DNA of 49,173 bases, from the IMG/VR virus record IMGVR_UViG_3300013126_000051, positions 1 to 49,173 of that record. One strand, 5' to 3'. The notes under the pieces were generated by a model. The model had not been told where the DNA came from and did no database searches. It saw only the letters and a list, made by a program, of their open reading frames with translations. Origin of the DNA: a virus. Shown here piece by piece: positions 1-49,173 of the stretch (within the stretch, counting starts at the first letter, position 1; every line of letters begins with the position of its first letter). The position numbers were made by a program, and so were the translations under genes.

Positions 1-234
1 GAATATTCAAAATTGATTTCTCAATATGGTAACGGACCGACGCTGCAGTTCATTGAAATACTGAATAACTATAAAGGGGCTTCCGGTAAAAAATATAAGT
101 CCGATTATTCGGCAATACTGACTTGGGTAATTGACAGAGCAAAGAAGGACGGGAAATATATTCCGATCAATGGATCATCAGTAAGATCATACGACACAAG
201 TAATATAATAACCAGTGACAAAGAGGTCAAATAA
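1..234 (+). CDS. C-terminal part of a probable phage replication protein (5' truncated)
   Basis: The reading frame is open from the first base of the window to a TAA at 232-234, so the protein starts upstream. The visible 77 residues end in a segment with SDYSAILTWVIDR and an adjacent KKYKSDY. This resembles the extreme C-terminus of replisome-organiser or initiator proteins in Bacteroidales phages (recalled family resemblance, not searched). It overlaps the DnaB-like helicase gene by 20 bases, which suits a helicase loader or initiator. A TTG at 13 could serve as a start codon, but a truncated longer gene is more likely. Confidence 0.55.
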   Translation, partial: EYSKLISQYGNGPTLQFIEILNNYKGASGKKYKSDYSAILTWVIDRAKKDGKYIPINGSSVRSYDTSNIITSDKEVK

Positions 235-1651
235 TAATCAGGCGATAGCCATGCTTCCCGATTTTGGGAAAACTCCTCCACAGGCAATAGATATGGAGGA
301 GGCTGTTATTGGAGCCATCATGCTTGAAAAGGAGGCATTGACATCTGTTATTGATTTTCTTAAGCCGGAGAGTTTTTATAAAGAGGCTCACCAAAAGATA
401 TTTACTGCAATACTGGACCTGAATCAAAGAACCCATCCGACAGATCTGTTTTCTGTCACTGAATACCTGAGAGCTCATAATGAACTGGACGCAGTAGGGG
501 GCCCGGTTTATATAACCAGTCTTACATCAAAAGTTGTTTCAGCAGTCAATATAGAGTACCATGGCCGCATCGTCGCTCAACGGTTTATGCAGAGAGAAGT
601 GATCCGCATCAGTGCTCAGCTGCAGACTATGGCATTTGATGACACCTATGATGTTACAGAACTTCTGGATTTCGGGGAAATGAGCTTAATGGAGGTATCT
701 GGCAAAATATCCAAGAAGAAAGCTGTTCGCCTGGGGAAGATAGTTGATGGAGTTTACAATGATATAGAAAAGATTCAGAACGGAGAAATGAAACTAGTCG
801 GAGTGCCGACAGGATTTTCAAATATTGATCGCATGACAGGTGGACTCCGTAAGGGGGACTACATCATAATAGCCGGCCGGCCATCGACAGGAAAAACAGC
901 CTTTGGGTGTCAAATAGCAAAGAACGCTGCAGAGTTTGGCTATCCTGTTGGAATATTCTCCTGTGAGATGAGCAGTGAATCCCTGGGAACCAGGTATCTG
1001 TCCGGAACCAGCGGTAGATCTAACATTGAACTGATCAATGGTAATTGTGATCTGCTTGAGGTCATCCAGAGATCAGAAGGATTGCAGTCTCTGGATTTAT
1101 ACATTGACGACACCAGTGCAATATCGGTAGTTGAACTCCGGGCTAAGGTCCGCAGGATGATAACAGAATTCGGCATCAAACTGGTGCTTGTTGATTATCT
1201 GCAATTAATGACAGGGGAGGGCAATAACCGGGAACAGCAGGTTGCTTATATCTCCCGGGGACTAAAGGCAATAGCAAAAGACATGGGAATTCCTGTCATT
1301 GCATTATCACAGCTTAACCGAAGTGTAGAGGCCCGGGCCGACAAGAAACCATCTCTTGCAGATCTCCGGGAGTCCGGCGCCATTGAACAGGATGCAGATA
1401 TTGTTATGTTCTCATTCCCCCCGGCCAAGTATGGAATATTGGATTTCAATGGACTAAACTCAAGAGGAATATTTGTATCGATCATAGCAAAGAACAGGAA
1501 TGGACCAGTAGGAGAAGTTGCTCTCCGGCATAACGATCCTTTCTCGATCATATATCAGGAGGATGATATTGATAGCGTGAAAGAAGAAGTTTTCCCTCCG
1601 GTCAAATATCCGAGAAACTTTGATGAACCGAAATTTTTACAGGAAGGTTAA
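215..1651 (+). CDS. dnaB: Replicative DNA helicase, DnaB family
   Basis: A 478-aa protein with full DnaB architecture. The N-terminal helical domain begins near residue 20 (PPQAIDMEEAVIGAIML). A RecA-like ATPase domain follows, with Walker A GRPSTGKT near residue 221, Walker B LVLVDYLQLM near 324-333, and the downstream IALSQLNRSVE and DLRESGAIEQDADIV motifs typical of DnaB. It should be the hexameric 5'-3' helicase unwinding DNA at the phage replication fork. The start taken here is a GTG overlapping the upstream gene. An ATG at 251 would remove 12 residues that lie before the conserved domain, so the start is uncertain. The length matches the usual 440-500 aa. It heads an early-gene series on the plus strand. 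Confidence 0.95.
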   Translation: MTKRSNNNQAIAMLPDFGKTPPQAIDMEEAVIGAIMLEKEALTSVIDFLKPESFYKEAHQKIFTAILDLNQRTHPTDLFSVTEYLRAHNELDAVGGPVYITSLTSKVVSAVNIEYHGRIVAQRFMQREVIRISAQLQTMAFDDTYDVTELLDFGEMSLMEVSGKISKKKAVRLGKIVDGVYNDIEKIQNGEMKLVGVPTGFSNIDRMTGGLRKGDYIIIAGRPSTGKTAFGCQIAKNAAEFGYPVGIFSCEMSSESLGTRYLSGTSGRSNIELINGNCDLLEVIQRSEGLQSLDLYIDDTSAISVVELRAKVRRMITEFGIKLVLVDYLQLMTGEGNNREQQVAYISRGLKAIAKDMGIPVIALSQLNRSVEARADKKPSLADLRESGAIEQDADIVMFSFPPAKYGILDFNGLNSRGIFVSIIAKNRNGPVGEVALRHNDPFSIIYQEDDIDSVKEEVFPPVKYPRNFDEPKFLQEG

Positions 1652-1670
1652 CAAACATAAAAAGAGAAAC

Positions 1671-2171
1671 ATGGAAACACTAGCAGTCGAATCAACAACA
1701 GAAAAGATCCCATACCTGGTAGCACCAGGGATAGGTCAGGGAGCAAAAAGGAATCCTGAACCATTAAGCAAGGCAGTAGCCCGTGAATTTGGGATACCGG
1801 AAGAAGTCCTTATTGCAAGGATGAACAAAACCCTTAAGACCAGAAAGAGCGAGATCGTTAATGCCCTGCAGACGTATGTATATCTGGTTTACACAGTACA
1901 GGTGTATCATACTGAGATTATCCTGGGAAGCCTCGTGAGAACGCCTATCCCGATGGGATGGAGAGGATCCCCTGTTTTGATAGCCAAGCACTCCGGTTAT
2001 AGTCATTGTTCGATATATCACTGTGAGGAGGTTATTCAGAACTACATCGACACAGAGCCAAGATTCAAAAGGATTGTGTATAAACTCACATATGGACTTC
2101 AGACCGGAGATATTCTTATGCCGGTAACTGTTGAGCGCGACACAGAGGTTAAGACAACACAGAAAAACTGA
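1671..2171 (+). CDS. DnaA domain IV-like DNA-binding protein (putative)
   Basis: 166 residues from the ATG at 1671. An in-frame start at 1620 is rejected because it would run deep into dnaB. Residues from about 28 show the pattern of the C-terminal DNA-binding domain of DnaA: an AREFGI segment, then KTRKSEIVNALQTYVYL, then a histidine-containing helix (KHSGYSHCSIYHCEEVIQN) and a TEPRFKRIV end. In DnaA this fold binds the 9-mer boxes at the origin. Here the AAA+ domain is absent, so it may be a stand-alone origin-binding or regulatory protein. Position just after dnaB supports a replication role. The assignment rests on motif pattern only. Confidence 0.5.
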   Translation: METLAVESTTEKIPYLVAPGIGQGAKRNPEPLSKAVAREFGIPEEVLIARMNKTLKTRKSEIVNALQTYVYLVYTVQVYHTEIILGSLVRTPIPMGWRGSPVLIAKHSGYSHCSIYHCEEVIQNYIDTEPRFKRIVYKLTYGLQTGDILMPVTVERDTEVKTTQKN

Positions 2172-2176
2172 AAGCC

Positions 2177-2857
2177 ATGACACAGAAAGGCAATATGTAT
2201 ACCTGGGCTAAGCCCTGGAACCCGCTGGCCGGAGAGTGTCCGCATAAATGTGGTTACTGCAGCACCAAAACCCTAAAGAGATTTCCGATTGTCGCTGAGA
2301 AATATTCAGGACCGCTTAGGCTTGACCAGAAAGAGATGGAGAAGGACCTGGGCAAGGGCAAAACAATCTTTGTATGTGGTCAGAATGATCTATTTGCAGC
2401 GGAGGTTCCTACAGATGTTATTCGCCAGGTGCTCGAGAAATGTACGAAACATCCTGACAATACCTACTTCTTCCAAACGAAGAATCCTGATCGCATGATC
2501 CCGTTTCTTAAGTTTTTTCCGGATAAAAGTATCTTCTGTACTACGGTTGAATCAAACAGGACCCATCAGTCAATGCTGCATTGCCCTCCTGTATCTGAAA
2601 GGATAATAGCCATGCGCAATATCCGAAATATAGGCTATCGCACAGAGATCACTATTGAGCCGATAATGGATTTTGACATCGACGAATTCATTGATCTTAT
2701 TCGCTATGCCATGCCTGCAAAGATAAACATCGGGGCAGACAGCAAAAATCACCATCTTCCTGAGCCCTCCCGGGATAAGCTCATCATCTTCATTAAGGCT
2801 CTTGAGGCTATTACGGTGGTAGAACAGAAGTCAAACCTCAAAAGATTACTGAAATGA
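2177..2857 (+). CDS. Radical SAM-like protein, DUF5131 / phage Gp37-Gp68 family
   Basis: A 226-aa protein with a C-x3-C-x2-C cluster motif (CPHKCGYC, residues 21-28) preceded by TWAKPWNPLAGE. This is characteristic of the DUF5131 phage proteins, which are predicted radical SAM enzymes carrying a [4Fe-4S] cluster. Further family signatures are GQNDLFAAEVP near residue 72 and FFQTKNPDRM near 102. Substrate and role are not established for the family. It lies 5 bases after the DnaA-like gene and overlaps the next gene by 4 bases, so it is part of the early operon. It may modify a nucleic acid or a peptide (inference). Confidence 0.8.
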   Translation: MTQKGNMYTWAKPWNPLAGECPHKCGYCSTKTLKRFPIVAEKYSGPLRLDQKEMEKDLGKGKTIFVCGQNDLFAAEVPTDVIRQVLEKCTKHPDNTYFFQTKNPDRMIPFLKFFPDKSIFCTTVESNRTHQSMLHCPPVSERIIAMRNIRNIGYRTEITIEPIMDFDIDEFIDLIRYAMPAKINIGADSKNHHLPEPSRDKLIIFIKALEAITVVEQKSNLKRLLK

Positions 2858-3048
2858 TACTCTTTCAGGGAAAACTACGCAAGCGCCTTGCTCGCAGACT
2901 GCTCCAACTCGAATACGAAAAGGAGCGGATGACTGAAGAAAGAAAACAGTCCGGAGTCATCTCAAACTCCCGGGTGTACTCAGCAATGCTCCTTCATGAA
3001 AAGGAAATACAGTTACTGATCAATGAAATTAAAGACTTACTGAAATGA
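2854..3048 (+). CDS. Small basic helical protein, unknown function
   Basis: 64 residues starting at an ATG that overlaps the TGA of the radical SAM gene. The sequence is rich in Arg, Lys and Glu with heptad-like leucines (KRLARRLLQLEYEKERM, LLHEKEIQLLINEIKDLL), so it is probably a short coiled coil. No family is recognised. It overlaps the transglycosylase gene start by 4 bases and is co-translated with its neighbours. Confidence 0.6.
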   Translation: MILFQGKLRKRLARRLLQLEYEKERMTEERKQSGVISNSRVYSAMLLHEKEIQLLINEIKDLLK

Positions 3049-3461
3049 AAACACTCCTTCTTATCACAATGCTCTGTATCCCGCTGGTAGTTTATGGTCC
3101 ACGGACCACAGAAATAAGCCTCCCTGCCTCTAACGGCATTAATCCCTATGAAACCCTTTACCGGGCCATAGCTGTCGTAGAATCAAATAATAACCCCGCT
3201 GCCGTCAATTTTGAGAAGAACGGTTACTCAGTGGGGATCCTTCAGATCAGACAGGGAATGGTGACGGATTTCAACCGGGCCACCGGGAAGAACTACCACC
3301 TATATGACTGCTTCCAGGAGCAGGTGAGTGCGGAGATCTTCTATTGGCACTGTTCGAAGTTCAGGATTGACGATATAGAGTCTATGAGCCGTTCCTGGAA
3401 TGGAAGAGGCCCAGCGACAAATAAATATTGGAGTAAAGTTTCAAAATATTTATTCAAATGA
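3045..3461 (+). CDS. Exported lytic transglycosylase-like muramidase (endolysin candidate)
   Basis: 138 residues. Residues 1-19 form a signal peptide (MKTLLLITMLCIPLVVYG). The remainder has features of the SLT/lysozyme-like fold: a catalytic-type glutamate in AVVESNNNPAAVN (about residue 47), then YSVGILQIRQGMVTD, then a late SRSWNGRG segment. The expected activity is cleavage of the MurNAc-GlcNAc bond in peptidoglycan in the periplasm. It is either the phage endolysin or an entry or release muramidase. The next reading frame overlaps its stop by 4 bases and begins with a lipoprotein-type leader, which would suit a lysis cassette. Family assignment is from motifs. Confidence 0.75.
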   Translation: MKTLLLITMLCIPLVVYGPRTTEISLPASNGINPYETLYRAIAVVESNNNPAAVNFEKNGYSVGILQIRQGMVTDFNRATGKNYHLYDCFQEQVSAEIFYWHCSKFRIDDIESMSRSWNGRGPATNKYWSKVSKYLFK

Positions 3462-3483
3462 GACGAATGTTTCAAATATTGTG

Positions 3484-3491
3484 TATTTTTG
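3484..3491 (+). promoter_or_regulatory. Possible -7 promoter element of leader RNA copy 1
   Basis: TATTTTTG fits the Bacteroidota -7 consensus TAnnTTTG. It sits at the same distance upstream of the leader RNA (2 bases before ATTGC) as the well-formed promoter of copy 2 at 35407-35414. No convincing -33 TTTG lies at the right distance, so this promoter may be weak or decayed. Confidence 0.35.
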
Positions 3492-3492
3492 T

Positions 3493-3616
3493 ATTGCTAC
3501 TCATATCCATTTCCTGTGAAGCAATTCATGACACAAAGAAACAGAGGGGACATACCAGTGCAAGTCTGGCAGTCATATTCGAGCTTCGCTTGGATGTGGG
3601 TAGCAGTGATCCCCTC
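3493..3616 (+). ncRNA. Structured leader RNA, copy 1
   Basis: A candidate cis-acting RNA. The outer stem P1 pairs GAGGGGA (3544-3550) with TCCCCTC (3610-3616). Inside it TACC (3553-3556) can pair with GGTA (3599-3602). A first hairpin has CCAG (3555-3558) and CTGG (3566-3569) around the loop TGCAAGT. A second pairs ATTCGAGC (3577-3584) with GCTTGGAT (3588-3595). A weaker upstream pairing is ATTGC (3493-3497) with GCAAT (3521-3525), which may include the transcription start. The homologous copy at 35416-35539 has every element at the same spacing, with changes on both sides of the stems. It lies 28 bases before the start of the small protein at 3644. Reading frames are open across it, so a coding role is the alternative. 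Confidence 0.6.
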
Positions 3617-3643
3617 CATTCGTTTTATAAAATCAATTTATTT

Positions 3644-3889
3644 ATGCTACCCACAAATGACTACTGCAGTAAAACTGCTTTATCGGCTATTTCAGCCGAC
3701 GAAATTCTGAGTGATCTATTAATTACTGACGACATCTCCCGGATGCGCCAGCATTTAAGGCAGGCCTTAGACAATTATCTATTGTCAGAAGAGGAACTTA
3801 GAATAAAGAAACAGGTCTACTCGACCTTTCTTGCTCTTGATGTCATGCTTTGTAAGTCTGAATCAATCAAAGAAAGGGGGGTGTTATGA
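3644..3889 (+). CDS. Small MLPTND-type protein, copy 1 (unknown function)
   Basis: 81 residues from the ATG at 3644. The start was chosen because the paralogue at 35567 begins with the same MLPTND after an equally long leader. Shared features are MLPTND, then (I/L)(S/L)xxEIL(S/N)DL(L/M)I(T/S)DD, then a helical C-terminal half. The frame stays open upstream to an ATG at 3458 and would then encode MRRMFQILCIFVLLLISISC, a lipoprotein-like leader, overlapping the transglycosylase stop. A 143-aa product is therefore possible. The stop overlaps the ATG of the HNH/AP2 gene (ATGA), implying translational coupling. Function unknown. Confidence 0.6.
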   Translation: MLPTNDYCSKTALSAISADEILSDLLITDDISRMRQHLRQALDNYLLSEEELRIKKQVYSTFLALDVMLCKSESIKERGVL

Positions 3890-4416
3890 GTTACTATAAA
3901 GGAGAAGCTGTGTCTGGATCGCAACTATATAAAAGATGGATCGGCATTAAGTCGAGGGTAAATAATCCTAGGAGCACTAATTACAAGAATTATGGCGGAC
4001 GTGGAATAAAAATATGCTATGAATGGTATGATTTTATGAATTTTAAAAAATGGGCTGAATTTAACGGATATGCCCATCATTTAACCATTGACAGGATTAA
4101 TCCAGACGGAGATTATTGTCCGGAAAATTGCAGATGGATAACCAAGGGATTGAATAGCAAGAGTCAATCAAGAAAGAACGAATTAAGTTGTATTCACAAA
4201 AAGGGTAATGGCTTTTATGTTCAAATTAATTATTTAGGAAAAATAATCTATATAGGGTATGTCTCTAATATTGAGGATGCGATCGCATTAAGGAATACTG
4301 CTATTGTTGATATTAGGTTAGGTTTTGTCTCAAAGTATCTTAATAAACCAAAGTTAGATCGCAAAAACCTTATGAGAGATGTATTTACTGGACAATTCAA
4401 TACTGGAACAAAGTAA
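3886..4416 (+). CDS. HNH-type endonuclease with AP2-like DNA-binding domain (homing endonuclease)
   Basis: 176 residues. The N-terminal part contains YKRWIGIKSRVNNPRS, NYGGRGIKICYEW and HHLTIDRINPDGDYCPENCRW, a pattern typical of phage HNH-family homing nucleases. Residues about 105-145 (GNGFYVQINYLGKIIYIGYV) match an AP2-type DNA-binding domain. Such genes are usually selfish elements that cut unoccupied alleles. The gene is visibly more A+T rich than the genes before it, consistent with recent acquisition. It is coupled by ATGA overlap to the small MLPTND protein behind leader RNA copy 1, in the slot occupied by a Rha antirepressor in copy 2. Confidence 0.8.
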   Translation: MSYYKGEAVSGSQLYKRWIGIKSRVNNPRSTNYKNYGGRGIKICYEWYDFMNFKKWAEFNGYAHHLTIDRINPDGDYCPENCRWITKGLNSKSQSRKNELSCIHKKGNGFYVQINYLGKIIYIGYVSNIEDAIALRNTAIVDIRLGFVSKYLNKPKLDRKNLMRDVFTGQFNTGTK

Positions 4417-4426
4417 AACTTATCCT

Positions 4427-4744
4427 ATGAACCCACATTTTATAATTCTCGCATGTATCGGCATGCTGATCGGATGGCTGATAGCATTTGTGCTGGTCAG
4501 CATTTTTGAACACAGAATGAAAACCTTCAAGTACCTGGAAAAGATCAGCTACCTAGAGATCTTTGTCACCGAGACTGCTGTGAATAAGACCAGCATGAAG
4601 TACATCCTTGATGAGTTCAGTGAGATACATTGTGTCAACATGAACCGTAAGCGCACATCAGAACTATACGAGCGGTTCCGGAAAAAATTCAAGCGGTACC
4701 TGAAGAATGATGATGGAGTTATTCAAATCAAAAAGATAGCGTGA
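4427..4744 (+). CDS. Single-pass membrane protein, unknown
   Basis: 105 residues from ATG 4427. An upstream in-frame ATG at 4379 would overlap the endonuclease gene by 38 bases and is less likely. Residues about 5-27 are a strong transmembrane helix (IILACIGMLIGWLIAFVLVS), followed by a basic cytoplasmic region (RKRTSELYERFRKKFKRYLK). No family is recognised. Its stop overlaps the next ATG (TGATG). Small inner-membrane proteins in this position are often lysis accessory or exclusion proteins, but nothing here decides that. Confidence 0.6.
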   Translation: MNPHFIILACIGMLIGWLIAFVLVSIFEHRMKTFKYLEKISYLEIFVTETAVNKTSMKYILDEFSEIHCVNMNRKRTSELYERFRKKFKRYLKNDDGVIQIKKIA

Positions 4745-5001
4745 TGGAACTGCTAGTTAAAACTACTGCAAAACTGTACGAATGCAGAGACACAGCAAAA
4801 CGGTTTTTCGGCTCAGAATTTAATGATGCAGTAAAGCCATACAAAAATGTTCTTCTTGATCATAAGAAAGCATCTGGGAAGGAAACTCTTGAGTGTTTGA
4901 TAGACTGCCTTAAATCTGACTCAATTCAGGGCAATGGAATGGCAGTGCTGATGTTTAATGCTGCAGCCGTTGAGTTAATTGAAAATTTATTACAGCCATG
5001 A
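4744..5001 (+). CDS. Hypothetical protein
   Basis: 85 residues from ATG 4744, which overlaps the preceding stop. A GTG three bases earlier is possible. The protein is a soluble, mostly helical sequence (TTAKLYECRDTAKRFFG, ETLECLIDCLKSD, MAVLMFNAAAVELIENLL). No family is recognised. It overlaps the next gene by 4 bases. Confidence 0.6.
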   Translation: MELLVKTTAKLYECRDTAKRFFGSEFNDAVKPYKNVLLDHKKASGKETLECLIDCLKSDSIQGNGMAVLMFNAAAVELIENLLQP

Positions 5002-5252
5002 CACGCCGACAGGAAACATATCTCAGGTTATTCATGCTGATGGGAGTGCTTATGATAGCAATGCTTATCTATCTCGGCAGCCAGTGGATAGAGGACAAAG
5101 TACCTGCAATCCTCAAAACGATGAACGACATCCAGGGAGTGCTTATCTGGATACTTCTTGTGCTTATACTGATCCCGGCATTGATCTGCCTGGTGATCTA
5201 TTTCGGTACCGTACGAGATAGTGATAATAACTGGAACCCGATGACAAAGTAA
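4998..5252 (+). CDS. Small two-pass membrane protein
   Basis: 84 residues with hydrophobic helices at about 10-27 (LFMLMGVLMIAMLIYLG) and 47-70 (VLIWILLVLILIPALICLVI). Its start codon overlaps the previous stop (ATGA). Two helices with a short hydrophilic loop would suit a holin or antiholin, but no holin family signature is recognisable, so this is only a possibility. Confidence 0.6.
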   Translation: MTRRQETYLRLFMLMGVLMIAMLIYLGSQWIEDKVPAILKTMNDIQGVLIWILLVLILIPALICLVIYFGTVRDSDNNWNPMTK

Positions 5253-5269
5253 CTTAACTTAAAATAGAG

Positions 5270-6151
5270 ATGAAAAAAGAAATTATTACAAAAGGCTATA
5301 AGGGATTCGACATGAATCTTAAGTGCCGTGATTTCCAGTATGAAATTGGAAAAGAATTTGAAACAGATAAAGAACCTGCAAGATGCACTGAGAATGGATT
5401 TCATTTTTGTGAAAATCCCTTAGATGTTTTCGGTTACTATCCTGTCGGACAAAGTCGATTTACAGAAGTTGAGGGAATTGGGGAAGTATCAAAAGATGGT
5501 TCGGATACAAAAGTGGCCGTGTCAAAAATCAGAATAGGTGCAGAAATTAGTTTGCATAAAATGATCGAAGCGGGAATTAAATTCATTTTTGAAAGAACTA
5601 CCATGTCCAAAGAAAACACCAATAAGGAAGATAAAAGACACGCTTCCAATTCCGGGTACAGGGGTGCAGCTTCCAATTCCGGGTACAGGGGTGCAGCTTC
5701 CAATTCCGGGAACAGGGGTGCAGCTTCCAATTCCGGGGACAGGGGTGCAGCTTCCAATTCCGGGGACTGGGGTGCAGCTTCCAATTCCGGGGACAGGGGT
5801 GCAGCTTCCAATTCCGGGGACAGGGGTGCAGCTTCCAATTCCGGGGACAGGGGTGCAGCTTCCAATTCCGGGTACAGGGGTGCAGCTTCCAATTCCGGGG
5901 GCAGGGGTGCAGCCGTTACAATAGGCACATCTTCTTGTGCCGAGACGTCAGGAAAAGATTCGTTTGCCTGTGCTCTAGGAATAGACAATAAGGCTAAGGG
6001 CTGTATTGGTTCATGGATAATTTTATCTGAATGGAAAGAAACGGAAACTTCTTGGGAATTAAAAACCGTTAAATCTGTAAAGGTGGACGGAAAGAAGATA
6101 AAAGACAATACATGGTATCAGTTGAAGGGTAGGAAATTAGTTGAAGTATAA
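5270..6151 (+). CDS. DUF7666-type protein with a nine-residue tandem repeat region
   Basis: 293 residues. The N-terminal part (KGYKGFDMNLKCRDFQY, ARCTENGFHFCENPLDVFGYY) matches the DUF7666 domain found in phage and prophage proteins. Residues about 125-214 consist of ten copies of a nonapeptide A-S-N-S-G-x-R-G-A, where x is Tyr, Asn, Asp or Gly; one copy has Trp in place of Arg. The region resembles pentapeptide-type or glycine-rich solenoid repeats. A C-terminal domain follows (GIDNKAKGCIGSWIILSEW). The role is unknown; repeats of this kind may mediate binding. The repeat array is near identical at DNA level, so copy number could vary. Confidence 0.75.
   Translation: MKKEIITKGYKGFDMNLKCRDFQYEIGKEFETDKEPARCTENGFHFCENPLDVFGYYPVGQSRFTEVEGIGEVSKDGSDTKVAVSKIRIGAEISLHKMIEAGIKFIFERTTMSKENTNKEDKRHASNSGYRGAASNSGYRGAASNSGNRGAASNSGDRGAASNSGDWGAASNSGDRGAASNSGDRGAASNSGDRGAASNSGYRGAASNSGGRGAAVTIGTSSCAETSGKDSFACALGIDNKAKGCIGSWIILSEWKETETSWELKTVKSVKVDGKKIKDNTWYQLKGRKLVEV
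5642..5911 (+). repeat. Ten tandem 27-bp repeats
   Basis: Ten head-to-tail units of 27 bp, each starting GCTTCCAATTCCGGG and ending AGGGGTGCA, fill 270 bases inside the DUF7666 gene. Differences are concentrated at one codon (TAC, AAC, GAC or GGC), plus a TGG for AGG substitution in one unit. The array is open in several frames on both strands, so the antisense open frames there are repeat artefacts. Confidence 0.95.
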
Positions 6152-6168
6152 TCTTAAATCACATAGCT

Positions 6169-6357
6169 ATGAACGAACTACTCATTGATCGCATCAATGG
6201 AATTGTCCTGAAGTTTTACGGGCTGACAGAGATATACAGTCAGTTTGCAAAAGGTGATGACTCGCTGAGGATCGTTAAGATTATCGAGACATTGCCGGAT
6301 AGCCTATGGGTTGAATCGAAATGTAATTGTGATCCGACGTTTTGTCCGGAGTATTAA
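6169..6357 (+). CDS. Hypothetical protein
   Basis: 62 residues, no recognised family. The C-terminus contains three cysteines in CNCDPTFCPEY, which could bind a metal or form a disulfide. It lies 17 bases after the DUF7666 gene and 18 before the next gene, in the same direction. Confidence 0.5.
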   Translation: MNELLIDRINGIVLKFYGLTEIYSQFAKGDDSLRIVKIIETLPDSLWVESKCNCDPTFCPEY

Positions 6358-6375
6358 CTAAAAATAAACTAAAAT

Positions 6376-6711
6376 ATGGAAGCAGAAAAATTTGAAGCGT
6401 GGGCTATCGTCGAGCTGTTCGGGCATAGCCAGATAGCAGGCAAATGTTCAGAGCAGAATATTGCCGGAACCAATATGCTCAGGATCGATGTGCCGGAGAC
6501 GGACGACAGCCCTGGATTTACCCGCCTTCTTGGAAGCGGAGCTATTTATGCGATTAATCCGGTAACTGAGGATCACGCCAGACACTGGGCTGCAAAGCTC
6601 AGGCTTAAGCCTATTCAGGTATGGGATATTCAGGAGTACATAAAGAAAAACAAGCCTGCACTTGCGGCCGCAATTAATGAAGATGAAACACCATTCATGG
6701 ACGAAGATTAA
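6376..6711 (+). CDS. Conserved phage protein of unknown function
   Basis: 111 residues. The core KFEAWAIVELFGHSQIAGK, then LRIDVPETDD and FTRLLGSGAIYAINPVTED, matches a small protein seen repeatedly in phages and prophages of many hosts, often near replication genes. No biochemical role is known to me. It is the last gene before the structured noncoding region. Confidence 0.7.
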   Translation: MEAEKFEAWAIVELFGHSQIAGKCSEQNIAGTNMLRIDVPETDDSPGFTRLLGSGAIYAINPVTEDHARHWAAKLRLKPIQVWDIQEYIKKNKPALAAAINEDETPFMDED

Positions 6712-6713
6712 TT

Positions 6714-6840
6714 AAACTCCCCGCTCGCTGCCTGCTTCGTTCTTTCGTATAAGTCATTGAAGTACTCATGTCTGATTAACGAGGTTGAACGGTCGCCCAT
6801 AGCAGGCAGTTCGGCAGGGGTGCCAGATCGGGGAGTTTTT
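6714..6840 (+). ncRNA. Structured RNA ending in an intrinsic terminator
   Basis: A ten-base-pair closing stem joins AAACTCCCCG (6714-6723) to CGGGGAGTTT (6829-6838), followed by T residues. Inside lie an eight-pair stem CTGCCTGC (6728-6735) / GCAGGCAG (6802-6809), a shorter pairing CGTTC (6738-6742) / GAACG (6787-6791), and a hairpin GGCA-GGGG-TGCC (6813-6824). This is far more structure than a simple terminator needs. It is either an elaborate 3' end of the upstream operon or a separate small RNA. No known family was recognised. Confidence 0.5.
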
Positions 6841-6872
6841 AATACACAAATGTTGATAAATCAATGCTAATA

Positions 6873-6906
6873 TTTGCGTAAAATTGTTATAATTACTGTA
6901 TATTTG
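6873..6906 (+). promoter_or_regulatory. Bacteroidota-type promoter
   Basis: TTTG at 6873-6876 and TATATTTG at 6899-6906 match the -33 and -7 (TAnnTTTG) elements, separated by 22 bases. The promoter at 34606-34639 has the same -7 sequence and the same spacing. Transcription would start near 6912 and run through the hairpin at 6936-6971, the tRNA-like gene and the structured region. Confidence 0.6.
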
Positions 6907-6935
6907 ATCTGTTCATATACTTTCTTTTTTCCACG

Positions 6936-6971
6936 GGGGCAGGATAATTCAGGGTAGAAGATGCCTGCCCC
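6936..6971 (+). ncRNA. Eight-pair hairpin at the 5' end of the noncoding transcript
   Basis: GGGGCAGG (6936-6943) pairs perfectly with CCTGCCCC (6964-6971) about 25 bases after the predicted transcription start. There is no T tract after it, so it is not a terminator. It may be a 5' structural element of the longer noncoding RNA. Confidence 0.4.
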
Positions 6972-6994
6972 TTATTTCAGAAGTTCTTTTACAT

Positions 6995-7068
6995 AGCGCC
7001 GTAGAGAAGTGGTCATCTCGCCAGTCCCATAAACTGGAAGCCGAAGGTTCGAATCCTTCCGGACGCTA
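6995..7068 (+). tRNA. tRNA-like gene with CAT anticodon (Met or Ile2), slightly irregular
   Basis: A full cloverleaf can be drawn. Acceptor AGCGCCG (6995-7001) pairs with CGG-CGCT if one A (7063) is bulged. T8 A9 are followed by D stem GAGA/TCTC with loop AGTGGTCA. The anticodon stem is CCAGT/ACTGG with loop CCCATAA (7026-7032), and the T arm is GAAGG-TTCGAAT-CCTTC. CCA is not encoded. Two oddities are the bulged acceptor A and C instead of the near-universal T at position 33. It could be a working phage tRNA, a decayed one, or a tRNA-like part of a larger RNA. Confidence 0.65.
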
Positions 7069-7077
7069 CAATGGATA

Positions 7078-7542
7078 ACCGCCATAGGGTGATACCAGAT
7101 CGAAAGGCACTGGCGGTGATAACAAATGGAGATGCGTCCATGAGACGAACGGTTAAATCCCGGAATCCGATTCTGTTCGCATCAGACGGATATGTAGTGA
7201 AAAAGCGTCTTTGTTAATCCAACACCCCTGATGCGCTATCATCAGGGAGATGTGAATGTTCTTTGATACAATGATATAATCTTCCTGCTGGATGCAAACA
7301 GCGCTGACAAAACAACTACTCGGTAAATAACGAGGAGACAAGGTGAGTCTCAAGCGTAATCCTCGCCAAAGGATGTTGTTTGCTGAAAGATACACCCATT
7401 AGTGGTTTAGAAGTTATTCCGATGGCAACGTCAGGAAGATTAACCCATAAGGAGGGGATCAGGCATAACCCCAGACATGCCTCATAATTCGTTCGGACAG
7501 TTCGGATGCATTGACCACGATGACTTTCACAAGCCCCTCCTT
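7078..7542 (+). ncRNA. Large structured noncoding region (candidate ornate RNA)
   Basis: About 500 bases after the tRNA-like gene hold no credible plus-strand gene but many perfect or near-perfect stems. These are ACCGCCA / TGGCGGT (7078-7116); CCCTGATG-CGCTAT-CATCAGGG (7226-7247); GAGAC-AAGGTGA-GTCTC (7335-7351) nested in CGAG/CTCG (7331-7334, 7362-7365); and AAGGAGGGG (7449-7457) / CCCCTCCTT (7534-7542) enclosing GGCAT/ATGCC (7462-7481). A possible GATGC..GCATC stem encloses 7131-7183. Promoter upstream and tRNA adjacency recall the giant phage RNAs GOLLD and ROOL, but no sequence match is claimed. Confidence 0.45.
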
Positions 7543-7570
7543 TCTCTATGAGTGTTCTAATATTGAAGAT

Positions 7571-7731
7571 ATGGAAAAGATTATCGGGTTGGCTATTTTG
7601 ATTATTTGTGTTTTGGCATTGCAATCACATCTATTATTGCGTACGGGGTGTTAGATTTTCTTATATCGCTAGCGATTACTTTGTTATTGGCAGCTTTAAT
7701 ATATGTGGCGTTAAGGCTTATAGAAAAATAG
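7571..7731 (+). pseudogene. Small membrane protein broken by, or using, a -1 frameshift
   Basis: ATG 7571 opens a hydrophobic frame (MEKIIGLAILIICV) that loses its character after 7612 and stops at TAG 7652. In the -1 frame, entered at the TTTT run, the sequence continues as FGIAITSIIAYGVL and then FLISLAITLLLAALIYVALR, ending at TAG 7731. Joined, the two frames give a 53-aa protein with two transmembrane helices. It is either an indel-broken gene, a sequencing error, or programmed slippage. It precedes another small membrane gene. Confidence 0.4.
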
Positions 7732-7748
7732 CAGTTAAAATTTAAGAT

Positions 7749-7958
7749 ATGAAAAAATGGATTCTTGAAATATTGTTCTTTGCGTACGGGGGAATATCCT
7801 TATTTATCCTTCTATGGACAACCTTTTTCCCATTTATTGCAGCACTTGAACCTGCATGGAGGTGGACAGGATGGATTGCAATCCCTTTGACTGCAGTGAT
7901 CGCGATTACGCAAAGGGAGGTAATTCAGTTTTTCATATCCGAAGGACTGTTCTGGTGA
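7749..7958 (+). CDS. Small two-helix membrane protein
   Basis: 69 residues with helices at about 4-29 (ILEILFFAYGGISLFILLWTTFF) and 38-60 (WRWTGWIAIPLTAVIAI). No family is recognised. It follows the broken membrane ORF and precedes a structured RNA and terminator. A holin-like role is possible but unsupported. Confidence 0.5.
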   Translation: MKKWILEILFFAYGGISLFILLWTTFFPFIAALEPAWRWTGWIAIPLTAVIAITQREVIQFFISEGLFW

Positions 7959-7995
7959 GAGTGTTCTTTTACACAATGATAATCCCTATGATGAA

Positions 7996-8102
7996 GGGGA
8001 ACCAGCAGAGGAGTTTCGCTGGGTACAGTCAGGATAACCAGCAAGTTTGATCTTGAAACCCTTGAGATCATCCGAGAAGTAGCCTGATCATATGCGGTCC
8101 CC
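7996..8102 (+). ncRNA. Structured RNA preceding a terminator
   Basis: GGGG-A-ACC (7996-8003) can pair with GGTCCCC (8096-8102), allowing one bulge. Inside are hairpin CCAGC/GCTGG (8002-8006 with 8018-8022, which competes for two bases of the closing stem), stem CAGG/CCTG (8030-8033 with 8083-8086) and within it GATCT/AGATC (8049-8053 with 8065-8069). The whole ends 20 bases before an intrinsic terminator, as a small RNA or a 3' UTR element would. No known family was recognised. Confidence 0.4.
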
Positions 8103-8121
8103 AAAGAAAGATGAAAGGTGA

Positions 8122-8150
8122 GCCCTGGTAACTGTGCCAGGGCTTTTTAT
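8122..8150 (+). terminator. Strong intrinsic terminator
   Basis: GCCCTGG (8122-8128) and CCAGGGC (8137-8143) form a perfect seven-pair GC-rich stem with an eight-base loop, followed by TTTTTAT. It ends the transcript that crosses the noncoding region. Confidence 0.9.
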
Positions 8151-8234
8151 TCTTCAGGTTTTTGTTTAATGTTTTTTGAATAATTATTATCTTCGTTCGA
8201 ATGTCTGATAAAGTAACATATTTCCTCCTCAATC

Positions 8235-8843
8235 ATGAACGCAATACAAACTTTCCAATCAAACAGAGAGAATGCCGATGATTACACCAAAACACTAAAC
8301 CGCCTCCTTACATATTTCATCAAAGGTGATGAGTTTGTGTCTCTGCCGGCATCAACACGCACTACAATAGTAGACTGCGTTGAAGAACTTAAACATCTTG
8401 CTATCAATGCTTTCAATGAAAAGAGTGCTGAACAGAAAAATAGCGCACCTTTACAACCGCCTGACTCTGAGAGTGATATAGAAAAGACTATTTCAAAGCA
8501 ATTTCTGTCTAACATGGATGAAATGCACCAGGACTCATTAAATAAAATAATGCAAGGCCCTGCGCTAGAGAGTGTGCCAGATATACCTTTTACTCCTAAA
8601 TACCAAAAACATCCGCATGTCGAAGGTTCTCTTTTTAGTGGAAGAAAAGGATCAGTAGATCGACTGATGGGCGTGATTAATTGGATGCTTAATGAGTGGG
8701 GTCTTGAGAGATCAAAGGATAATGTTGCCTATTATATTGAGCATCCTGGAAATATAGTTAGGGATACTTTCACCGCAGATGAATTGGGAGATATCCTAAG
8801 ATTCCTTCAGATAATTGAGCCAGTAGACAAATCAAAACAGTAA
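8235..8843 (+). CDS. Hypothetical protein
   Basis: 202 residues, no recognised family. The N-terminal 65 residues look helical (NRENADDYTKTLNRLLTYF), the middle is a polar linker, and the C-terminal part (GSVDRLMGVINWMLNEWGL, ADELGDILRFLQIIEP) is again helical. It starts a new transcript after the terminator; a weak promoter-like TATCTTCG lies about 40 bases upstream. Confidence 0.55.
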   Translation: MNAIQTFQSNRENADDYTKTLNRLLTYFIKGDEFVSLPASTRTTIVDCVEELKHLAINAFNEKSAEQKNSAPLQPPDSESDIEKTISKQFLSNMDEMHQDSLNKIMQGPALESVPDIPFTPKYQKHPHVEGSLFSGRKGSVDRLMGVINWMLNEWGLERSKDNVAYYIEHPGNIVRDTFTADELGDILRFLQIIEPVDKSKQ

Positions 8844-8859
8844 AGGAAATTTTTATAAA

Positions 8860-9057
8860 ATGGATGAAAGTATTAAATGTGAGTGCGGAGAAACAAAGCT
8901 CTGGTTCTTCGGTGGATATGTAAGATGTCCAAAATGTTTGAATGAAATGAAAGAAGCTACAACAGGGCGTAAGAAAGTAAAAGAACTTTGGTTGCGTAGG
9001 TTTAATAATGAGGAACACAAATACGGTAATTGGGAGCATTGGTGCGGATGCAAATGA
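8860..9057 (+). CDS. Zinc-ribbon-like small protein
   Basis: 65 residues with two cysteine pairs, CECG near residue 7 and CPKC near 25, spaced as in a zinc ribbon, plus a C-terminal WCGCK. A single zinc-binding module is likely. Function unknown; DNA, RNA or protein contacts are all possible. It begins 16 bases after the preceding gene. Confidence 0.55.
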   Translation: MDESIKCECGETKLWFFGGYVRCPKCLNEMKEATTGRKKVKELWLRRFNNEEHKYGNWEHWCGCK

Positions 9058-9098
9058 ACGCTAACGGGCACTAATAAAACAAGTTTAAAATAATCACG

Positions 9099-9323
9099 AT
9101 GAGAAAACTGATACTAATTAATAGAGCAATACTTGAAGATCCTGAATTGCAGAGATTATATGCTGAAAGAGCTCTAATATACACTGTAGCAACTCCTATA
9201 ATTGTACTTAAAGACGGGAAGGCCGCATTGATATGGCTTAATGAAGCTAATTCTGAGAAACTAAAGAAGATTGATGAGTTAGTTCAGTTTCGTGTCGATC
9301 AGATAGTGAAATTCTACGAATAG
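9099..9323 (+). CDS. Hypothetical protein
   Basis: 74 residues, no recognised family; it ends LVQFRVDQIVKFYE. The stop is TAG, facing the TAG stop of the tail gene on the other strand three bases away. If TAG were read through, the frame would continue about 36 codons antisense to that gene; I see no sign that it does. Confidence 0.5.
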   Translation: MRKLILINRAILEDPELQRLYAERALIYTVATPIIVLKDGKAALIWLNEANSEKLKKIDELVQFRVDQIVKFYE

Positions 9324-9326
9324 CCC

Positions 9327-12300
9327 CTACCTCAGTTTATTCCCGTATTTCTCATTGAGATCAACTTCGATATCCAGGAAGTACGCCTCCCGATCCACCC
9401 GGCCACCGATAAGCAGGATATAATACCTGTTTGAGTAATCCGTTCTGCCGATCAGCAGTCTTTCACCTGCATTGAAGGTGCGCAGGTTGTTAAGCAGGAA
9501 CCAGTTATTGTTATCCGTGGTACCGAACAGGGAGATCCTGAACAGATATGTCAGATTGTTCATGATATTGTTGAACACCTGGCCATCGATCAGCATCCTG
9601 TTTAATGATTTGAACGGTGATGCGGACAGTTTAAGCGGACGGGATTCAAAATGAACAGAAATAAGCTCGCTGAAATCCTCGTCAGTGAGGTCATAACGGT
9701 TATATGCTGTTGTCTCACCGATGAGCGCAAGGGAAGAATCATTATTATAGCTACATCTGGCACCCGCGTCCAGTGCTGCCCAGGCCGAAGGAGAGCTAAC
9801 TTCAGGAATGTCATTACCCACCTCTTCCAGTGCAAAGTTAGGATCGTTCTCAAAATGGCTCATTGCAGCTGTTGTTTGGTATGGCCAGAGCAGTGAATCG
9901 GACACAACGGGAATGTCATCACCATTGCGAAACTTGGTCTCATACACATCTTCCAGTACCCACACCTGAGCGCCTATCCTTCCTGTCCGGTAAGTACGAC
10001 CATTATTCCCCTTCATAATACCTTCGTCGATGCTTGCATCATCCTTCACGTAGCGCAGGCACATGCCTAACCACGGATCAGATCCACCTATCCATGACTC
10101 CGGTTCTCCTCCTACAAGTCTGAGATAGTTCCCGGGAGTGCTGGACCACCAGTACCCTTCTTCTTTGTAATGATCAAACGCATAGTCTCTCAGTCCCGTT
10201 CCACGGCCACTGAACCCTGTTGAGTTGGTTGCTCCGGTATTTGAATTCCAGAACGCTGTTCCAACCTCCCGGAGCGCATGCCCTGATGTAGAGATTCCTG
10301 CATATATCCTCAGCGCATCAAACTCTATCATTGTTGGTACATGATAGCCTGCAGGAGCTATTCCGCGCGGATCCAGGACAACATATTGGTTATACATCGG
10401 TCCCGTCTTAATGATCGTTGATAGCCGATACTTGGTTTCGCAGATGTTCACGGCTGTCATGACCCTGGATCCTATTGTAGTACACCGATACCGCTTACCA
10501 TCATTGCCGATCATCTCTGTCACCGGTACCGCATCATCCTTAAATAGCCTTACTCCAAATCCTGCCACCGGATCAGTTAGTATCCCGATGACAGTATTGG
10601 TGTTGTACACTATAAAGGCCGTTCCTTTGTATTTATTCCCATCCTTGACCAGGAAAGAGCCCAATATCTTTATCCCTACCCAGGAACCATCAGCGTTACG
10701 CATGCCATTGCCGCGCATCGAGAACCCGAATAGATCTTCAGCGCCAGTGTTCGGAGAATTCCAATACATCAACCCTATGTCCTTCAGTGCGCCTCCTCCA
10801 TTGTCATTGCCTCCACAGTAATCAGCGATTGTCGCCTCCACCTCCTGTCTTGTTGGTACGTGCCATCCTTCAGGAGCTATGTCCCGGGAGTCGATGACGG
10901 CCGGATAATTGTAATGATACCCGAGCTTCGATTCAAAAGAGCTCCCTGCAGTACGATATCCATAGGTTGCCGGAGCACCAGTAAGGAATTCCCCAGGGAG
11001 AGACACTGCATCCGCTGTAAGCTCAGTAGAGTCTATTGTTATGTCAGCCCTGTCCGCTGTTATTGCATCTCCTCCTCCCTGCCTGCGGAAGAAGTCAGGC
11101 ACAAACCGGTCCCAGCTTTCGGATATCTTGAACCATGATTTAAACTTCAGGCTGAATACCCATGAGTACTCATAGTCAGAATTCGAGATGATGATCTCCT
11201 TTATTGTGTGATCATATGCGATTATCGCACCCGAGAGATAGGATTTAAAGTCAGTCCCGCATAATGCATCCATGATGTCATAGTAATCCTCATTACCGGC
11301 AAGGACCGCATAGTCCGGTTTTGCAGTGATCTTGCTTATATGGTTCCCTTCGGCTGCTTCAGATATCTCTGTGACCTGTGCCCCGGATATGATAAACAGT
11401 CCATGAACAGTAGTAAATGCTGATCCTCCATCAATAGAGGTGATGCTCTTTGGATTGTTACACACCTCCCGGGAGAGCGGAGTGATAGTGTTGACAAGAA
11501 GTTCTCCCGTTCCTATGTTCAGGGTCCATATGCCATCCGAACAGAATACATATATCGGGAATTGTCCAACCTGGCCCTGTGATAAGGCAATTACGTTCAC
11601 CGACATCCCCAATACTGTTGCAAGACCTACCCGGTAGCTGTTGATTGCGGGATAATAGAATGGATTGTCCAGTTCAGAGGCCTGTATGCGGTTGTAATCC
11701 CAATATGATCCGTTAACCTCTGGCAGCTCTGCTTCGGTGAAGTCTGCAAAATCACCATGGAAGCCAGGGTATCCAGCAGCAAGTATCAGTTTTTCCAGCC
11801 CGAGAGAGTAAGAGAAGTTCATCTCAGGGACTGATGTGAGACTGAAGTTCCGTAACAGGCGAATCGTTCCCGATGGATCCTTTATGTACCATGTGCATGA
11901 TCTTGCCCTGCTGTCAGGATAACCCATAGCATCTTTAAACAGAAAATAGAAATGTCCTGGTGTCTCAGCCAGGTATAAATTACATTCCCTCCATCCTGAA
12001 AATACCCTCTTTGTTCCATCTCCTGTCGAGAGTTCAAATACTAATCCGACGTAATAAGGAGTCCAGGTCTCCGGCTCCGGACATGGCTGCAGGAATCCAT
12101 AAGGAAGATTGCCGGCATAGAGTGTGTTTAATACATTCCCGAGCCATAGGCGCTCATTGTATGCAAACAGGCTCTTTCCGTAGATTGTATGACAGGCGAA
12201 ATTGCCGACAGTCATCACAGGGTTGGTATTAAGCAGCTTCACATCTTTAACCTGGACATCCGTGAATTCATCAGCAGTTAGGTCTGACAGCGAAATTTGC

Positions 12301-13280
12301 TGGAATCGGTAGTACATCATACAGTTGTTGATCCAGTCAATGTTATCTGTCACGAGAGGATCTATCGCGTCAAGCATATTTCTCCACGGCATCTCAACAG
12401 AGTCGAGGTTTGGATTAATAACCCCCTTGTTGTCGGTGAGATAGATGTTCATGCTCTTTACAATGCCCTCGTATTTTGTCTTAAGGGCTTCCAGATCATC
12501 AGAGGTGATGTTAACCTTGTATTGTAGTTTATACCCGAAGAACCGGGAGGCATAGGTTAACACTGCGTCAACCCCTTCGAGATCTGCATATCCTTCCAGT
12601 GTTGACACTTCAACGACGGAAGGGAGCGAATGCATGACTATTGTTCCGTCAAATAGCTCCCAGGCAGTACGAACAAGGTATTTCCCGCACAGGTATCCCT
12701 TATCCTGCATATCTGAAAGGAGTTTTGAGCTAACTCCGACTGCCAGGTCCTGAATATCCTCTATCAATAAGGAAGGGTCCGCTTCTGATGGCATTGCCAT
12801 TGTCCTTGTTTTTGTGTCATCATCATCATCTTTGACATCCCTCTGAAATGAAACATAGGGAAGATCCGGCACCAGCTTGTCAAAGATCCGGTATGACATC
12901 GTGTTAATGTCAAAGAGAAAGAGATATTTGATGTTGAGGTCATTGTTGTTAACCATCAGGGCCTTGAACATAGAGGCAAATGACATATCTTCTGCAGAGG
13001 CTACGGTCGTTACAACCTCGTCACTCAGTACTCCGGCCTGCTCGATCCAGTAGGATATGAAGTTTTCATGTGTGCCGATATAAACCTTTATCTCGTCGGT
13101 GATCGCATGAATAAACCTTACATCAAGCGGGATGCTGGGGTATGACTTCTTCCGGCCAACAGGCCTGTATGCTCCGTCCCTGGGACGCAGATTGATTATC
13201 TCATGAGCTGCACCATCAGCTACGCTGACATCAGGCTGATTTCTTACTATCCCCGTCAGGGCTATTAACTTCTTCGGCAT
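9327..13280 (-). CDS. Tail protein: nozzle/stabilisation-like N-terminal region with FISUMP C-type-lectin-like domains
   Basis: 1317 residues. The first 750 or so resemble beta-propeller tail nozzle or DNA-stabilisation proteins (T7 gp12 / P22 gp10 type): an opening with INLRPRDGAYRPVGRKK, then FPIYVFCSDGIWTLNIGTGE, a PLSREVCNNPKSI segment, and AFTTVHGLFIISG. Residues about 770-1190 carry at least three units of the Fibrobacter succinogenes major paralogous (FISUMP) domain, e.g. APEGWHVPTRQE, APAGYHVPTMIEFDAL, FSMRGNGMRNADG, EEGYWWSST. This is a C-type-lectin-like fold used for receptor binding. About 130 further residues follow. The gene runs opposite to the other tail and ejection genes and overlaps the HTH gene start by 50 bases. 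The nozzle assignment is inference; FISUMP is more secure. Confidence 0.7.
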   Translation of the reverse strand: MPKKLIALTGIVRNQPDVSVADGAAHEIINLRPRDGAYRPVGRKKSYPSIPLDVRFIHAITDEIKVYIGTHENFISYWIEQAGVLSDEVVTTVASAEDMSFASMFKALMVNNNDLNIKYLFLFDINTMSYRIFDKLVPDLPYVSFQRDVKDDDDDTKTRTMAMPSEADPSLLIEDIQDLAVGVSSKLLSDMQDKGYLCGKYLVRTAWELFDGTIVMHSLPSVVEVSTLEGYADLEGVDAVLTYASRFFGYKLQYKVNITSDDLEALKTKYEGIVKSMNIYLTDNKGVINPNLDSVEMPWRNMLDAIDPLVTDNIDWINNCMMYYRFQQISLSDLTADEFTDVQVKDVKLLNTNPVMTVGNFACHTIYGKSLFAYNERLWLGNVLNTLYAGNLPYGFLQPCPEPETWTPYYVGLVFELSTGDGTKRVFSGWRECNLYLAETPGHFYFLFKDAMGYPDSRARSCTWYIKDPSGTIRLLRNFSLTSVPEMNFSYSLGLEKLILAAGYPGFHGDFADFTEAELPEVNGSYWDYNRIQASELDNPFYYPAINSYRVGLATVLGMSVNVIALSQGQVGQFPIYVFCSDGIWTLNIGTGELLVNTITPLSREVCNNPKSITSIDGGSAFTTVHGLFIISGAQVTEISEAAEGNHISKITAKPDYAVLAGNEDYYDIMDALCGTDFKSYLSGAIIAYDHTIKEIIISNSDYEYSWVFSLKFKSWFKISESWDRFVPDFFRRQGGGDAITADRADITIDSTELTADAVSLPGEFLTGAPATYGYRTAGSSFESKLGYHYNYPAVIDSRDIAPEGWHVPTRQEVEATIADYCGGNDNGGGALKDIGLMYWNSPNTGAEDLFGFSMRGNGMRNADGSWVGIKILGSFLVKDGNKYKGTAFIVYNTNTVIGILTDPVAGFGVRLFKDDAVPVTEMIGNDGKRYRCTTIGSRVMTAVNICETKYRLSTIIKTGPMYNQYVVLDPRGIAPAGYHVPTMIEFDALRIYAGISTSGHALREVGTAFWNSNTGATNSTGFSGRGTGLRDYAFDHYKEEGYWWSSTPGNYLRLVGGEPESWIGGSDPWLGMCLRYVKDDASIDEGIMKGNNGRTYRTGRIGAQVWVLEDVYETKFRNGDDIPVVSDSLLWPYQTTAAMSHFENDPNFALEEVGNDIPEVSSPSAWAALDAGARCSYNNDSSLALIGETTAYNRYDLTDEDFSELISVHFESRPLKLSASPFKSLNRMLIDGQVFNNIMNNLTYLFRISLFGTTDNNNWFLLNNLRTFNAGERLLIGRTDYSNRYYILLIGGRVDREAYFLDIEVDLNEKYGNKLR

Positions 13281-13701
13281 CTTCTTTAAGTTTTTCCATT
13301 AAACCTTTGATCACTTCATTCTTTTCCTCTATCTTCTTTCCGATCCCCCCGGCTTTCTTTGGCTTCCCGGCTGATCCTGTCGGGTTGATCTCATACAAGA
13401 TCTTCAGAGTTTTGGCCAGGGACTCGATATCTTTACTTACTTCCAGGGCTGAATACATCTTTTCAACGATCTTATTTTTGAGATCATCAATAGACTGTAC
13501 CTGTTCCGGAGTTGGTGGGGTGAGAGGGTCTTTCTTTTCGGGCTGCGCGATCTCGGGTTGCTTCTCATATCCGAACTCCCGGGACCATTCAAGTATCGTT
13601 TTGCGGTTTACCTTAAGGCGCTTGGCCGTGAGTGCTGCATTGAAGTTCGTGCTCTCCCATAACTTCAACGCCTTTAGCTTGAATTCCTTGTTGTATTTCA
13701 T
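13231..13701 (-). CDS. HTH protein; possible terminase small subunit
   Basis: 156 residues from ATG 13701. The open frame extends further upstream, but that part overlaps the divergent gene and looks non-coding. Residues 1-47 form a transposase/TerS-like helix-turn-helix (NAALTAKRLKVNRKTILEW). A proline-rich linker, a helical region with conserved-looking leucines and a charged lysine-rich tail follow. It may be a small terminase, although terL lies 28 kb away, or a transcription regulator of the tail gene. It overlaps the following gene on the same strand by 50 bases. Confidence 0.55.
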   Translation of the reverse strand: MKYNKEFKLKALKLWESTNFNAALTAKRLKVNRKTILEWSREFGYEKQPEIAQPEKKDPLTPPTPEQVQSIDDLKNKIVEKMYSALEVSKDIESLAKTLKILYEINPTGSAGKPKKAGGIGKKIEEKNEVIKGLMEKLKEDAEEVNSPDGDSKKSA

Positions 13702-13853
13702 CTTCAATGTGTTTCGTAAGCAAAGTTCACCTTTGCAGGGTACATCTTTACGGTTAATTACCCGATTAATAGGGTAAATATCCCGCTTGTTTAACAGTGC
13801 ATTATATATGTTAGCCTCTTTATTCGAGGTAACTAACTTTATATCAGATGTAA
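13702..13853. promoter_or_regulatory. Divergent intergenic promoter region
   Basis: 152 bases between the minus-strand HTH gene and the plus-strand ejection operon. It must contain both promoters. Near-consensus -7 elements are TAACTTTA on plus near 13830 and GAACTTTG on minus near 13725, each one base off TAnnTTTG; -33 elements are unclear. An ATTACCCGATTAATAGGGTAA-type inverted arrangement near 13757-13778 could be an operator. Confidence 0.3.
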
Positions 13854-14456
13854 ATGATAGGAACAGCACTCGCAATAGGATCAGGTCTGGCTTCCATGTA
13901 CGGATCATTGCGGTCCGGGCAGTCAAACGACCTGGTGGACCGTACCCTGCAGAAGCGCAAAACAGACCTTCAAGCATGGTTCGACACAGAGTATAACGCT
14001 AACTACCTTGACACCCCAGAAGCTCGCAGCGCCATCACTGTCATGCGTAACAATATGCAGGAGCAGATGAAAAAGGCTGACCAGGGCAATGTTATCCGGG
14101 GTGCATCAGATGAAAGAGCAGTTGCAACAGCTGAATCAGGGCAGAAAAACCTTGCAAATAGTGTTCTGAGGCTTACCGGATACGGTACGCAGCGCAAAGA
14201 TGCCATCGGCAGGGAGATGCGGATGCGTGAAATGGGTCTGGATAACCTAGTTATGCAGAACCAGATGAACAAAAGCCAGCAGTGGACCAATTTCATGAAC
14301 AATGCTATGAATCTCGGGATCGGTGCGGCTCAGGCTGAAGGGATGGGAGCATTAGACAACGCAGACCAGAAACTGGCCGGCTTATTCAAAAAGAGGCCTG
14401 GGGATCCATATGCAACAGGATTTAACACATCCCCCGGATATAAGACAGCAAGATGA
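13854..14456 (+). CDS. Putative internal virion / DNA-ejection protein
   Basis: 200 residues. It begins with a short glycine/alanine hydrophobic stretch (MIGTALAIGSGLASMYGS), then helical segments rich in Gln, Asn, Met and Ala (ITVMRNNMQEQMKKADQ, NLVMQNQMNKSQQ), and a glycine-rich end. This is the composition of small ejection proteins that line the podovirus core. It is the first gene of the 13.8-34.5 kb plus-strand series leading to the giant virion protein and portal. Similarity is compositional and by context. Confidence 0.5.
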   Translation: MIGTALAIGSGLASMYGSLRSGQSNDLVDRTLQKRKTDLQAWFDTEYNANYLDTPEARSAITVMRNNMQEQMKKADQGNVIRGASDERAVATAESGQKNLANSVLRLTGYGTQRKDAIGREMRMREMGLDNLVMQNQMNKSQQWTNFMNNAMNLGIGAAQAEGMGALDNADQKLAGLFKKRPGDPYATGFNTSPGYKTAR

Positions 14457-14851
14457 CCACGACCAAAGGACTCATAAAGATAGGCCAGTTTGAGGGCTCA
14501 GTGAAAGTTATATCAACGATCATCGGGACCCTCATCACTTTAGGTACCGCCTTTGGAGTCTGGATCAACAACCACGACAAGCGAATACTTGAAATGGTTG
14601 AGAAAACAAGAACAGAGGTCGTGAATGTAAAACAGCAGGAGCAGTTCCAAAAGGATATGTATGACTTTCGCAATAAGACTATCCTTGCCCTGCATCAGCA
14701 GGACTCAATTCTTAAGGCTCATGGCGTGAAGATAGACAAAGAATCTATCGTCATGAGCAATCTCAGGACTTACATGATGAATAAGGCTGCCACCAAAGAC
14801 GATCTTATGTCTGTGGTGAATGTATTTGAGGAGGTAAAAAAAAACTACTGA
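14453..14851 (+). CDS. Membrane-anchored coiled-coil protein
   Basis: 132 residues. Residues about 15-36 form one transmembrane helix (VISTIIGTLITLGTAFGVWI), followed by a long charged, probably coiled-coil region. The start overlaps the previous stop (ATGA). It could be a spanin-like or holin-associated protein; no family was recognised. Confidence 0.55.
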   Translation: MTTTKGLIKIGQFEGSVKVISTIIGTLITLGTAFGVWINNHDKRILEMVEKTRTEVVNVKQQEQFQKDMYDFRNKTILALHQQDSILKAHGVKIDKESIVMSNLRTYMMNKAATKDDLMSVVNVFEEVKKNY

Positions 14852-14909
14852 TCACACCGCCTGACACAGTGACCAATAGTATCAACACCCATATATACAA
14901 GATTAAGAA

Positions 14910-15338
14910 ATGAGCGACATTGAAGTAACCACCGATCAGTTTGACAACATCTCCATGGATTATGATGGAGGGATGCACATCAATGACCGAATATACATCA
15001 AGAGGCACTTCAGCAAGATGGAGGTCTTGATAGAGAATTATCTGAAAACAGAGATCTCTGACAAGATTGCACAAGATCTATCTAAGGTTGTGGATGAGAG
15101 TAACCAGAAAATGATGCACACTCTTGATAAACAGAATTTAGCCATTGATGAGATCCGTAAGTTGGTCGAAAAGATCAATAAAGACAATATTCAGATGAAA
15201 AGCGACATCTCATGCATGGATAAGGATATCAGAGCCTTAAAAAACTATGCAAGCATAAAGAGTACCGCTATCAGGATGCTCATAGTATTCATTCTTTCAC
15301 TTCTGGCATTCCTCGGGATCCACAAGTTCTGGTTATGA
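14910..15338 (+). CDS. Coiled-coil protein with C-terminal membrane helix
   Basis: 142 residues. Most of the sequence is polar and helical (KVVDESNQKMMHTLDKQN, IDEIRKLVEKINKDN). The last 25 residues are a tail anchor (IRMLIVFILSLLAFLGIHKF). Its stop overlaps the next start. With its two membrane-protein neighbours it forms a small cluster inside the ejection operon. Role unknown. Confidence 0.55.
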   Translation: MSDIEVTTDQFDNISMDYDGGMHINDRIYIKRHFSKMEVLIENYLKTEISDKIAQDLSKVVDESNQKMMHTLDKQNLAIDEIRKLVEKINKDNIQMKSDISCMDKDIRALKNYASIKSTAIRMLIVFILSLLAFLGIHKFWL

Positions 15339-15505
15339 GCCCCCTGTGGTCATCGGTTGTGCTGGTGATCCTGATCAACGTGTTGGTTATGCTATTTGCT
15401 TATATCAAATATAAAAACGCAGACGATGAAACCGAAGAACCTCAAAACAATTACGATCCTGATCCTGATGATGATCAGGATTACGACACTTCAGGCACAG
15501 CTTGA
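15335..15505 (+). CDS. 56-aa single-pass membrane protein
   Basis: Begins with an ATG overlapping the previous TGA (ATGA) and ends at TGA 15503-15505, overlapping the start of the next gene by about 80 bases in another frame. Residues 5-25 are a transmembrane helix (WSSVVLVILINVLVMLFAYI); the tail is strongly acidic (DPDPDDDQDYD). The coupling of start and stop codons supports a real gene; this and the overlap suggest an i-/o-spanin type nested pair, but there is no lipobox in the downstream partner. Confidence 0.5.
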   Translation: MSPLWSSVVLVILINVLVMLFAYIKYKNADDETEEPQNNYDPDPDDDQDYDTSGTA

Positions 15506-17024
15506 GACGGTCAATGTCGGGACCGGGGCCAACAGCCGCAACGGCGATCCGCTCAGAGATGCATTCATTAAGGTAAATAGGGCTATCGAGCGCCTGAATG
15601 TGATTGCCCCCTCTGATGATGAGATGATACTCCCGTCACAGGTGACAATACCGCAGCTGCCGGAGAACTACACCCCAGATACACTGCTAGTGCTTAGGAA
15701 CGGAAGAATATACTTCACCACAAAGGCAAAGCTCAATGAGAGTATATATCCAGTACTGCCGGCAGAGTTCAAAAAGGGCGATTACTATGTAGCTCCAAAT
15801 GGCAACGACACTAACCCTGGGACATATGAACAGCCTTTTAAATCACTTCAGGTAGGAGTAAATGCCTTATCTGCTGGTGATACCCTTGTAGTAAGGGGAG
15901 GATTATATATGACCAATTATGCGACAGGGGTTGCAGATCTTGAGGCCATGACTTCTATCAATAATATGGACGGCAGTGTATCAGACACCTTCAAGATAAT
16001 GGCTTATCCCGGAGAAGTACCGATGTTTGACTGCAGGGCTATGAACGGGAATAGCGCTTCTAAGGTCGGAATCCTGCTTCTTAACAGCTCATATTGGAAG
16101 ATCACCGGAATACAGGTCACAAGGGTTGATCAGATAACATCATCATATGGAGGGACAGGATTCTTTGTTTATAACAGCGATCATATAACTCTGGACAACT
16201 GTGCGGCCTATATTAACGGGGGACCGGGATTTGAATGCCGCAACGGCGTGGACGGACTTAGGATAACAAACTGTGATGCCTATTCAAACTATAACGCTCT
16301 TTCGTCAACCCCGGGAGACAACTCAGACGGATTTGATCTTGGCTATGTCAATGCGACATCCCTTATAGTGGTTGAAGGATGCAGGTCATGGAATAATGGA
16401 GATGACGGATTCGATACCTACCAGAAACCAGGAAAGAGCGGGAATTACTATTTCAGACATTGCTGGGCTTGGCACAACGGATATAGACCTGACGGAGTAA
16501 CAACAGCAGGAGACGGATGTGGATTTAAGCTAGGAGCAGATCCGCTGGGAACTTACACTACCACTCTGAGACACCTGACAAACTGCCTTGCTTATAATAA
16601 CCGGACCAGGGGATTCTCGCAGGAATCCGGTAATGTTCGGAAGGTTATATATAACTGCACTTCATATGCCAATAAGGCATGGGGATTCTCATTCTATCAC
16701 ATGGAGACTCCCGATACCGTAAGAAATAATATCGCTTATGCAAATATTGACGGGGCCTGTGAAGATGAGCATTACGGGTTAGATACCAGAGTACTTGATC
16801 ACAATACATGGAATCCCGGCACCGGAGTGACTATCTCCACGGCTGACTTTACAAGTATTGACGCATCATACCTTACCATGCCTAGAGCATCAGACGGGTC
16901 ACTCCCTTCGGCAATCTTTTGTTCACTTGCTGCAGGATCAGACATGATTGATAATGGAGGGGATGCGGGATTGCCGTACAATGGAGCAGATCCGGATCTC
17001 GGGTATGTTGAAAGCGACTATTAG
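15426..17024 (+). CDS. Right-handed beta-helix (pectate-lyase-like) tail spike or secreted protein
   Basis: 532 residues from ATG 15426, chosen because it begins a clear signal peptide (KTITILILMMIRITTLQAQ). Residues about 120-500 are a parallel beta-helix of the DUF1565/pectate lyase type, opening with DYYVAPNGNDTNPGT and containing repeated short rungs (ITNCDAYSNYNAL, VEGCRSWNNGDDGFDTY, LTNCLAYNNRTRGF). Such folds are typical of polysaccharide-binding or -cleaving tail spikes. A residual N-terminal segment (TGANSRNGDPLRDAFIKVN) resembles virion attachment regions. A signal peptide is unusual for a virion protein. It ends with TAG. Confidence 0.7.
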   Translation: MKPKNLKTITILILMMIRITTLQAQLETVNVGTGANSRNGDPLRDAFIKVNRAIERLNVIAPSDDEMILPSQVTIPQLPENYTPDTLLVLRNGRIYFTTKAKLNESIYPVLPAEFKKGDYYVAPNGNDTNPGTYEQPFKSLQVGVNALSAGDTLVVRGGLYMTNYATGVADLEAMTSINNMDGSVSDTFKIMAYPGEVPMFDCRAMNGNSASKVGILLLNSSYWKITGIQVTRVDQITSSYGGTGFFVYNSDHITLDNCAAYINGGPGFECRNGVDGLRITNCDAYSNYNALSSTPGDNSDGFDLGYVNATSLIVVEGCRSWNNGDDGFDTYQKPGKSGNYYFRHCWAWHNGYRPDGVTTAGDGCGFKLGADPLGTYTTTLRHLTNCLAYNNRTRGFSQESGNVRKVIYNCTSYANKAWGFSFYHMETPDTVRNNIAYANIDGACEDEHYGLDTRVLDHNTWNPGTGVTISTADFTSIDASYLTMPRASDGSLPSAIFCSLAAGSDMIDNGGDAGLPYNGADPDLGYVESDY

Positions 17025-17038
17025 CCTATTTAATTCTT

Positions 17039-18376
17039 ATGAATAGATTAAACAACATATCAAGATTATCGCCCGTCAGTGCGCTGAGGGGAGGGGGAGT
17101 AAGCTGGAGCGCGTTTTGGGCCTCTCTTTCAACCGCTACTGTGGAGGATGCAAACCCCGATAAGGTTGTGCTGACTTTCACGAAAGCAGACACAAAGTTA
17201 GTCGCCTCTGATTTTTCTATTTCGGGGTTTACTGTTTCATCTCTCGGCAGGGATGTGACGAATAAAATTCTTACCCTTACTTTAAGCACCGAGGTTGTTT
17301 ATGAAAATTCTCTGACTGTTGTTCTTACAAAAGGCGGAACGCATACCCATGCCGTAACAAACAATGTGCTTTATTATATGACCCTTACATCAACTGGTAC
17401 GGGTGCAGGCGTAGCAACATTAGCGATACAGGCATCGTCTGATTGTGCGCTTTCTTTAAGTGGTAACGGGAAATTTTATTCTGACTCAGGTGGTACTGCT
17501 GACGAATCGGCAACATGGACCATTACAGCAAGTAATGGATCAACTCTCAGAACTAGATACATAAAGGTTGCCTCGGGAACCAGCAGACTAAAATTTGCTA
17601 ATGCGAGTTTGATAACGAAATGGGGTAATAATGCCTCGGTTAATGGATGGGTTTCTTCAACCAATGCTCCCGGCTTATCTCATAGTAATACTGCTTTTGC
17701 CAATCTTACACAGCTTCGACTTACAGGTACCTCTACGCTGACAAATGCAATGCCATCGGGGTTGATATATCTATTCCTGAGTACGGGTGTTACATGGTCA
17801 CAATCATGCTCTATGCCTTCAGGATTGACGTATCTATATTTATATGGTAATACAATAGCATGGACTTGCACTGCTGCACTACCGACAGGATTAACAACAC
17901 TGCACCTAGATAGCACAAATATATCATGGACCTATAACGGAGCTTTGCCAACGGGATTAACATACCTTGCATTCACGGGTGCTGGCGTGGCATGGACCTA
18001 TAACGGTGCGCTTCCAACAGGATTAACATATTGCTATTTATACTCTGCATCTGTAGCTTGGACCTATAACGGAGCATTACCAACGGGATTAACGCTGCTA
18101 TATCTCGGTGGCAATTCTATTGACTGGACTGGATTAGATATAGGGAATAATGGGAATATAGGGACGCTTACATTAGCAAATTACCGAGTTTCAAAGATGT
18201 CCTCTGCCGACATGATAACCCTGTTAACTCAGATGAAAAACAGAACAGGGACACTTCCGGCAACAGTTACGATAAACGACTATGCCGATTACGCCTCACC
18301 TCCTGCCGGAGTTACAACAGCAGTCAATGATTTGAAGGCTGCCAAGTCAATTACAACCGTAAATCTCGGAGCCTAA
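17039..18376 (+). CDS. Leucine-rich-repeat protein with Ig-like domain (adhesin/tail accessory)
   Basis: 445 residues. Residues about 25-110 look like an Ig-like/SbsA-type domain (NPDKVVLTFTKADTKL, ILTLTLSTEVVYENSLTVVL). From about residue 225, consecutive 22-residue LRR units (P-x-G-L-T-Y-L-x-L with x-x-W-T-Y-N) form a solenoid, with near-identical DNA units at 17930-18090. A C-terminal cap follows (MITLLTQMKNRTGTLPAT). It is likely a host-binding tail accessory. It follows the beta-helix protein and is joined to the next gene by TAATG. Confidence 0.7.
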   Translation: MNRLNNISRLSPVSALRGGGVSWSAFWASLSTATVEDANPDKVVLTFTKADTKLVASDFSISGFTVSSLGRDVTNKILTLTLSTEVVYENSLTVVLTKGGTHTHAVTNNVLYYMTLTSTGTGAGVATLAIQASSDCALSLSGNGKFYSDSGGTADESATWTITASNGSTLRTRYIKVASGTSRLKFANASLITKWGNNASVNGWVSSTNAPGLSHSNTAFANLTQLRLTGTSTLTNAMPSGLIYLFLSTGVTWSQSCSMPSGLTYLYLYGNTIAWTCTAALPTGLTTLHLDSTNISWTYNGALPTGLTYLAFTGAGVAWTYNGALPTGLTYCYLYSASVAWTYNGALPTGLTLLYLGGNSIDWTGLDIGNNGNIGTLTLANYRVSKMSSADMITLLTQMKNRTGTLPATVTINDYADYASPPAGVTTAVNDLKAAKSITTVNLGA

Positions 18377-18636
18377 TGAAACAGATATTTTGCCCTGATA
18401 TGGCTATTGTCCAAACTGAGAAAGGACAAATCTCGGTATGTTCGAACTGTACGATATTCACAGACGACTCAACGACAGTAACATTAATTAAGCCCCTTCC
18501 ATTTCCTGAAACTGGGAAGCAGATAAGTAAGGGTGATTATTACATTAAGGATAACTGTCTTGTGAAAGCAACTGCCACAACGACAGTCTCAGAAAAAACA
18601 CAAGTCGAACTGATTGCAGAAAATATCCCTGTATGA
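18376..18636 (+). CDS. Hypothetical small protein
   Basis: 86 residues, no recognised family; mostly beta-strand-like with two cysteines near residues 22 and 25. Start overlaps the LRR gene stop and stop overlaps the next start (ATGA), so it is translated with them. It may be a small tail accessory or chaperone. Confidence 0.5.
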   Translation: MKQIFCPDMAIVQTEKGQISVCSNCTIFTDDSTTVTLIKPLPFPETGKQISKGDYYIKDNCLVKATATTTVSEKTQVELIAENIPV

Positions 18637-18983
18637 AAATCCCTCCCCTCTATTGGTTCATTTTTGCAACTCTGCTGATGCACGCTACACACATTTTCGG
18701 GCAGAAAGATAAGGCATTGCATTTCGGTGCGGGTGCCACTGTTGGTGCATGGGGAACGATGACAGTAAAGAACGAGGGTTACAAGCCTTTAATAGCTGGC
18801 ATAGGCTGGGCGACACTCGCAGGGATAGGAAAAGAGACTCTTGACAAAGCAGGATTCGGTACTTATGAAAACAAGGATATAGCGTGGATGGTGATAGGTG
18901 GTATCGTCGGGAGCGGGATAGTTTATTTTACAAACAAGCTGATACATGGCAGGCATAGACATAGAGCGGAACGAAACATATAA
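18633..18983 (+). CDS. Exported glycine-rich membrane protein (DUF2279/YfiM-like)
   Basis: 116 residues. An N-terminal signal or anchor (WFIFATLLMHATHIFG) is followed by QKDKALHFGAGATVGAWG, which resembles the DKxxHFxxG motif of small periplasmic DUF2279/YfiM-type proteins. Two glycine-rich hydrophobic segments follow, the last being WMVIGGIVGSGIVYFTNK. It may act in lysis or in the envelope. Coupled to its neighbour by ATGA. Confidence 0.5.
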   Translation: MKIPPLYWFIFATLLMHATHIFGQKDKALHFGAGATVGAWGTMTVKNEGYKPLIAGIGWATLAGIGKETLDKAGFGTYENKDIAWMVIGGIVGSGIVYFTNKLIHGRHRHRAERNI

Positions 18984-18989
18984 ATTGAT

Positions 18990-20132
18990 ATGGCACGACT
19001 ACCAGAAGATATAACAGGCCCTTTCTCCTCTCTCTTTGACTACGATAAGGAGTTAAAGACTGTCGAGGAGAAAAAACAGAAGATGCAGGACGCTGAACGC
19101 AAGATCGCAAGGGCTAACGTCATGGGAGAGGCATTTCGTGTCCTTGTTGACTCTGTTGGTGGCGCTCATAATGCGAGCATCACACCCCGTCCTGTCAACC
19201 CGGGAATTCTCAAGAGTGCTGATATGTACCGGTATTATGACCAGCAGGCCGAAGGTGAAAAACGTCAGCTCCGTCTTTCCGATCTTGCAGCCAAAGAAAA
19301 GGATCTCGGGCTTAATATCCAGCTTGCCATGGCCGACAAGTCAGCCGAAAGAGAGGCAGTCAGACAGGGGAGACAGTACCAGTTTGAAGCAGGCAAGCAG
19401 AAACAACAGCAGGAATTTACAGCCGGAGAGAATGCACTCAACAGGCAGAGCTGGGAGAAAACAGCTGCCATCAATGCCAGTGCAGGTATCGCCGAGCAGA
19501 AACTTCGCAATGAAGGTGATCTGAAAGAGATCCAGGCTCGTCAGGACCTTAAGACCGGTCTGGCCTCAAAAGGTTTATTCACAGTATCAAGATATGACAT
19601 ACCATCACAGGATGCAGTTATCTCCCGGAACCAGGTCATTGCATCCCTGCCCGAGCTTAAACAATGGCTCTTTAGTCGTGGTGTGTACCCTTCACGTATG
19701 CCCCGGGCCCTGCAGATCAATGAGGTCCGTGGAAAAATATCCGATGATGACCTCAAATTTCTGATCGGTGCATATCCTGATTTTTACCAGGACAAACTGC
19801 CCGAGCTCACCGGAGGAGCATCAAAGAACGCTGGAGATATTGACTATCTTGGAATGATGTACGAACGGATCACAAATGATTTTATTAACAACTCTCTTCC
19901 GATCAATGAAATTAAAAAAGGGATTCAGTCTAAATCTCCGGCACCAGCACAGCAAAACACAGGATTCAGCATAACCAATGATGACAAATCCGCTATCCAG
20001 ACAGTACTTGGAACGGATGGATACTCGAAAGAGCAGAAGCGATCAGCCATATATTCCTATCTCACGAAGAACGGATATAAGCCTGATAACGCAAAGGCAT
20101 TTGCCGAATATGTGTATTCCAATATGAACTAA
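18990..20132 (+). CDS. Putative internal virion protein
   Basis: 380 residues, highly helical and rich in Gln, Ala, Lys and Glu. Residues about 22-190 are nearly continuous coiled coil (ELKTVEEKKQKMQDAERK, QEFTAGENALNRQSWEK). The C-terminal half is more compact (PELKQWLFSRGVYPSRMP, DDLKFLIGAYPDFYQDKL). Location directly before the giant polyvalent protein suggests a DNA-ejection core protein. No family is confidently recognised. Confidence 0.5.
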   Translation: MARLPEDITGPFSSLFDYDKELKTVEEKKQKMQDAERKIARANVMGEAFRVLVDSVGGAHNASITPRPVNPGILKSADMYRYYDQQAEGEKRQLRLSDLAAKEKDLGLNIQLAMADKSAEREAVRQGRQYQFEAGKQKQQQEFTAGENALNRQSWEKTAAINASAGIAEQKLRNEGDLKEIQARQDLKTGLASKGLFTVSRYDIPSQDAVISRNQVIASLPELKQWLFSRGVYPSRMPRALQINEVRGKISDDDLKFLIGAYPDFYQDKLPELTGGASKNAGDIDYLGMMYERITNDFINNSLPINEIKKGIQSKSPAPAQQNTGFSITNDDKSAIQTVLGTDGYSKEQKRSAIYSYLTKNGYKPDNAKAFAEYVYSNMN

Positions 20133-20143
20133 AATAGCTTGTG

Positions 20144-23100
20144 ATGGCCGATACTCCGAAGAAGCCTGTAAATGTCGATGATTTAATAAGCGGATTCAAT
20201 ACCTCCCGTTCAGGTGGACCGGCTGCACCCGCAGCTGCACCGGCACAGAAGGATCCCTGGGGGATGGACCAGGTAGATTTTGATTCAATAACAAAACCTG
20301 CCGCTCCGGCCGTTAACCCTGTTAATCCTGCCGCTCCTCAGCCGAGAGTCGGGTTCATGGAAGGATTAAACCTCAAGCTAGCTGCCGGCACAGCAACCGG
20401 ACTGGAAGGACTTACTGAGGTTCCTCAGTTCATCGAGAGTGTTCCGACTGCTCTGTTCCATGGCTTCATGAAAAGTATGGTAAACCGTAGGATCAAACGC
20501 GGAGAACTTGATCCAATTCAGGGAGAGCAGGTCAAAAAAGCAATGGATTACTCCCTGCCTGACTTCGATCTTGGCGCTATGTTGGATTTTATAAATCCAA
20601 AATCAGGAGCTGCCGGTGGATTTGTCCCAAAGGATCAACAGACACTAGGAGAGGCTGCAGCAGATTCAAAGGTCAATAAGTGGCTCAATGAAGCTGCCGA
20701 CAAATACAATAAATCCAACAACAGGTATGATAATACCGTAACGGGCTATCTGGCAAATCACCAGTATGGCAAAGCCCTGGGCGCTGAGATATATGGTGTT
20801 GCTGAATCCCTTCCGTCTACACTACTGGCAGCTATGGGAGGTCCCGGTGGAGCTGCAGCACTCGGCATAATGACCGGGGCTCAGACATATGACGGTGTGA
20901 AGGACCGGGAGGATATGGCTGAATCCATGAAGGTTGTCGATGGACTGTCAACCGGTCTGTTTGAAGCCTTGTTTGAATACCTGGGCACCGCAGAGATGTC
21001 ATCCATCCTCAAAAATGCTTATAAGTCGATGGCAAAGGATCAGGTCGAAGATGCAGTGAAAAACGCATCAATGAACCTGCTCTCAAAGGCCTATAAGAAG
21101 TTCGGAGTATGGTTTGCACCTGTACATGAAGGTCTTTCTGAGGCATTGACACAATGGACACAGAACCTTTCAGCTATCTATACCGGAGAGGATCCTGAAA
21201 GGACTCCTTCTGATGGTGTTGTGGATGCTCTGTTGATAGGAATGGGAATGGGCTTCGGTGGCGCTGGCTTTACTAAGGGCATGCAGACCATGGCCAAGTA
21301 CTACCAGAACAAAAAGATTCAGGACCTTACATCTCCTCCCGGGATGACAGATAACGCTGGTGGGAATACTACTGGTCCGCTTGCTGTTCCTCCTGCTGCA
21401 CAGGCTCAGTATGAAGCAGAGATGCAGATCCATGAGCAAGGTAAGAAACTGAAATACGGCACCGCTCCCCTGGAAGAAGATGAGAGCCCGGTAGTCAAGT
21501 TCGCAACCGGCAGAGATGGACGCACACTCATCCTGAAGAACAAATCATCTCTTGATGGCAATGACTTCTATACTGCCTACGATGCTGAAACCATGGAGCC
21601 TACCATGATTAAGGCTTCAGATATCAAAGGTGAGATCGTTGATATGTCATACCAGGACTGGCTGGCCAAAGAGATAAACCAGTACCATGACACACAGGCC
21701 CAGCTGGCAGCAACACAGGCCAGGGCCACAGCACCGGTTCAGGAAGGGCAGGACATACAGCTTAAGGATAAAAGATTTCTTGTATCTGCCGTTGATCCAA
21801 GCGGGATAATGCTTAATGAGATCGATGAGAAGGGGAATGTAACCGGTGGACAGCTCACCGTCACCCCGGATCAGTATGATCAGGTCTTTGGTCAAACGTC
21901 CGGTATGTCCGATCAGACGTCCGGTGGTATACCTGCTGAGACCGTACCTGTTCAGCAGAACGCACAGGATCAGGGAGTTCAGACAGATCAGCCAGCCGCA
22001 CCGGCAGTCAGTCTCCCGACCAACAATAAAGGAGAGATCGAATTTGATAAGATCCCCGATCCGGAAAGATATGCCCAGGGCCTCAAGCAGGAGTTTGGAC
22101 AGGATGCACCCGGGATACTGGATGAGATGATCACCGAACAGACTACCGCACTGGGAAAGGCTAAGAAAGGCACCAACGCCATAGAGAGGGCCCGAAAGGT
22201 CAAATCTATCAATCAAGAGCTATATAAGCTGAACAAGGCAAAAGAATATTTCCCGCAAGCTCAGCCCGTTGAACCTGCTGCCAGCCCTGCGGCAGCCGAA
22301 CAGCCTGTTAGCGACATCGCACCCGTGACGCAGGAAGTTCAGCCGCAGGGTCAACAGCAGGGGCAGGTTACTCAGAACATCGAACCGGTAGCACAGGAAA
22401 CCACTGCCGCTCCGGCTGAGACTGCTCCCGAGGAGGTTATTTCTGATCTTATAGGACAACAGGTAAGTTTAAATACAGGCAGACACACCTTCATTGGAAC
22501 TCTTGTGCAGTTGGATGATGGAACTATTGCCTTTGACAACCAACAGGATGGAAGATTATACGACATAACACGAGATCCGTCTGCAAATCCGGCTGATTTT
22601 GGGATTAAACCAAAAGGACAAGCATCAACATTAATCACTCCTAATGAGACTCTTATTGAAATAAAAGAACCGCAGGAGAGGATTGACCAAATACATAATA
22701 CTATTGATGAGTCACTTAATGAAAAGGTAGCTAAGATTCTTGACGAGGGAGTAGATGAAAATACTACTGATGCAGATATGCTGAGTGTTGCTTACTTTAT
22801 TGATGAAGCAATCGAGAAGTTACGAATGTTGTATCCTGATAGTAAATATGCTCAACATATAGAAGATAAGTTAGTTGAATTTCTAATTATAGCCGAAGAA
22901 GAGTATGAAAAACTTAAAGGAAAGTCTGTTGATCAAACTAAGCCAACCAGTCAACCCGCAGTTGCAGGAGAAAATAAAGGTGCGGAAACAGAACCTACCA
23001 AGCCTCACACGGCCCTTATCGCAGCCAACCAGCAGGTAGAAGCCCGTCCGACAGAGGCACAGAAAAAGGCGGGGAATTACCAGAAGGGCCATTTCTCTCA

Positions 23101-26100
23101 TAAGGGATTCGATATAAGCATTGAGAATGCCCCCGAGACAATTCGCTCAGGAGTTGACCAGGACGGTGAGCGCTGGCAACAGATGATCCACAATGCTTAC
23201 GGATACTTCCGCAGGACCAAAGGCAAGGACGGAGACCAGGTTGATGTATTCTTAGGCAATAACCTTAATTCTGACAGGGTATTCGTGGTTGATCAGGTCA
23301 AGCCCGGCGCCAAGTCTTTCGATGAACACAAGGTCATGCTTTTCTTTGATGACATCAAACAGGCTGAGCTGGCATACCGGTCGAACTATTCACCGGACTG
23401 GAAGGGATTAGGAGCCATCACAGAGATGTCGATGGATGAGTTCAAGAAATGGCTCGGCAACGGGACCAGGACAAAGAAACCGGTCAGCAAGGAGATGCAG
23501 CAGGCTGATCTTCCTGTCAAGACTCTTAAGCCGAAACAGAAAAGATCCGGCAACATCAGTCCTGAGAGCAGGACCGGCAAGGCGCTTGCTATTGTCCCGC
23601 AGGATTTCACAGAGGCTGTTCTTCAGTTCTTCCTGGGAGGCGGCCGGATAGCTACTCAGGATCTCATCAGCCATACCGGATACAACAGGGGAGATAAAGA
23701 TTTTAATAAGCTCTTTGGTCTGCATTCGAAAGATGGGACCAGGCTCGATGTGATTCATGAGGCCCTGCCTAACTCATTCGGTATTGAGAAGGGTGGTGCC
23801 ATGGATGCTACCAATGCTGTCATCGACATTATAAAGAACTTCCCCTCAAGAGGCAAGATGCTTGAGGAGATGGAGCGCAGGATCGCTGCAATGGAGAATA
23901 CTACTCCGAACGATGTGGCCCCGGAGGATGATCCTCTGTATGTAGAACAGGATCTTCAGGATGCAGAAGGAGAGATGATTGAGGTATTTGATGACATCAT
24001 GAAGCATCCGGAGGTCATGGATATTCTCAAAGAGTATTCAGAGGATAATGCCGTTGATGTTGATAAACTTCTGTCAGAGATTGATTCAGATCCGGGAAGA
24101 TTTACTACCTTTCCGTTCGCACTTCGCAAGTCAGAGCTTGAGCAACTAAAAACAAAGTTAAATGAGTTACAGCGAGGAAGAAATACAGAAAGCCCGAAGG
24201 GGACTGAAGAACGTAATCAGGCTCCGGTGCAAGGCAACAGGGAAGTCGCCCCTGGAAGTGGTCAGGCAGATGAAGGAGGAACTGTCGGAAAAACAGACTC
24301 CGAGCCAGCCAAAAGAGTAAAAAAGCCAAAGCAGAAGAAGCCTGCTGAATTCGCTGGCGATTACCTTAAATATCTCCCTGGGTCATTTGTTAGAGCCAGT
24401 GATGGTACGTTTGATTTTGGATTTATAAAATCCAACACAGGGCTAACTGAGGCTCCTATCAGACTCACCGAAGGAAATGATAGTCATGGCTTATTCCATA
24501 TTGAAAAACAGCATGGAAAAGAGATTAGATCTTCTGGCTATAAGTCAGTTCCGGAATTTATTGAAGAAGTTGCTAAGAACTATTCAATTATAAGAGCGGG
24601 CAATATTTATAATGATAACCCAACATATCTTCTTGAGCTTACAGATAATAAAAATCATACTCTTGTTGTTGAGCTATCTAAAAACGGAGAATATTGGAAT
24701 GTAAATTCTGCGGGGATATTCAGAAAAGGGTATTCAAAAAATAAAGAAGTTGTTTGGTCCTTACCCGCAGTAGGAATCAAGGAGTCCGCTGCTCCTGATA
24801 ATGTTGCGTACCCGGCAGAGAACAAGAACGGATCTGCCAAGGTTAGCGGGAATTCATCTCAAATAACTTCTTCAGAGGTCAAAGATACATCAGATAAATC
24901 TAAAAGTCAAGTATCTGAAGATAAAAATTCAACCTCACAGCAGAAGCCCTCTCCTGCACTCGTTTCCCATGAATCCCAGGTAACTAACTTCAAGGATCTC
25001 GTCAATCTCGAGATCAAGCACGAAGAAAGACAGGCCCGTATTGTTGAGCTCTCTGGCCGGGAGGCATTATCCAAGAATGACCGCAGTGAGCTCAATCAAT
25101 TAAAGATCCTGCATGAGAACGCAGCCGCAGAAATCGAGAAGAATAAGGCTTTAGTCAACGAGAATGTTATCACCCCTGACAAAGCAGCCGAGATCCGTAA
25201 GCTCATACGGGCCAATGATACTGCTGAGAAGGTTATTGCTGACAGGATACTCAGACTTCAAGATCAGAGGAACGCTAAAGAGAAATCCCTGCAAAAACGC
25301 AATGAGATATTCGGAGACCGAAAGGCGGAGGAAGAAAAACAGTCCGGCATGCAGCCAATGTTTGCCGGGGATATATTCAATAACTCATCAGAGGTACTAC
25401 AATCAGCACTAAAGCCCTTCAATGACGGTATTAAAAAGGCCGAAGAGGAGATTGATCGCAACAACCATATCCTTGACCAGAAGATTGCGGAGATTATGAA
25501 AGGCTCTCAGGCTAAAATGGAGTTTGAGGAGACGGAGCAAGATCCTCTGACTAATAATGATGGAACTCCAAAAACATTGTATCACGGTACGGACTCCAAT
25601 TTCAAAGAATTTAGGACCGGAGAGAAGATTGGTAAAACTAAAGAAGATCAGGTAGAAGGTATATATCTTACTGATAATAAAGAAGCTGCTTCTTTCTTTG
25701 GTAATAGAATTATTGAAATAATCCTTATTTTAAAGAATCCGTATATAACTGAAGGAAACAAAGAGCTAAAGGAGGACTTAGGAGTCGAGACTCTTGGAGA
25801 AGTAAACGATAAACTAAAGTCTCTTGGATACGATGGGTTAATTATTAATAGAGGATTTTATGCTTATGGAGGACCTCATAAAGCATATATAGCCTTCAGT
25901 CCGGATCAGATAAAGATGATTGATCCAGAAGAGTCGAATACGGAAGCCTTCATGGAGATTGACAAACAAACTGCGCCTAAGCTGGAGGATTTCGGGCAAA
26001 AAGTAGGAGGGGCAAGGAAGGACATGGAGATTACCCGTAAGGAGAAGGATACAGATTCCCTGCCAGCATGGAGAAGAAAGTATTTCTATGCTAATGCCGA

Positions 26101-29100
26101 TGGAACGATGACCCTGGGAGCACCTGTCGATACATCAAAGCCATTTATAGTTCAATATTTCAAAGAGGTCACTTCATGGACAGGCAAAACAACTAGGACG
26201 TATATACTTACCGCTGTTAATACCAACGATCCGATGGTATTCAAGAGCGAAGAAGAGGCAGAGTCATATATTCCTATCTATGAGGTCTGGAAACAAAAAT
26301 TCAGTATTCGCAAGAAAGGAGATGCATACAAGATCATTAAACTATCATCAACAGGAAAAGAGATAGAGTATGGAGTATTCCCCACTGAGGAAGATGCGAG
26401 TGTTTATATGTTATCCACTGAGGGCGCTACATCTCTTTTAAACCACAAAAGGGAGGATTTCAGCATCCCGGCACTTGATAAGGTTGAGAGGAGCGGGAAA
26501 GATTGGCGAAAAGGGAATAATATCTCCACTGAGGAGTTCATGAAAACCTTCGGATTTCGGGGAGGTGAGTTTGGGAATTGGGTAAAACCGGAAGAGAGAA
26601 GGGTTATGCTCAATGCGGCCTATGATTCATTTATGGATATGGCAGAACTATTAGGTATTCCTCCGAGGGCGCTATCATTAGGAGGAGAACTATCTATTGC
26701 CTTTGGAGCAAGAGGGACCATGGGAGCAGCAGCACATTACGAGCCAGACAGGGCTGTTATCAACCTTACAAGAATGAATGGCGCCGGCAGCCTTGCTCAT
26801 GAATGGGCTCACGCAATGGATAATTATTTTGGACTACAGGGAGCTAAGAAGGATTATTCCAGAAATGAAAAAGGGGAAGTAAAGGCCGGCAGGATAATGC
26901 GAACTGAGGCAGGTCTCTTAAGCATTCAGGGAATGAGGAAAGAACTCTCTGATCTGTTTGATAAGATTATTGATGCTACTCAACAGAAGTCCGTTACCAG
27001 AAAAATGGGAATAGAGGAGAAGCAGATAATATACGATAAGGCTCAGGCAAGAGTCAAATCTGAGGCTGATAGCCTCTTGAAGAAGTTCGAAAATGGGGTA
27101 AGAAGATACCAGTATAATCGCAAGACGAAAAAGAGAGAAGATGTTGTTATTAAGGCAACTCCAGCGCAGATAGATAAGCTCAATGGCATAATAAGTAAAA
27201 TGCTAAAGGCTGAGGGAACAAAACCAACATGGTCAAGAATCCCTGGGAGCAAAGGCATGGGAGAATATTCATATATCAGCCCTGAGACACTTGCCTTAGA
27301 GGAATTGCATAAAGAAATCTTTAACCGGTCGGGATTAAAAAGAGACGGGAATGGCTTCTATAATCTTGGGTATTTCTCCGATAAACTATTCTATGCTAAG
27401 ACTAGTCTCGATAAGGCCATGTCTGGCGATTCCGAAACACTGACTATTGCCACAGACTTTCTTAATAACAGCAAGAAGTTTGACAGATCCCGGGCCCAGG
27501 CTTACTGGTCTAAGAAATTAGAGATGTTTGCAAGGGCATTCGAGTATTTTCTTCAGACTAAACTTGATAACAAAAATCAAAGGGCAGACTATTTGCAATA
27601 CGATAAGGCACCAGTATATGATGCAATATATGACATGAATCCCTATCCTGCCGGAGAGGAAAGGGCTGCTATTAATAAGCTATTCGATGAATTCTTTAAA
27701 ACCCTGAAGGTAAGAGAAGAAAATAGCATATCTTTACTATATGAAACAGCAGCAGAATATCTTCGCGAGTCTCTTGACGGCTATAAGAATAAGATCGAGC
27801 AGAATAAGTCAGTCAAAGGAGCTCTCGAAAATGCCGATAAACTTGCTTCTTCCCCCGGAAATAAAATATACTCGAAAGTTAAGGAGAGGACTGTCTATAA
27901 CGGATTTAAAGAATCAGGCTATGTGGATTTTGTCGGTACTAAGATCACTGGTCCGCAAGACATAGCAGATCTTTGGAGTATCCACCGCAGTCCCTACATC
28001 GAGAAATCCCATGTTATCTTTCTTAAGGATGGTGCTATTGTCGGCAGCACAGCTTCTACCATAAACAAGGTCGGCAGGGGATTATTTATTTCTCCCTCTG
28101 AGATGATTGATCTTGCAAGAAAGTATGGAGCAACCGACGTTTATCTTCTCCATAACCATCCTTCAGGAGATCCCAGACCTTCAGGACATGACGTATTTGG
28201 CACCCGGGAGCATTACAGAATACTCGGAGAGGCCGGGATTAATGTTGTCGGGCAGATAGTCATTGATACTGATAAGTTCTGCTTCATTGATCCGGTAAAC
28301 AGCCCAATACCGTCAGAATACAGGTATGTTCATGAGTTCGACAGGTACACTGACAGCAATGTTCAAACCTTGCAGTATAAAAATGCTGTACCGAAGCTAT
28401 TTTCTGAGAGGGAGGTTGTGATAACCAACTCCCGAATGCTTCAGATAGGGAAAGCACTGCTTTCTGATGCAACATACAAGGGAGCCATTATATATGTTTC
28501 CAGTGCAAATGAAATATCAGCTTACGACCCTATTCCTGATGGAGCAACTCCGGATGATATTGTTCGACTTGCCAAGCAAGGGATAGCAAATAACCTGGGC
28601 AGGCGCGTAGTCTTTGTTCATGACGGCACATTCAAGAACATACCGTCCCGCGAATTGCCTGCCGAGACGGTTGATGTCATTGATATAAAGGCCCAGGATA
28701 GCCAATGGTTCCATAAAAGCTCTGAGCAAAAAGACTATACTTCTCAGATGCAGACATTGTGGGAGAGTAAGCCATCCTACACCCAGACCGACACTCCCGA
28801 GTTTAAGAAATGGTTCGGGAATTCAAAGGTGGTGGATGAGAACGGAAAACCACTGGTGGTTTATCATGGTACTCCTATTGGAGGGATTGATATTTTCGAT
28901 AGAGAAAAGTCAGGAATTCAATCTTCCGGGCTCAAGGAACATGGTCTATATTTCACTACTAATCCTGCGCTTGCAGAATTTTATGCAAAAGGAAGAACCC
29001 TAGATCCTGAATTTAAGGCAAGCATCGAAAAGGAGATATCCAGATTAAGAGACTTGCAAGGTCAATCTCGAAATAACAGAGAATACGACAAGTTTGAAGA

Positions 29101-32100
29101 AGAAATCAATAAGCTGAATAAAAAATTAACTCCACAGGTATATCCAGTCTATCTGAAGATGGAGAAGATGTTTGAATTTGATGCAGATGGGCAAAACGGT
29201 TATGATGGATGGAGAAATTTAAAGATTGATATTGGATACAAGGTTGCAAGAGGGATTGATGCTATTGAAGCCTTAAAAGGTTTAAACAGGGCTGCAACTG
29301 GAATTGAGACTGTGAATGGAATAAAGGCGAAAAATATTATTGATACTCATTCATACCCATCTGAGCAAGAATTTATTGGAGATGTATATCTTTTATTTGA
29401 CGGAAATCCATCTAACATCAAATCCGCTACCGGCAACAATGGTAATTTCGATGTCAACAATACGTCCATTGTCGAAGAATCCGCTCCCGATTACCAGTTT
29501 GCAGGTGAATATCTGGACAATACTGATGTATCCAGCCCGGGAGTATCGCAGAGGGCAGCTGAGCAGTATAAAGAGAGAACGGCAAACCGCACCAAGGAGG
29601 AGATAATGGCCGGGATCCGCGAGTACATCCAGGATCTTAACCTGCCTGTGAGATATTTTGAGGAGGAGCTGGTGCGCAGAGGGATGAAGCAGGACAATGA
29701 TTCAAAACCTTACCGTGATATGTTCCTGTCATTCGGCCGGCAGGAAGAACTGCTCAGGCAGTACAGCGACGGTAAGTTCGCCCCGATCATCGAGACTGTC
29801 GCCAAGATGAAGAAAGCCGGGATCCCCGGAGAGGAGATTCTTCCTTACATCATCTCCAAACATGCCATAGAGCGCAACAGTGAGTTTCGCAAAAGGGAGT
29901 TCCAAGAATGGATAAACGGTCATCCTGATGCACCGGAGGATAAGGTTAATGATGTGCGGGAGGCGCTGAAGGATAAGGACTATTCCGGAGTAATGGGCTT
30001 CGATCAGGATGAGAACGGCAAGTCAAGAGGCAACTACACCAGCCCGGATAAGCTGGCTGCAGACATAGTGAAGGAATTCGAGGACAGAGCCGGCAAGGAG
30101 ATCACTGATGAGCTCTGGGATAAGATCAGGGCAGCATCAGAAACAACCCTGGATACATGGGTATCCGGCAATCAGATATCAAGTGAGCAGCGCGACCAGT
30201 ATAAACAGCAGTTCAAATACTTTGTTCCCCTGCGCGGATGGAGGCATGGTGTTGCTAAAGAACTCATATATTCGAAAGGAAACGGGTTCGGAAGCTCCCT
30301 GGTCCATGCCGAAGGAAGAAAATCACTTGCAGATAACCCGCTGGCATATATGATGCAGGTCCAGTTCCAGGCTATCGGCGAGCAGGTTGAGAACGAGTAT
30401 AAGAACTCGATGTATAACCTCATCCTGAAGAACCTGGGCAATAACGAGATTCACGAACTGGCAACCCTGAAGAAACTCTATTATGTGAAGGTCACTGGCG
30501 CTGATGGAGTGGAGGAGTGGGAACCGACAGTTAACCGGCCGTCTGATGAGATGTTCAAAGATGGTACCGCAAAGACAAAGATCTACCGTGAACATGAAAA
30601 GCTCCGGAAACCGAGCCAGTCCCGTGAACATGAGGTTGTGATCCATAAGCCTGGAGGTGATATCGTCATGGTCTTTACCAATAAATACCTGCCGGTTGCT
30701 CAGGCGCTGAATAAGCAGAACTACCTGTATCGCAATATTAGAGGAAATATACTAGATGCAAGAGATGTAAATAAATTGATCAAAGGGCTTAGTAATCTTA
30801 ATAATGGACTAAAGGCATTATATACCTCATGGAACCTTGTTTTCCCGTTCACAAACTTTATTAGGGACTTCCAGGAGGCAACAATCTCTCAGAGCATATC
30901 TGCCGGACTCGGGACCAAGACAGCTGTGAACTACAAAAATGCTTTCCCTGCCCTGGTTAGAAGGATTGCTGGCAGATCAGATATCACTAAACAGGTTGAC
31001 AGAGATCTTCAGGACTTCTATAACTACGGAGGCGCAACCGGATACACTCATAACCGGTCGGCCGGGGAGATCGAGTCTGACATCCAGAAACAGCTTACTC
31101 GCATGGTCAGAAAGGGGACCATTTCCGGAACGATGATCGCGCCGGCTCATTTCGCCCTCTCAACCATTGAGCACTGGAATAAGATCTTCGAGGATGCACC
31201 CAGGTTCAGTGTATATCTAGCAAGTCTTTCGGCCGGACATACCAAGCAGGATGCTGCCTACATGGCTAAAGAGGCTTCTGTGAATTTTAACCGCAAGGGG
31301 AAAGGTTCCAAGACATGGGATGCAATTTACGCTTTCTTTAACGTGGCCATCCAGTCGCTTCAGAAGAATTTCAAACTTGCAAAGGATCATCCGGGAAGGT
31401 TCGCAACCGCTGCTACTGCCTTTATCACAATAGGTTTTGTGGAAGCCCTCGTCAATGCCCTGACTGATGATCCTGATGATCCGGACTCATCTTACTATAA
31501 CCTTAATCCCTACATGAGACAAAACTACCTTGTCATCCCGAACGTAATAAGATTGATTAAAGGGGAGGAGAAAGGAGATAAGTATCTCAGTGTACCGCTT
31601 CCGCAGTTCTGGCGTGGATTTAAATCAATAGGGACTATCGCGTTTGATGTTGCAACAGGGAAACTTAATGTCGGAAAAGCAATGCATGAGGCTTCTGGTA
31701 ATTTCCTTGCTGGATTACTACCTATTGATATTGGAGGCCTACGAAAAGACGGAGAATTCTCTTGGGCTCCAATCGTGCCAACAGTCATTAAGCCTTTCGC
31801 AGAGGTATGGGAAAATCGCAACTACATGGGCTATACAATAGCAAATGAACCGTTCACCAAGGAGCAGGAAAAATTCCTTGCAAATGCTTCCCTGGGCAAG
31901 AACAATGTCTCTCCGGCTGCGAAGTTCTTTACTGACATGCTGTTCAGATGGGGAGGCGGTGACAGTAAGTTCAAATACTATTACGATAAGGAGACAGGGG
32001 AACAGAAGAAGGTCCTGGCAGTTTTGGACATGAATCCATCCGTAATCGAACACCTGTTCAAAGGATATACCGGGGGCACCGGAGGATTCCTGAGTGACCT

Positions 32101-32497
32101 TGTTACAACCACCGTCCAGGCTGTAAAACCTGATCAGGAAGTTGATTTCCGCAATGCACCGTTCGTGAACCGGTTTATCCGCAAGACACCGGAGGCGAAA
32201 TGGAACATCATTGCCGAGTACTACAACCTGCGAGATGACGATAAGGTTAATTCTGCTCTTCAGAAGCTCTATGCCCAGGAGGCAGAAGGTAGTGGGGATT
32301 GGTCAAAGGTATACGGCATGGAAGGAAACGACTACTTGCAGCAGTACCATGAGATATTCGGCTTCTATGAAAAAGAGCTTGAAGGGGCTGCAAAGGATAA
32401 GAAGTACGATTTTGTTGAGGGGAGTGAATATGCTATCAAGCTGATGAAGGATGCGATAGCAGAGATTCATGACCTGAAGAAGAAATACAATAAATAA
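20144..32497 (+). CDS. Giant polyvalent virion protein with multiple enzymatic domains
   Basis: 4117 residues from ATG 20144. After a Pro/Ala-rich start and helical region come, in order: an inorganic-pyrophosphatase-like polyvalent domain about 975-1105 (KAGNYQKGHFSHKGFDI, KDGDQVDVFLG); a barnase/EndoU-like MuF-type nuclease about 1404-1545 (GLFHIEKQHGKEIRSSGY); an ADP-ribosyltransferase-like domain about 1811-1932 (TLYHGTDSNF); a zincin near 2217 (LAHEWAHAMDNYFG, HExxH); a RadC/JAB domain near 2670 (HNHPSGDPRPSGHD); a second ADP-ribosyltransferase-like domain about 2905-3112 (LVVYHGTPIGG); and a long helical polyvalent (LPD38-like) C-terminal region. Such proteins are known to be injected with phage DNA and to act on host targets. 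It lies just before the portal gene. Several modules are conspicuously A+T-rich. Confidence 0.85.
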   Translation: MADTPKKPVNVDDLISGFNTSRSGGPAAPAAAPAQKDPWGMDQVDFDSITKPAAPAVNPVNPAAPQPRVGFMEGLNLKLAAGTATGLEGLTEVPQFIESVPTALFHGFMKSMVNRRIKRGELDPIQGEQVKKAMDYSLPDFDLGAMLDFINPKSGAAGGFVPKDQQTLGEAAADSKVNKWLNEAADKYNKSNNRYDNTVTGYLANHQYGKALGAEIYGVAESLPSTLLAAMGGPGGAAALGIMTGAQTYDGVKDREDMAESMKVVDGLSTGLFEALFEYLGTAEMSSILKNAYKSMAKDQVEDAVKNASMNLLSKAYKKFGVWFAPVHEGLSEALTQWTQNLSAIYTGEDPERTPSDGVVDALLIGMGMGFGGAGFTKGMQTMAKYYQNKKIQDLTSPPGMTDNAGGNTTGPLAVPPAAQAQYEAEMQIHEQGKKLKYGTAPLEEDESPVVKFATGRDGRTLILKNKSSLDGNDFYTAYDAETMEPTMIKASDIKGEIVDMSYQDWLAKEINQYHDTQAQLAATQARATAPVQEGQDIQLKDKRFLVSAVDPSGIMLNEIDEKGNVTGGQLTVTPDQYDQVFGQTSGMSDQTSGGIPAETVPVQQNAQDQGVQTDQPAAPAVSLPTNNKGEIEFDKIPDPERYAQGLKQEFGQDAPGILDEMITEQTTALGKAKKGTNAIERARKVKSINQELYKLNKAKEYFPQAQPVEPAASPAAAEQPVSDIAPVTQEVQPQGQQQGQVTQNIEPVAQETTAAPAETAPEEVISDLIGQQVSLNTGRHTFIGTLVQLDDGTIAFDNQQDGRLYDITRDPSANPADFGIKPKGQASTLITPNETLIEIKEPQERIDQIHNTIDESLNEKVAKILDEGVDENTTDADMLSVAYFIDEAIEKLRMLYPDSKYAQHIEDKLVEFLIIAEEEYEKLKGKSVDQTKPTSQPAVAGENKGAETEPTKPHTALIAANQQVEARPTEAQKKAGNYQKGHFSHKGFDISIENAPETIRSGVDQDGERWQQMIHNAYGYFRRTKGKDGDQVDVFLGNNLNSDRVFVVDQVKPGAKSFDEHKVMLFFDDIKQAELAYRSNYSPDWKGLGAITEMSMDEFKKWLGNGTRTKKPVSKEMQQADLPVKTLKPKQKRSGNISPESRTGKALAIVPQDFTEAVLQFFLGGGRIATQDLISHTGYNRGDKDFNKLFGLHSKDGTRLDVIHEALPNSFGIEKGGAMDATNAVIDIIKNFPSRGKMLEEMERRIAAMENTTPNDVAPEDDPLYVEQDLQDAEGEMIEVFDDIMKHPEVMDILKEYSEDNAVDVDKLLSEIDSDPGRFTTFPFALRKSELEQLKTKLNELQRGRNTESPKGTEERNQAPVQGNREVAPGSGQADEGGTVGKTDSEPAKRVKKPKQKKPAEFAGDYLKYLPGSFVRASDGTFDFGFIKSNTGLTEAPIRLTEGNDSHGLFHIEKQHGKEIRSSGYKSVPEFIEEVAKNYSIIRAGNIYNDNPTYLLELTDNKNHTLVVELSKNGEYWNVNSAGIFRKGYSKNKEVVWSLPAVGIKESAAPDNVAYPAENKNGSAKVSGNSSQITSSEVKDTSDKSKSQVSEDKNSTSQQKPSPALVSHESQVTNFKDLVNLEIKHEERQARIVELSGREALSKNDRSELNQLKILHENAAAEIEKNKALVNENVITPDKAAEIRKLIRANDTAEKVIADRILRLQDQRNAKEKSLQKRNEIFGDRKAEEEKQSGMQPMFAGDIFNNSSEVLQSALKPFNDGIKKAEEEIDRNNHILDQKIAEIMKGSQAKMEFEETEQDPLTNNDGTPKTLYHGTDSNFKEFRTGEKIGKTKEDQVEGIYLTDNKEAASFFGNRIIEIILILKNPYITEGNKELKEDLGVETLGEVNDKLKSLGYDGLIINRGFYAYGGPHKAYIAFSPDQIKMIDPEESNTEAFMEIDKQTAPKLEDFGQKVGGARKDMEITRKEKDTDSLPAWRRKYFYANADGTMTLGAPVDTSKPFIVQYFKEVTSWTGKTTRTYILTAVNTNDPMVFKSEEEAESYIPIYEVWKQKFSIRKKGDAYKIIKLSSTGKEIEYGVFPTEEDASVYMLSTEGATSLLNHKREDFSIPALDKVERSGKDWRKGNNISTEEFMKTFGFRGGEFGNWVKPEERRVMLNAAYDSFMDMAELLGIPPRALSLGGELSIAFGARGTMGAAAHYEPDRAVINLTRMNGAGSLAHEWAHAMDNYFGLQGAKKDYSRNEKGEVKAGRIMRTEAGLLSIQGMRKELSDLFDKIIDATQQKSVTRKMGIEEKQIIYDKAQARVKSEADSLLKKFENGVRRYQYNRKTKKREDVVIKATPAQIDKLNGIISKMLKAEGTKPTWSRIPGSKGMGEYSYISPETLALEELHKEIFNRSGLKRDGNGFYNLGYFSDKLFYAKTSLDKAMSGDSETLTIATDFLNNSKKFDRSRAQAYWSKKLEMFARAFEYFLQTKLDNKNQRADYLQYDKAPVYDAIYDMNPYPAGEERAAINKLFDEFFKTLKVREENSISLLYETAAEYLRESLDGYKNKIEQNKSVKGALENADKLASSPGNKIYSKVKERTVYNGFKESGYVDFVGTKITGPQDIADLWSIHRSPYIEKSHVIFLKDGAIVGSTASTINKVGRGLFISPSEMIDLARKYGATDVYLLHNHPSGDPRPSGHDVFGTREHYRILGEAGINVVGQIVIDTDKFCFIDPVNSPIPSEYRYVHEFDRYTDSNVQTLQYKNAVPKLFSEREVVITNSRMLQIGKALLSDATYKGAIIYVSSANEISAYDPIPDGATPDDIVRLAKQGIANNLGRRVVFVHDGTFKNIPSRELPAETVDVIDIKAQDSQWFHKSSEQKDYTSQMQTLWESKPSYTQTDTPEFKKWFGNSKVVDENGKPLVVYHGTPIGGIDIFDREKSGIQSSGLKEHGLYFTTNPALAEFYAKGRTLDPEFKASIEKEISRLRDLQGQSRNNREYDKFEEEINKLNKKLTPQVYPVYLKMEKMFEFDADGQNGYDGWRNLKIDIGYKVARGIDAIEALKGLNRAATGIETVNGIKAKNIIDTHSYPSEQEFIGDVYLLFDGNPSNIKSATGNNGNFDVNNTSIVEESAPDYQFAGEYLDNTDVSSPGVSQRAAEQYKERTANRTKEEIMAGIREYIQDLNLPVRYFEEELVRRGMKQDNDSKPYRDMFLSFGRQEELLRQYSDGKFAPIIETVAKMKKAGIPGEEILPYIISKHAIERNSEFRKREFQEWINGHPDAPEDKVNDVREALKDKDYSGVMGFDQDENGKSRGNYTSPDKLAADIVKEFEDRAGKEITDELWDKIRAASETTLDTWVSGNQISSEQRDQYKQQFKYFVPLRGWRHGVAKELIYSKGNGFGSSLVHAEGRKSLADNPLAYMMQVQFQAIGEQVENEYKNSMYNLILKNLGNNEIHELATLKKLYYVKVTGADGVEEWEPTVNRPSDEMFKDGTAKTKIYREHEKLRKPSQSREHEVVIHKPGGDIVMVFTNKYLPVAQALNKQNYLYRNIRGNILDARDVNKLIKGLSNLNNGLKALYTSWNLVFPFTNFIRDFQEATISQSISAGLGTKTAVNYKNAFPALVRRIAGRSDITKQVDRDLQDFYNYGGATGYTHNRSAGEIESDIQKQLTRMVRKGTISGTMIAPAHFALSTIEHWNKIFEDAPRFSVYLASLSAGHTKQDAAYMAKEASVNFNRKGKGSKTWDAIYAFFNVAIQSLQKNFKLAKDHPGRFATAATAFITIGFVEALVNALTDDPDDPDSSYYNLNPYMRQNYLVIPNVIRLIKGEEKGDKYLSVPLPQFWRGFKSIGTIAFDVATGKLNVGKAMHEASGNFLAGLLPIDIGGLRKDGEFSWAPIVPTVIKPFAEVWENRNYMGYTIANEPFTKEQEKFLANASLGKNNVSPAAKFFTDMLFRWGGGDSKFKYYYDKETGEQKKVLAVLDMNPSVIEHLFKGYTGGTGGFLSDLVTTTVQAVKPDQEVDFRNAPFVNRFIRKTPEAKWNIIAEYYNLRDDDKVNSALQKLYAQEAEGSGDWSKVYGMEGNDYLQQYHEIFGFYEKELEGAAKDKKYDFVEGSEYAIKLMKDAIAEIHDLKKKYNK

Positions 32498-32505
32498 CTA
32501 AACCG

Positions 32506-34512
32506 ATGAAGATCATAAAGAGCCGGGAGGAAATGGCCGGCATGACAAATACCATGCTGGGGATGCGTAAGCAGCAGATTATTCCGCTGCCTACATCTCA
32601 TATTGGTTCCGAGAATGTCAGGGAGAACATGGACTTGCTTGAGGAATGCCGCAGGTATTGGGAATCGCTCAGGGATTTCCGGGAGCGCCGGTCCCGTAAC
32701 CGCAAATACTATCGCGGAGAACAGTGGAGTGATTTCATCAAGAACCCTGACTCAAAGACCAGCTCTAATGAGTATATCACCGAGGAGCAGTATATCATGA
32801 ACCAGGGCAAGGTACCTCTGAAACAGAACCAGATAAGGCAGCTGGTGAAAAACCTCATAGGGCAGTACCGGAGCAACCCTTCTAAGTCAATGGTCATCCC
32901 CCGGGCCCGGGAGAATGCTCTTACGGCTGAGATGCTTACCAATGCCCTGCAGTGTGCCCTGGATAATAACTTCATCGAGGAACTGGACGCAAGGATCTTT
33001 GAAGAATTCGCCAACTCCGGGGCCATTCCGCAGAAAATTGGGTACAAGTACTGGAAGGATCGCAGTATTGAAGATATCCTGATAGAGAACAGGAACCCGG
33101 CCAAGATGTTTTATAACTCCGATGTCTCAGATATCAGACTGCTGGACCTCAGACTTATCGGGGAGATTATCGATACAACCCTCGATGACATTATTAGTTC
33201 GTTTGCAAAGAGCGAGGCTGACGAGAAGCGGATCCGGCAGATATACACCAATTACGTCAAGAACTACATCGTATCTGATCGTGGACATGATGCAAGCCTT
33301 ATTGATAATATGGATTTCTTCATGCCCCGGGATATGAACGTAGCCAGGATGTTTGAGATATGGAGACTTGAGGGGAAATGGGAGACATATGCTCATGATC
33401 CGCTGGACGGCACTGACGGTCCTGTTGACTTCTCCATGGAGGAAATAGCACAGCAGAACGCTGAACGCCTGCAGATGGGGATGGAACAGGGAATACCGCA
33501 GGAGGAGATCCCGCTTATCGAGGCTAAGCCGCGGTTCATCAACAGCTGGTATGTTAAATACCTTGCCCCTTCCGGCCATGTGCTGTTTGAAGGAAAGTCA
33601 CCATATAGTCATGAGGAGCACCCTTATGCGTTCACCCTGTACCCGTTGCTTGACGGTGAGGTGTGGGGATTCATCGAGGATATCATCGATCAGCAGAGAT
33701 ATATCAACCGGCTCATCATCATGATGGACTTTGCCATGAGCGCATCCGCAAAAGGTGTTCTTCTTGTGCCGGAAGATCTTATTCCGGAAGGTATGACCCC
33801 TGATGATTTCGCTGAACAGTGGACCAAGTTTAACGGGGTGATACTGTATAAGCCTAATACTCAGCATACCCAGAAACCTGAACAGATCGTTTCCAAGAGT
33901 ACCCCTATGGGATTCAATGAGATGATCCAGCTGCAGATGTCACTGCTGCAGGAGATCTCCGGAGTACATGGAGCTATCCAGGGAAAGGCCCCGGGATCAG
34001 GAACGCCAGCTGCCCTGTATGCCCAGGAGGCACAGAACGCATCCATGAATACCCTGGACTACATGCATACGTTCAAGTATCACAAACAGAAAAGAGATAC
34101 AAAGGTGCTGAAGGTCCTTACTCAGTATTATCAGGATGAGAGATACCTGGCTATCAACGGAAGGACAGCAACAGAGGAAGCTAAAATTTACAAGCCTGAG
34201 ATGGCTCAAAACATACAGTGGGAGCTTGTTGTAACTGCCGGCACAGATACACCGGTTTACAAGCAGGTTATTGAATCAACTCTCATGGAGCTGCTTAATG
34301 GTCGTCTTATTGATCTTGAAATGTGGCTCGAACATACTACAATGCCGTTCGCGGATAAGCTGCTCGCATCAGTGAGACAGCAGAAGGAACAGATGCTTCA
34401 GAGCGGGGCAGTACCTCCGGAGCTGGCTGCAATGGCCGGACAGGCTCCTGGGGGTGTTAATCCTCAGACTATGCAGCTGGCTAACCAGTTCATGGGTCGC
34501 CCTGCAGCATAA
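32506..34512 (+). CDS. Portal protein
   Basis: 668 residues. Signature N-terminal helix SRNRKYYRGEQWSDF near 64-77, then LKQNQIRQLVKNLIGQYRSNPSK near 105-127, a wing and clip region, EDIIDQQRYINRLIIMMDFA near 395-415, and a C-terminal glutamine/methionine-rich tail. This matches portal proteins of Bacteroidales podovirus-like phages. The dodecamer forms the DNA channel at one capsid vertex. It lies 8 bases after the giant protein and is followed by a terminator. Two of its segments recur in small proteins at 37234-37783. Confidence 0.85.
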   Translation: MKIIKSREEMAGMTNTMLGMRKQQIIPLPTSHIGSENVRENMDLLEECRRYWESLRDFRERRSRNRKYYRGEQWSDFIKNPDSKTSSNEYITEEQYIMNQGKVPLKQNQIRQLVKNLIGQYRSNPSKSMVIPRARENALTAEMLTNALQCALDNNFIEELDARIFEEFANSGAIPQKIGYKYWKDRSIEDILIENRNPAKMFYNSDVSDIRLLDLRLIGEIIDTTLDDIISSFAKSEADEKRIRQIYTNYVKNYIVSDRGHDASLIDNMDFFMPRDMNVARMFEIWRLEGKWETYAHDPLDGTDGPVDFSMEEIAQQNAERLQMGMEQGIPQEEIPLIEAKPRFINSWYVKYLAPSGHVLFEGKSPYSHEEHPYAFTLYPLLDGEVWGFIEDIIDQQRYINRLIIMMDFAMSASAKGVLLVPEDLIPEGMTPDDFAEQWTKFNGVILYKPNTQHTQKPEQIVSKSTPMGFNEMIQLQMSLLQEISGVHGAIQGKAPGSGTPAALYAQEAQNASMNTLDYMHTFKYHKQKRDTKVLKVLTQYYQDERYLAINGRTATEEAKIYKPEMAQNIQWELVVTAGTDTPVYKQVIESTLMELLNGRLIDLEMWLEHTTMPFADKLLASVRQQKEQMLQSGAVPPELAAMAGQAPGGVNPQTMQLANQFMGRPAA

Positions 34513-34554
34513 AGATGCGTTTTTTTCATAGGTTTAGGTTTTAGGTTAAGAACT

Positions 34555-34580
34555 CCCCCTTTACGTGTAGAGGGGGTTTT
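34555..34580 (+). terminator. Intrinsic terminator after the portal gene
   Basis: CCCCC (34555-34559) pairs with GGGGG (34572-34576), and the stem can extend inward as TTTAC/GTAGA with one wobble; TTTT follows. It ends the 13.8-34.5 kb operon. Confidence 0.85.
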
Positions 34581-34605
34581 ATGTGTTAATAAGTTTACAC
34601 AAATA

Positions 34606-34639
34606 TTTGAGCATTGTATAAAAATGTAGTGTATATTTG
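34606..34639 (+). promoter_or_regulatory. Bacteroidota-type promoter
   Basis: TTTG (34606-34609) and TATATTTG (34632-34639) are separated by 22 bases, the same arrangement as the promoter at 6873-6906. It lies just upstream of ATG 34667. A TTTACACAAA sequence overlaps its upstream flank. Confidence 0.6.
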
Positions 34640-34666
34640 GAGTGTATTTCCGCATTTAAGCAACGT

Positions 34667-34957
34667 ATGAAGATCATTCCATTACACGATACAGACTTCT
34701 ATGCTCTGATGAATAACACCCTTTCTTTGAAAGAGTTGCTTATTGCGGAAACATCAGACATAGAGGTTTTTGTCACAGTTTTTCCTCAGCCTGATTATAT
34801 CGAGGCGAATCCAAAACAGAGGTCAGAAAAAGTCCTGCCAAACAAAAAATGTCTATGCGCTGACTATCCTGTCATCATAGGACTTGCAGAATATTTAATT
34901 ATAAGTATGGCAGACGTTAAAACCGTAACGAGTTGGAATTGTAAATCGGTCTCCTGA
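34667..34957 (+). CDS. Hypothetical protein
   Basis: 96 residues from ATG 34667; an in-frame start at 34637 would lie inside the promoter. No recognised family. The middle is beta-rich (DIEVFVTVFPQPDYIE); two cysteines lie in KKCLCADYP. First gene after a promoter in the regulatory segment, so an early or lysogeny-related role is possible. Confidence 0.5.
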   Translation: MKIIPLHDTDFYALMNNTLSLKELLIAETSDIEVFVTVFPQPDYIEANPKQRSEKVLPNKKCLCADYPVIIGLAEYLIISMADVKTVTSWNCKSVS

Positions 34958-35106
34958 AATGGGAGTTAGGTGACGAATTGACTTTTTTTGACAGCCATTT
35001 TACTCAATAATACTCTGTATTTGAGATTATGATGGAAGAGTCTGCAAGGATTAAAAGGATTGTTATTTGAAATATTTAAATTGCATGACACTAAAAATAA
35101 AATGTC

Positions 35107-35376
35107 ATGATGTCTATTGAGGGAGTATTACTTGGATGGATTGTTATTATTGTTCTGGCAATCCTTTGCGCAATTTTTAAATTACAATCAGGATGCGCAA
35201 GATACGCATGGTTTGTGCTTAATGTTCTACTTGTTTCATTGATGGCAGGAGCGAACCCTGCCGATCCTAAACATAGGGAAATTATAGACATAGGAGCAAT
35301 GGCTTTATTATTTTATGTATATATCACTACTAATATGGCAATTGCGAAATTTTTGGATTACAATATAGATGACTAA
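35107..35376 (+). CDS. Small membrane protein
   Basis: 89 residues (or 88 from the second ATG). Helices at about 6-24 (VLLGWIVIIVLAILCAIF), 33-48 (WFVLNVLLVSLMAG) and 64-82 (GAMALLFYVYITTNMAIA). No family recognised; superinfection exclusion or lysis control are possibilities. Preceded by a TTGACA-N17-TACTCT arrangement and a near-match TGTATTTG, either of which could be the promoter. Confidence 0.5.
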   Translation: MMSIEGVLLGWIVIIVLAILCAIFKLQSGCARYAWFVLNVLLVSLMAGANPADPKHREIIDIGAMALLFYVYITTNMAIAKFLDYNIDD

Positions 35377-35384
35377 TAAAAATT

Positions 35385-35414
35385 TTTGGATTTATCAAAA
35401 ATTGCTTACCTTTG
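35385..35414 (+). promoter_or_regulatory. Promoter of leader RNA copy 2
   Basis: TTTG (35385-35388, within TTTTTGG) and TACCTTTG (35407-35414) fit the Bacteroidota -33 and -7 elements with an 18-base spacer, a near-perfect match. Transcription would begin around 35420, at the 5' edge of the leader RNA. Confidence 0.75.
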
Positions 35415-35415
35415 A

Positions 35416-35539
35416 ATTGCTACTAACACACAATTCAAATGATGCAATCAATGACAACAAGAAACAGAGGGAGCCTACCGGTGCAAGTCCGGCAGTCAAT
35501 CATTTGCATCGCAAGTGTGTTGGTAGCAGGGACTCCCTC
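35416..35539 (+). ncRNA. Structured leader RNA, copy 2
   Basis: P1 pairs GAGGGAG (35467-35473) with CTCCCTC (35533-35539). Next CTACC (35475-35479) can pair with GGTAG (35522-35526). Hairpin CCGG-TGCAAGT-CCGG spans 35478-35492, and hairpin CATTTGC/GCAAGTG follows near 35500-35516. ATTGC (35416-35420) and GCAAT (35444-35448) may pair upstream. Every element is at the same spacing as in copy 1 (3493-3616): both P1 stems enclose 73 bases and lie 28 bases before ATG. P1 positions 6 and 7 and the last pair of hairpin 1 have changed on both strands. It is a likely cis-regulatory 5' leader; the ligand or partner is unknown. Confidence 0.65.
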
Positions 35540-35566
35540 CCTTTTATTAATCAAATCTTCATTTTT

Positions 35567-35821
35567 ATGTTACCAACAAATGACGAACGTGGCTACGCCA
35601 CTCCAATCGGACTTCTCAGTCCAGAACAAATCCTAAACGATTTAATGATCTCAGATGATCTTCCGGCTATGCGCAACAATCTCCGGGAGATGATGGAGCA
35701 GTATCTTCTTCGCGAAGATGATGCTCGCTATCGCCATGCAGTATTCGGAACCTATAAGGTTCTGGATATTTTACTTTCGAGAGTAGAAAATATAAACAAC
35801 AAAGGAAGGAGGGCAGCATAA
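35567..35821 (+). CDS. Small MLPTND-type protein, copy 2 (unknown function)
   Basis: 84 residues. The start at 35567 is supported by the promoter at 35385-35414, which lies inside the longer open frame beginning at 35369. It is paralogous to the protein at 3644 (MLPTND start, EQILNDLMISDDLPAMR, helical C-terminus ending near VLDILLSRVE). Its stop overlaps the Rha gene start (TAATG), so the two are coupled. It may regulate or partner with the leader RNA or with the cargo gene; nothing shows which. Confidence 0.65.
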   Translation: MLPTNDERGYATPIGLLSPEQILNDLMISDDLPAMRNNLREMMEQYLLREDDARYRHAVFGTYKVLDILLSRVENINNKGRRAA

Positions 35822-36615
35822 TGGCCGACTTAACATTGTTTACTAACCAAAATTCAGGTCGTAATGAGCAGACTATGACCAGCCGAGAGATCGCTAAATA
35901 CACCGGCAAAGATCATTCCCATGTAATGCGAGATATAAGGGAAATGGAACCTGCTTGGGAAAAAGTACATCAATCCAAATTTGGTTTAACGTTCAGTATC
36001 AGCAAGTTACCTAATGGAGGCCAAAGAAAAGATCCATATTATGAACTTACTAAAGCCGAATGCCTCTACATCGCTACTAAGTTCAATGACGAAGCCAGGG
36101 CAAGGCTCGTAATCAGATGGGTTGAGCTTGAAACACAGGAAAGAGAGAACAAGGAGAGAGAACAAAATGACTTCACTAATCCCGATACAGTTTTGAGAAT
36201 AGTTCAGAACTGGAAAGAAGATAGGGATAAGCGGCTTAAAGCTGAGCAGGAAGCCGAAAGGCTTCGTCTAGCAAATGAAATACAAGTGAAGGAACTCCAC
36301 GAGGCAGCGCCGAAGGTTGAGTATTACGACAATGTCCTAAAGAGCAAGAACCTAATGCCAGTGACTCTTATTGCCAGCGACCTTGGTATAAGCGCAATCA
36401 AGTTGAATGCGTTCCTTAAAGATGCAAAGATTTAGTATCGCACAGGCGACTCATGGACTCTTTACACTCAATATGCAGATAAGGAATATGCAAAACATGA
36501 ACCTATCCCATATGTCGATAAGAGCGGAGAAAGGAAAACTAAACAGCATTTATACTGGACGGAGAAAGGGAAAGCGTTTATATTTGATCTCTGGAAAAAA
36601 CATAAAGCTGCATAG
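35821..36615 (+). CDS. Rha-family antirepressor with in-frame amber codon in the ANT domain
   Basis: Residues 1-204 run to TAG at 36433-36435. They contain the Rha DNA-binding region (MTSREIAKYTGKDHSHVMRDI, YELTKAECLYIATKFND) and a coiled region leading into an ANT/KilA-C domain (PKVEYYDNVLKSKNLM, LGISAIKLNAFLKDAKI). The same frame continues after the TAG for 59 codons with YRTGDSWTLYTQYADKEYAK and QHLYWTEKGKAFIFDLW, exactly the expected end of the ANT domain, to TAG 36613-36615. So the gene is either a nonsense allele (CAG to TAG is one transition) or is read through. Rha proteins interfere with repression and phage development. Behind leader RNA copy 2. Confidence 0.8.
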
Positions 36616-36631
36616 CGCCATATTTTAGTCT

Positions 36632-36662
36632 AAAAGCCGATACGATCCATGTATCGGCTTTT
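36632..36662. terminator. Bidirectional intrinsic terminator
   Basis: AAAAGCCGATAC (36632-36643) and GTATCGGCTTTT (36651-36662) form a perfect 12-pair stem with a seven-base loop and T/A tracts on both sides. It lies between the Rha gene and the convergent minus-strand operon, serving both directions. Confidence 0.9.
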
Positions 36663-36855
36663 ATTCTTCTAATTCCTCACTTACCAATTCCGGCTCATCA
36701 CAACTCTCCTTCATAGGCAGTTCAACAAGGTCAAAGACGGGTAGTTTCATCCGTGCCATCTTCCGTCTGGCCGTGTCGATGTTACGGGACCAGAACAGAT
36801 GATAGCCGGTCCCCTTCTTCGTGTAAGAGGTTGTTTTAGCCTTGAAGTATCTCAT
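36661..36855 (-). CDS. Hypothetical small protein
   Basis: 64 residues from ATG 36855, overlapping the stop of the upstream HNH gene (ATGA). Basic N-terminal half (AKTTSYTKKGTGYHLFW, ARRKMARMKLPVF) and acidic tail (EELEE). No family recognised. Last gene of the minus-strand operon. Confidence 0.5.
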   Translation of the reverse strand: MRYFKAKTTSYTKKGTGYHLFWSRNIDTARRKMARMKLPVFDLVELPMKESCDEPELVSEELEE

Positions 36856-37253
36856 GTCAATAAGTATCTTAGTTGAATGATCTCTCCGTGGTGAGTTATG
36901 TTCTTGTATTCGACATCCGGAAACTGTGCAAAGACATCGAACAGGTTCGGGAAGTGCGAAGCGTATTGATTGAAGTACGAAGGATCGAGGATGAATGTGA
37001 TATACATGCATTCGATGATCCTGGGAAGATATAAGGCCTGATCGGTTCTGTCATCATAGATGGTGTGACAATGCCGATGCGCCAGGCCGGTATTGAGCTT
37101 ACAGGTGATAAGGCTACGATTTGCGGACCTTCGGATGATATGAGCAAGGTCGCCGGTATGCACGAAATGATTGCAGAATACACAGAGGGGGTATTCGTGA
37201 TAGTACCAAACTTTGAGTTTGTGGAGTTCATAATCAATCTGTGATTGCTGCAT
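36852..37253 (-). CDS. HNH-endonuclease-like zinc protein
   Basis: 133 residues from ATG 37253; it overlaps the previous gene by 20 bases. Residues about 23-66 hold PLCVFCNHFVHTGDLAHII, then NTGLAHRHCHTIYDD, arranged like the HNH/zinc-finger fold (Cys pair, AH, then H-x-x-C-H). It may be a phage packaging or recombination HNH nuclease. The C-terminal half is unrecognised. It is downstream of the two Tat-leader proteins. Confidence 0.6.
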   Translation of the reverse strand: MQQSQIDYELHKLKVWYYHEYPLCVFCNHFVHTGDLAHIIRRSANRSLITCKLNTGLAHRHCHTIYDDRTDQALYLPRIIECMYITFILDPSYFNQYASHFPNLFDVFAQFPDVEYKNITHHGEIIQLRYLLT

Positions 37254-37500
37254 TATCTGACCATTTATCACCTTCGTAAAATTTTCTGTATGCCCTACTC
37301 CTTTCTTCCATGTATTGCTTTGGATTCTCAAGGCTTCTGATGATAGTATCCAGAGGAGTATTACTTGGCCTCATGTTAGTAATCCTCTTTGAAAAATCTT
37401 CTGGTATTCTCGGCTTGCCAATTTTGGCTAGTATCTTTGGTGCAGAGAGAATTACTGCAGCGCCTATTGCAAGTTTCTTAAAGAAAGTTTTTCTATCCAT
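37234..37500 (-). CDS. Tat-like leader protein carrying capsid- and portal-like segments (protein A)
   Basis: 88 residues. Residues 1-25 form a twin-arginine-like leader (DRKTFFKKLAIGAAVILSA; the second Arg of the pair is Lys). Residues 36-58 align without gaps to residues 67-89 of the major capsid protein: RITNMRPSNTPLDTIIR against RITEMKPAATPLDTILR, 13 of 23 identical over the longer span. Residues about 67-82 match the portal N-terminus: RKFYEGDKWSD against RKYYRGEQWSD. It may be a relic of gene fragments or a small exported protein that interferes with virion assembly; function is unknown. Protein B is 7 bases upstream. Confidence 0.65.
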   Translation of the reverse strand: MDRKTFFKKLAIGAAVILSAPKILAKIGKPRIPEDFSKRITNMRPSNTPLDTIIRSLENPKQYMEERSRAYRKFYEGDKWSDNAAITD

Positions 37501-37507
37501 ATCATAG

Positions 37508-37783
37508 TCAATATAAACGCTCCGGTACTATTGGCCCTTTGTACAACAAAATCCCTGTCTGTCTCCATATATTTACTATTTCGTCAATAGTCATCCCATC
37601 AGGAATGCTGTCTATTGGGACCATGAAAACTCCCTTTGGCTCAGTACATCTCACTGCAGACATTTCTGCATCTGGCAGGACTGCGACATCAGGATCTTTC
37701 TTTATCCCTGCAATGAGTTCAGGTGCTACGGCCACTGCTGCAGCGCCTATACCTAGCTTTCTGAAAAATGATCTGCGGTTCAT
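37508..37783 (-). CDS. Tat-like leader protein carrying a portal-like segment (protein B)
   Basis: 91 residues. Residues 1-26 are a twin-arginine-type leader (NRRSFFRKLGIGAAAVAVA), close in sequence to that of protein A. Residues about 50-83 resemble portal residues about 416-450: KGVFMVPIDSIPDGMTIDE against KGVLLVPEDLIPEGMTPDD, and later W, G, LYK, about half identical. The portal segment lies in the middle of that protein, not at a terminus. It may be a decoy, an assembly modulator or a recombination relic. Tat export is a prediction from the leader. Confidence 0.65.
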   Translation of the reverse strand: MNRRSFFRKLGIGAAAVAVAPELIAGIKKDPDVAVLPDAEMSAVRCTEPKGVFMVPIDSIPDGMTIDEIVNIWRQTGILLYKGPIVPERLY

Positions 37784-37793
37784 AATGGTTCAA

Positions 37794-37940
37794 TTAATCA
37801 GTGAATACTGCCAACATAACGCCTGCAAATAGCATCCAGCCCCATCCATGGACCTCTGTAAGAGCCATAGCCACACTCCCTCCAATGATTATCAGGATCA
37901 TGGCTAATACTCCAATGCGGTTTACCTTACTTTTTTTCAT
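37794..37940 (-). CDS. 48-aa membrane protein
   Basis: ATG 37940 to TAA 37794. After a basic start (MKKSKVNR) come two short hydrophobic helices (IGVLAMILIIIGGSVAMAL and GWGWMLFAGVMLAVF). Its start lies inside the end of the preceding gene (14-base overlap) and it ends 10 bases before protein B. No family recognised. Confidence 0.55.
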   Translation of the reverse strand: MKKSKVNRIGVLAMILIIIGGSVAMALTEVHGWGWMLFAGVMLAVFTD

Positions 37941-38469
37941 GGTTATTCAGGTTTAATAGGTTATTCAATGGAATAAATTCATGCTTCTCAATGTTTTCAG
38001 GATCTAAGGCAAGTGCGTGGTTATTATCAAAAAAAGGATGAGGTCTCAATAGAATAGTTGACTCTGTCTCCTTGCCAAAATCACCATCTCTTTTTAGTTT
38101 CTCAACATATTCATCCCATTTTTTCCAATCTTCAGATGTCCACCATTCGGTAGCCATGTCCCCCGGAGGATCGCCAAGTCTATGCTTCACAACAATCTTC
38201 TTGAACTCTTCCGGCTCTTTTGCTTCTGAGTTCGCATCTCTACTTATTTGCTCAATTATCCCACCCGTCTTGTATGGAGGTCCCTCGCGAACCGGTATGT
38301 TCCATATATAGTCCATAGTGGCTCTCTGCAAAAAAAGCATCTCCCATTTAGCCCTGATTTCTGCTGCTCGATAAGAATCCGGTTCCAGTACGAGAGTTTT
38401 TATATCTGACTCAAGTTGCCTGATGCGCTCTTTGAGGTTATTCTTCTGCCTTGTGGATTTACTTGACAT
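37927..38469 (-). CDS. Hypothetical protein
   Basis: 180 residues from ATG 38469; a TTG three codons earlier is possible. The N-terminal 60 residues are charged and helical (KNNLKERIRQLESDIKTLV), the middle contains EWWTSEDWKKWDEYVEKLK. No family recognised. Overlaps both neighbours by a few bases. Confidence 0.55.
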   Translation of the reverse strand: MSSKSTRQKNNLKERIRQLESDIKTLVLEPDSYRAAEIRAKWEMLFLQRATMDYIWNIPVREGPPYKTGGIIEQISRDANSEAKEPEEFKKIVVKHRLGDPPGDMATEWWTSEDWKKWDEYVEKLKRDGDFGKETESTILLRPHPFFDNNHALALDPENIEKHEFIPLNNLLNLNNHEKK

Positions 38470-38827
38470 TGACTCCAACCATTTGAGTTAATAGTATATC
38501 CATATATTTACGCAGATCCTCAAGATGTTTTAATGAGGCAGTAAGTTCTCCTTCAATAAGATTAACATCCTTTGTTTTGATCCCTTTTTGAGAGAGATAT
38601 TCGGCAAGAGATTTGAATAGTTGGATTGCAAAATGCGAATTCAGACTAAGAAAAGGAGTAAGATCAACTGGAATTTCATTAGGATCAATCTTAGTCTTTA
38701 CCATGATATTATCCTTAATTGATATGTTCCATTCTGCATCACCATGATATTCATGAACCCAAATCTCCGTACAATGGCGATCCATTCGCTCTACGATCCT
38801 GATATCGACTTCATTAATTAGTGGCAT
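38459..38827 (-). CDS. Hypothetical protein
   Basis: 122 residues, mixed alpha/beta character, no recognised family. The C-terminal part is helical (ELTASLKHLEDLRKYMDIL). It overlaps the next gene by 11 bases and begins 6 bases after the HExxH gene. Confidence 0.5.
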   Translation of the reverse strand: MPLINEVDIRIVERMDRHCTEIWVHEYHGDAEWNISIKDNIMVKTKIDPNEIPVDLTPFLSLNSHFAIQLFKSLAEYLSQKGIKTKDVNLIEGELTASLKHLEDLRKYMDILLTQMVGVNVK

Positions 38828-38833
38828 ATTTAT

Positions 38834-39226
38834 TTACTTTTTATTATCCCCCTGTTTCTTCACAAATTCCAAATACACCTCCCATATCCGGTTTACGATA
38901 TATGAGAGGAGATAACATTCAGGCTCGTCATTACTGCGATCCAGCACAATGTCCAGATCCTTATAAATCTTGTTGACGATATGTTTTGCCTCATGTGCTA
39001 TTATCCCGGGGGTGATCTTGTTCGTGAAGATCACCGGGTAATCTCTTGAGTTTCCTGAATCATTCGACAGGCATACAGCATCACACCCTTTGAGATAACT
39101 ATTCTTATGATGCCAGTGTCTTATGGCCGGTTCATAGCAGTCTTCCTCGTTGGTCATGACAATGATGATCATCCCTCCGTAGACCGGGACCTTTTTCTTT
39201 CTCTTTACTTCGATAAGTTGCGCCAT
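38834..39226 (-). CDS. Putative metallopeptidase-like phage protein (HExxH)
   Basis: 130 residues if it starts at ATG 39226 (MAQLIEVKRKKKVPVYGG); an alternative ATG at 39280 adds 18 residues. Contains GIIAHEAKHIVNKIYKDL with an HExxH zinc-binding motif, followed by DEPECYLLSYIVNRIWE, where a downstream Glu could be a third ligand. Small proteins of this pattern are common in Bacteroidales phages; no substrate is known. It lies in the block with SSB and the NinB-like gene. Confidence 0.6.
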   Translation of the reverse strand: MAQLIEVKRKKKVPVYGGMIIIVMTNEEDCYEPAIRHWHHKNSYLKGCDAVCLSNDSGNSRDYPVIFTNKITPGIIAHEAKHIVNKIYKDLDIVLDRSNDEPECYLLSYIVNRIWEVYLEFVKKQGDNKK

Positions 39227-39273
39227 TGTGATAGGTTTAAAGTCTCCCCGATACCGGACCAGGGAGATCATTT

Positions 39274-39324
39274 TCAGCATTTCTTACCAGGCTTGCCCGG
39301 TTTCTTCGGTGACTGTTTAGCCAT
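39274..39324 (-). CDS. Possible 16-residue basic peptide
   Basis: ATG 39324 to TGA 39274 encodes MAKQSPKKPGKPGKKC, overlapping the possible upstream start of the HExxH gene. It fills the gap between two genes in the operon and is strongly lysine-rich. Too short to be sure; it may be a leader peptide or chance. Confidence 0.2.
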   Translation of the reverse strand: MAKQSPKKPGKPGKKC

Positions 39325-39343
39325 GACTGTGAATGTTTGGGTA

Positions 39344-39535
39344 CTAAGATCCCGGGTTGTTCCGGGCTTTCTTAAGCGCTTCGATCTGTTCAGGGGTTAT
39401 ATTCCCTGGCATCGTAGATTTTACTTTCGGCTCACCTTCGGAGCTCTTGAACACTCCGGCTTGTATGCCGTGCGCTGTCGTCACGGGCTCTCCCGCGACA
39501 ATCAGGCCTTTGAATTTCTTTTTACTATTGCTCAT
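39344..39535 (-). CDS. Hypothetical small protein
   Basis: 63 residues, basic N-terminus (MSNSKKKFKGLIVAG) and a short helical end (TPEQIEALKKARNNP). No family. Overlaps the NinB-like gene (ATGA). Ends with TAG; reading through would add only eight residues. Confidence 0.45.
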   Translation of the reverse strand: MSNSKKKFKGLIVAGEPVTTAHGIQAGVFKSSEGEPKVKSTMPGNITPEQIEALKKARNNPGS

Positions 39536-39987
39536 GGCTCTTTCACAATTAGCTCTCCGTCAAACTTCGCATTCTCCCTCTCAAAGTTCAGTTCTGGGAA
39601 GAATGTCTCATTCGGCATGAGCAGGGTGATATGGAAAAACATCTCAGCCCATGCCCGTACCTCCATTGCGTAATCGGCCATTGCCTTTCGGTCCTGCCGT
39701 GTAGTAGTCCCCTTGCATAACAGGTCAAACTTCTTTGTCAGGGTGTTGTACTCGAATTCCCAGCGGAAGTTGAACTTCTTCTTGCAGTGTTCATGTATCT
39801 CATCCGGTGTATGTCCTGTGAACTCAGCAATAGGGGTGTAGATGAACCCCCAGAGGTAGTCATTGAAGCTGACTGACCTCTTGGGGTAAATATCCTGCAC
39901 TGCGACCTTGTAAGGCAGCCTGCGGTCCCGCAATGTCTTGCAGAGATCATCCACCTGGCTCTTATTTCGCAGCACGTAGAACTCCAT
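39532..39987 (-). CDS. NinB-like recombination protein (putative)
   Basis: 151 residues from ATG 39987, which shares one base with the SSB stop (TGATG). Contains KRSVSFNDYLWGFIYTPIAE, TPDEIHEHCKKKFNF, and TTRQDRKAMADYAMEVRAWA, resembling the RSxxQNxYxWG..hhxxIA pattern of NinB/Orf family recombination mediators. In lambda such proteins bind single-stranded DNA and SSB. Direct coupling to SSB supports this. Assignment by motif and context only. Confidence 0.55.
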   Translation of the reverse strand: MEFYVLRNKSQVDDLCKTLRDRRLPYKVAVQDIYPKRSVSFNDYLWGFIYTPIAEFTGHTPDEIHEHCKKKFNFRWEFEYNTLTKKFDLLCKGTTTRQDRKAMADYAMEVRAWAEMFFHITLLMPNETFFPELNFERENAKFDGELIVKEP

Positions 39988-40325
39988 CAGATCGCCTCTT
40001 TTGAATTGCAGATCATGAAATCCTCCAACCTGATGTAGGTCTTTGTCTGTTTCTTCCCGTCCTTCTCCCATGTATCAACGCAGAGGGTACCTACAACAGA
40101 GAGCATCATCCCTTTGCGGACGATCTTTTCAACAGCCAGGGCCTTGTCTCCCCAGGCAGTCACGCTGAACCATGTTGTTTTTTTCTCCTCTGTTCCTGCG
40201 GAGTTGCGGATGTTATCGGTCTGTGCAAGTGAGAAGTTAACCACTGCATTGCCATTATTGGCATGGTTTACCTGTGGATCGGCTCCGATATTGCCGATGA
40301 TATGGGCAGAATTCTTCGATGACAT
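39987..40325 (-). CDS. ssb: Single-stranded DNA-binding protein
   Basis: 112 residues, an OB fold with NSAHIIGNIGADPQV, VVNFSLAQTD, KKTTWFSVTAWGDKAL and GMMLSVVGTLCVDTWEKDGKK motifs typical of bacterial and phage SSB. The C-terminal acidic tail of host SSB is missing (it ends with NSKEAI). It should coat single-stranded DNA in replication or recombination. It is next to the NinB-like gene. Confidence 0.9.
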   Translation of the reverse strand: MSSKNSAHIIGNIGADPQVNHANNGNAVVNFSLAQTDNIRNSAGTEEKKTTWFSVTAWGDKALAVEKIVRKGMMLSVVGTLCVDTWEKDGKKQTKTYIRLEDFMICNSKEAI

Positions 40326-40326
40326 A

Positions 40327-41073
40327 TCAAACTGTTTTAACGGTTATTCTTAATTCGAGATCCAGAACTACCTTCTGGTGGATGGGCTGGGGATCGGATG
40401 GGACATTGGTTATTGGCTGAGAACTTAGTTCTTTCCTTATATCAGCCATTTCTTCCGGAGTCAGGTGACGTACTCCGGGAGCCGGTTTCTCAATAGGCTG
40501 TTCGGAGACAGGCCCAGTATCCTATGCAGGAGCAGGGCTGAGTGTCTGTGTAGTCGTTGTGGCTTCAGCTGTAATTGCTGAATGCGGATAATAGCGATCC
40601 TTTTCAGGAGGATCGTTCACTGCCTCATGTGCAGTCTCCGCAGTATTCACCAGTGGAGTTTTCGGTTCACGCCTCTTGTATGGCCTTTTGGCTTTTGCTT
40701 CAGGCTTTGGTTTACGTCCCTTGCGTTTCGGTGCAGGTTCTTCCTTTGGTTCCGGAGCGGGAGGAGGAACAGGAGTCATCTTCTCTGTCTCGATTCCTGC
40801 CTGTGAGAGTTTTTCAATCAGGGCTTCAGATTCAGATTTAGGTTCATCGCCGTTCATCCTCTCCACGAATCCATCAAGAGTAAGCTCACTTTCTTTCCAT
40901 TCCTCAAGAAGTGCGAGGGTCTTATCCGGCAGATTATCCGGTGCTGATCTCAGGATACTCAGGTATCCGGGGGCAAATCCTAATTTTTCAGCGACCTCTT
41001 TGTTAGTCAGGTTGAACTCCTTCTGAGCCCCTGTCACGAAGTCGGCGATCTTCTGTGCGTTTCTTTTGTTCAT
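40327..41073 (-). CDS. HTH protein with in-frame amber codon
   Basis: From ATG 41073 the frame encodes an N-terminal helix-turn-helix (NKEVAEKLGFAPGYLSIL), then a Pro/Lys-rich linker (PAPEPKEEPAPKRKGRKPK), and reaches TAG at 40524-40522. The same frame continues for 64 sense codons (DTGPVSEQPIEKPAPG, LTPEEMADIRKELSSQP, QKVVLDLELRITVKTV) to a TGA one base before the SSB ATG. The composition of the continuation and its exact abutment on ssb indicate that the real gene includes it. TAG is one transition from CAG. Total about 247 residues with the amber position. It may be a phage regulator. Confidence 0.7.
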
Positions 41074-41425
41074 TTGATTCAGATTTAGCAAGATTGTACT
41101 CTTTTATGATCCTTGGATTTGAACTCACCATGTCCACACACATGCGGTAGATATCATAGTTCGTCAGTTTTCTCTTAGGTCCAAACAGCCCCTGAGCAGC
41201 GAAATAGTTGATCTCCTTTGTTGTCAGGGCACTCACCCCTCCCCGGATATCCACCATGACATAATAGGTTGCATTGTTCCGCGAATTGCGCTGCTTTGCC
41301 CTGGCAAGAGCCTGGTCCAGCGCTCTCATCTCCCTGCGGGTGTTCCACCGGGTTATCCATTCCGTTCTGAACTCCTGATAATCAGTCTTTAACTTGGTCC
41401 AGATGTCTGTTAAAATGTTCGCCAT
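41003..41425 (-). CDS. Conserved Bacteroidales phage protein, unknown function
   Basis: 140 residues. Central segment ATYYVMVDIRGGVSALTTKE and KRKLTNYDIYRMCVDM, with basic helical ends. I recall similar small proteins in Bacteroidales phages but no function. Overlaps the HTH gene start by 71 bases. Confidence 0.55.
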   Translation of the reverse strand: MANILTDIWTKLKTDYQEFRTEWITRWNTRREMRALDQALARAKQRNSRNNATYYVMVDIRGGVSALTTKEINYFAAQGLFGPKRKLTNYDIYRMCVDMVSSNPRIIKEYNLAKSESNEQKKRTEDRRLRDRGSEGVQPD

Positions 41426-41462
41426 GTTCTATTTAAGTTTTAGAAATGCTCCTTTTTAATTA

Positions 41463-41975
41463 TCAGCTCTTTACAGAGGTTGTAGCATCATAATTATATA
41501 CTCTGAAAAATGTGTCATTATCCCATCCTTTCTCTAACTCGAAAACACAAGTTTGAATCCTTGCATATTGGAAGGTCTTTCTGGGTAACGCTGTTATTGA
41601 TTTCAGACCGAATGATTTCAGGTACCGGAGTCTTACATCAGAATCTGAAATAGTAAACCATGGCATCAAGGCGATAATGCTATCGGACATCTTCATACAC
41701 TCTGTCAGGATGTAGTAGCCTAACCGCATTCCTTTGTGCTCAAAATCTTCAGGCATCCCGAACGCATACTTAGATGAAAATGGAGGATTCATGACAATGC
41801 AGTCAAATCTGGCCTCTGGCAGGTCAAAAAAGTTTTCCGGGGCAGTTACCTCATATTTGGATAGGAATTTCACTATGTTCCCTTCTCCGGGAGTTGGCTC
41901 TAATACTGATACGGTACCCGGGGGAATTAACCCGCACATATACTCTGCTACATTCAAAGGTGTCTGAAAGTCCAT
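41463..41975 (-). CDS. DNA N6-adenine methyltransferase-like protein
   Basis: 170 residues from ATG 41975 (MDFQTPLNVAEYMCGLIPP); an upstream start would overlap terL. Rossmann-type motif I VLEPTPGEGN and catalytic motif IV CIVMNPPF are both present, as in class I adenine methyltransferases. A separate target recognition domain is absent, so it could be an orphan DNA methyltransferase protecting phage DNA. It follows terL on the same strand, 7 bases away. Confidence 0.75.
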   Translation of the reverse strand: MDFQTPLNVAEYMCGLIPPGTVSVLEPTPGEGNIVKFLSKYEVTAPENFFDLPEARFDCIVMNPPFSSKYAFGMPEDFEHKGMRLGYYILTECMKMSDSIIALMPWFTISDSDVRLRYLKSFGLKSITALPRKTFQYARIQTCVFELEKGWDNDTFFRVYNYDATTSVKS

Positions 41976-41982
41976 ATTTCTA

Positions 41983-44900
41983 TTATATACTTGCTGCACT
42001 TACAATTTTCTTACTCAGTTTCGGCTTAACCGCTGTGACGATCTTCGGCATCGGCATGTACTTGAAGCAGATCCACACTCCGATAGCCGTGGTAATAACA
42101 AGGTCATCCTTACAGCCATCGACAGCGCCGTAGGATCCGTCAGGTTTGATCTCATATGTATCCATCTCATCACAGGCCCGGAGGTCACGTTCATAATACG
42201 AACCTTCCCTGAGAGCTCCATTAAGCTCATCGATCACCATGGGCTTTGTTGACACATTAGTATGCCATCCGTACTTGATCGGGACTCCTTCCCGGACCTT
42301 CTCATGGTCTGTCCTGGCATAGATGTTTGAATAGAACTTGACAATCTCATTCAGCATGGTCAGGTGATGATCCCCTTCAGAATTGATGTTATCCTTTCTG
42401 AGGGAGTTGTATTCAACTACCAGTAGGGCATTATTATATAGCTTTGATAATTGTGCTGATTTCCAACAAACTAAATCTTGGTCGCAATTATGGACAACGT
42501 AGCATGCTGTAGAATATGAATTGTCATCTTCTACTTCTAGATTATATACGTAACCTGTATAATGTGAGGTTGATTTAGATTTAAGTTTGTATACAATATT
42601 TTTATCATCTTGAAGCAATGAGTTATTCTTTGGGGTGGACATAACCCAGACCACATTGTATCTTATCCTAGAACTTTTTATACCCTTGCCTTTTGTTTTT
42701 GCTATTACTCGATAAATGCCTGGCCTGAACCCAATAAGAATTAAGATGTCTCTTATTTGCCTTGCAAGAGTCGCAGATACAGTAGAAACTGTATGAGTTA
42801 AAGTATTATCTGTTTTATATATAGATCCATCTCCCTTCCAGTAACAATCAAGAAGTATTGATAATAGCTTTTTAGAATATTTAAGAACTTCAGGGCTAAT
42901 CTTTTTATTCCAGGAATGCTCTCCGCATAGATTAAGTATTAAGCACGCGAGATTAGTATCGTATGCCCGTACTCTACATACTCCTACTTTTTTATATTCT
43001 ATAATGGATGCCTTAAATCCTAGTTTTACAATCTTGCTGTAGCAATCTTTAGCAATGGTATCTTTTTCACTATATGAGAATGAAAAGCATATACTTGAAG
43101 GTGTTTTATTGTTATCAGATCTCTTATTAATATGGCCTTCAGCTAAATAGTACCCTAGTACAGAGAAGAATGACTCTAAGTCTATTATTTCCCGTAGAGT
43201 ATTCTTGGATTTACCTCCATTGTATTTATTAATTATAAAGGGAGGTTCGCATACATCTTGTTTTTCTCTAGAGTACGCTATATGCTTTAAGTCTTTTGAA
43301 GCAATCCACTTGGGTTCTCCAATAAATTCTTTCCGAGGGTACATGAACGGCTGTTTGCGCCCTCCTTTATTATTCCATGTCCTCTTTACTACCTTATTGA
43401 CTAGCTCATTACTGAAAAATGGATGCTCGGGAGTACATCTTACTGTTTCATAATTCCCTTTTGCTCTTAAATTATACAGATCTCCATCATACTCATTTTT
43501 ATATGTTTTTAAGACCCTTTTAAATCTATTCCTATGCGTCCATACAAGATCTCCCACCTTTACATCTTCAATGTTTTTTAATCCCTCTGAAGTATATATT
43601 TGAGTCTCTGGCGTAAAACAATGCCCTCGCCAGGTCGCAACAACAGTCGGCTTCCCTCCCTCACTCATCCAGTACCGGTCGAACACCTTTATAATTGAGT
43701 AGTCGGCATCCTTTGTCTTTCCTCCGATATCAACAGTGACTGCATACCGGTTTGATACCTGCATGGTATTATCGGGCATCTCCCAGACAAATAGGTCTCC
43801 TTTGTCATTTTGGAAGAACTCAAGATCTTCGAACGCCTCCTTGCCTTTTTGTGCCTTGCCTCTGACATCCCCGATGAACACGGGAGGTTTGCAGGTTTTC
43901 CGGGCCTTGTCAACATATGGTTTCGGGAACACCCTCCGTCCGGATGTCTGAAAACTTTCCTCGGCCGTGGTCGGGTATTCAGATTTCATCTGCCAGTCGT
44001 CATAGTTCTTATTCTTCTTGTACCAGAAGTACCAGTTTATCCCCTCAAGAGTAGCACCCTGGTTCCAAAGGAACATTGCATAGTCATCCTTGAGCATCCA
44101 TTCGACAAAGTTCTTTATAGAGTTATGCCCATAAAAATCCCTCTGGTAAATCTCGATCTCATGCCAGCCTACGAATATCGGCTCATATCCGCTGCGCCCC
44201 TGAACAGCTGCAAGCCATTCATTATGAAAGAAGTTCCCAACACCATTAGCCGTTGATTCAAGAACTTCCAGTGAGAGCTCCACATCAGGGATCTGGCTAC
44301 GGATAGACCGGATAAGATCTGCTGAGGATTTTGTTGGGGTAGATGGCCAGAACGAGACCTCTGATAAATGAACCATGGCAAAGTCAAATGATCGTAGGTT
44401 ATCCGGTTCTTCGGCTGATCCGATACCGATAATGCTGCCTCTGTTCTCTATCACCCTATTCTTTGCACTGCCCTCGAAAGGGAGAAGGACTATTGCACCA
44501 TGCTCTATCGGGTATTCCTTTGACAGACGGGTGAACATCCCCCTGATGTTTCGGGCCTGGTTCTCAACCTGTGTGACAATAGCACTGTGCCAGTTCTTTC
44601 GTAGCCTTATCTGAATCCAACCCATATAGATCTGAGTCAGTGTCGATCCTCCCCACTGACGGGCCTTGTCTATGATAGCCCTTATCGGCATACATGCACG
44701 GCGCATCTTTTCTACTCTTGACAGGTACTTACGCTGTGGCTTATTCAGTCTGAACGGGATGATCTGTTTTGATTTCTTGTCCTGTATCTTCACGCAATAG
44801 AATGCCCAGAACTCAAAATCATAATCAAACCTGATCTCAATTATCTCATGCAGGAATGTTTCAACAAGCTCGGGATCAGGATCGGTATTATATTTTTTAA

Positions 44901-45129
44901 GAACAGCCTCAAGAGATCCCAGGGAGGATATAGCATTAATAAGCGGTTTGTGGTCCCTAATCATATCAACAGGGAGCCTCCATTTGTATTCCTGCCCTAA
45001 TGCTGTGAAAATAACCTCCCCCCGTTCGATTGGAGATCCGATACCGGTTAACGGGTCGTATGGCTCAAACATAACCTGTCTGCGCCATTTGTTCTCTTTG
45101 ATGATATCCTTGTACTGCTTCTCAGTCAT
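41983..45129 (-). CDS. terL: Terminase large subunit (TerL), interrupted by an intein
   Basis: 1048 codons. N-extein residues 1-503 contain the ATPase: Walker-A-like KARQWGGSTL near 155-164 and Walker B MVHLSE near 252-257, plus coupling region VLESTANGVGNFFHNEW. Its end enters the nuclease domain (AVTVDIGGKTKDADYSII). Residues 504-881 are an intein. C-extein 882-1048 holds the remaining nuclease acidic residues (LVVEYNS, KDDLVITTAIG). Spliced TerL would be 670 aa, the usual length. It packages DNA into the capsid through the portal. The gene's start overlaps the small HTH gene by 8 bases. Confidence 0.9.
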   Translation of the reverse strand: MTEKQYKDIIKENKWRRQVMFEPYDPLTGIGSPIERGEVIFTALGQEYKWRLPVDMIRDHKPLINAISSLGSLEAVLKKYNTDPDPELVETFLHEIIEIRFDYDFEFWAFYCVKIQDKKSKQIIPFRLNKPQRKYLSRVEKMRRACMPIRAIIDKARQWGGSTLTQIYMGWIQIRLRKNWHSAIVTQVENQARNIRGMFTRLSKEYPIEHGAIVLLPFEGSAKNRVIENRGSIIGIGSAEEPDNLRSFDFAMVHLSEVSFWPSTPTKSSADLIRSIRSQIPDVELSLEVLESTANGVGNFFHNEWLAAVQGRSGYEPIFVGWHEIEIYQRDFYGHNSIKNFVEWMLKDDYAMFLWNQGATLEGINWYFWYKKNKNYDDWQMKSEYPTTAEESFQTSGRRVFPKPYVDKARKTCKPPVFIGDVRGKAQKGKEAFEDLEFFQNDKGDLFVWEMPDNTMQVSNRYAVTVDIGGKTKDADYSIIKVFDRYWMSEGGKPTVVATWRGHCFTPETQIYTSEGLKNIEDVKVGDLVWTHRNRFKRVLKTYKNEYDGDLYNLRAKGNYETVRCTPEHPFFSNELVNKVVKRTWNNKGGRKQPFMYPRKEFIGEPKWIASKDLKHIAYSREKQDVCEPPFIINKYNGGKSKNTLREIIDLESFFSVLGYYLAEGHINKRSDNNKTPSSICFSFSYSEKDTIAKDCYSKIVKLGFKASIIEYKKVGVCRVRAYDTNLACLILNLCGEHSWNKKISPEVLKYSKKLLSILLDCYWKGDGSIYKTDNTLTHTVSTVSATLARQIRDILILIGFRPGIYRVIAKTKGKGIKSSRIRYNVVWVMSTPKNNSLLQDDKNIVYKLKSKSTSHYTGYVYNLEVEDDNSYSTACYVVHNCDQDLVCWKSAQLSKLYNNALLVVEYNSLRKDNINSEGDHHLTMLNEIVKFYSNIYARTDHEKVREGVPIKYGWHTNVSTKPMVIDELNGALREGSYYERDLRACDEMDTYEIKPDGSYGAVDGCKDDLVITTAIGVWICFKYMPMPKIVTAVKPKLSKKIVSAASI
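42487..43620 (-). other. Intein with LAGLIDADG homing endonuclease inside TerL
   Basis: 378 residues. Block A starts with C (CFTPETQIYTSEGLKNIEDV), block B has VRCTPEHPFF, the endonuclease motifs are LGYYLAEGHI near 43150 and LLDCYWKGDGSI near 42840, and block F/G ends with DNSYSTACYVVHN followed by C as the +1 residue. All splicing residues (C1, block B T and H, terminal HN, +1 C) are present, so it should be active. It sits between the first and second acidic motifs of the terminase nuclease domain, with TWRGH before it and CDQDL after. The segment is clearly more A+T rich than the exteins. Confidence 0.95.
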
Positions 45130-45349
45130 TGACTGTTGATCCTTTGAGCCGTAGACATTCTCTGACTATCCTGCTGACCTTATCAGCGCTGTAACCCGTT
45201 TCGTCTGCGACAATATTATAGAAATGCATTAGTGCCGTAGATCTGAACTGCACGGGATCTTTTGCCCGGGCCTCGTTCCGTAATTCAATGTACCGTGAGT
45301 AAACTTTTTCATGTCGCTTCTGGGTTCCTGTAGTTCTTATTTGACCCAT
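45122..45349 (-). CDS. Small HTH-like protein, possible terminase small subunit
   Basis: 75 residues directly upstream of terL with an 8-base overlap. C-terminal half NIVADETGYSADKVSRIVRECLRLKG reads as a helix-turn-helix. Position suggests a minimal TerS or a regulator; sequence alone does not decide, and the HTH protein at 13231-13701 is a second candidate. Confidence 0.5.
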   Translation of the reverse strand: MGQIRTTGTQKRHEKVYSRYIELRNEARAKDPVQFRSTALMHFYNIVADETGYSADKVSRIVRECLRLKGSTVND

Positions 45350-45494
45350 AATACTCTAGTGTTTGTGTAAAAATAAGGTTAATTGCCGTATTTCGATGGC
45401 AATTAGCCCGCTTATTTACTAACACTTACGCCATATTTGGTCCAGCAAATACTCTAATTCGTATGTACTCAATGTAATAACCAATTTAAAAACT
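45350..45494. promoter_or_regulatory. Divergent promoter region with inverted repeat
   Basis: 145 bases between the minus operon (terL) and the plus operon (scaffold, capsid). It contains TAATTGCC (45380-45387) and GGCAATTA (45398-45405), an eight-pair inverted repeat that could be an operator. CATATTTG (45432-45439) is one base from the TAnnTTTG -7 consensus for the plus strand. The minus strand carries TTTTTACACAAAC just upstream of the 75-aa gene. Confidence 0.4.
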
Positions 45495-46415
45495 ATGTCA
45501 GACGGAGGTGGATCAGCATCATCAGGAGCTGCCGGAGGGGCAGCAGCAGCCGGGGCAGCATCGGACGGAGCAGGGGCAGCAGCTCAGGCATCTGGACAGG
45601 TAGCAGCACAGGCAGCAGACAACAAAGGAACTGAAACAGAGACTATTACAGGAGATGACGGAGAGAAAAAAACTCCCGACACTCCGAAGAAACACAGGTA
45701 TGCAGACAGACTTTCAAAGGCTTTCCCGGACCGGCAGTACGCATCCGATGAGGATTATGACAAGGCCATGGATGAGCATCTTGACAGACTGGAAGGATAC
45801 GAGAAAAGGGGAACGGTAGCAAACCAGAACCTCATTTCGCTCTTTGAAGCAGAGCCATGGGTGGGGCATCTGGTAAGAGATATGATTGCTGGTGCATCCG
45901 GAAGAATAGCCCTGGCCCGTCATGCTCCGATAGATGATCTTACACCACAGAGCGGGGATCCGGACTATGCAGAATGGGAAAAGGCCAAGAAAGAACGTGC
46001 AGACAAATCAGCCAATAACAAAAAGTTTGAGGATGAGTATGCTGCAAACCTTGAGCTCTCCCAGGCACAGGTAACAGAATTCGCCAAGGAAAACAACCTG
46101 ACTGATGAACAGGCTCAGGAATTCCTTGAGAAGTTCGATAACATGCTGGCCGAGATCCACAGCGGCAAGATCACGAAAGAGACTCTTGCCTACATCCGCA
46201 AGGCTCACAACTATGACAAGGATCTTGAGGCTGCAAGAGGAATCGGTGCGATAGCAGACAAGAACAAACAGATCACTGCCAAGAATGCAGAAGAAAAACC
46301 TGCCGGGGATGGACTCCCCAGGGTTTCTTCTTCCTCCACGCCTGCGGCAAATACGCAGGATGAGAACTACATGGGGGAACTGATTGGCAGGATTGGACGC
46401 AAACAAGTCCTTTAA
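45495..46415 (+). CDS. Capsid scaffolding protein (putative)
   Basis: 306 residues. The first 60 are Gly/Ala/Ser-rich and disordered, then an acidic helical body (YASDEDYDKAMDEHLDRLE, FAKENNLTDEQAQEFLEKF) and a basic C-terminus (GRIGRKQVL). Composition and position just before the capsid gene are those of phage scaffold proteins, which assist procapsid assembly and then leave. No sequence family is claimed. Confidence 0.7.
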   Translation: MSDGGGSASSGAAGGAAAAGAASDGAGAAAQASGQVAAQAADNKGTETETITGDDGEKKTPDTPKKHRYADRLSKAFPDRQYASDEDYDKAMDEHLDRLEGYEKRGTVANQNLISLFEAEPWVGHLVRDMIAGASGRIALARHAPIDDLTPQSGDPDYAEWEKAKKERADKSANNKKFEDEYAANLELSQAQVTEFAKENNLTDEQAQEFLEKFDNMLAEIHSGKITKETLAYIRKAHNYDKDLEAARGIGAIADKNKQITAKNAEEKPAGDGLPRVSSSSTPAANTQDENYMGELIGRIGRKQVL

Positions 46416-46457
46416 AAAGGCACCCGATAAATAAGTAAAACCAAATTATTAAACAAG

Positions 46458-47822
46458 ATGAAGAAGTTTAATCTCTTTAAAATAGGACTCGCACTCTTTG
46501 GGTTCATTGCTATGACAGTGTTCCTGGGGGTCGTTTCCTCGGCTCTTGCATCTACCGGTGTTGCTCTGTCAACGATGGTCGGTGCTGTGCTTGCTGGCGA
46601 TCCTGTCACAACCAAAGAAATTGCTGACGGATCTCCCGGCTTGCTGAAGAATACCATATCTCAGCGAATTACCGAGATGAAGCCGGCCGCAACTCCGCTG
46701 GATACCATCTTAAGAAACATTGACCGATTAGTCCCGATCAGTTCATGGGAGACGGAGTATTTCGCAGTCGATTCGCGTCCGCTGAACGACACTGTGAACA
46801 CTCAGTATACCAAAGGAGGTGATGGCGACAGGTCGATAAATCTTAAGGTCAATAATATCCAGATGTGGAACCCGGATGATGCAGTTATGATTGATGGCAT
46901 CTTAGGTTCTGACGGGATGGCAACTGTTTGCCATGTCCTTAGCAAGAACGTAGGGAATGCAACACTCCTGCTCCAACCTCTTAACGGTACTGCAGGATCG
47001 GGAACGACCGCAGGATATTTCATTATCCCGGCAACCATCCCGGCAAACACACTGCTTACCCGTCTTGCTCCTATCAAGCATGAACTTGATGCGCAGACCA
47101 GCCCGTATGCAATCGTTCCTGTGAAAGACTCAAACTATGTACAGATATACATGGCTCAGGTCGAACAGTCATCGTTCGCAGCTCTGCATGACAAGAATGT
47201 TCCCTGGAACTTCTCTGACTATGAAGCTCAGAACGTATATGACATGAGGGCCGTACTCGAATACACTTCGCTCTTTGGAGTAAAAGCAAAAACTGTATCT
47301 CTTGAGGATGGACAGGAAAGGTTTTCAACTGGTGGTATAACCAGGTACATAACCAAGGCCCTTGAGTATGGTACCGGTGGAAACGACAGAACTATTGACA
47401 ACTCAACATTTGTCGATTGGGGTAAGTCGGTCTTTACCGGCAACTCGGGAGCAGACAAGAGGATACTCTTTGGTGGTAACGGCCTTATGGCTAACCTGTC
47501 AAAGGTAGACACCGTTCAGAAACAACTGGAAGCCGGTAAGACTGAGGTTGTTTACGGTATCACCTTTACACAGATCGAAACTAACTTCGGTATCCTGCTC
47601 TTTAAAAAGCATAGTCTCCTGGATCTCTGCGGATGGAGTGAGAAAGGAATCGTACTTGACCTTAATAACATCGAAAGGCATGTATGGAAACCCATGGCAA
47701 CCCGCAAGCTGGACCTGAAATCTTCAGGACAGAAGAATGTCGATGCAGTAGTCATCGAAGAAACCAGTGGTGTGATAACCAGGTATCCTGATACCCATGC
47801 CATCATAGGTCCCAAAGCCTAA
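46458..47822 (+). CDS. Major capsid protein, SU10-like
   Basis: 454 residues. Residues 50-90 contain VTTKEIADGSPGLLKNTISQ and then RITEMKPAATPLDTILRNI, a signature of SU10-type/DUF5309 capsid proteins. HK97-like features follow, including an internal VLEYTSLFGVKAKTVS and a C-terminal RKLDLKSSGQKNVDAVVIEE. The first 47 residues are hydrophobic and resemble a signal peptide (KKFNLFKIGLALFGFIAMTV, then SSALASTG). This may be a removable N-terminal segment. It is followed by a strong terminator. Confidence 0.85.
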   Translation: MKKFNLFKIGLALFGFIAMTVFLGVVSSALASTGVALSTMVGAVLAGDPVTTKEIADGSPGLLKNTISQRITEMKPAATPLDTILRNIDRLVPISSWETEYFAVDSRPLNDTVNTQYTKGGDGDRSINLKVNNIQMWNPDDAVMIDGILGSDGMATVCHVLSKNVGNATLLLQPLNGTAGSGTTAGYFIIPATIPANTLLTRLAPIKHELDAQTSPYAIVPVKDSNYVQIYMAQVEQSSFAALHDKNVPWNFSDYEAQNVYDMRAVLEYTSLFGVKAKTVSLEDGQERFSTGGITRYITKALEYGTGGNDRTIDNSTFVDWGKSVFTGNSGADKRILFGGNGLMANLSKVDTVQKQLEAGKTEVVYGITFTQIETNFGILLFKKHSLLDLCGWSEKGIVLDLNNIERHVWKPMATRKLDLKSSGQKNVDAVVIEETSGVITRYPDTHAIIGPKA

Positions 47823-47839
47823 TAATACAGGAATACATC

Positions 47840-47871
47840 GAGGGGTGATACTCTTTCACCCCTCCTTTTTA
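47840..47871 (+). terminator. Intrinsic terminator after the capsid gene
   Basis: GAGGGGTGA (47840-47848) pairs perfectly with TCACCCCTC (47856-47864), loop of seven bases, then CTTTTTAT. It would limit read-through from capsid to the following genes, fitting higher capsid expression. Confidence 0.9.
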
Positions 47872-47892
47872 TAAACTCAATTTATAATCATT

Positions 47893-48414
47893 ATGGCACG
47901 CTTCAGAAAAACTTATCAGAGCAAACACTTTCAGCTACTTGACACCTATGTGAAAGTAAAGGGCGAAAAACTGCAGATCCTTTTCAGGGGAGGCAGTCTT
48001 AAGCCGAAGGTCAACGGTAAATATACTACCGAAGATCAGGACATCATTGCAGTCCTCGATGCTGATCTCAGCAAACCGGGATGCGCTTATACCTGTATCC
48101 AGAGTGAAAAACTCCCGGAACCGGCAGGAAAGACAGGGGCTCCTGCTAAGCCAGCACCGGAACCTGAGCCAGAACCGGAACCGCAGGACGATGAACCCAA
48201 AGAAGAATCTGGACAGGAAGAACCTGTTCAGGAAGATCCTGAAGTAAATGTTCCTGAAGGATTCACAGCCGTTCCCGGGATAACAACCGTACAGGAGGCC
48301 CGTGAATATCTTCTTGACAACTATCCGGACATCCAGGGCAACAAAATCCCGAACGGACAGGCTGTTAAAGCTGCTGCAGCAAACAAACAAATCTTCTTCA
48401 CTGATCTCAAGTAA
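47893..48414 (+). CDS. Head-fibre/decoration-like protein
   Basis: 173 residues. N-terminal domain (KTYQSKHFQLLDTYVKVK, LQILFRGG), a Pro/Glu linker about residues 78-118 (EPEPEPEPQDDEPKEE), and a small C-terminal helical domain (TTVQEAREYLLDNYPDI). Placement between capsid and adaptor suits a capsid accessory or head fibre protein. The stop overlaps the next ATG by one base (TAATG). Confidence 0.55.
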   Translation: MARFRKTYQSKHFQLLDTYVKVKGEKLQILFRGGSLKPKVNGKYTTEDQDIIAVLDADLSKPGCAYTCIQSEKLPEPAGKTGAPAKPAPEPEPEPEPQDDEPKEESGQEEPVQEDPEVNVPEGFTAVPGITTVQEAREYLLDNYPDIQGNKIPNGQAVKAAAANKQIFFTDLK

Positions 48415-49061
48415 TGACAACCGCGGATCTTATAAAGAAGATTAAGACAAACCTGGAAGAGTTCACTCCGGACGGGGTGGCTCTTCCTTTTGATGAAACC
48501 TATCTCAGTACCGTAATGCAGGAGGCGGCCAGAGAGATTACTATGGTTGCGCCAGCACGTCTGATCACTCCAACTGATATTCCGATGGAGAATACAAACG
48601 TACCTCCTGTACCGCAAATATTCTATAAAGACAGTAAATCATATATAAGAGTTCCTTCTGATTACCTCAGACTCTATGAAATAAAATTCCCTTTGTGGAA
48701 AAGATCCGTCAGGCAAGCCTATCCCGTTGAATCACCCGAGTACAGGATGCAGGAGAATGAAAGCCTTGCTCCCGGGTACGGCCGTCCTTTTGTTGGCATC
48801 GTAGATACTCCGTGGGTTGCGGGATCTCCCTCATATCTATGGCTTGAATGCGGAAGGGTTGAAAACCCTGCTCCCGCAACAATTACTCCGATAGCAACAT
48901 ACGTGAAGATTCCTGCTCCGGAAGATATAAAAACTCAGCTGGTAGATTCTTACTGCTGGCTGTGTGCTGCTAAACTGTTCATCATACTCGAACAGCCAAA
49001 TAGCGCAAAGATGGCCATGGACCAGTATGTCCAGGGACTTAAGATAATTGGCAATTCATAA
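48414..49061 (+). CDS. Head-tail adaptor/connector protein (putative)
   Basis: 215 residues. Opens with TADLIKKIKTNLEEFTPDG, a helix typical of adaptors. The middle is YIRVPSDYLRLYEIKFPLWKR and SYLWLECGRVENP, and it ends with CWLCAAKLFIILEQPNSAKM, a pattern seen in T7 gp11-like adaptor proteins of podoviruses. It would bind the portal ring. Assignment by context and length. Confidence 0.55.
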   Translation: MTTADLIKKIKTNLEEFTPDGVALPFDETYLSTVMQEAAREITMVAPARLITPTDIPMENTNVPPVPQIFYKDSKSYIRVPSDYLRLYEIKFPLWKRSVRQAYPVESPEYRMQENESLAPGYGRPFVGIVDTPWVAGSPSYLWLECGRVENPAPATITPIATYVKIPAPEDIKTQLVDSYCWLCAAKLFIILEQPNSAKMAMDQYVQGLKIIGNS

Positions 49062-49095
49062 ATAAACATAGTACAAACAATTAAAAACCAAAGTC

Positions 49096-49173
49096 ATGCA
49101 GATCGGTCAGGTACTTAAATTAAAAGGATGGAGCCCGACTATCATACTTCAGTCAGCGAAAGCAGCATTCAAA
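49096..49173 (+). CDS. Start of the next virion gene (truncated by window end)
   Basis: ATG 49096 opens a frame (MQIGQVLKLKGWSPTIIL...) still open at the end of the window after 26 codons. It is 34 bases after the adaptor gene in the same direction, so probably another head-tail or tail gene. Too short to identify. Confidence 0.4.
   Translation, partial: MQIGQVLKLKGWSPTIILQSAKAAFK

Follow-up and report, generated by a model that had tools for sequence, protein, structure and literature searches.

The occurrence of two small adjacent genes, whose products carry a leader followed by segments resembling capsid and portal proteins, raises the question of what such genes do and whose capsid and portal they resemble. 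The window analyzed here, meaning the whole stretch of 49,173 bases, is a single virus record of a Bacteroidota-type phage, and it reads as a phage since it has its own major capsid protein (MCP), portal and terminase genes. A sequence-only reading of this DNA had described the two proteins, here called A and B, as mimics of the phage's own capsid and portal. Both of the ORFs that it described are present, and they are listed below with the features that surround or resemble them.

37234..37500, minus strand: protein A, 88 aa; twin-arginine-type leader (1–29), copy of the MCP N-arm (~34–59), copy of a portal N-terminal motif (~60–82)
37508..37783, minus strand: protein B, 91 aa; twin-arginine-type leader (1–29), variable linker, copy of portal ~405–449 at ~48–82
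37796..37940, minus strand: small membrane ORF of 47 codons directly upstream of B in the same operon; in-frame codon score positive
37927..38478, minus strand: protein C, 183 aa, gene upstream of B; two weak collinear MCP-like segments (40–86 and 143–173), suggestive only
36852..37250, minus strand: conserved gene after A, overlapping its 3′ end; relatives 56–57% identical in loci L177 and L089
46458..47822, plus strand: MCP (SU10_MCP), source type of the A arm (residues 67–89), with its own hydrophobic leader helix (6–31)
32506..34512, plus strand: portal protein (P22_portal), source type of the second block of A (37–76) and of the B block (405–449)

The ORFs of B and A are separated by 7 nt on the minus strand, in an operon that runs in the direction from the terminase genes to the portal gene and that also includes an SSB-like gene. 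Elsewhere in the window, an intein-like Hint/LAGLIDADG insert was observed within the large terminase ORF (41983–45129), a paralogous pair of small proteins was found at 3458–3889 and 35369–35821 (42% identity over 139 columns), and the protein at 5270–6151 carries GAASNSGxR-type repeats in a row.

Capsid and portal similarity behind the leaders

The two leaders are indeed related, as had been proposed, with 52% identity over 29 residues. Searches against the whole window with tblastn matched A to the window's own MCP (E 3e-6) and to the N-terminus of its own portal (E 1e-4), and B to the same portal (E 2e-7), and none of 2000 shuffled sequences matched any of these three scores. With the leader removed, shuffle tests gave p values of 4e-8 for A 30–62 against the MCP, 2e-5 for A 60–88 against the portal and 6e-9 for B 30–91 against the portal, while the crossed controls (A 30–62 against the portal, A 60–88 against the MCP, and B against the MCP) were flat, with p values from 0.3 to 0.6.

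A further search used family profiles built without the window and covered 25,798 ORFs together with 51,596 decoys, either reversed or shuffled. A matched the MCP profile with an E value of 9e-7 and B the portal profile with 1.3e-4 (25,798 ORFs), and the two were the top matches once true MCP and portal fragments had been set aside. The portal piece of A is marginal by profile (E 0.59, against 1.3 for the best decoy), its support being the pairwise match. Shuffle tests, crossed controls and window-free profiles all agree on a real capsid and portal similarity behind the leaders. Against Pfam, A scored 12.5 bits over 30 residues with SU10_MCP (PF17236), below the gathering cut-off of 24.1, and neither A nor B matched P22_portal (PF16510). 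A and B were likewise absent among the cross-matches of the window's scaffold-family profile, which was searched for a scaffold-like C-terminal motif of the CpmB type. At the DNA level, A and the MCP gene retain one 32-nt stretch at 81% identity, which bears out the earlier view that the relation is old. Sequence searches of viral contigs and phage records returned no relative of A, and B recovered nothing but portal genes from the phage records.

The further claim, that the copied proteins are the phage's own, was half borne out: the similarity to capsid and portal is real, and the window's own proteins are not the best match for the A arm or the B tail. The arm of A is closest to the MCPs of loci L019 and L017 (17/24 identical residues, against 13/24 for the own MCP), and the own MCP ranks 8th of 128 for this arm. 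For the B tail, the own portal ranks 46th of 207, and many portals match the B segment equally well, a pattern that also fits an old capture without a specific target.

Leaders and related proteins in other phages

The leaders of A and B are predicted to be membrane or export leaders. A twin-arginine motif of the R-R-x-F-F type with a moderately hydrophobic stretch is present, reading NRR[SN]FF in B and in the leader proteins of loci L019 and L053, and DRKTFF in A, where one R is replaced by K; the hydrophobic peaks of the leaders reach 1.9–2.0. The gene for the L019 leader protein is flanked by the TerL side and the portal, with the strands arranged as in the window, and that of L053 lies in the same TerL-to-portal operon as those of the window and L019. 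The tail of the L019 protein can be aligned across 70 columns with the portal of the same locus (p 2.5e-8), and the L053 protein carries a leader and a short portal-like end, confined to its last ~20 residues (p 9e-4). The conserved blocks common to B, L019 and L053 are the leader and a W-R-[RQ]-[ST]-G segment, and because this segment is shared together with a one-residue gap relative to portals, the three look like one lineage.

The sequence-only reading had asked for leader-plus-fragment homologues whose fragments track their own structural proteins. Such homologues exist, clearly in L019 and weakly in L053, and consistent tracking of own proteins was not observed among them. Whether L019 tracks its own portal appears to depend on the method: for an ungapped segment of 26 residues the own portal ranks 1st of 184, while for the whole tail several other portals score above it. 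Proteins with the same leader and no structural similarity, which that reading had named as evidence against itself, were found in unrelated phages only and never in related ones. When all fetched loci were scanned for leaders, leader-plus-fragment proteins were recovered, within this phage group, in the window, L019 and L053 only; leader-pattern scans returned mostly unrelated proteins. The leader proteins of L004 and L168 were rejected as homologues, as they match nothing but themselves in their own records. Weaker portal-like pieces were observed in two other small proteins, of loci L089 (p 6e-4) and L096 (p 3e-4; blastp E 1.5e-7). The L089 protein (2360–2755) is small, resembles MazG by eye only, and ends in the portal-like tail FIKEWRNHNGKIIYHP.

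Small genes with head-protein segments in the phage group

In two further clades among the fetched loci, other small genes copy head-protein segments, as in the two examples below.

L058, 15303–15461: MCP N-arm mini-gene, with 13 similar loci
L077, 11945–12166: mini-gene joining MCP and scaffold segments (p 3e-4 for one half and 2e-5 for the other)

In a clade of leaderless MCPs, 14 loci carry a copy of the MCP N-arm in an ORF of 52–59 aa, which lies 17–39 nt upstream of that for the MCP; for 13 of the 14 minis, another mini is a better match than any of the MCPs tested. Their dN/dS is ~0.03–0.16 in eight of ten pairwise comparisons, the other two being not computable and synonymous sites being near saturation; the MCP N-arm minis are under strong purifying selection. 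In L071, L072, L073 and L077, an ORF of 73–75 aa just after the portal gene combines an MCP N-terminal segment with a scaffold-like tail (IWxRGGxKR). The recurrence of such mini-genes, with the MCP N-arm set under purifying selection, suggests that fragment genes are kept in this group.

These observations bear on the possibility that A and B have no function today and were left behind, or drift on, after structural genes had recombined with a small leader gene. The lack of a homologue of A in the searches described above, the divergence of the DNA and the shortness of the pieces would all agree with such an origin. Against it, both frames are open, while random sequence is stop-free in only ~0.5% of cases each, and the in-frame codon scores of A and B are positive and above those of the other frames, so both look like coding-like frames that are kept rather than decaying. 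The leader and the portal-like block are, moreover, the very parts common to B, L019 and L053. A mere relic is also made unlikely by the strong purifying selection on one analogous mini-gene set, and we regard this explanation as improbable.

The MCP-like segments of protein C reached an E value of 1.2e-4 among the window genes and 0.054 against all ORFs, and no relative of protein C was found in viral contigs. The likeness of a conserved small gene family (VxxGxPVTT motif; window 39344–39535) to the MCP linker was rejected as too weak (E 0.25), as were MCP-like pieces in L015, L036 and L105, which lie at or near the decoy level.

Capsid protein leader, rhomboid-family gene and predicted structures

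A hydrophobic, signal-like N-terminal stretch was observed in 139 of the 156 MCPs of the fetched loci, including that of the window (46458–46580). A rhomboid-family ORF is present in the loci of 93 of the 139 leader-bearing MCPs and in none of the 17 with leaderless MCPs, in counts drawn from related and partly repeated loci that are not independent. Examples, among many other loci, are as follows.

L001, 19634–20101: rhomboid-family ORF
L002, 22426–22944: rhomboid-family ORF
L003, 22405–22923: rhomboid-family ORF

From this distribution, the rhomboid-family protein could be a candidate protease for the MCP leader. Structures were predicted from alignments of sequences from the window, the contig-scan loci and further loci. 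The predicted MCP structure shows a helix at 6–31, low confidence at 29–74, and then a core matching HK97-fold capsids. In the portal model, the second block of A falls within helices 38–54 and 56–69, and the B block lies in the strand-helix region that follows helix 389–415.

The main rival to the interference reading set out below is that A and B serve the assembly of their own phage, bringing its portal and MCP together at the membrane and assisting in the nucleation or timing of proheads. In A, as in the MCP, the leader is followed by the arm, and a portal motif is added; the MCPs of the group themselves bear leaders, and MCP-copied mini-genes adjoin the MCP gene in another clade. A precedent is provided by T4, whose portal initiator is membrane-bound and whose portal wing touches the surrounding capsomers (PMC9958956); the likeness to T4 gp20/gp40 is that portal assembly starts at the inner membrane, and A and B differ from gp40, which is not reported to be a fragment of a structural protein. 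However, the few relatives that carry such proteins argue against a core function, and the copied pieces are not consistently best matched to the own proteins. We hold an own-assembly role to be unlikely, if still worth serious weight.

Possible roles of A and B

Among the proposed roles of decoy, poison or assembly placement, indirect evidence (patchy occurrence, the mismatch to the own proteins and the lack of consistent own-protein tracking) makes us lean toward interference. A and B may be small maintained accessory proteins that present copies of head-assembly interfaces behind a leader, and we tentatively prefer, at somewhat less than an even chance, that they interfere with related phages. 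The copied pieces (the MCP N-arm, the portal N-terminal helices and the portal strand-helix-strand) would retain the binding partners of the complete proteins, while the leader would tether A and B to the inner membrane, a site where assembly may also start from the group's leader-bearing MCP. As competitors during portal-capsid nucleation, A and B would then reduce the number of heads made by a related phage that co-infects or superinfects the cell, in a manner similar to CpmB or Tab. Against the interference reading, a leader that does function in Tat or Sec export would deliver the fragment to the periplasm, away from cytoplasmic assembly, and segments of 20–40 residues may not fold alone.

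CpmB is a SaPI capsid protein with the same RIIK motif as the helper scaffold, for whose site it presumably competes (PMC6893505). It resembles A and B in being a small protein with a short motif that the target phage has in one of its structural proteins, but it is satellite-encoded and without a leader, and its motif comes from the scaffold rather than from MCP or portal. Tab, a tail assembly blocker of 83 aa, stops virion assembly of related phages (PMC10884400) and is likewise a small prophage protein encoded near terminase genes; however, it acts on the tape measure protein, was reported without similarity to known proteins, and no leader was reported for it. No capsid-fragment decoy, no rhomboid together with a Bacteroides phage MCP and no interference by a truncated MCP was found in the literature searched, which, given the incomplete coverage, is weak evidence of novelty.

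Two further explanations appear very improbable to us. In the first, A and B would be capsid cargo, with the copied segments acting as packaging tags and the small leader proteins being delivered via the head to the membrane of the next cell. The internal proteins of T4, whose capsid targeting sequence addresses the scaffolding core (PMC3012670), are otherwise unrelated small proteins that have only this short head-assembly sequence in common, and the leaders of A and B would suit membrane delivery. The T4 tag, however, targets the scaffold core and is no copy of MCP or portal, and little room is left in A and B beyond the copied pieces. In the second, to which we give an equally small chance, the fragments would be made early and occupy CapRel-type or capsid-sensing TIR sensors of the host without triggering them fully. 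Bacteria do have sensors of capsid proteins (PMC9712102, PMC11312562), and the operon is shared with an SSB-like gene, but the leader is left unexplained and a matching sensor would be hypothetical here.

Taken more widely, the mini-proteins of the group might form a class of head-interface copies (MCP arm, portal and scaffold tail), some of them leader-tethered, whose role would be to adjust or disrupt the making of heads at the membrane, in phages whose capsid protein bears a signal-like leader of its own; we put this possibility at little above one in three. If it is true, phages themselves would keep small structural-interface genes as regulators or weapons, a strategy known from satellites (CpmB). 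The leader-bearing MCP, often accompanied by a rhomboid-family gene in the head module, also makes membrane-linked head assembly directly testable in existing isolates.
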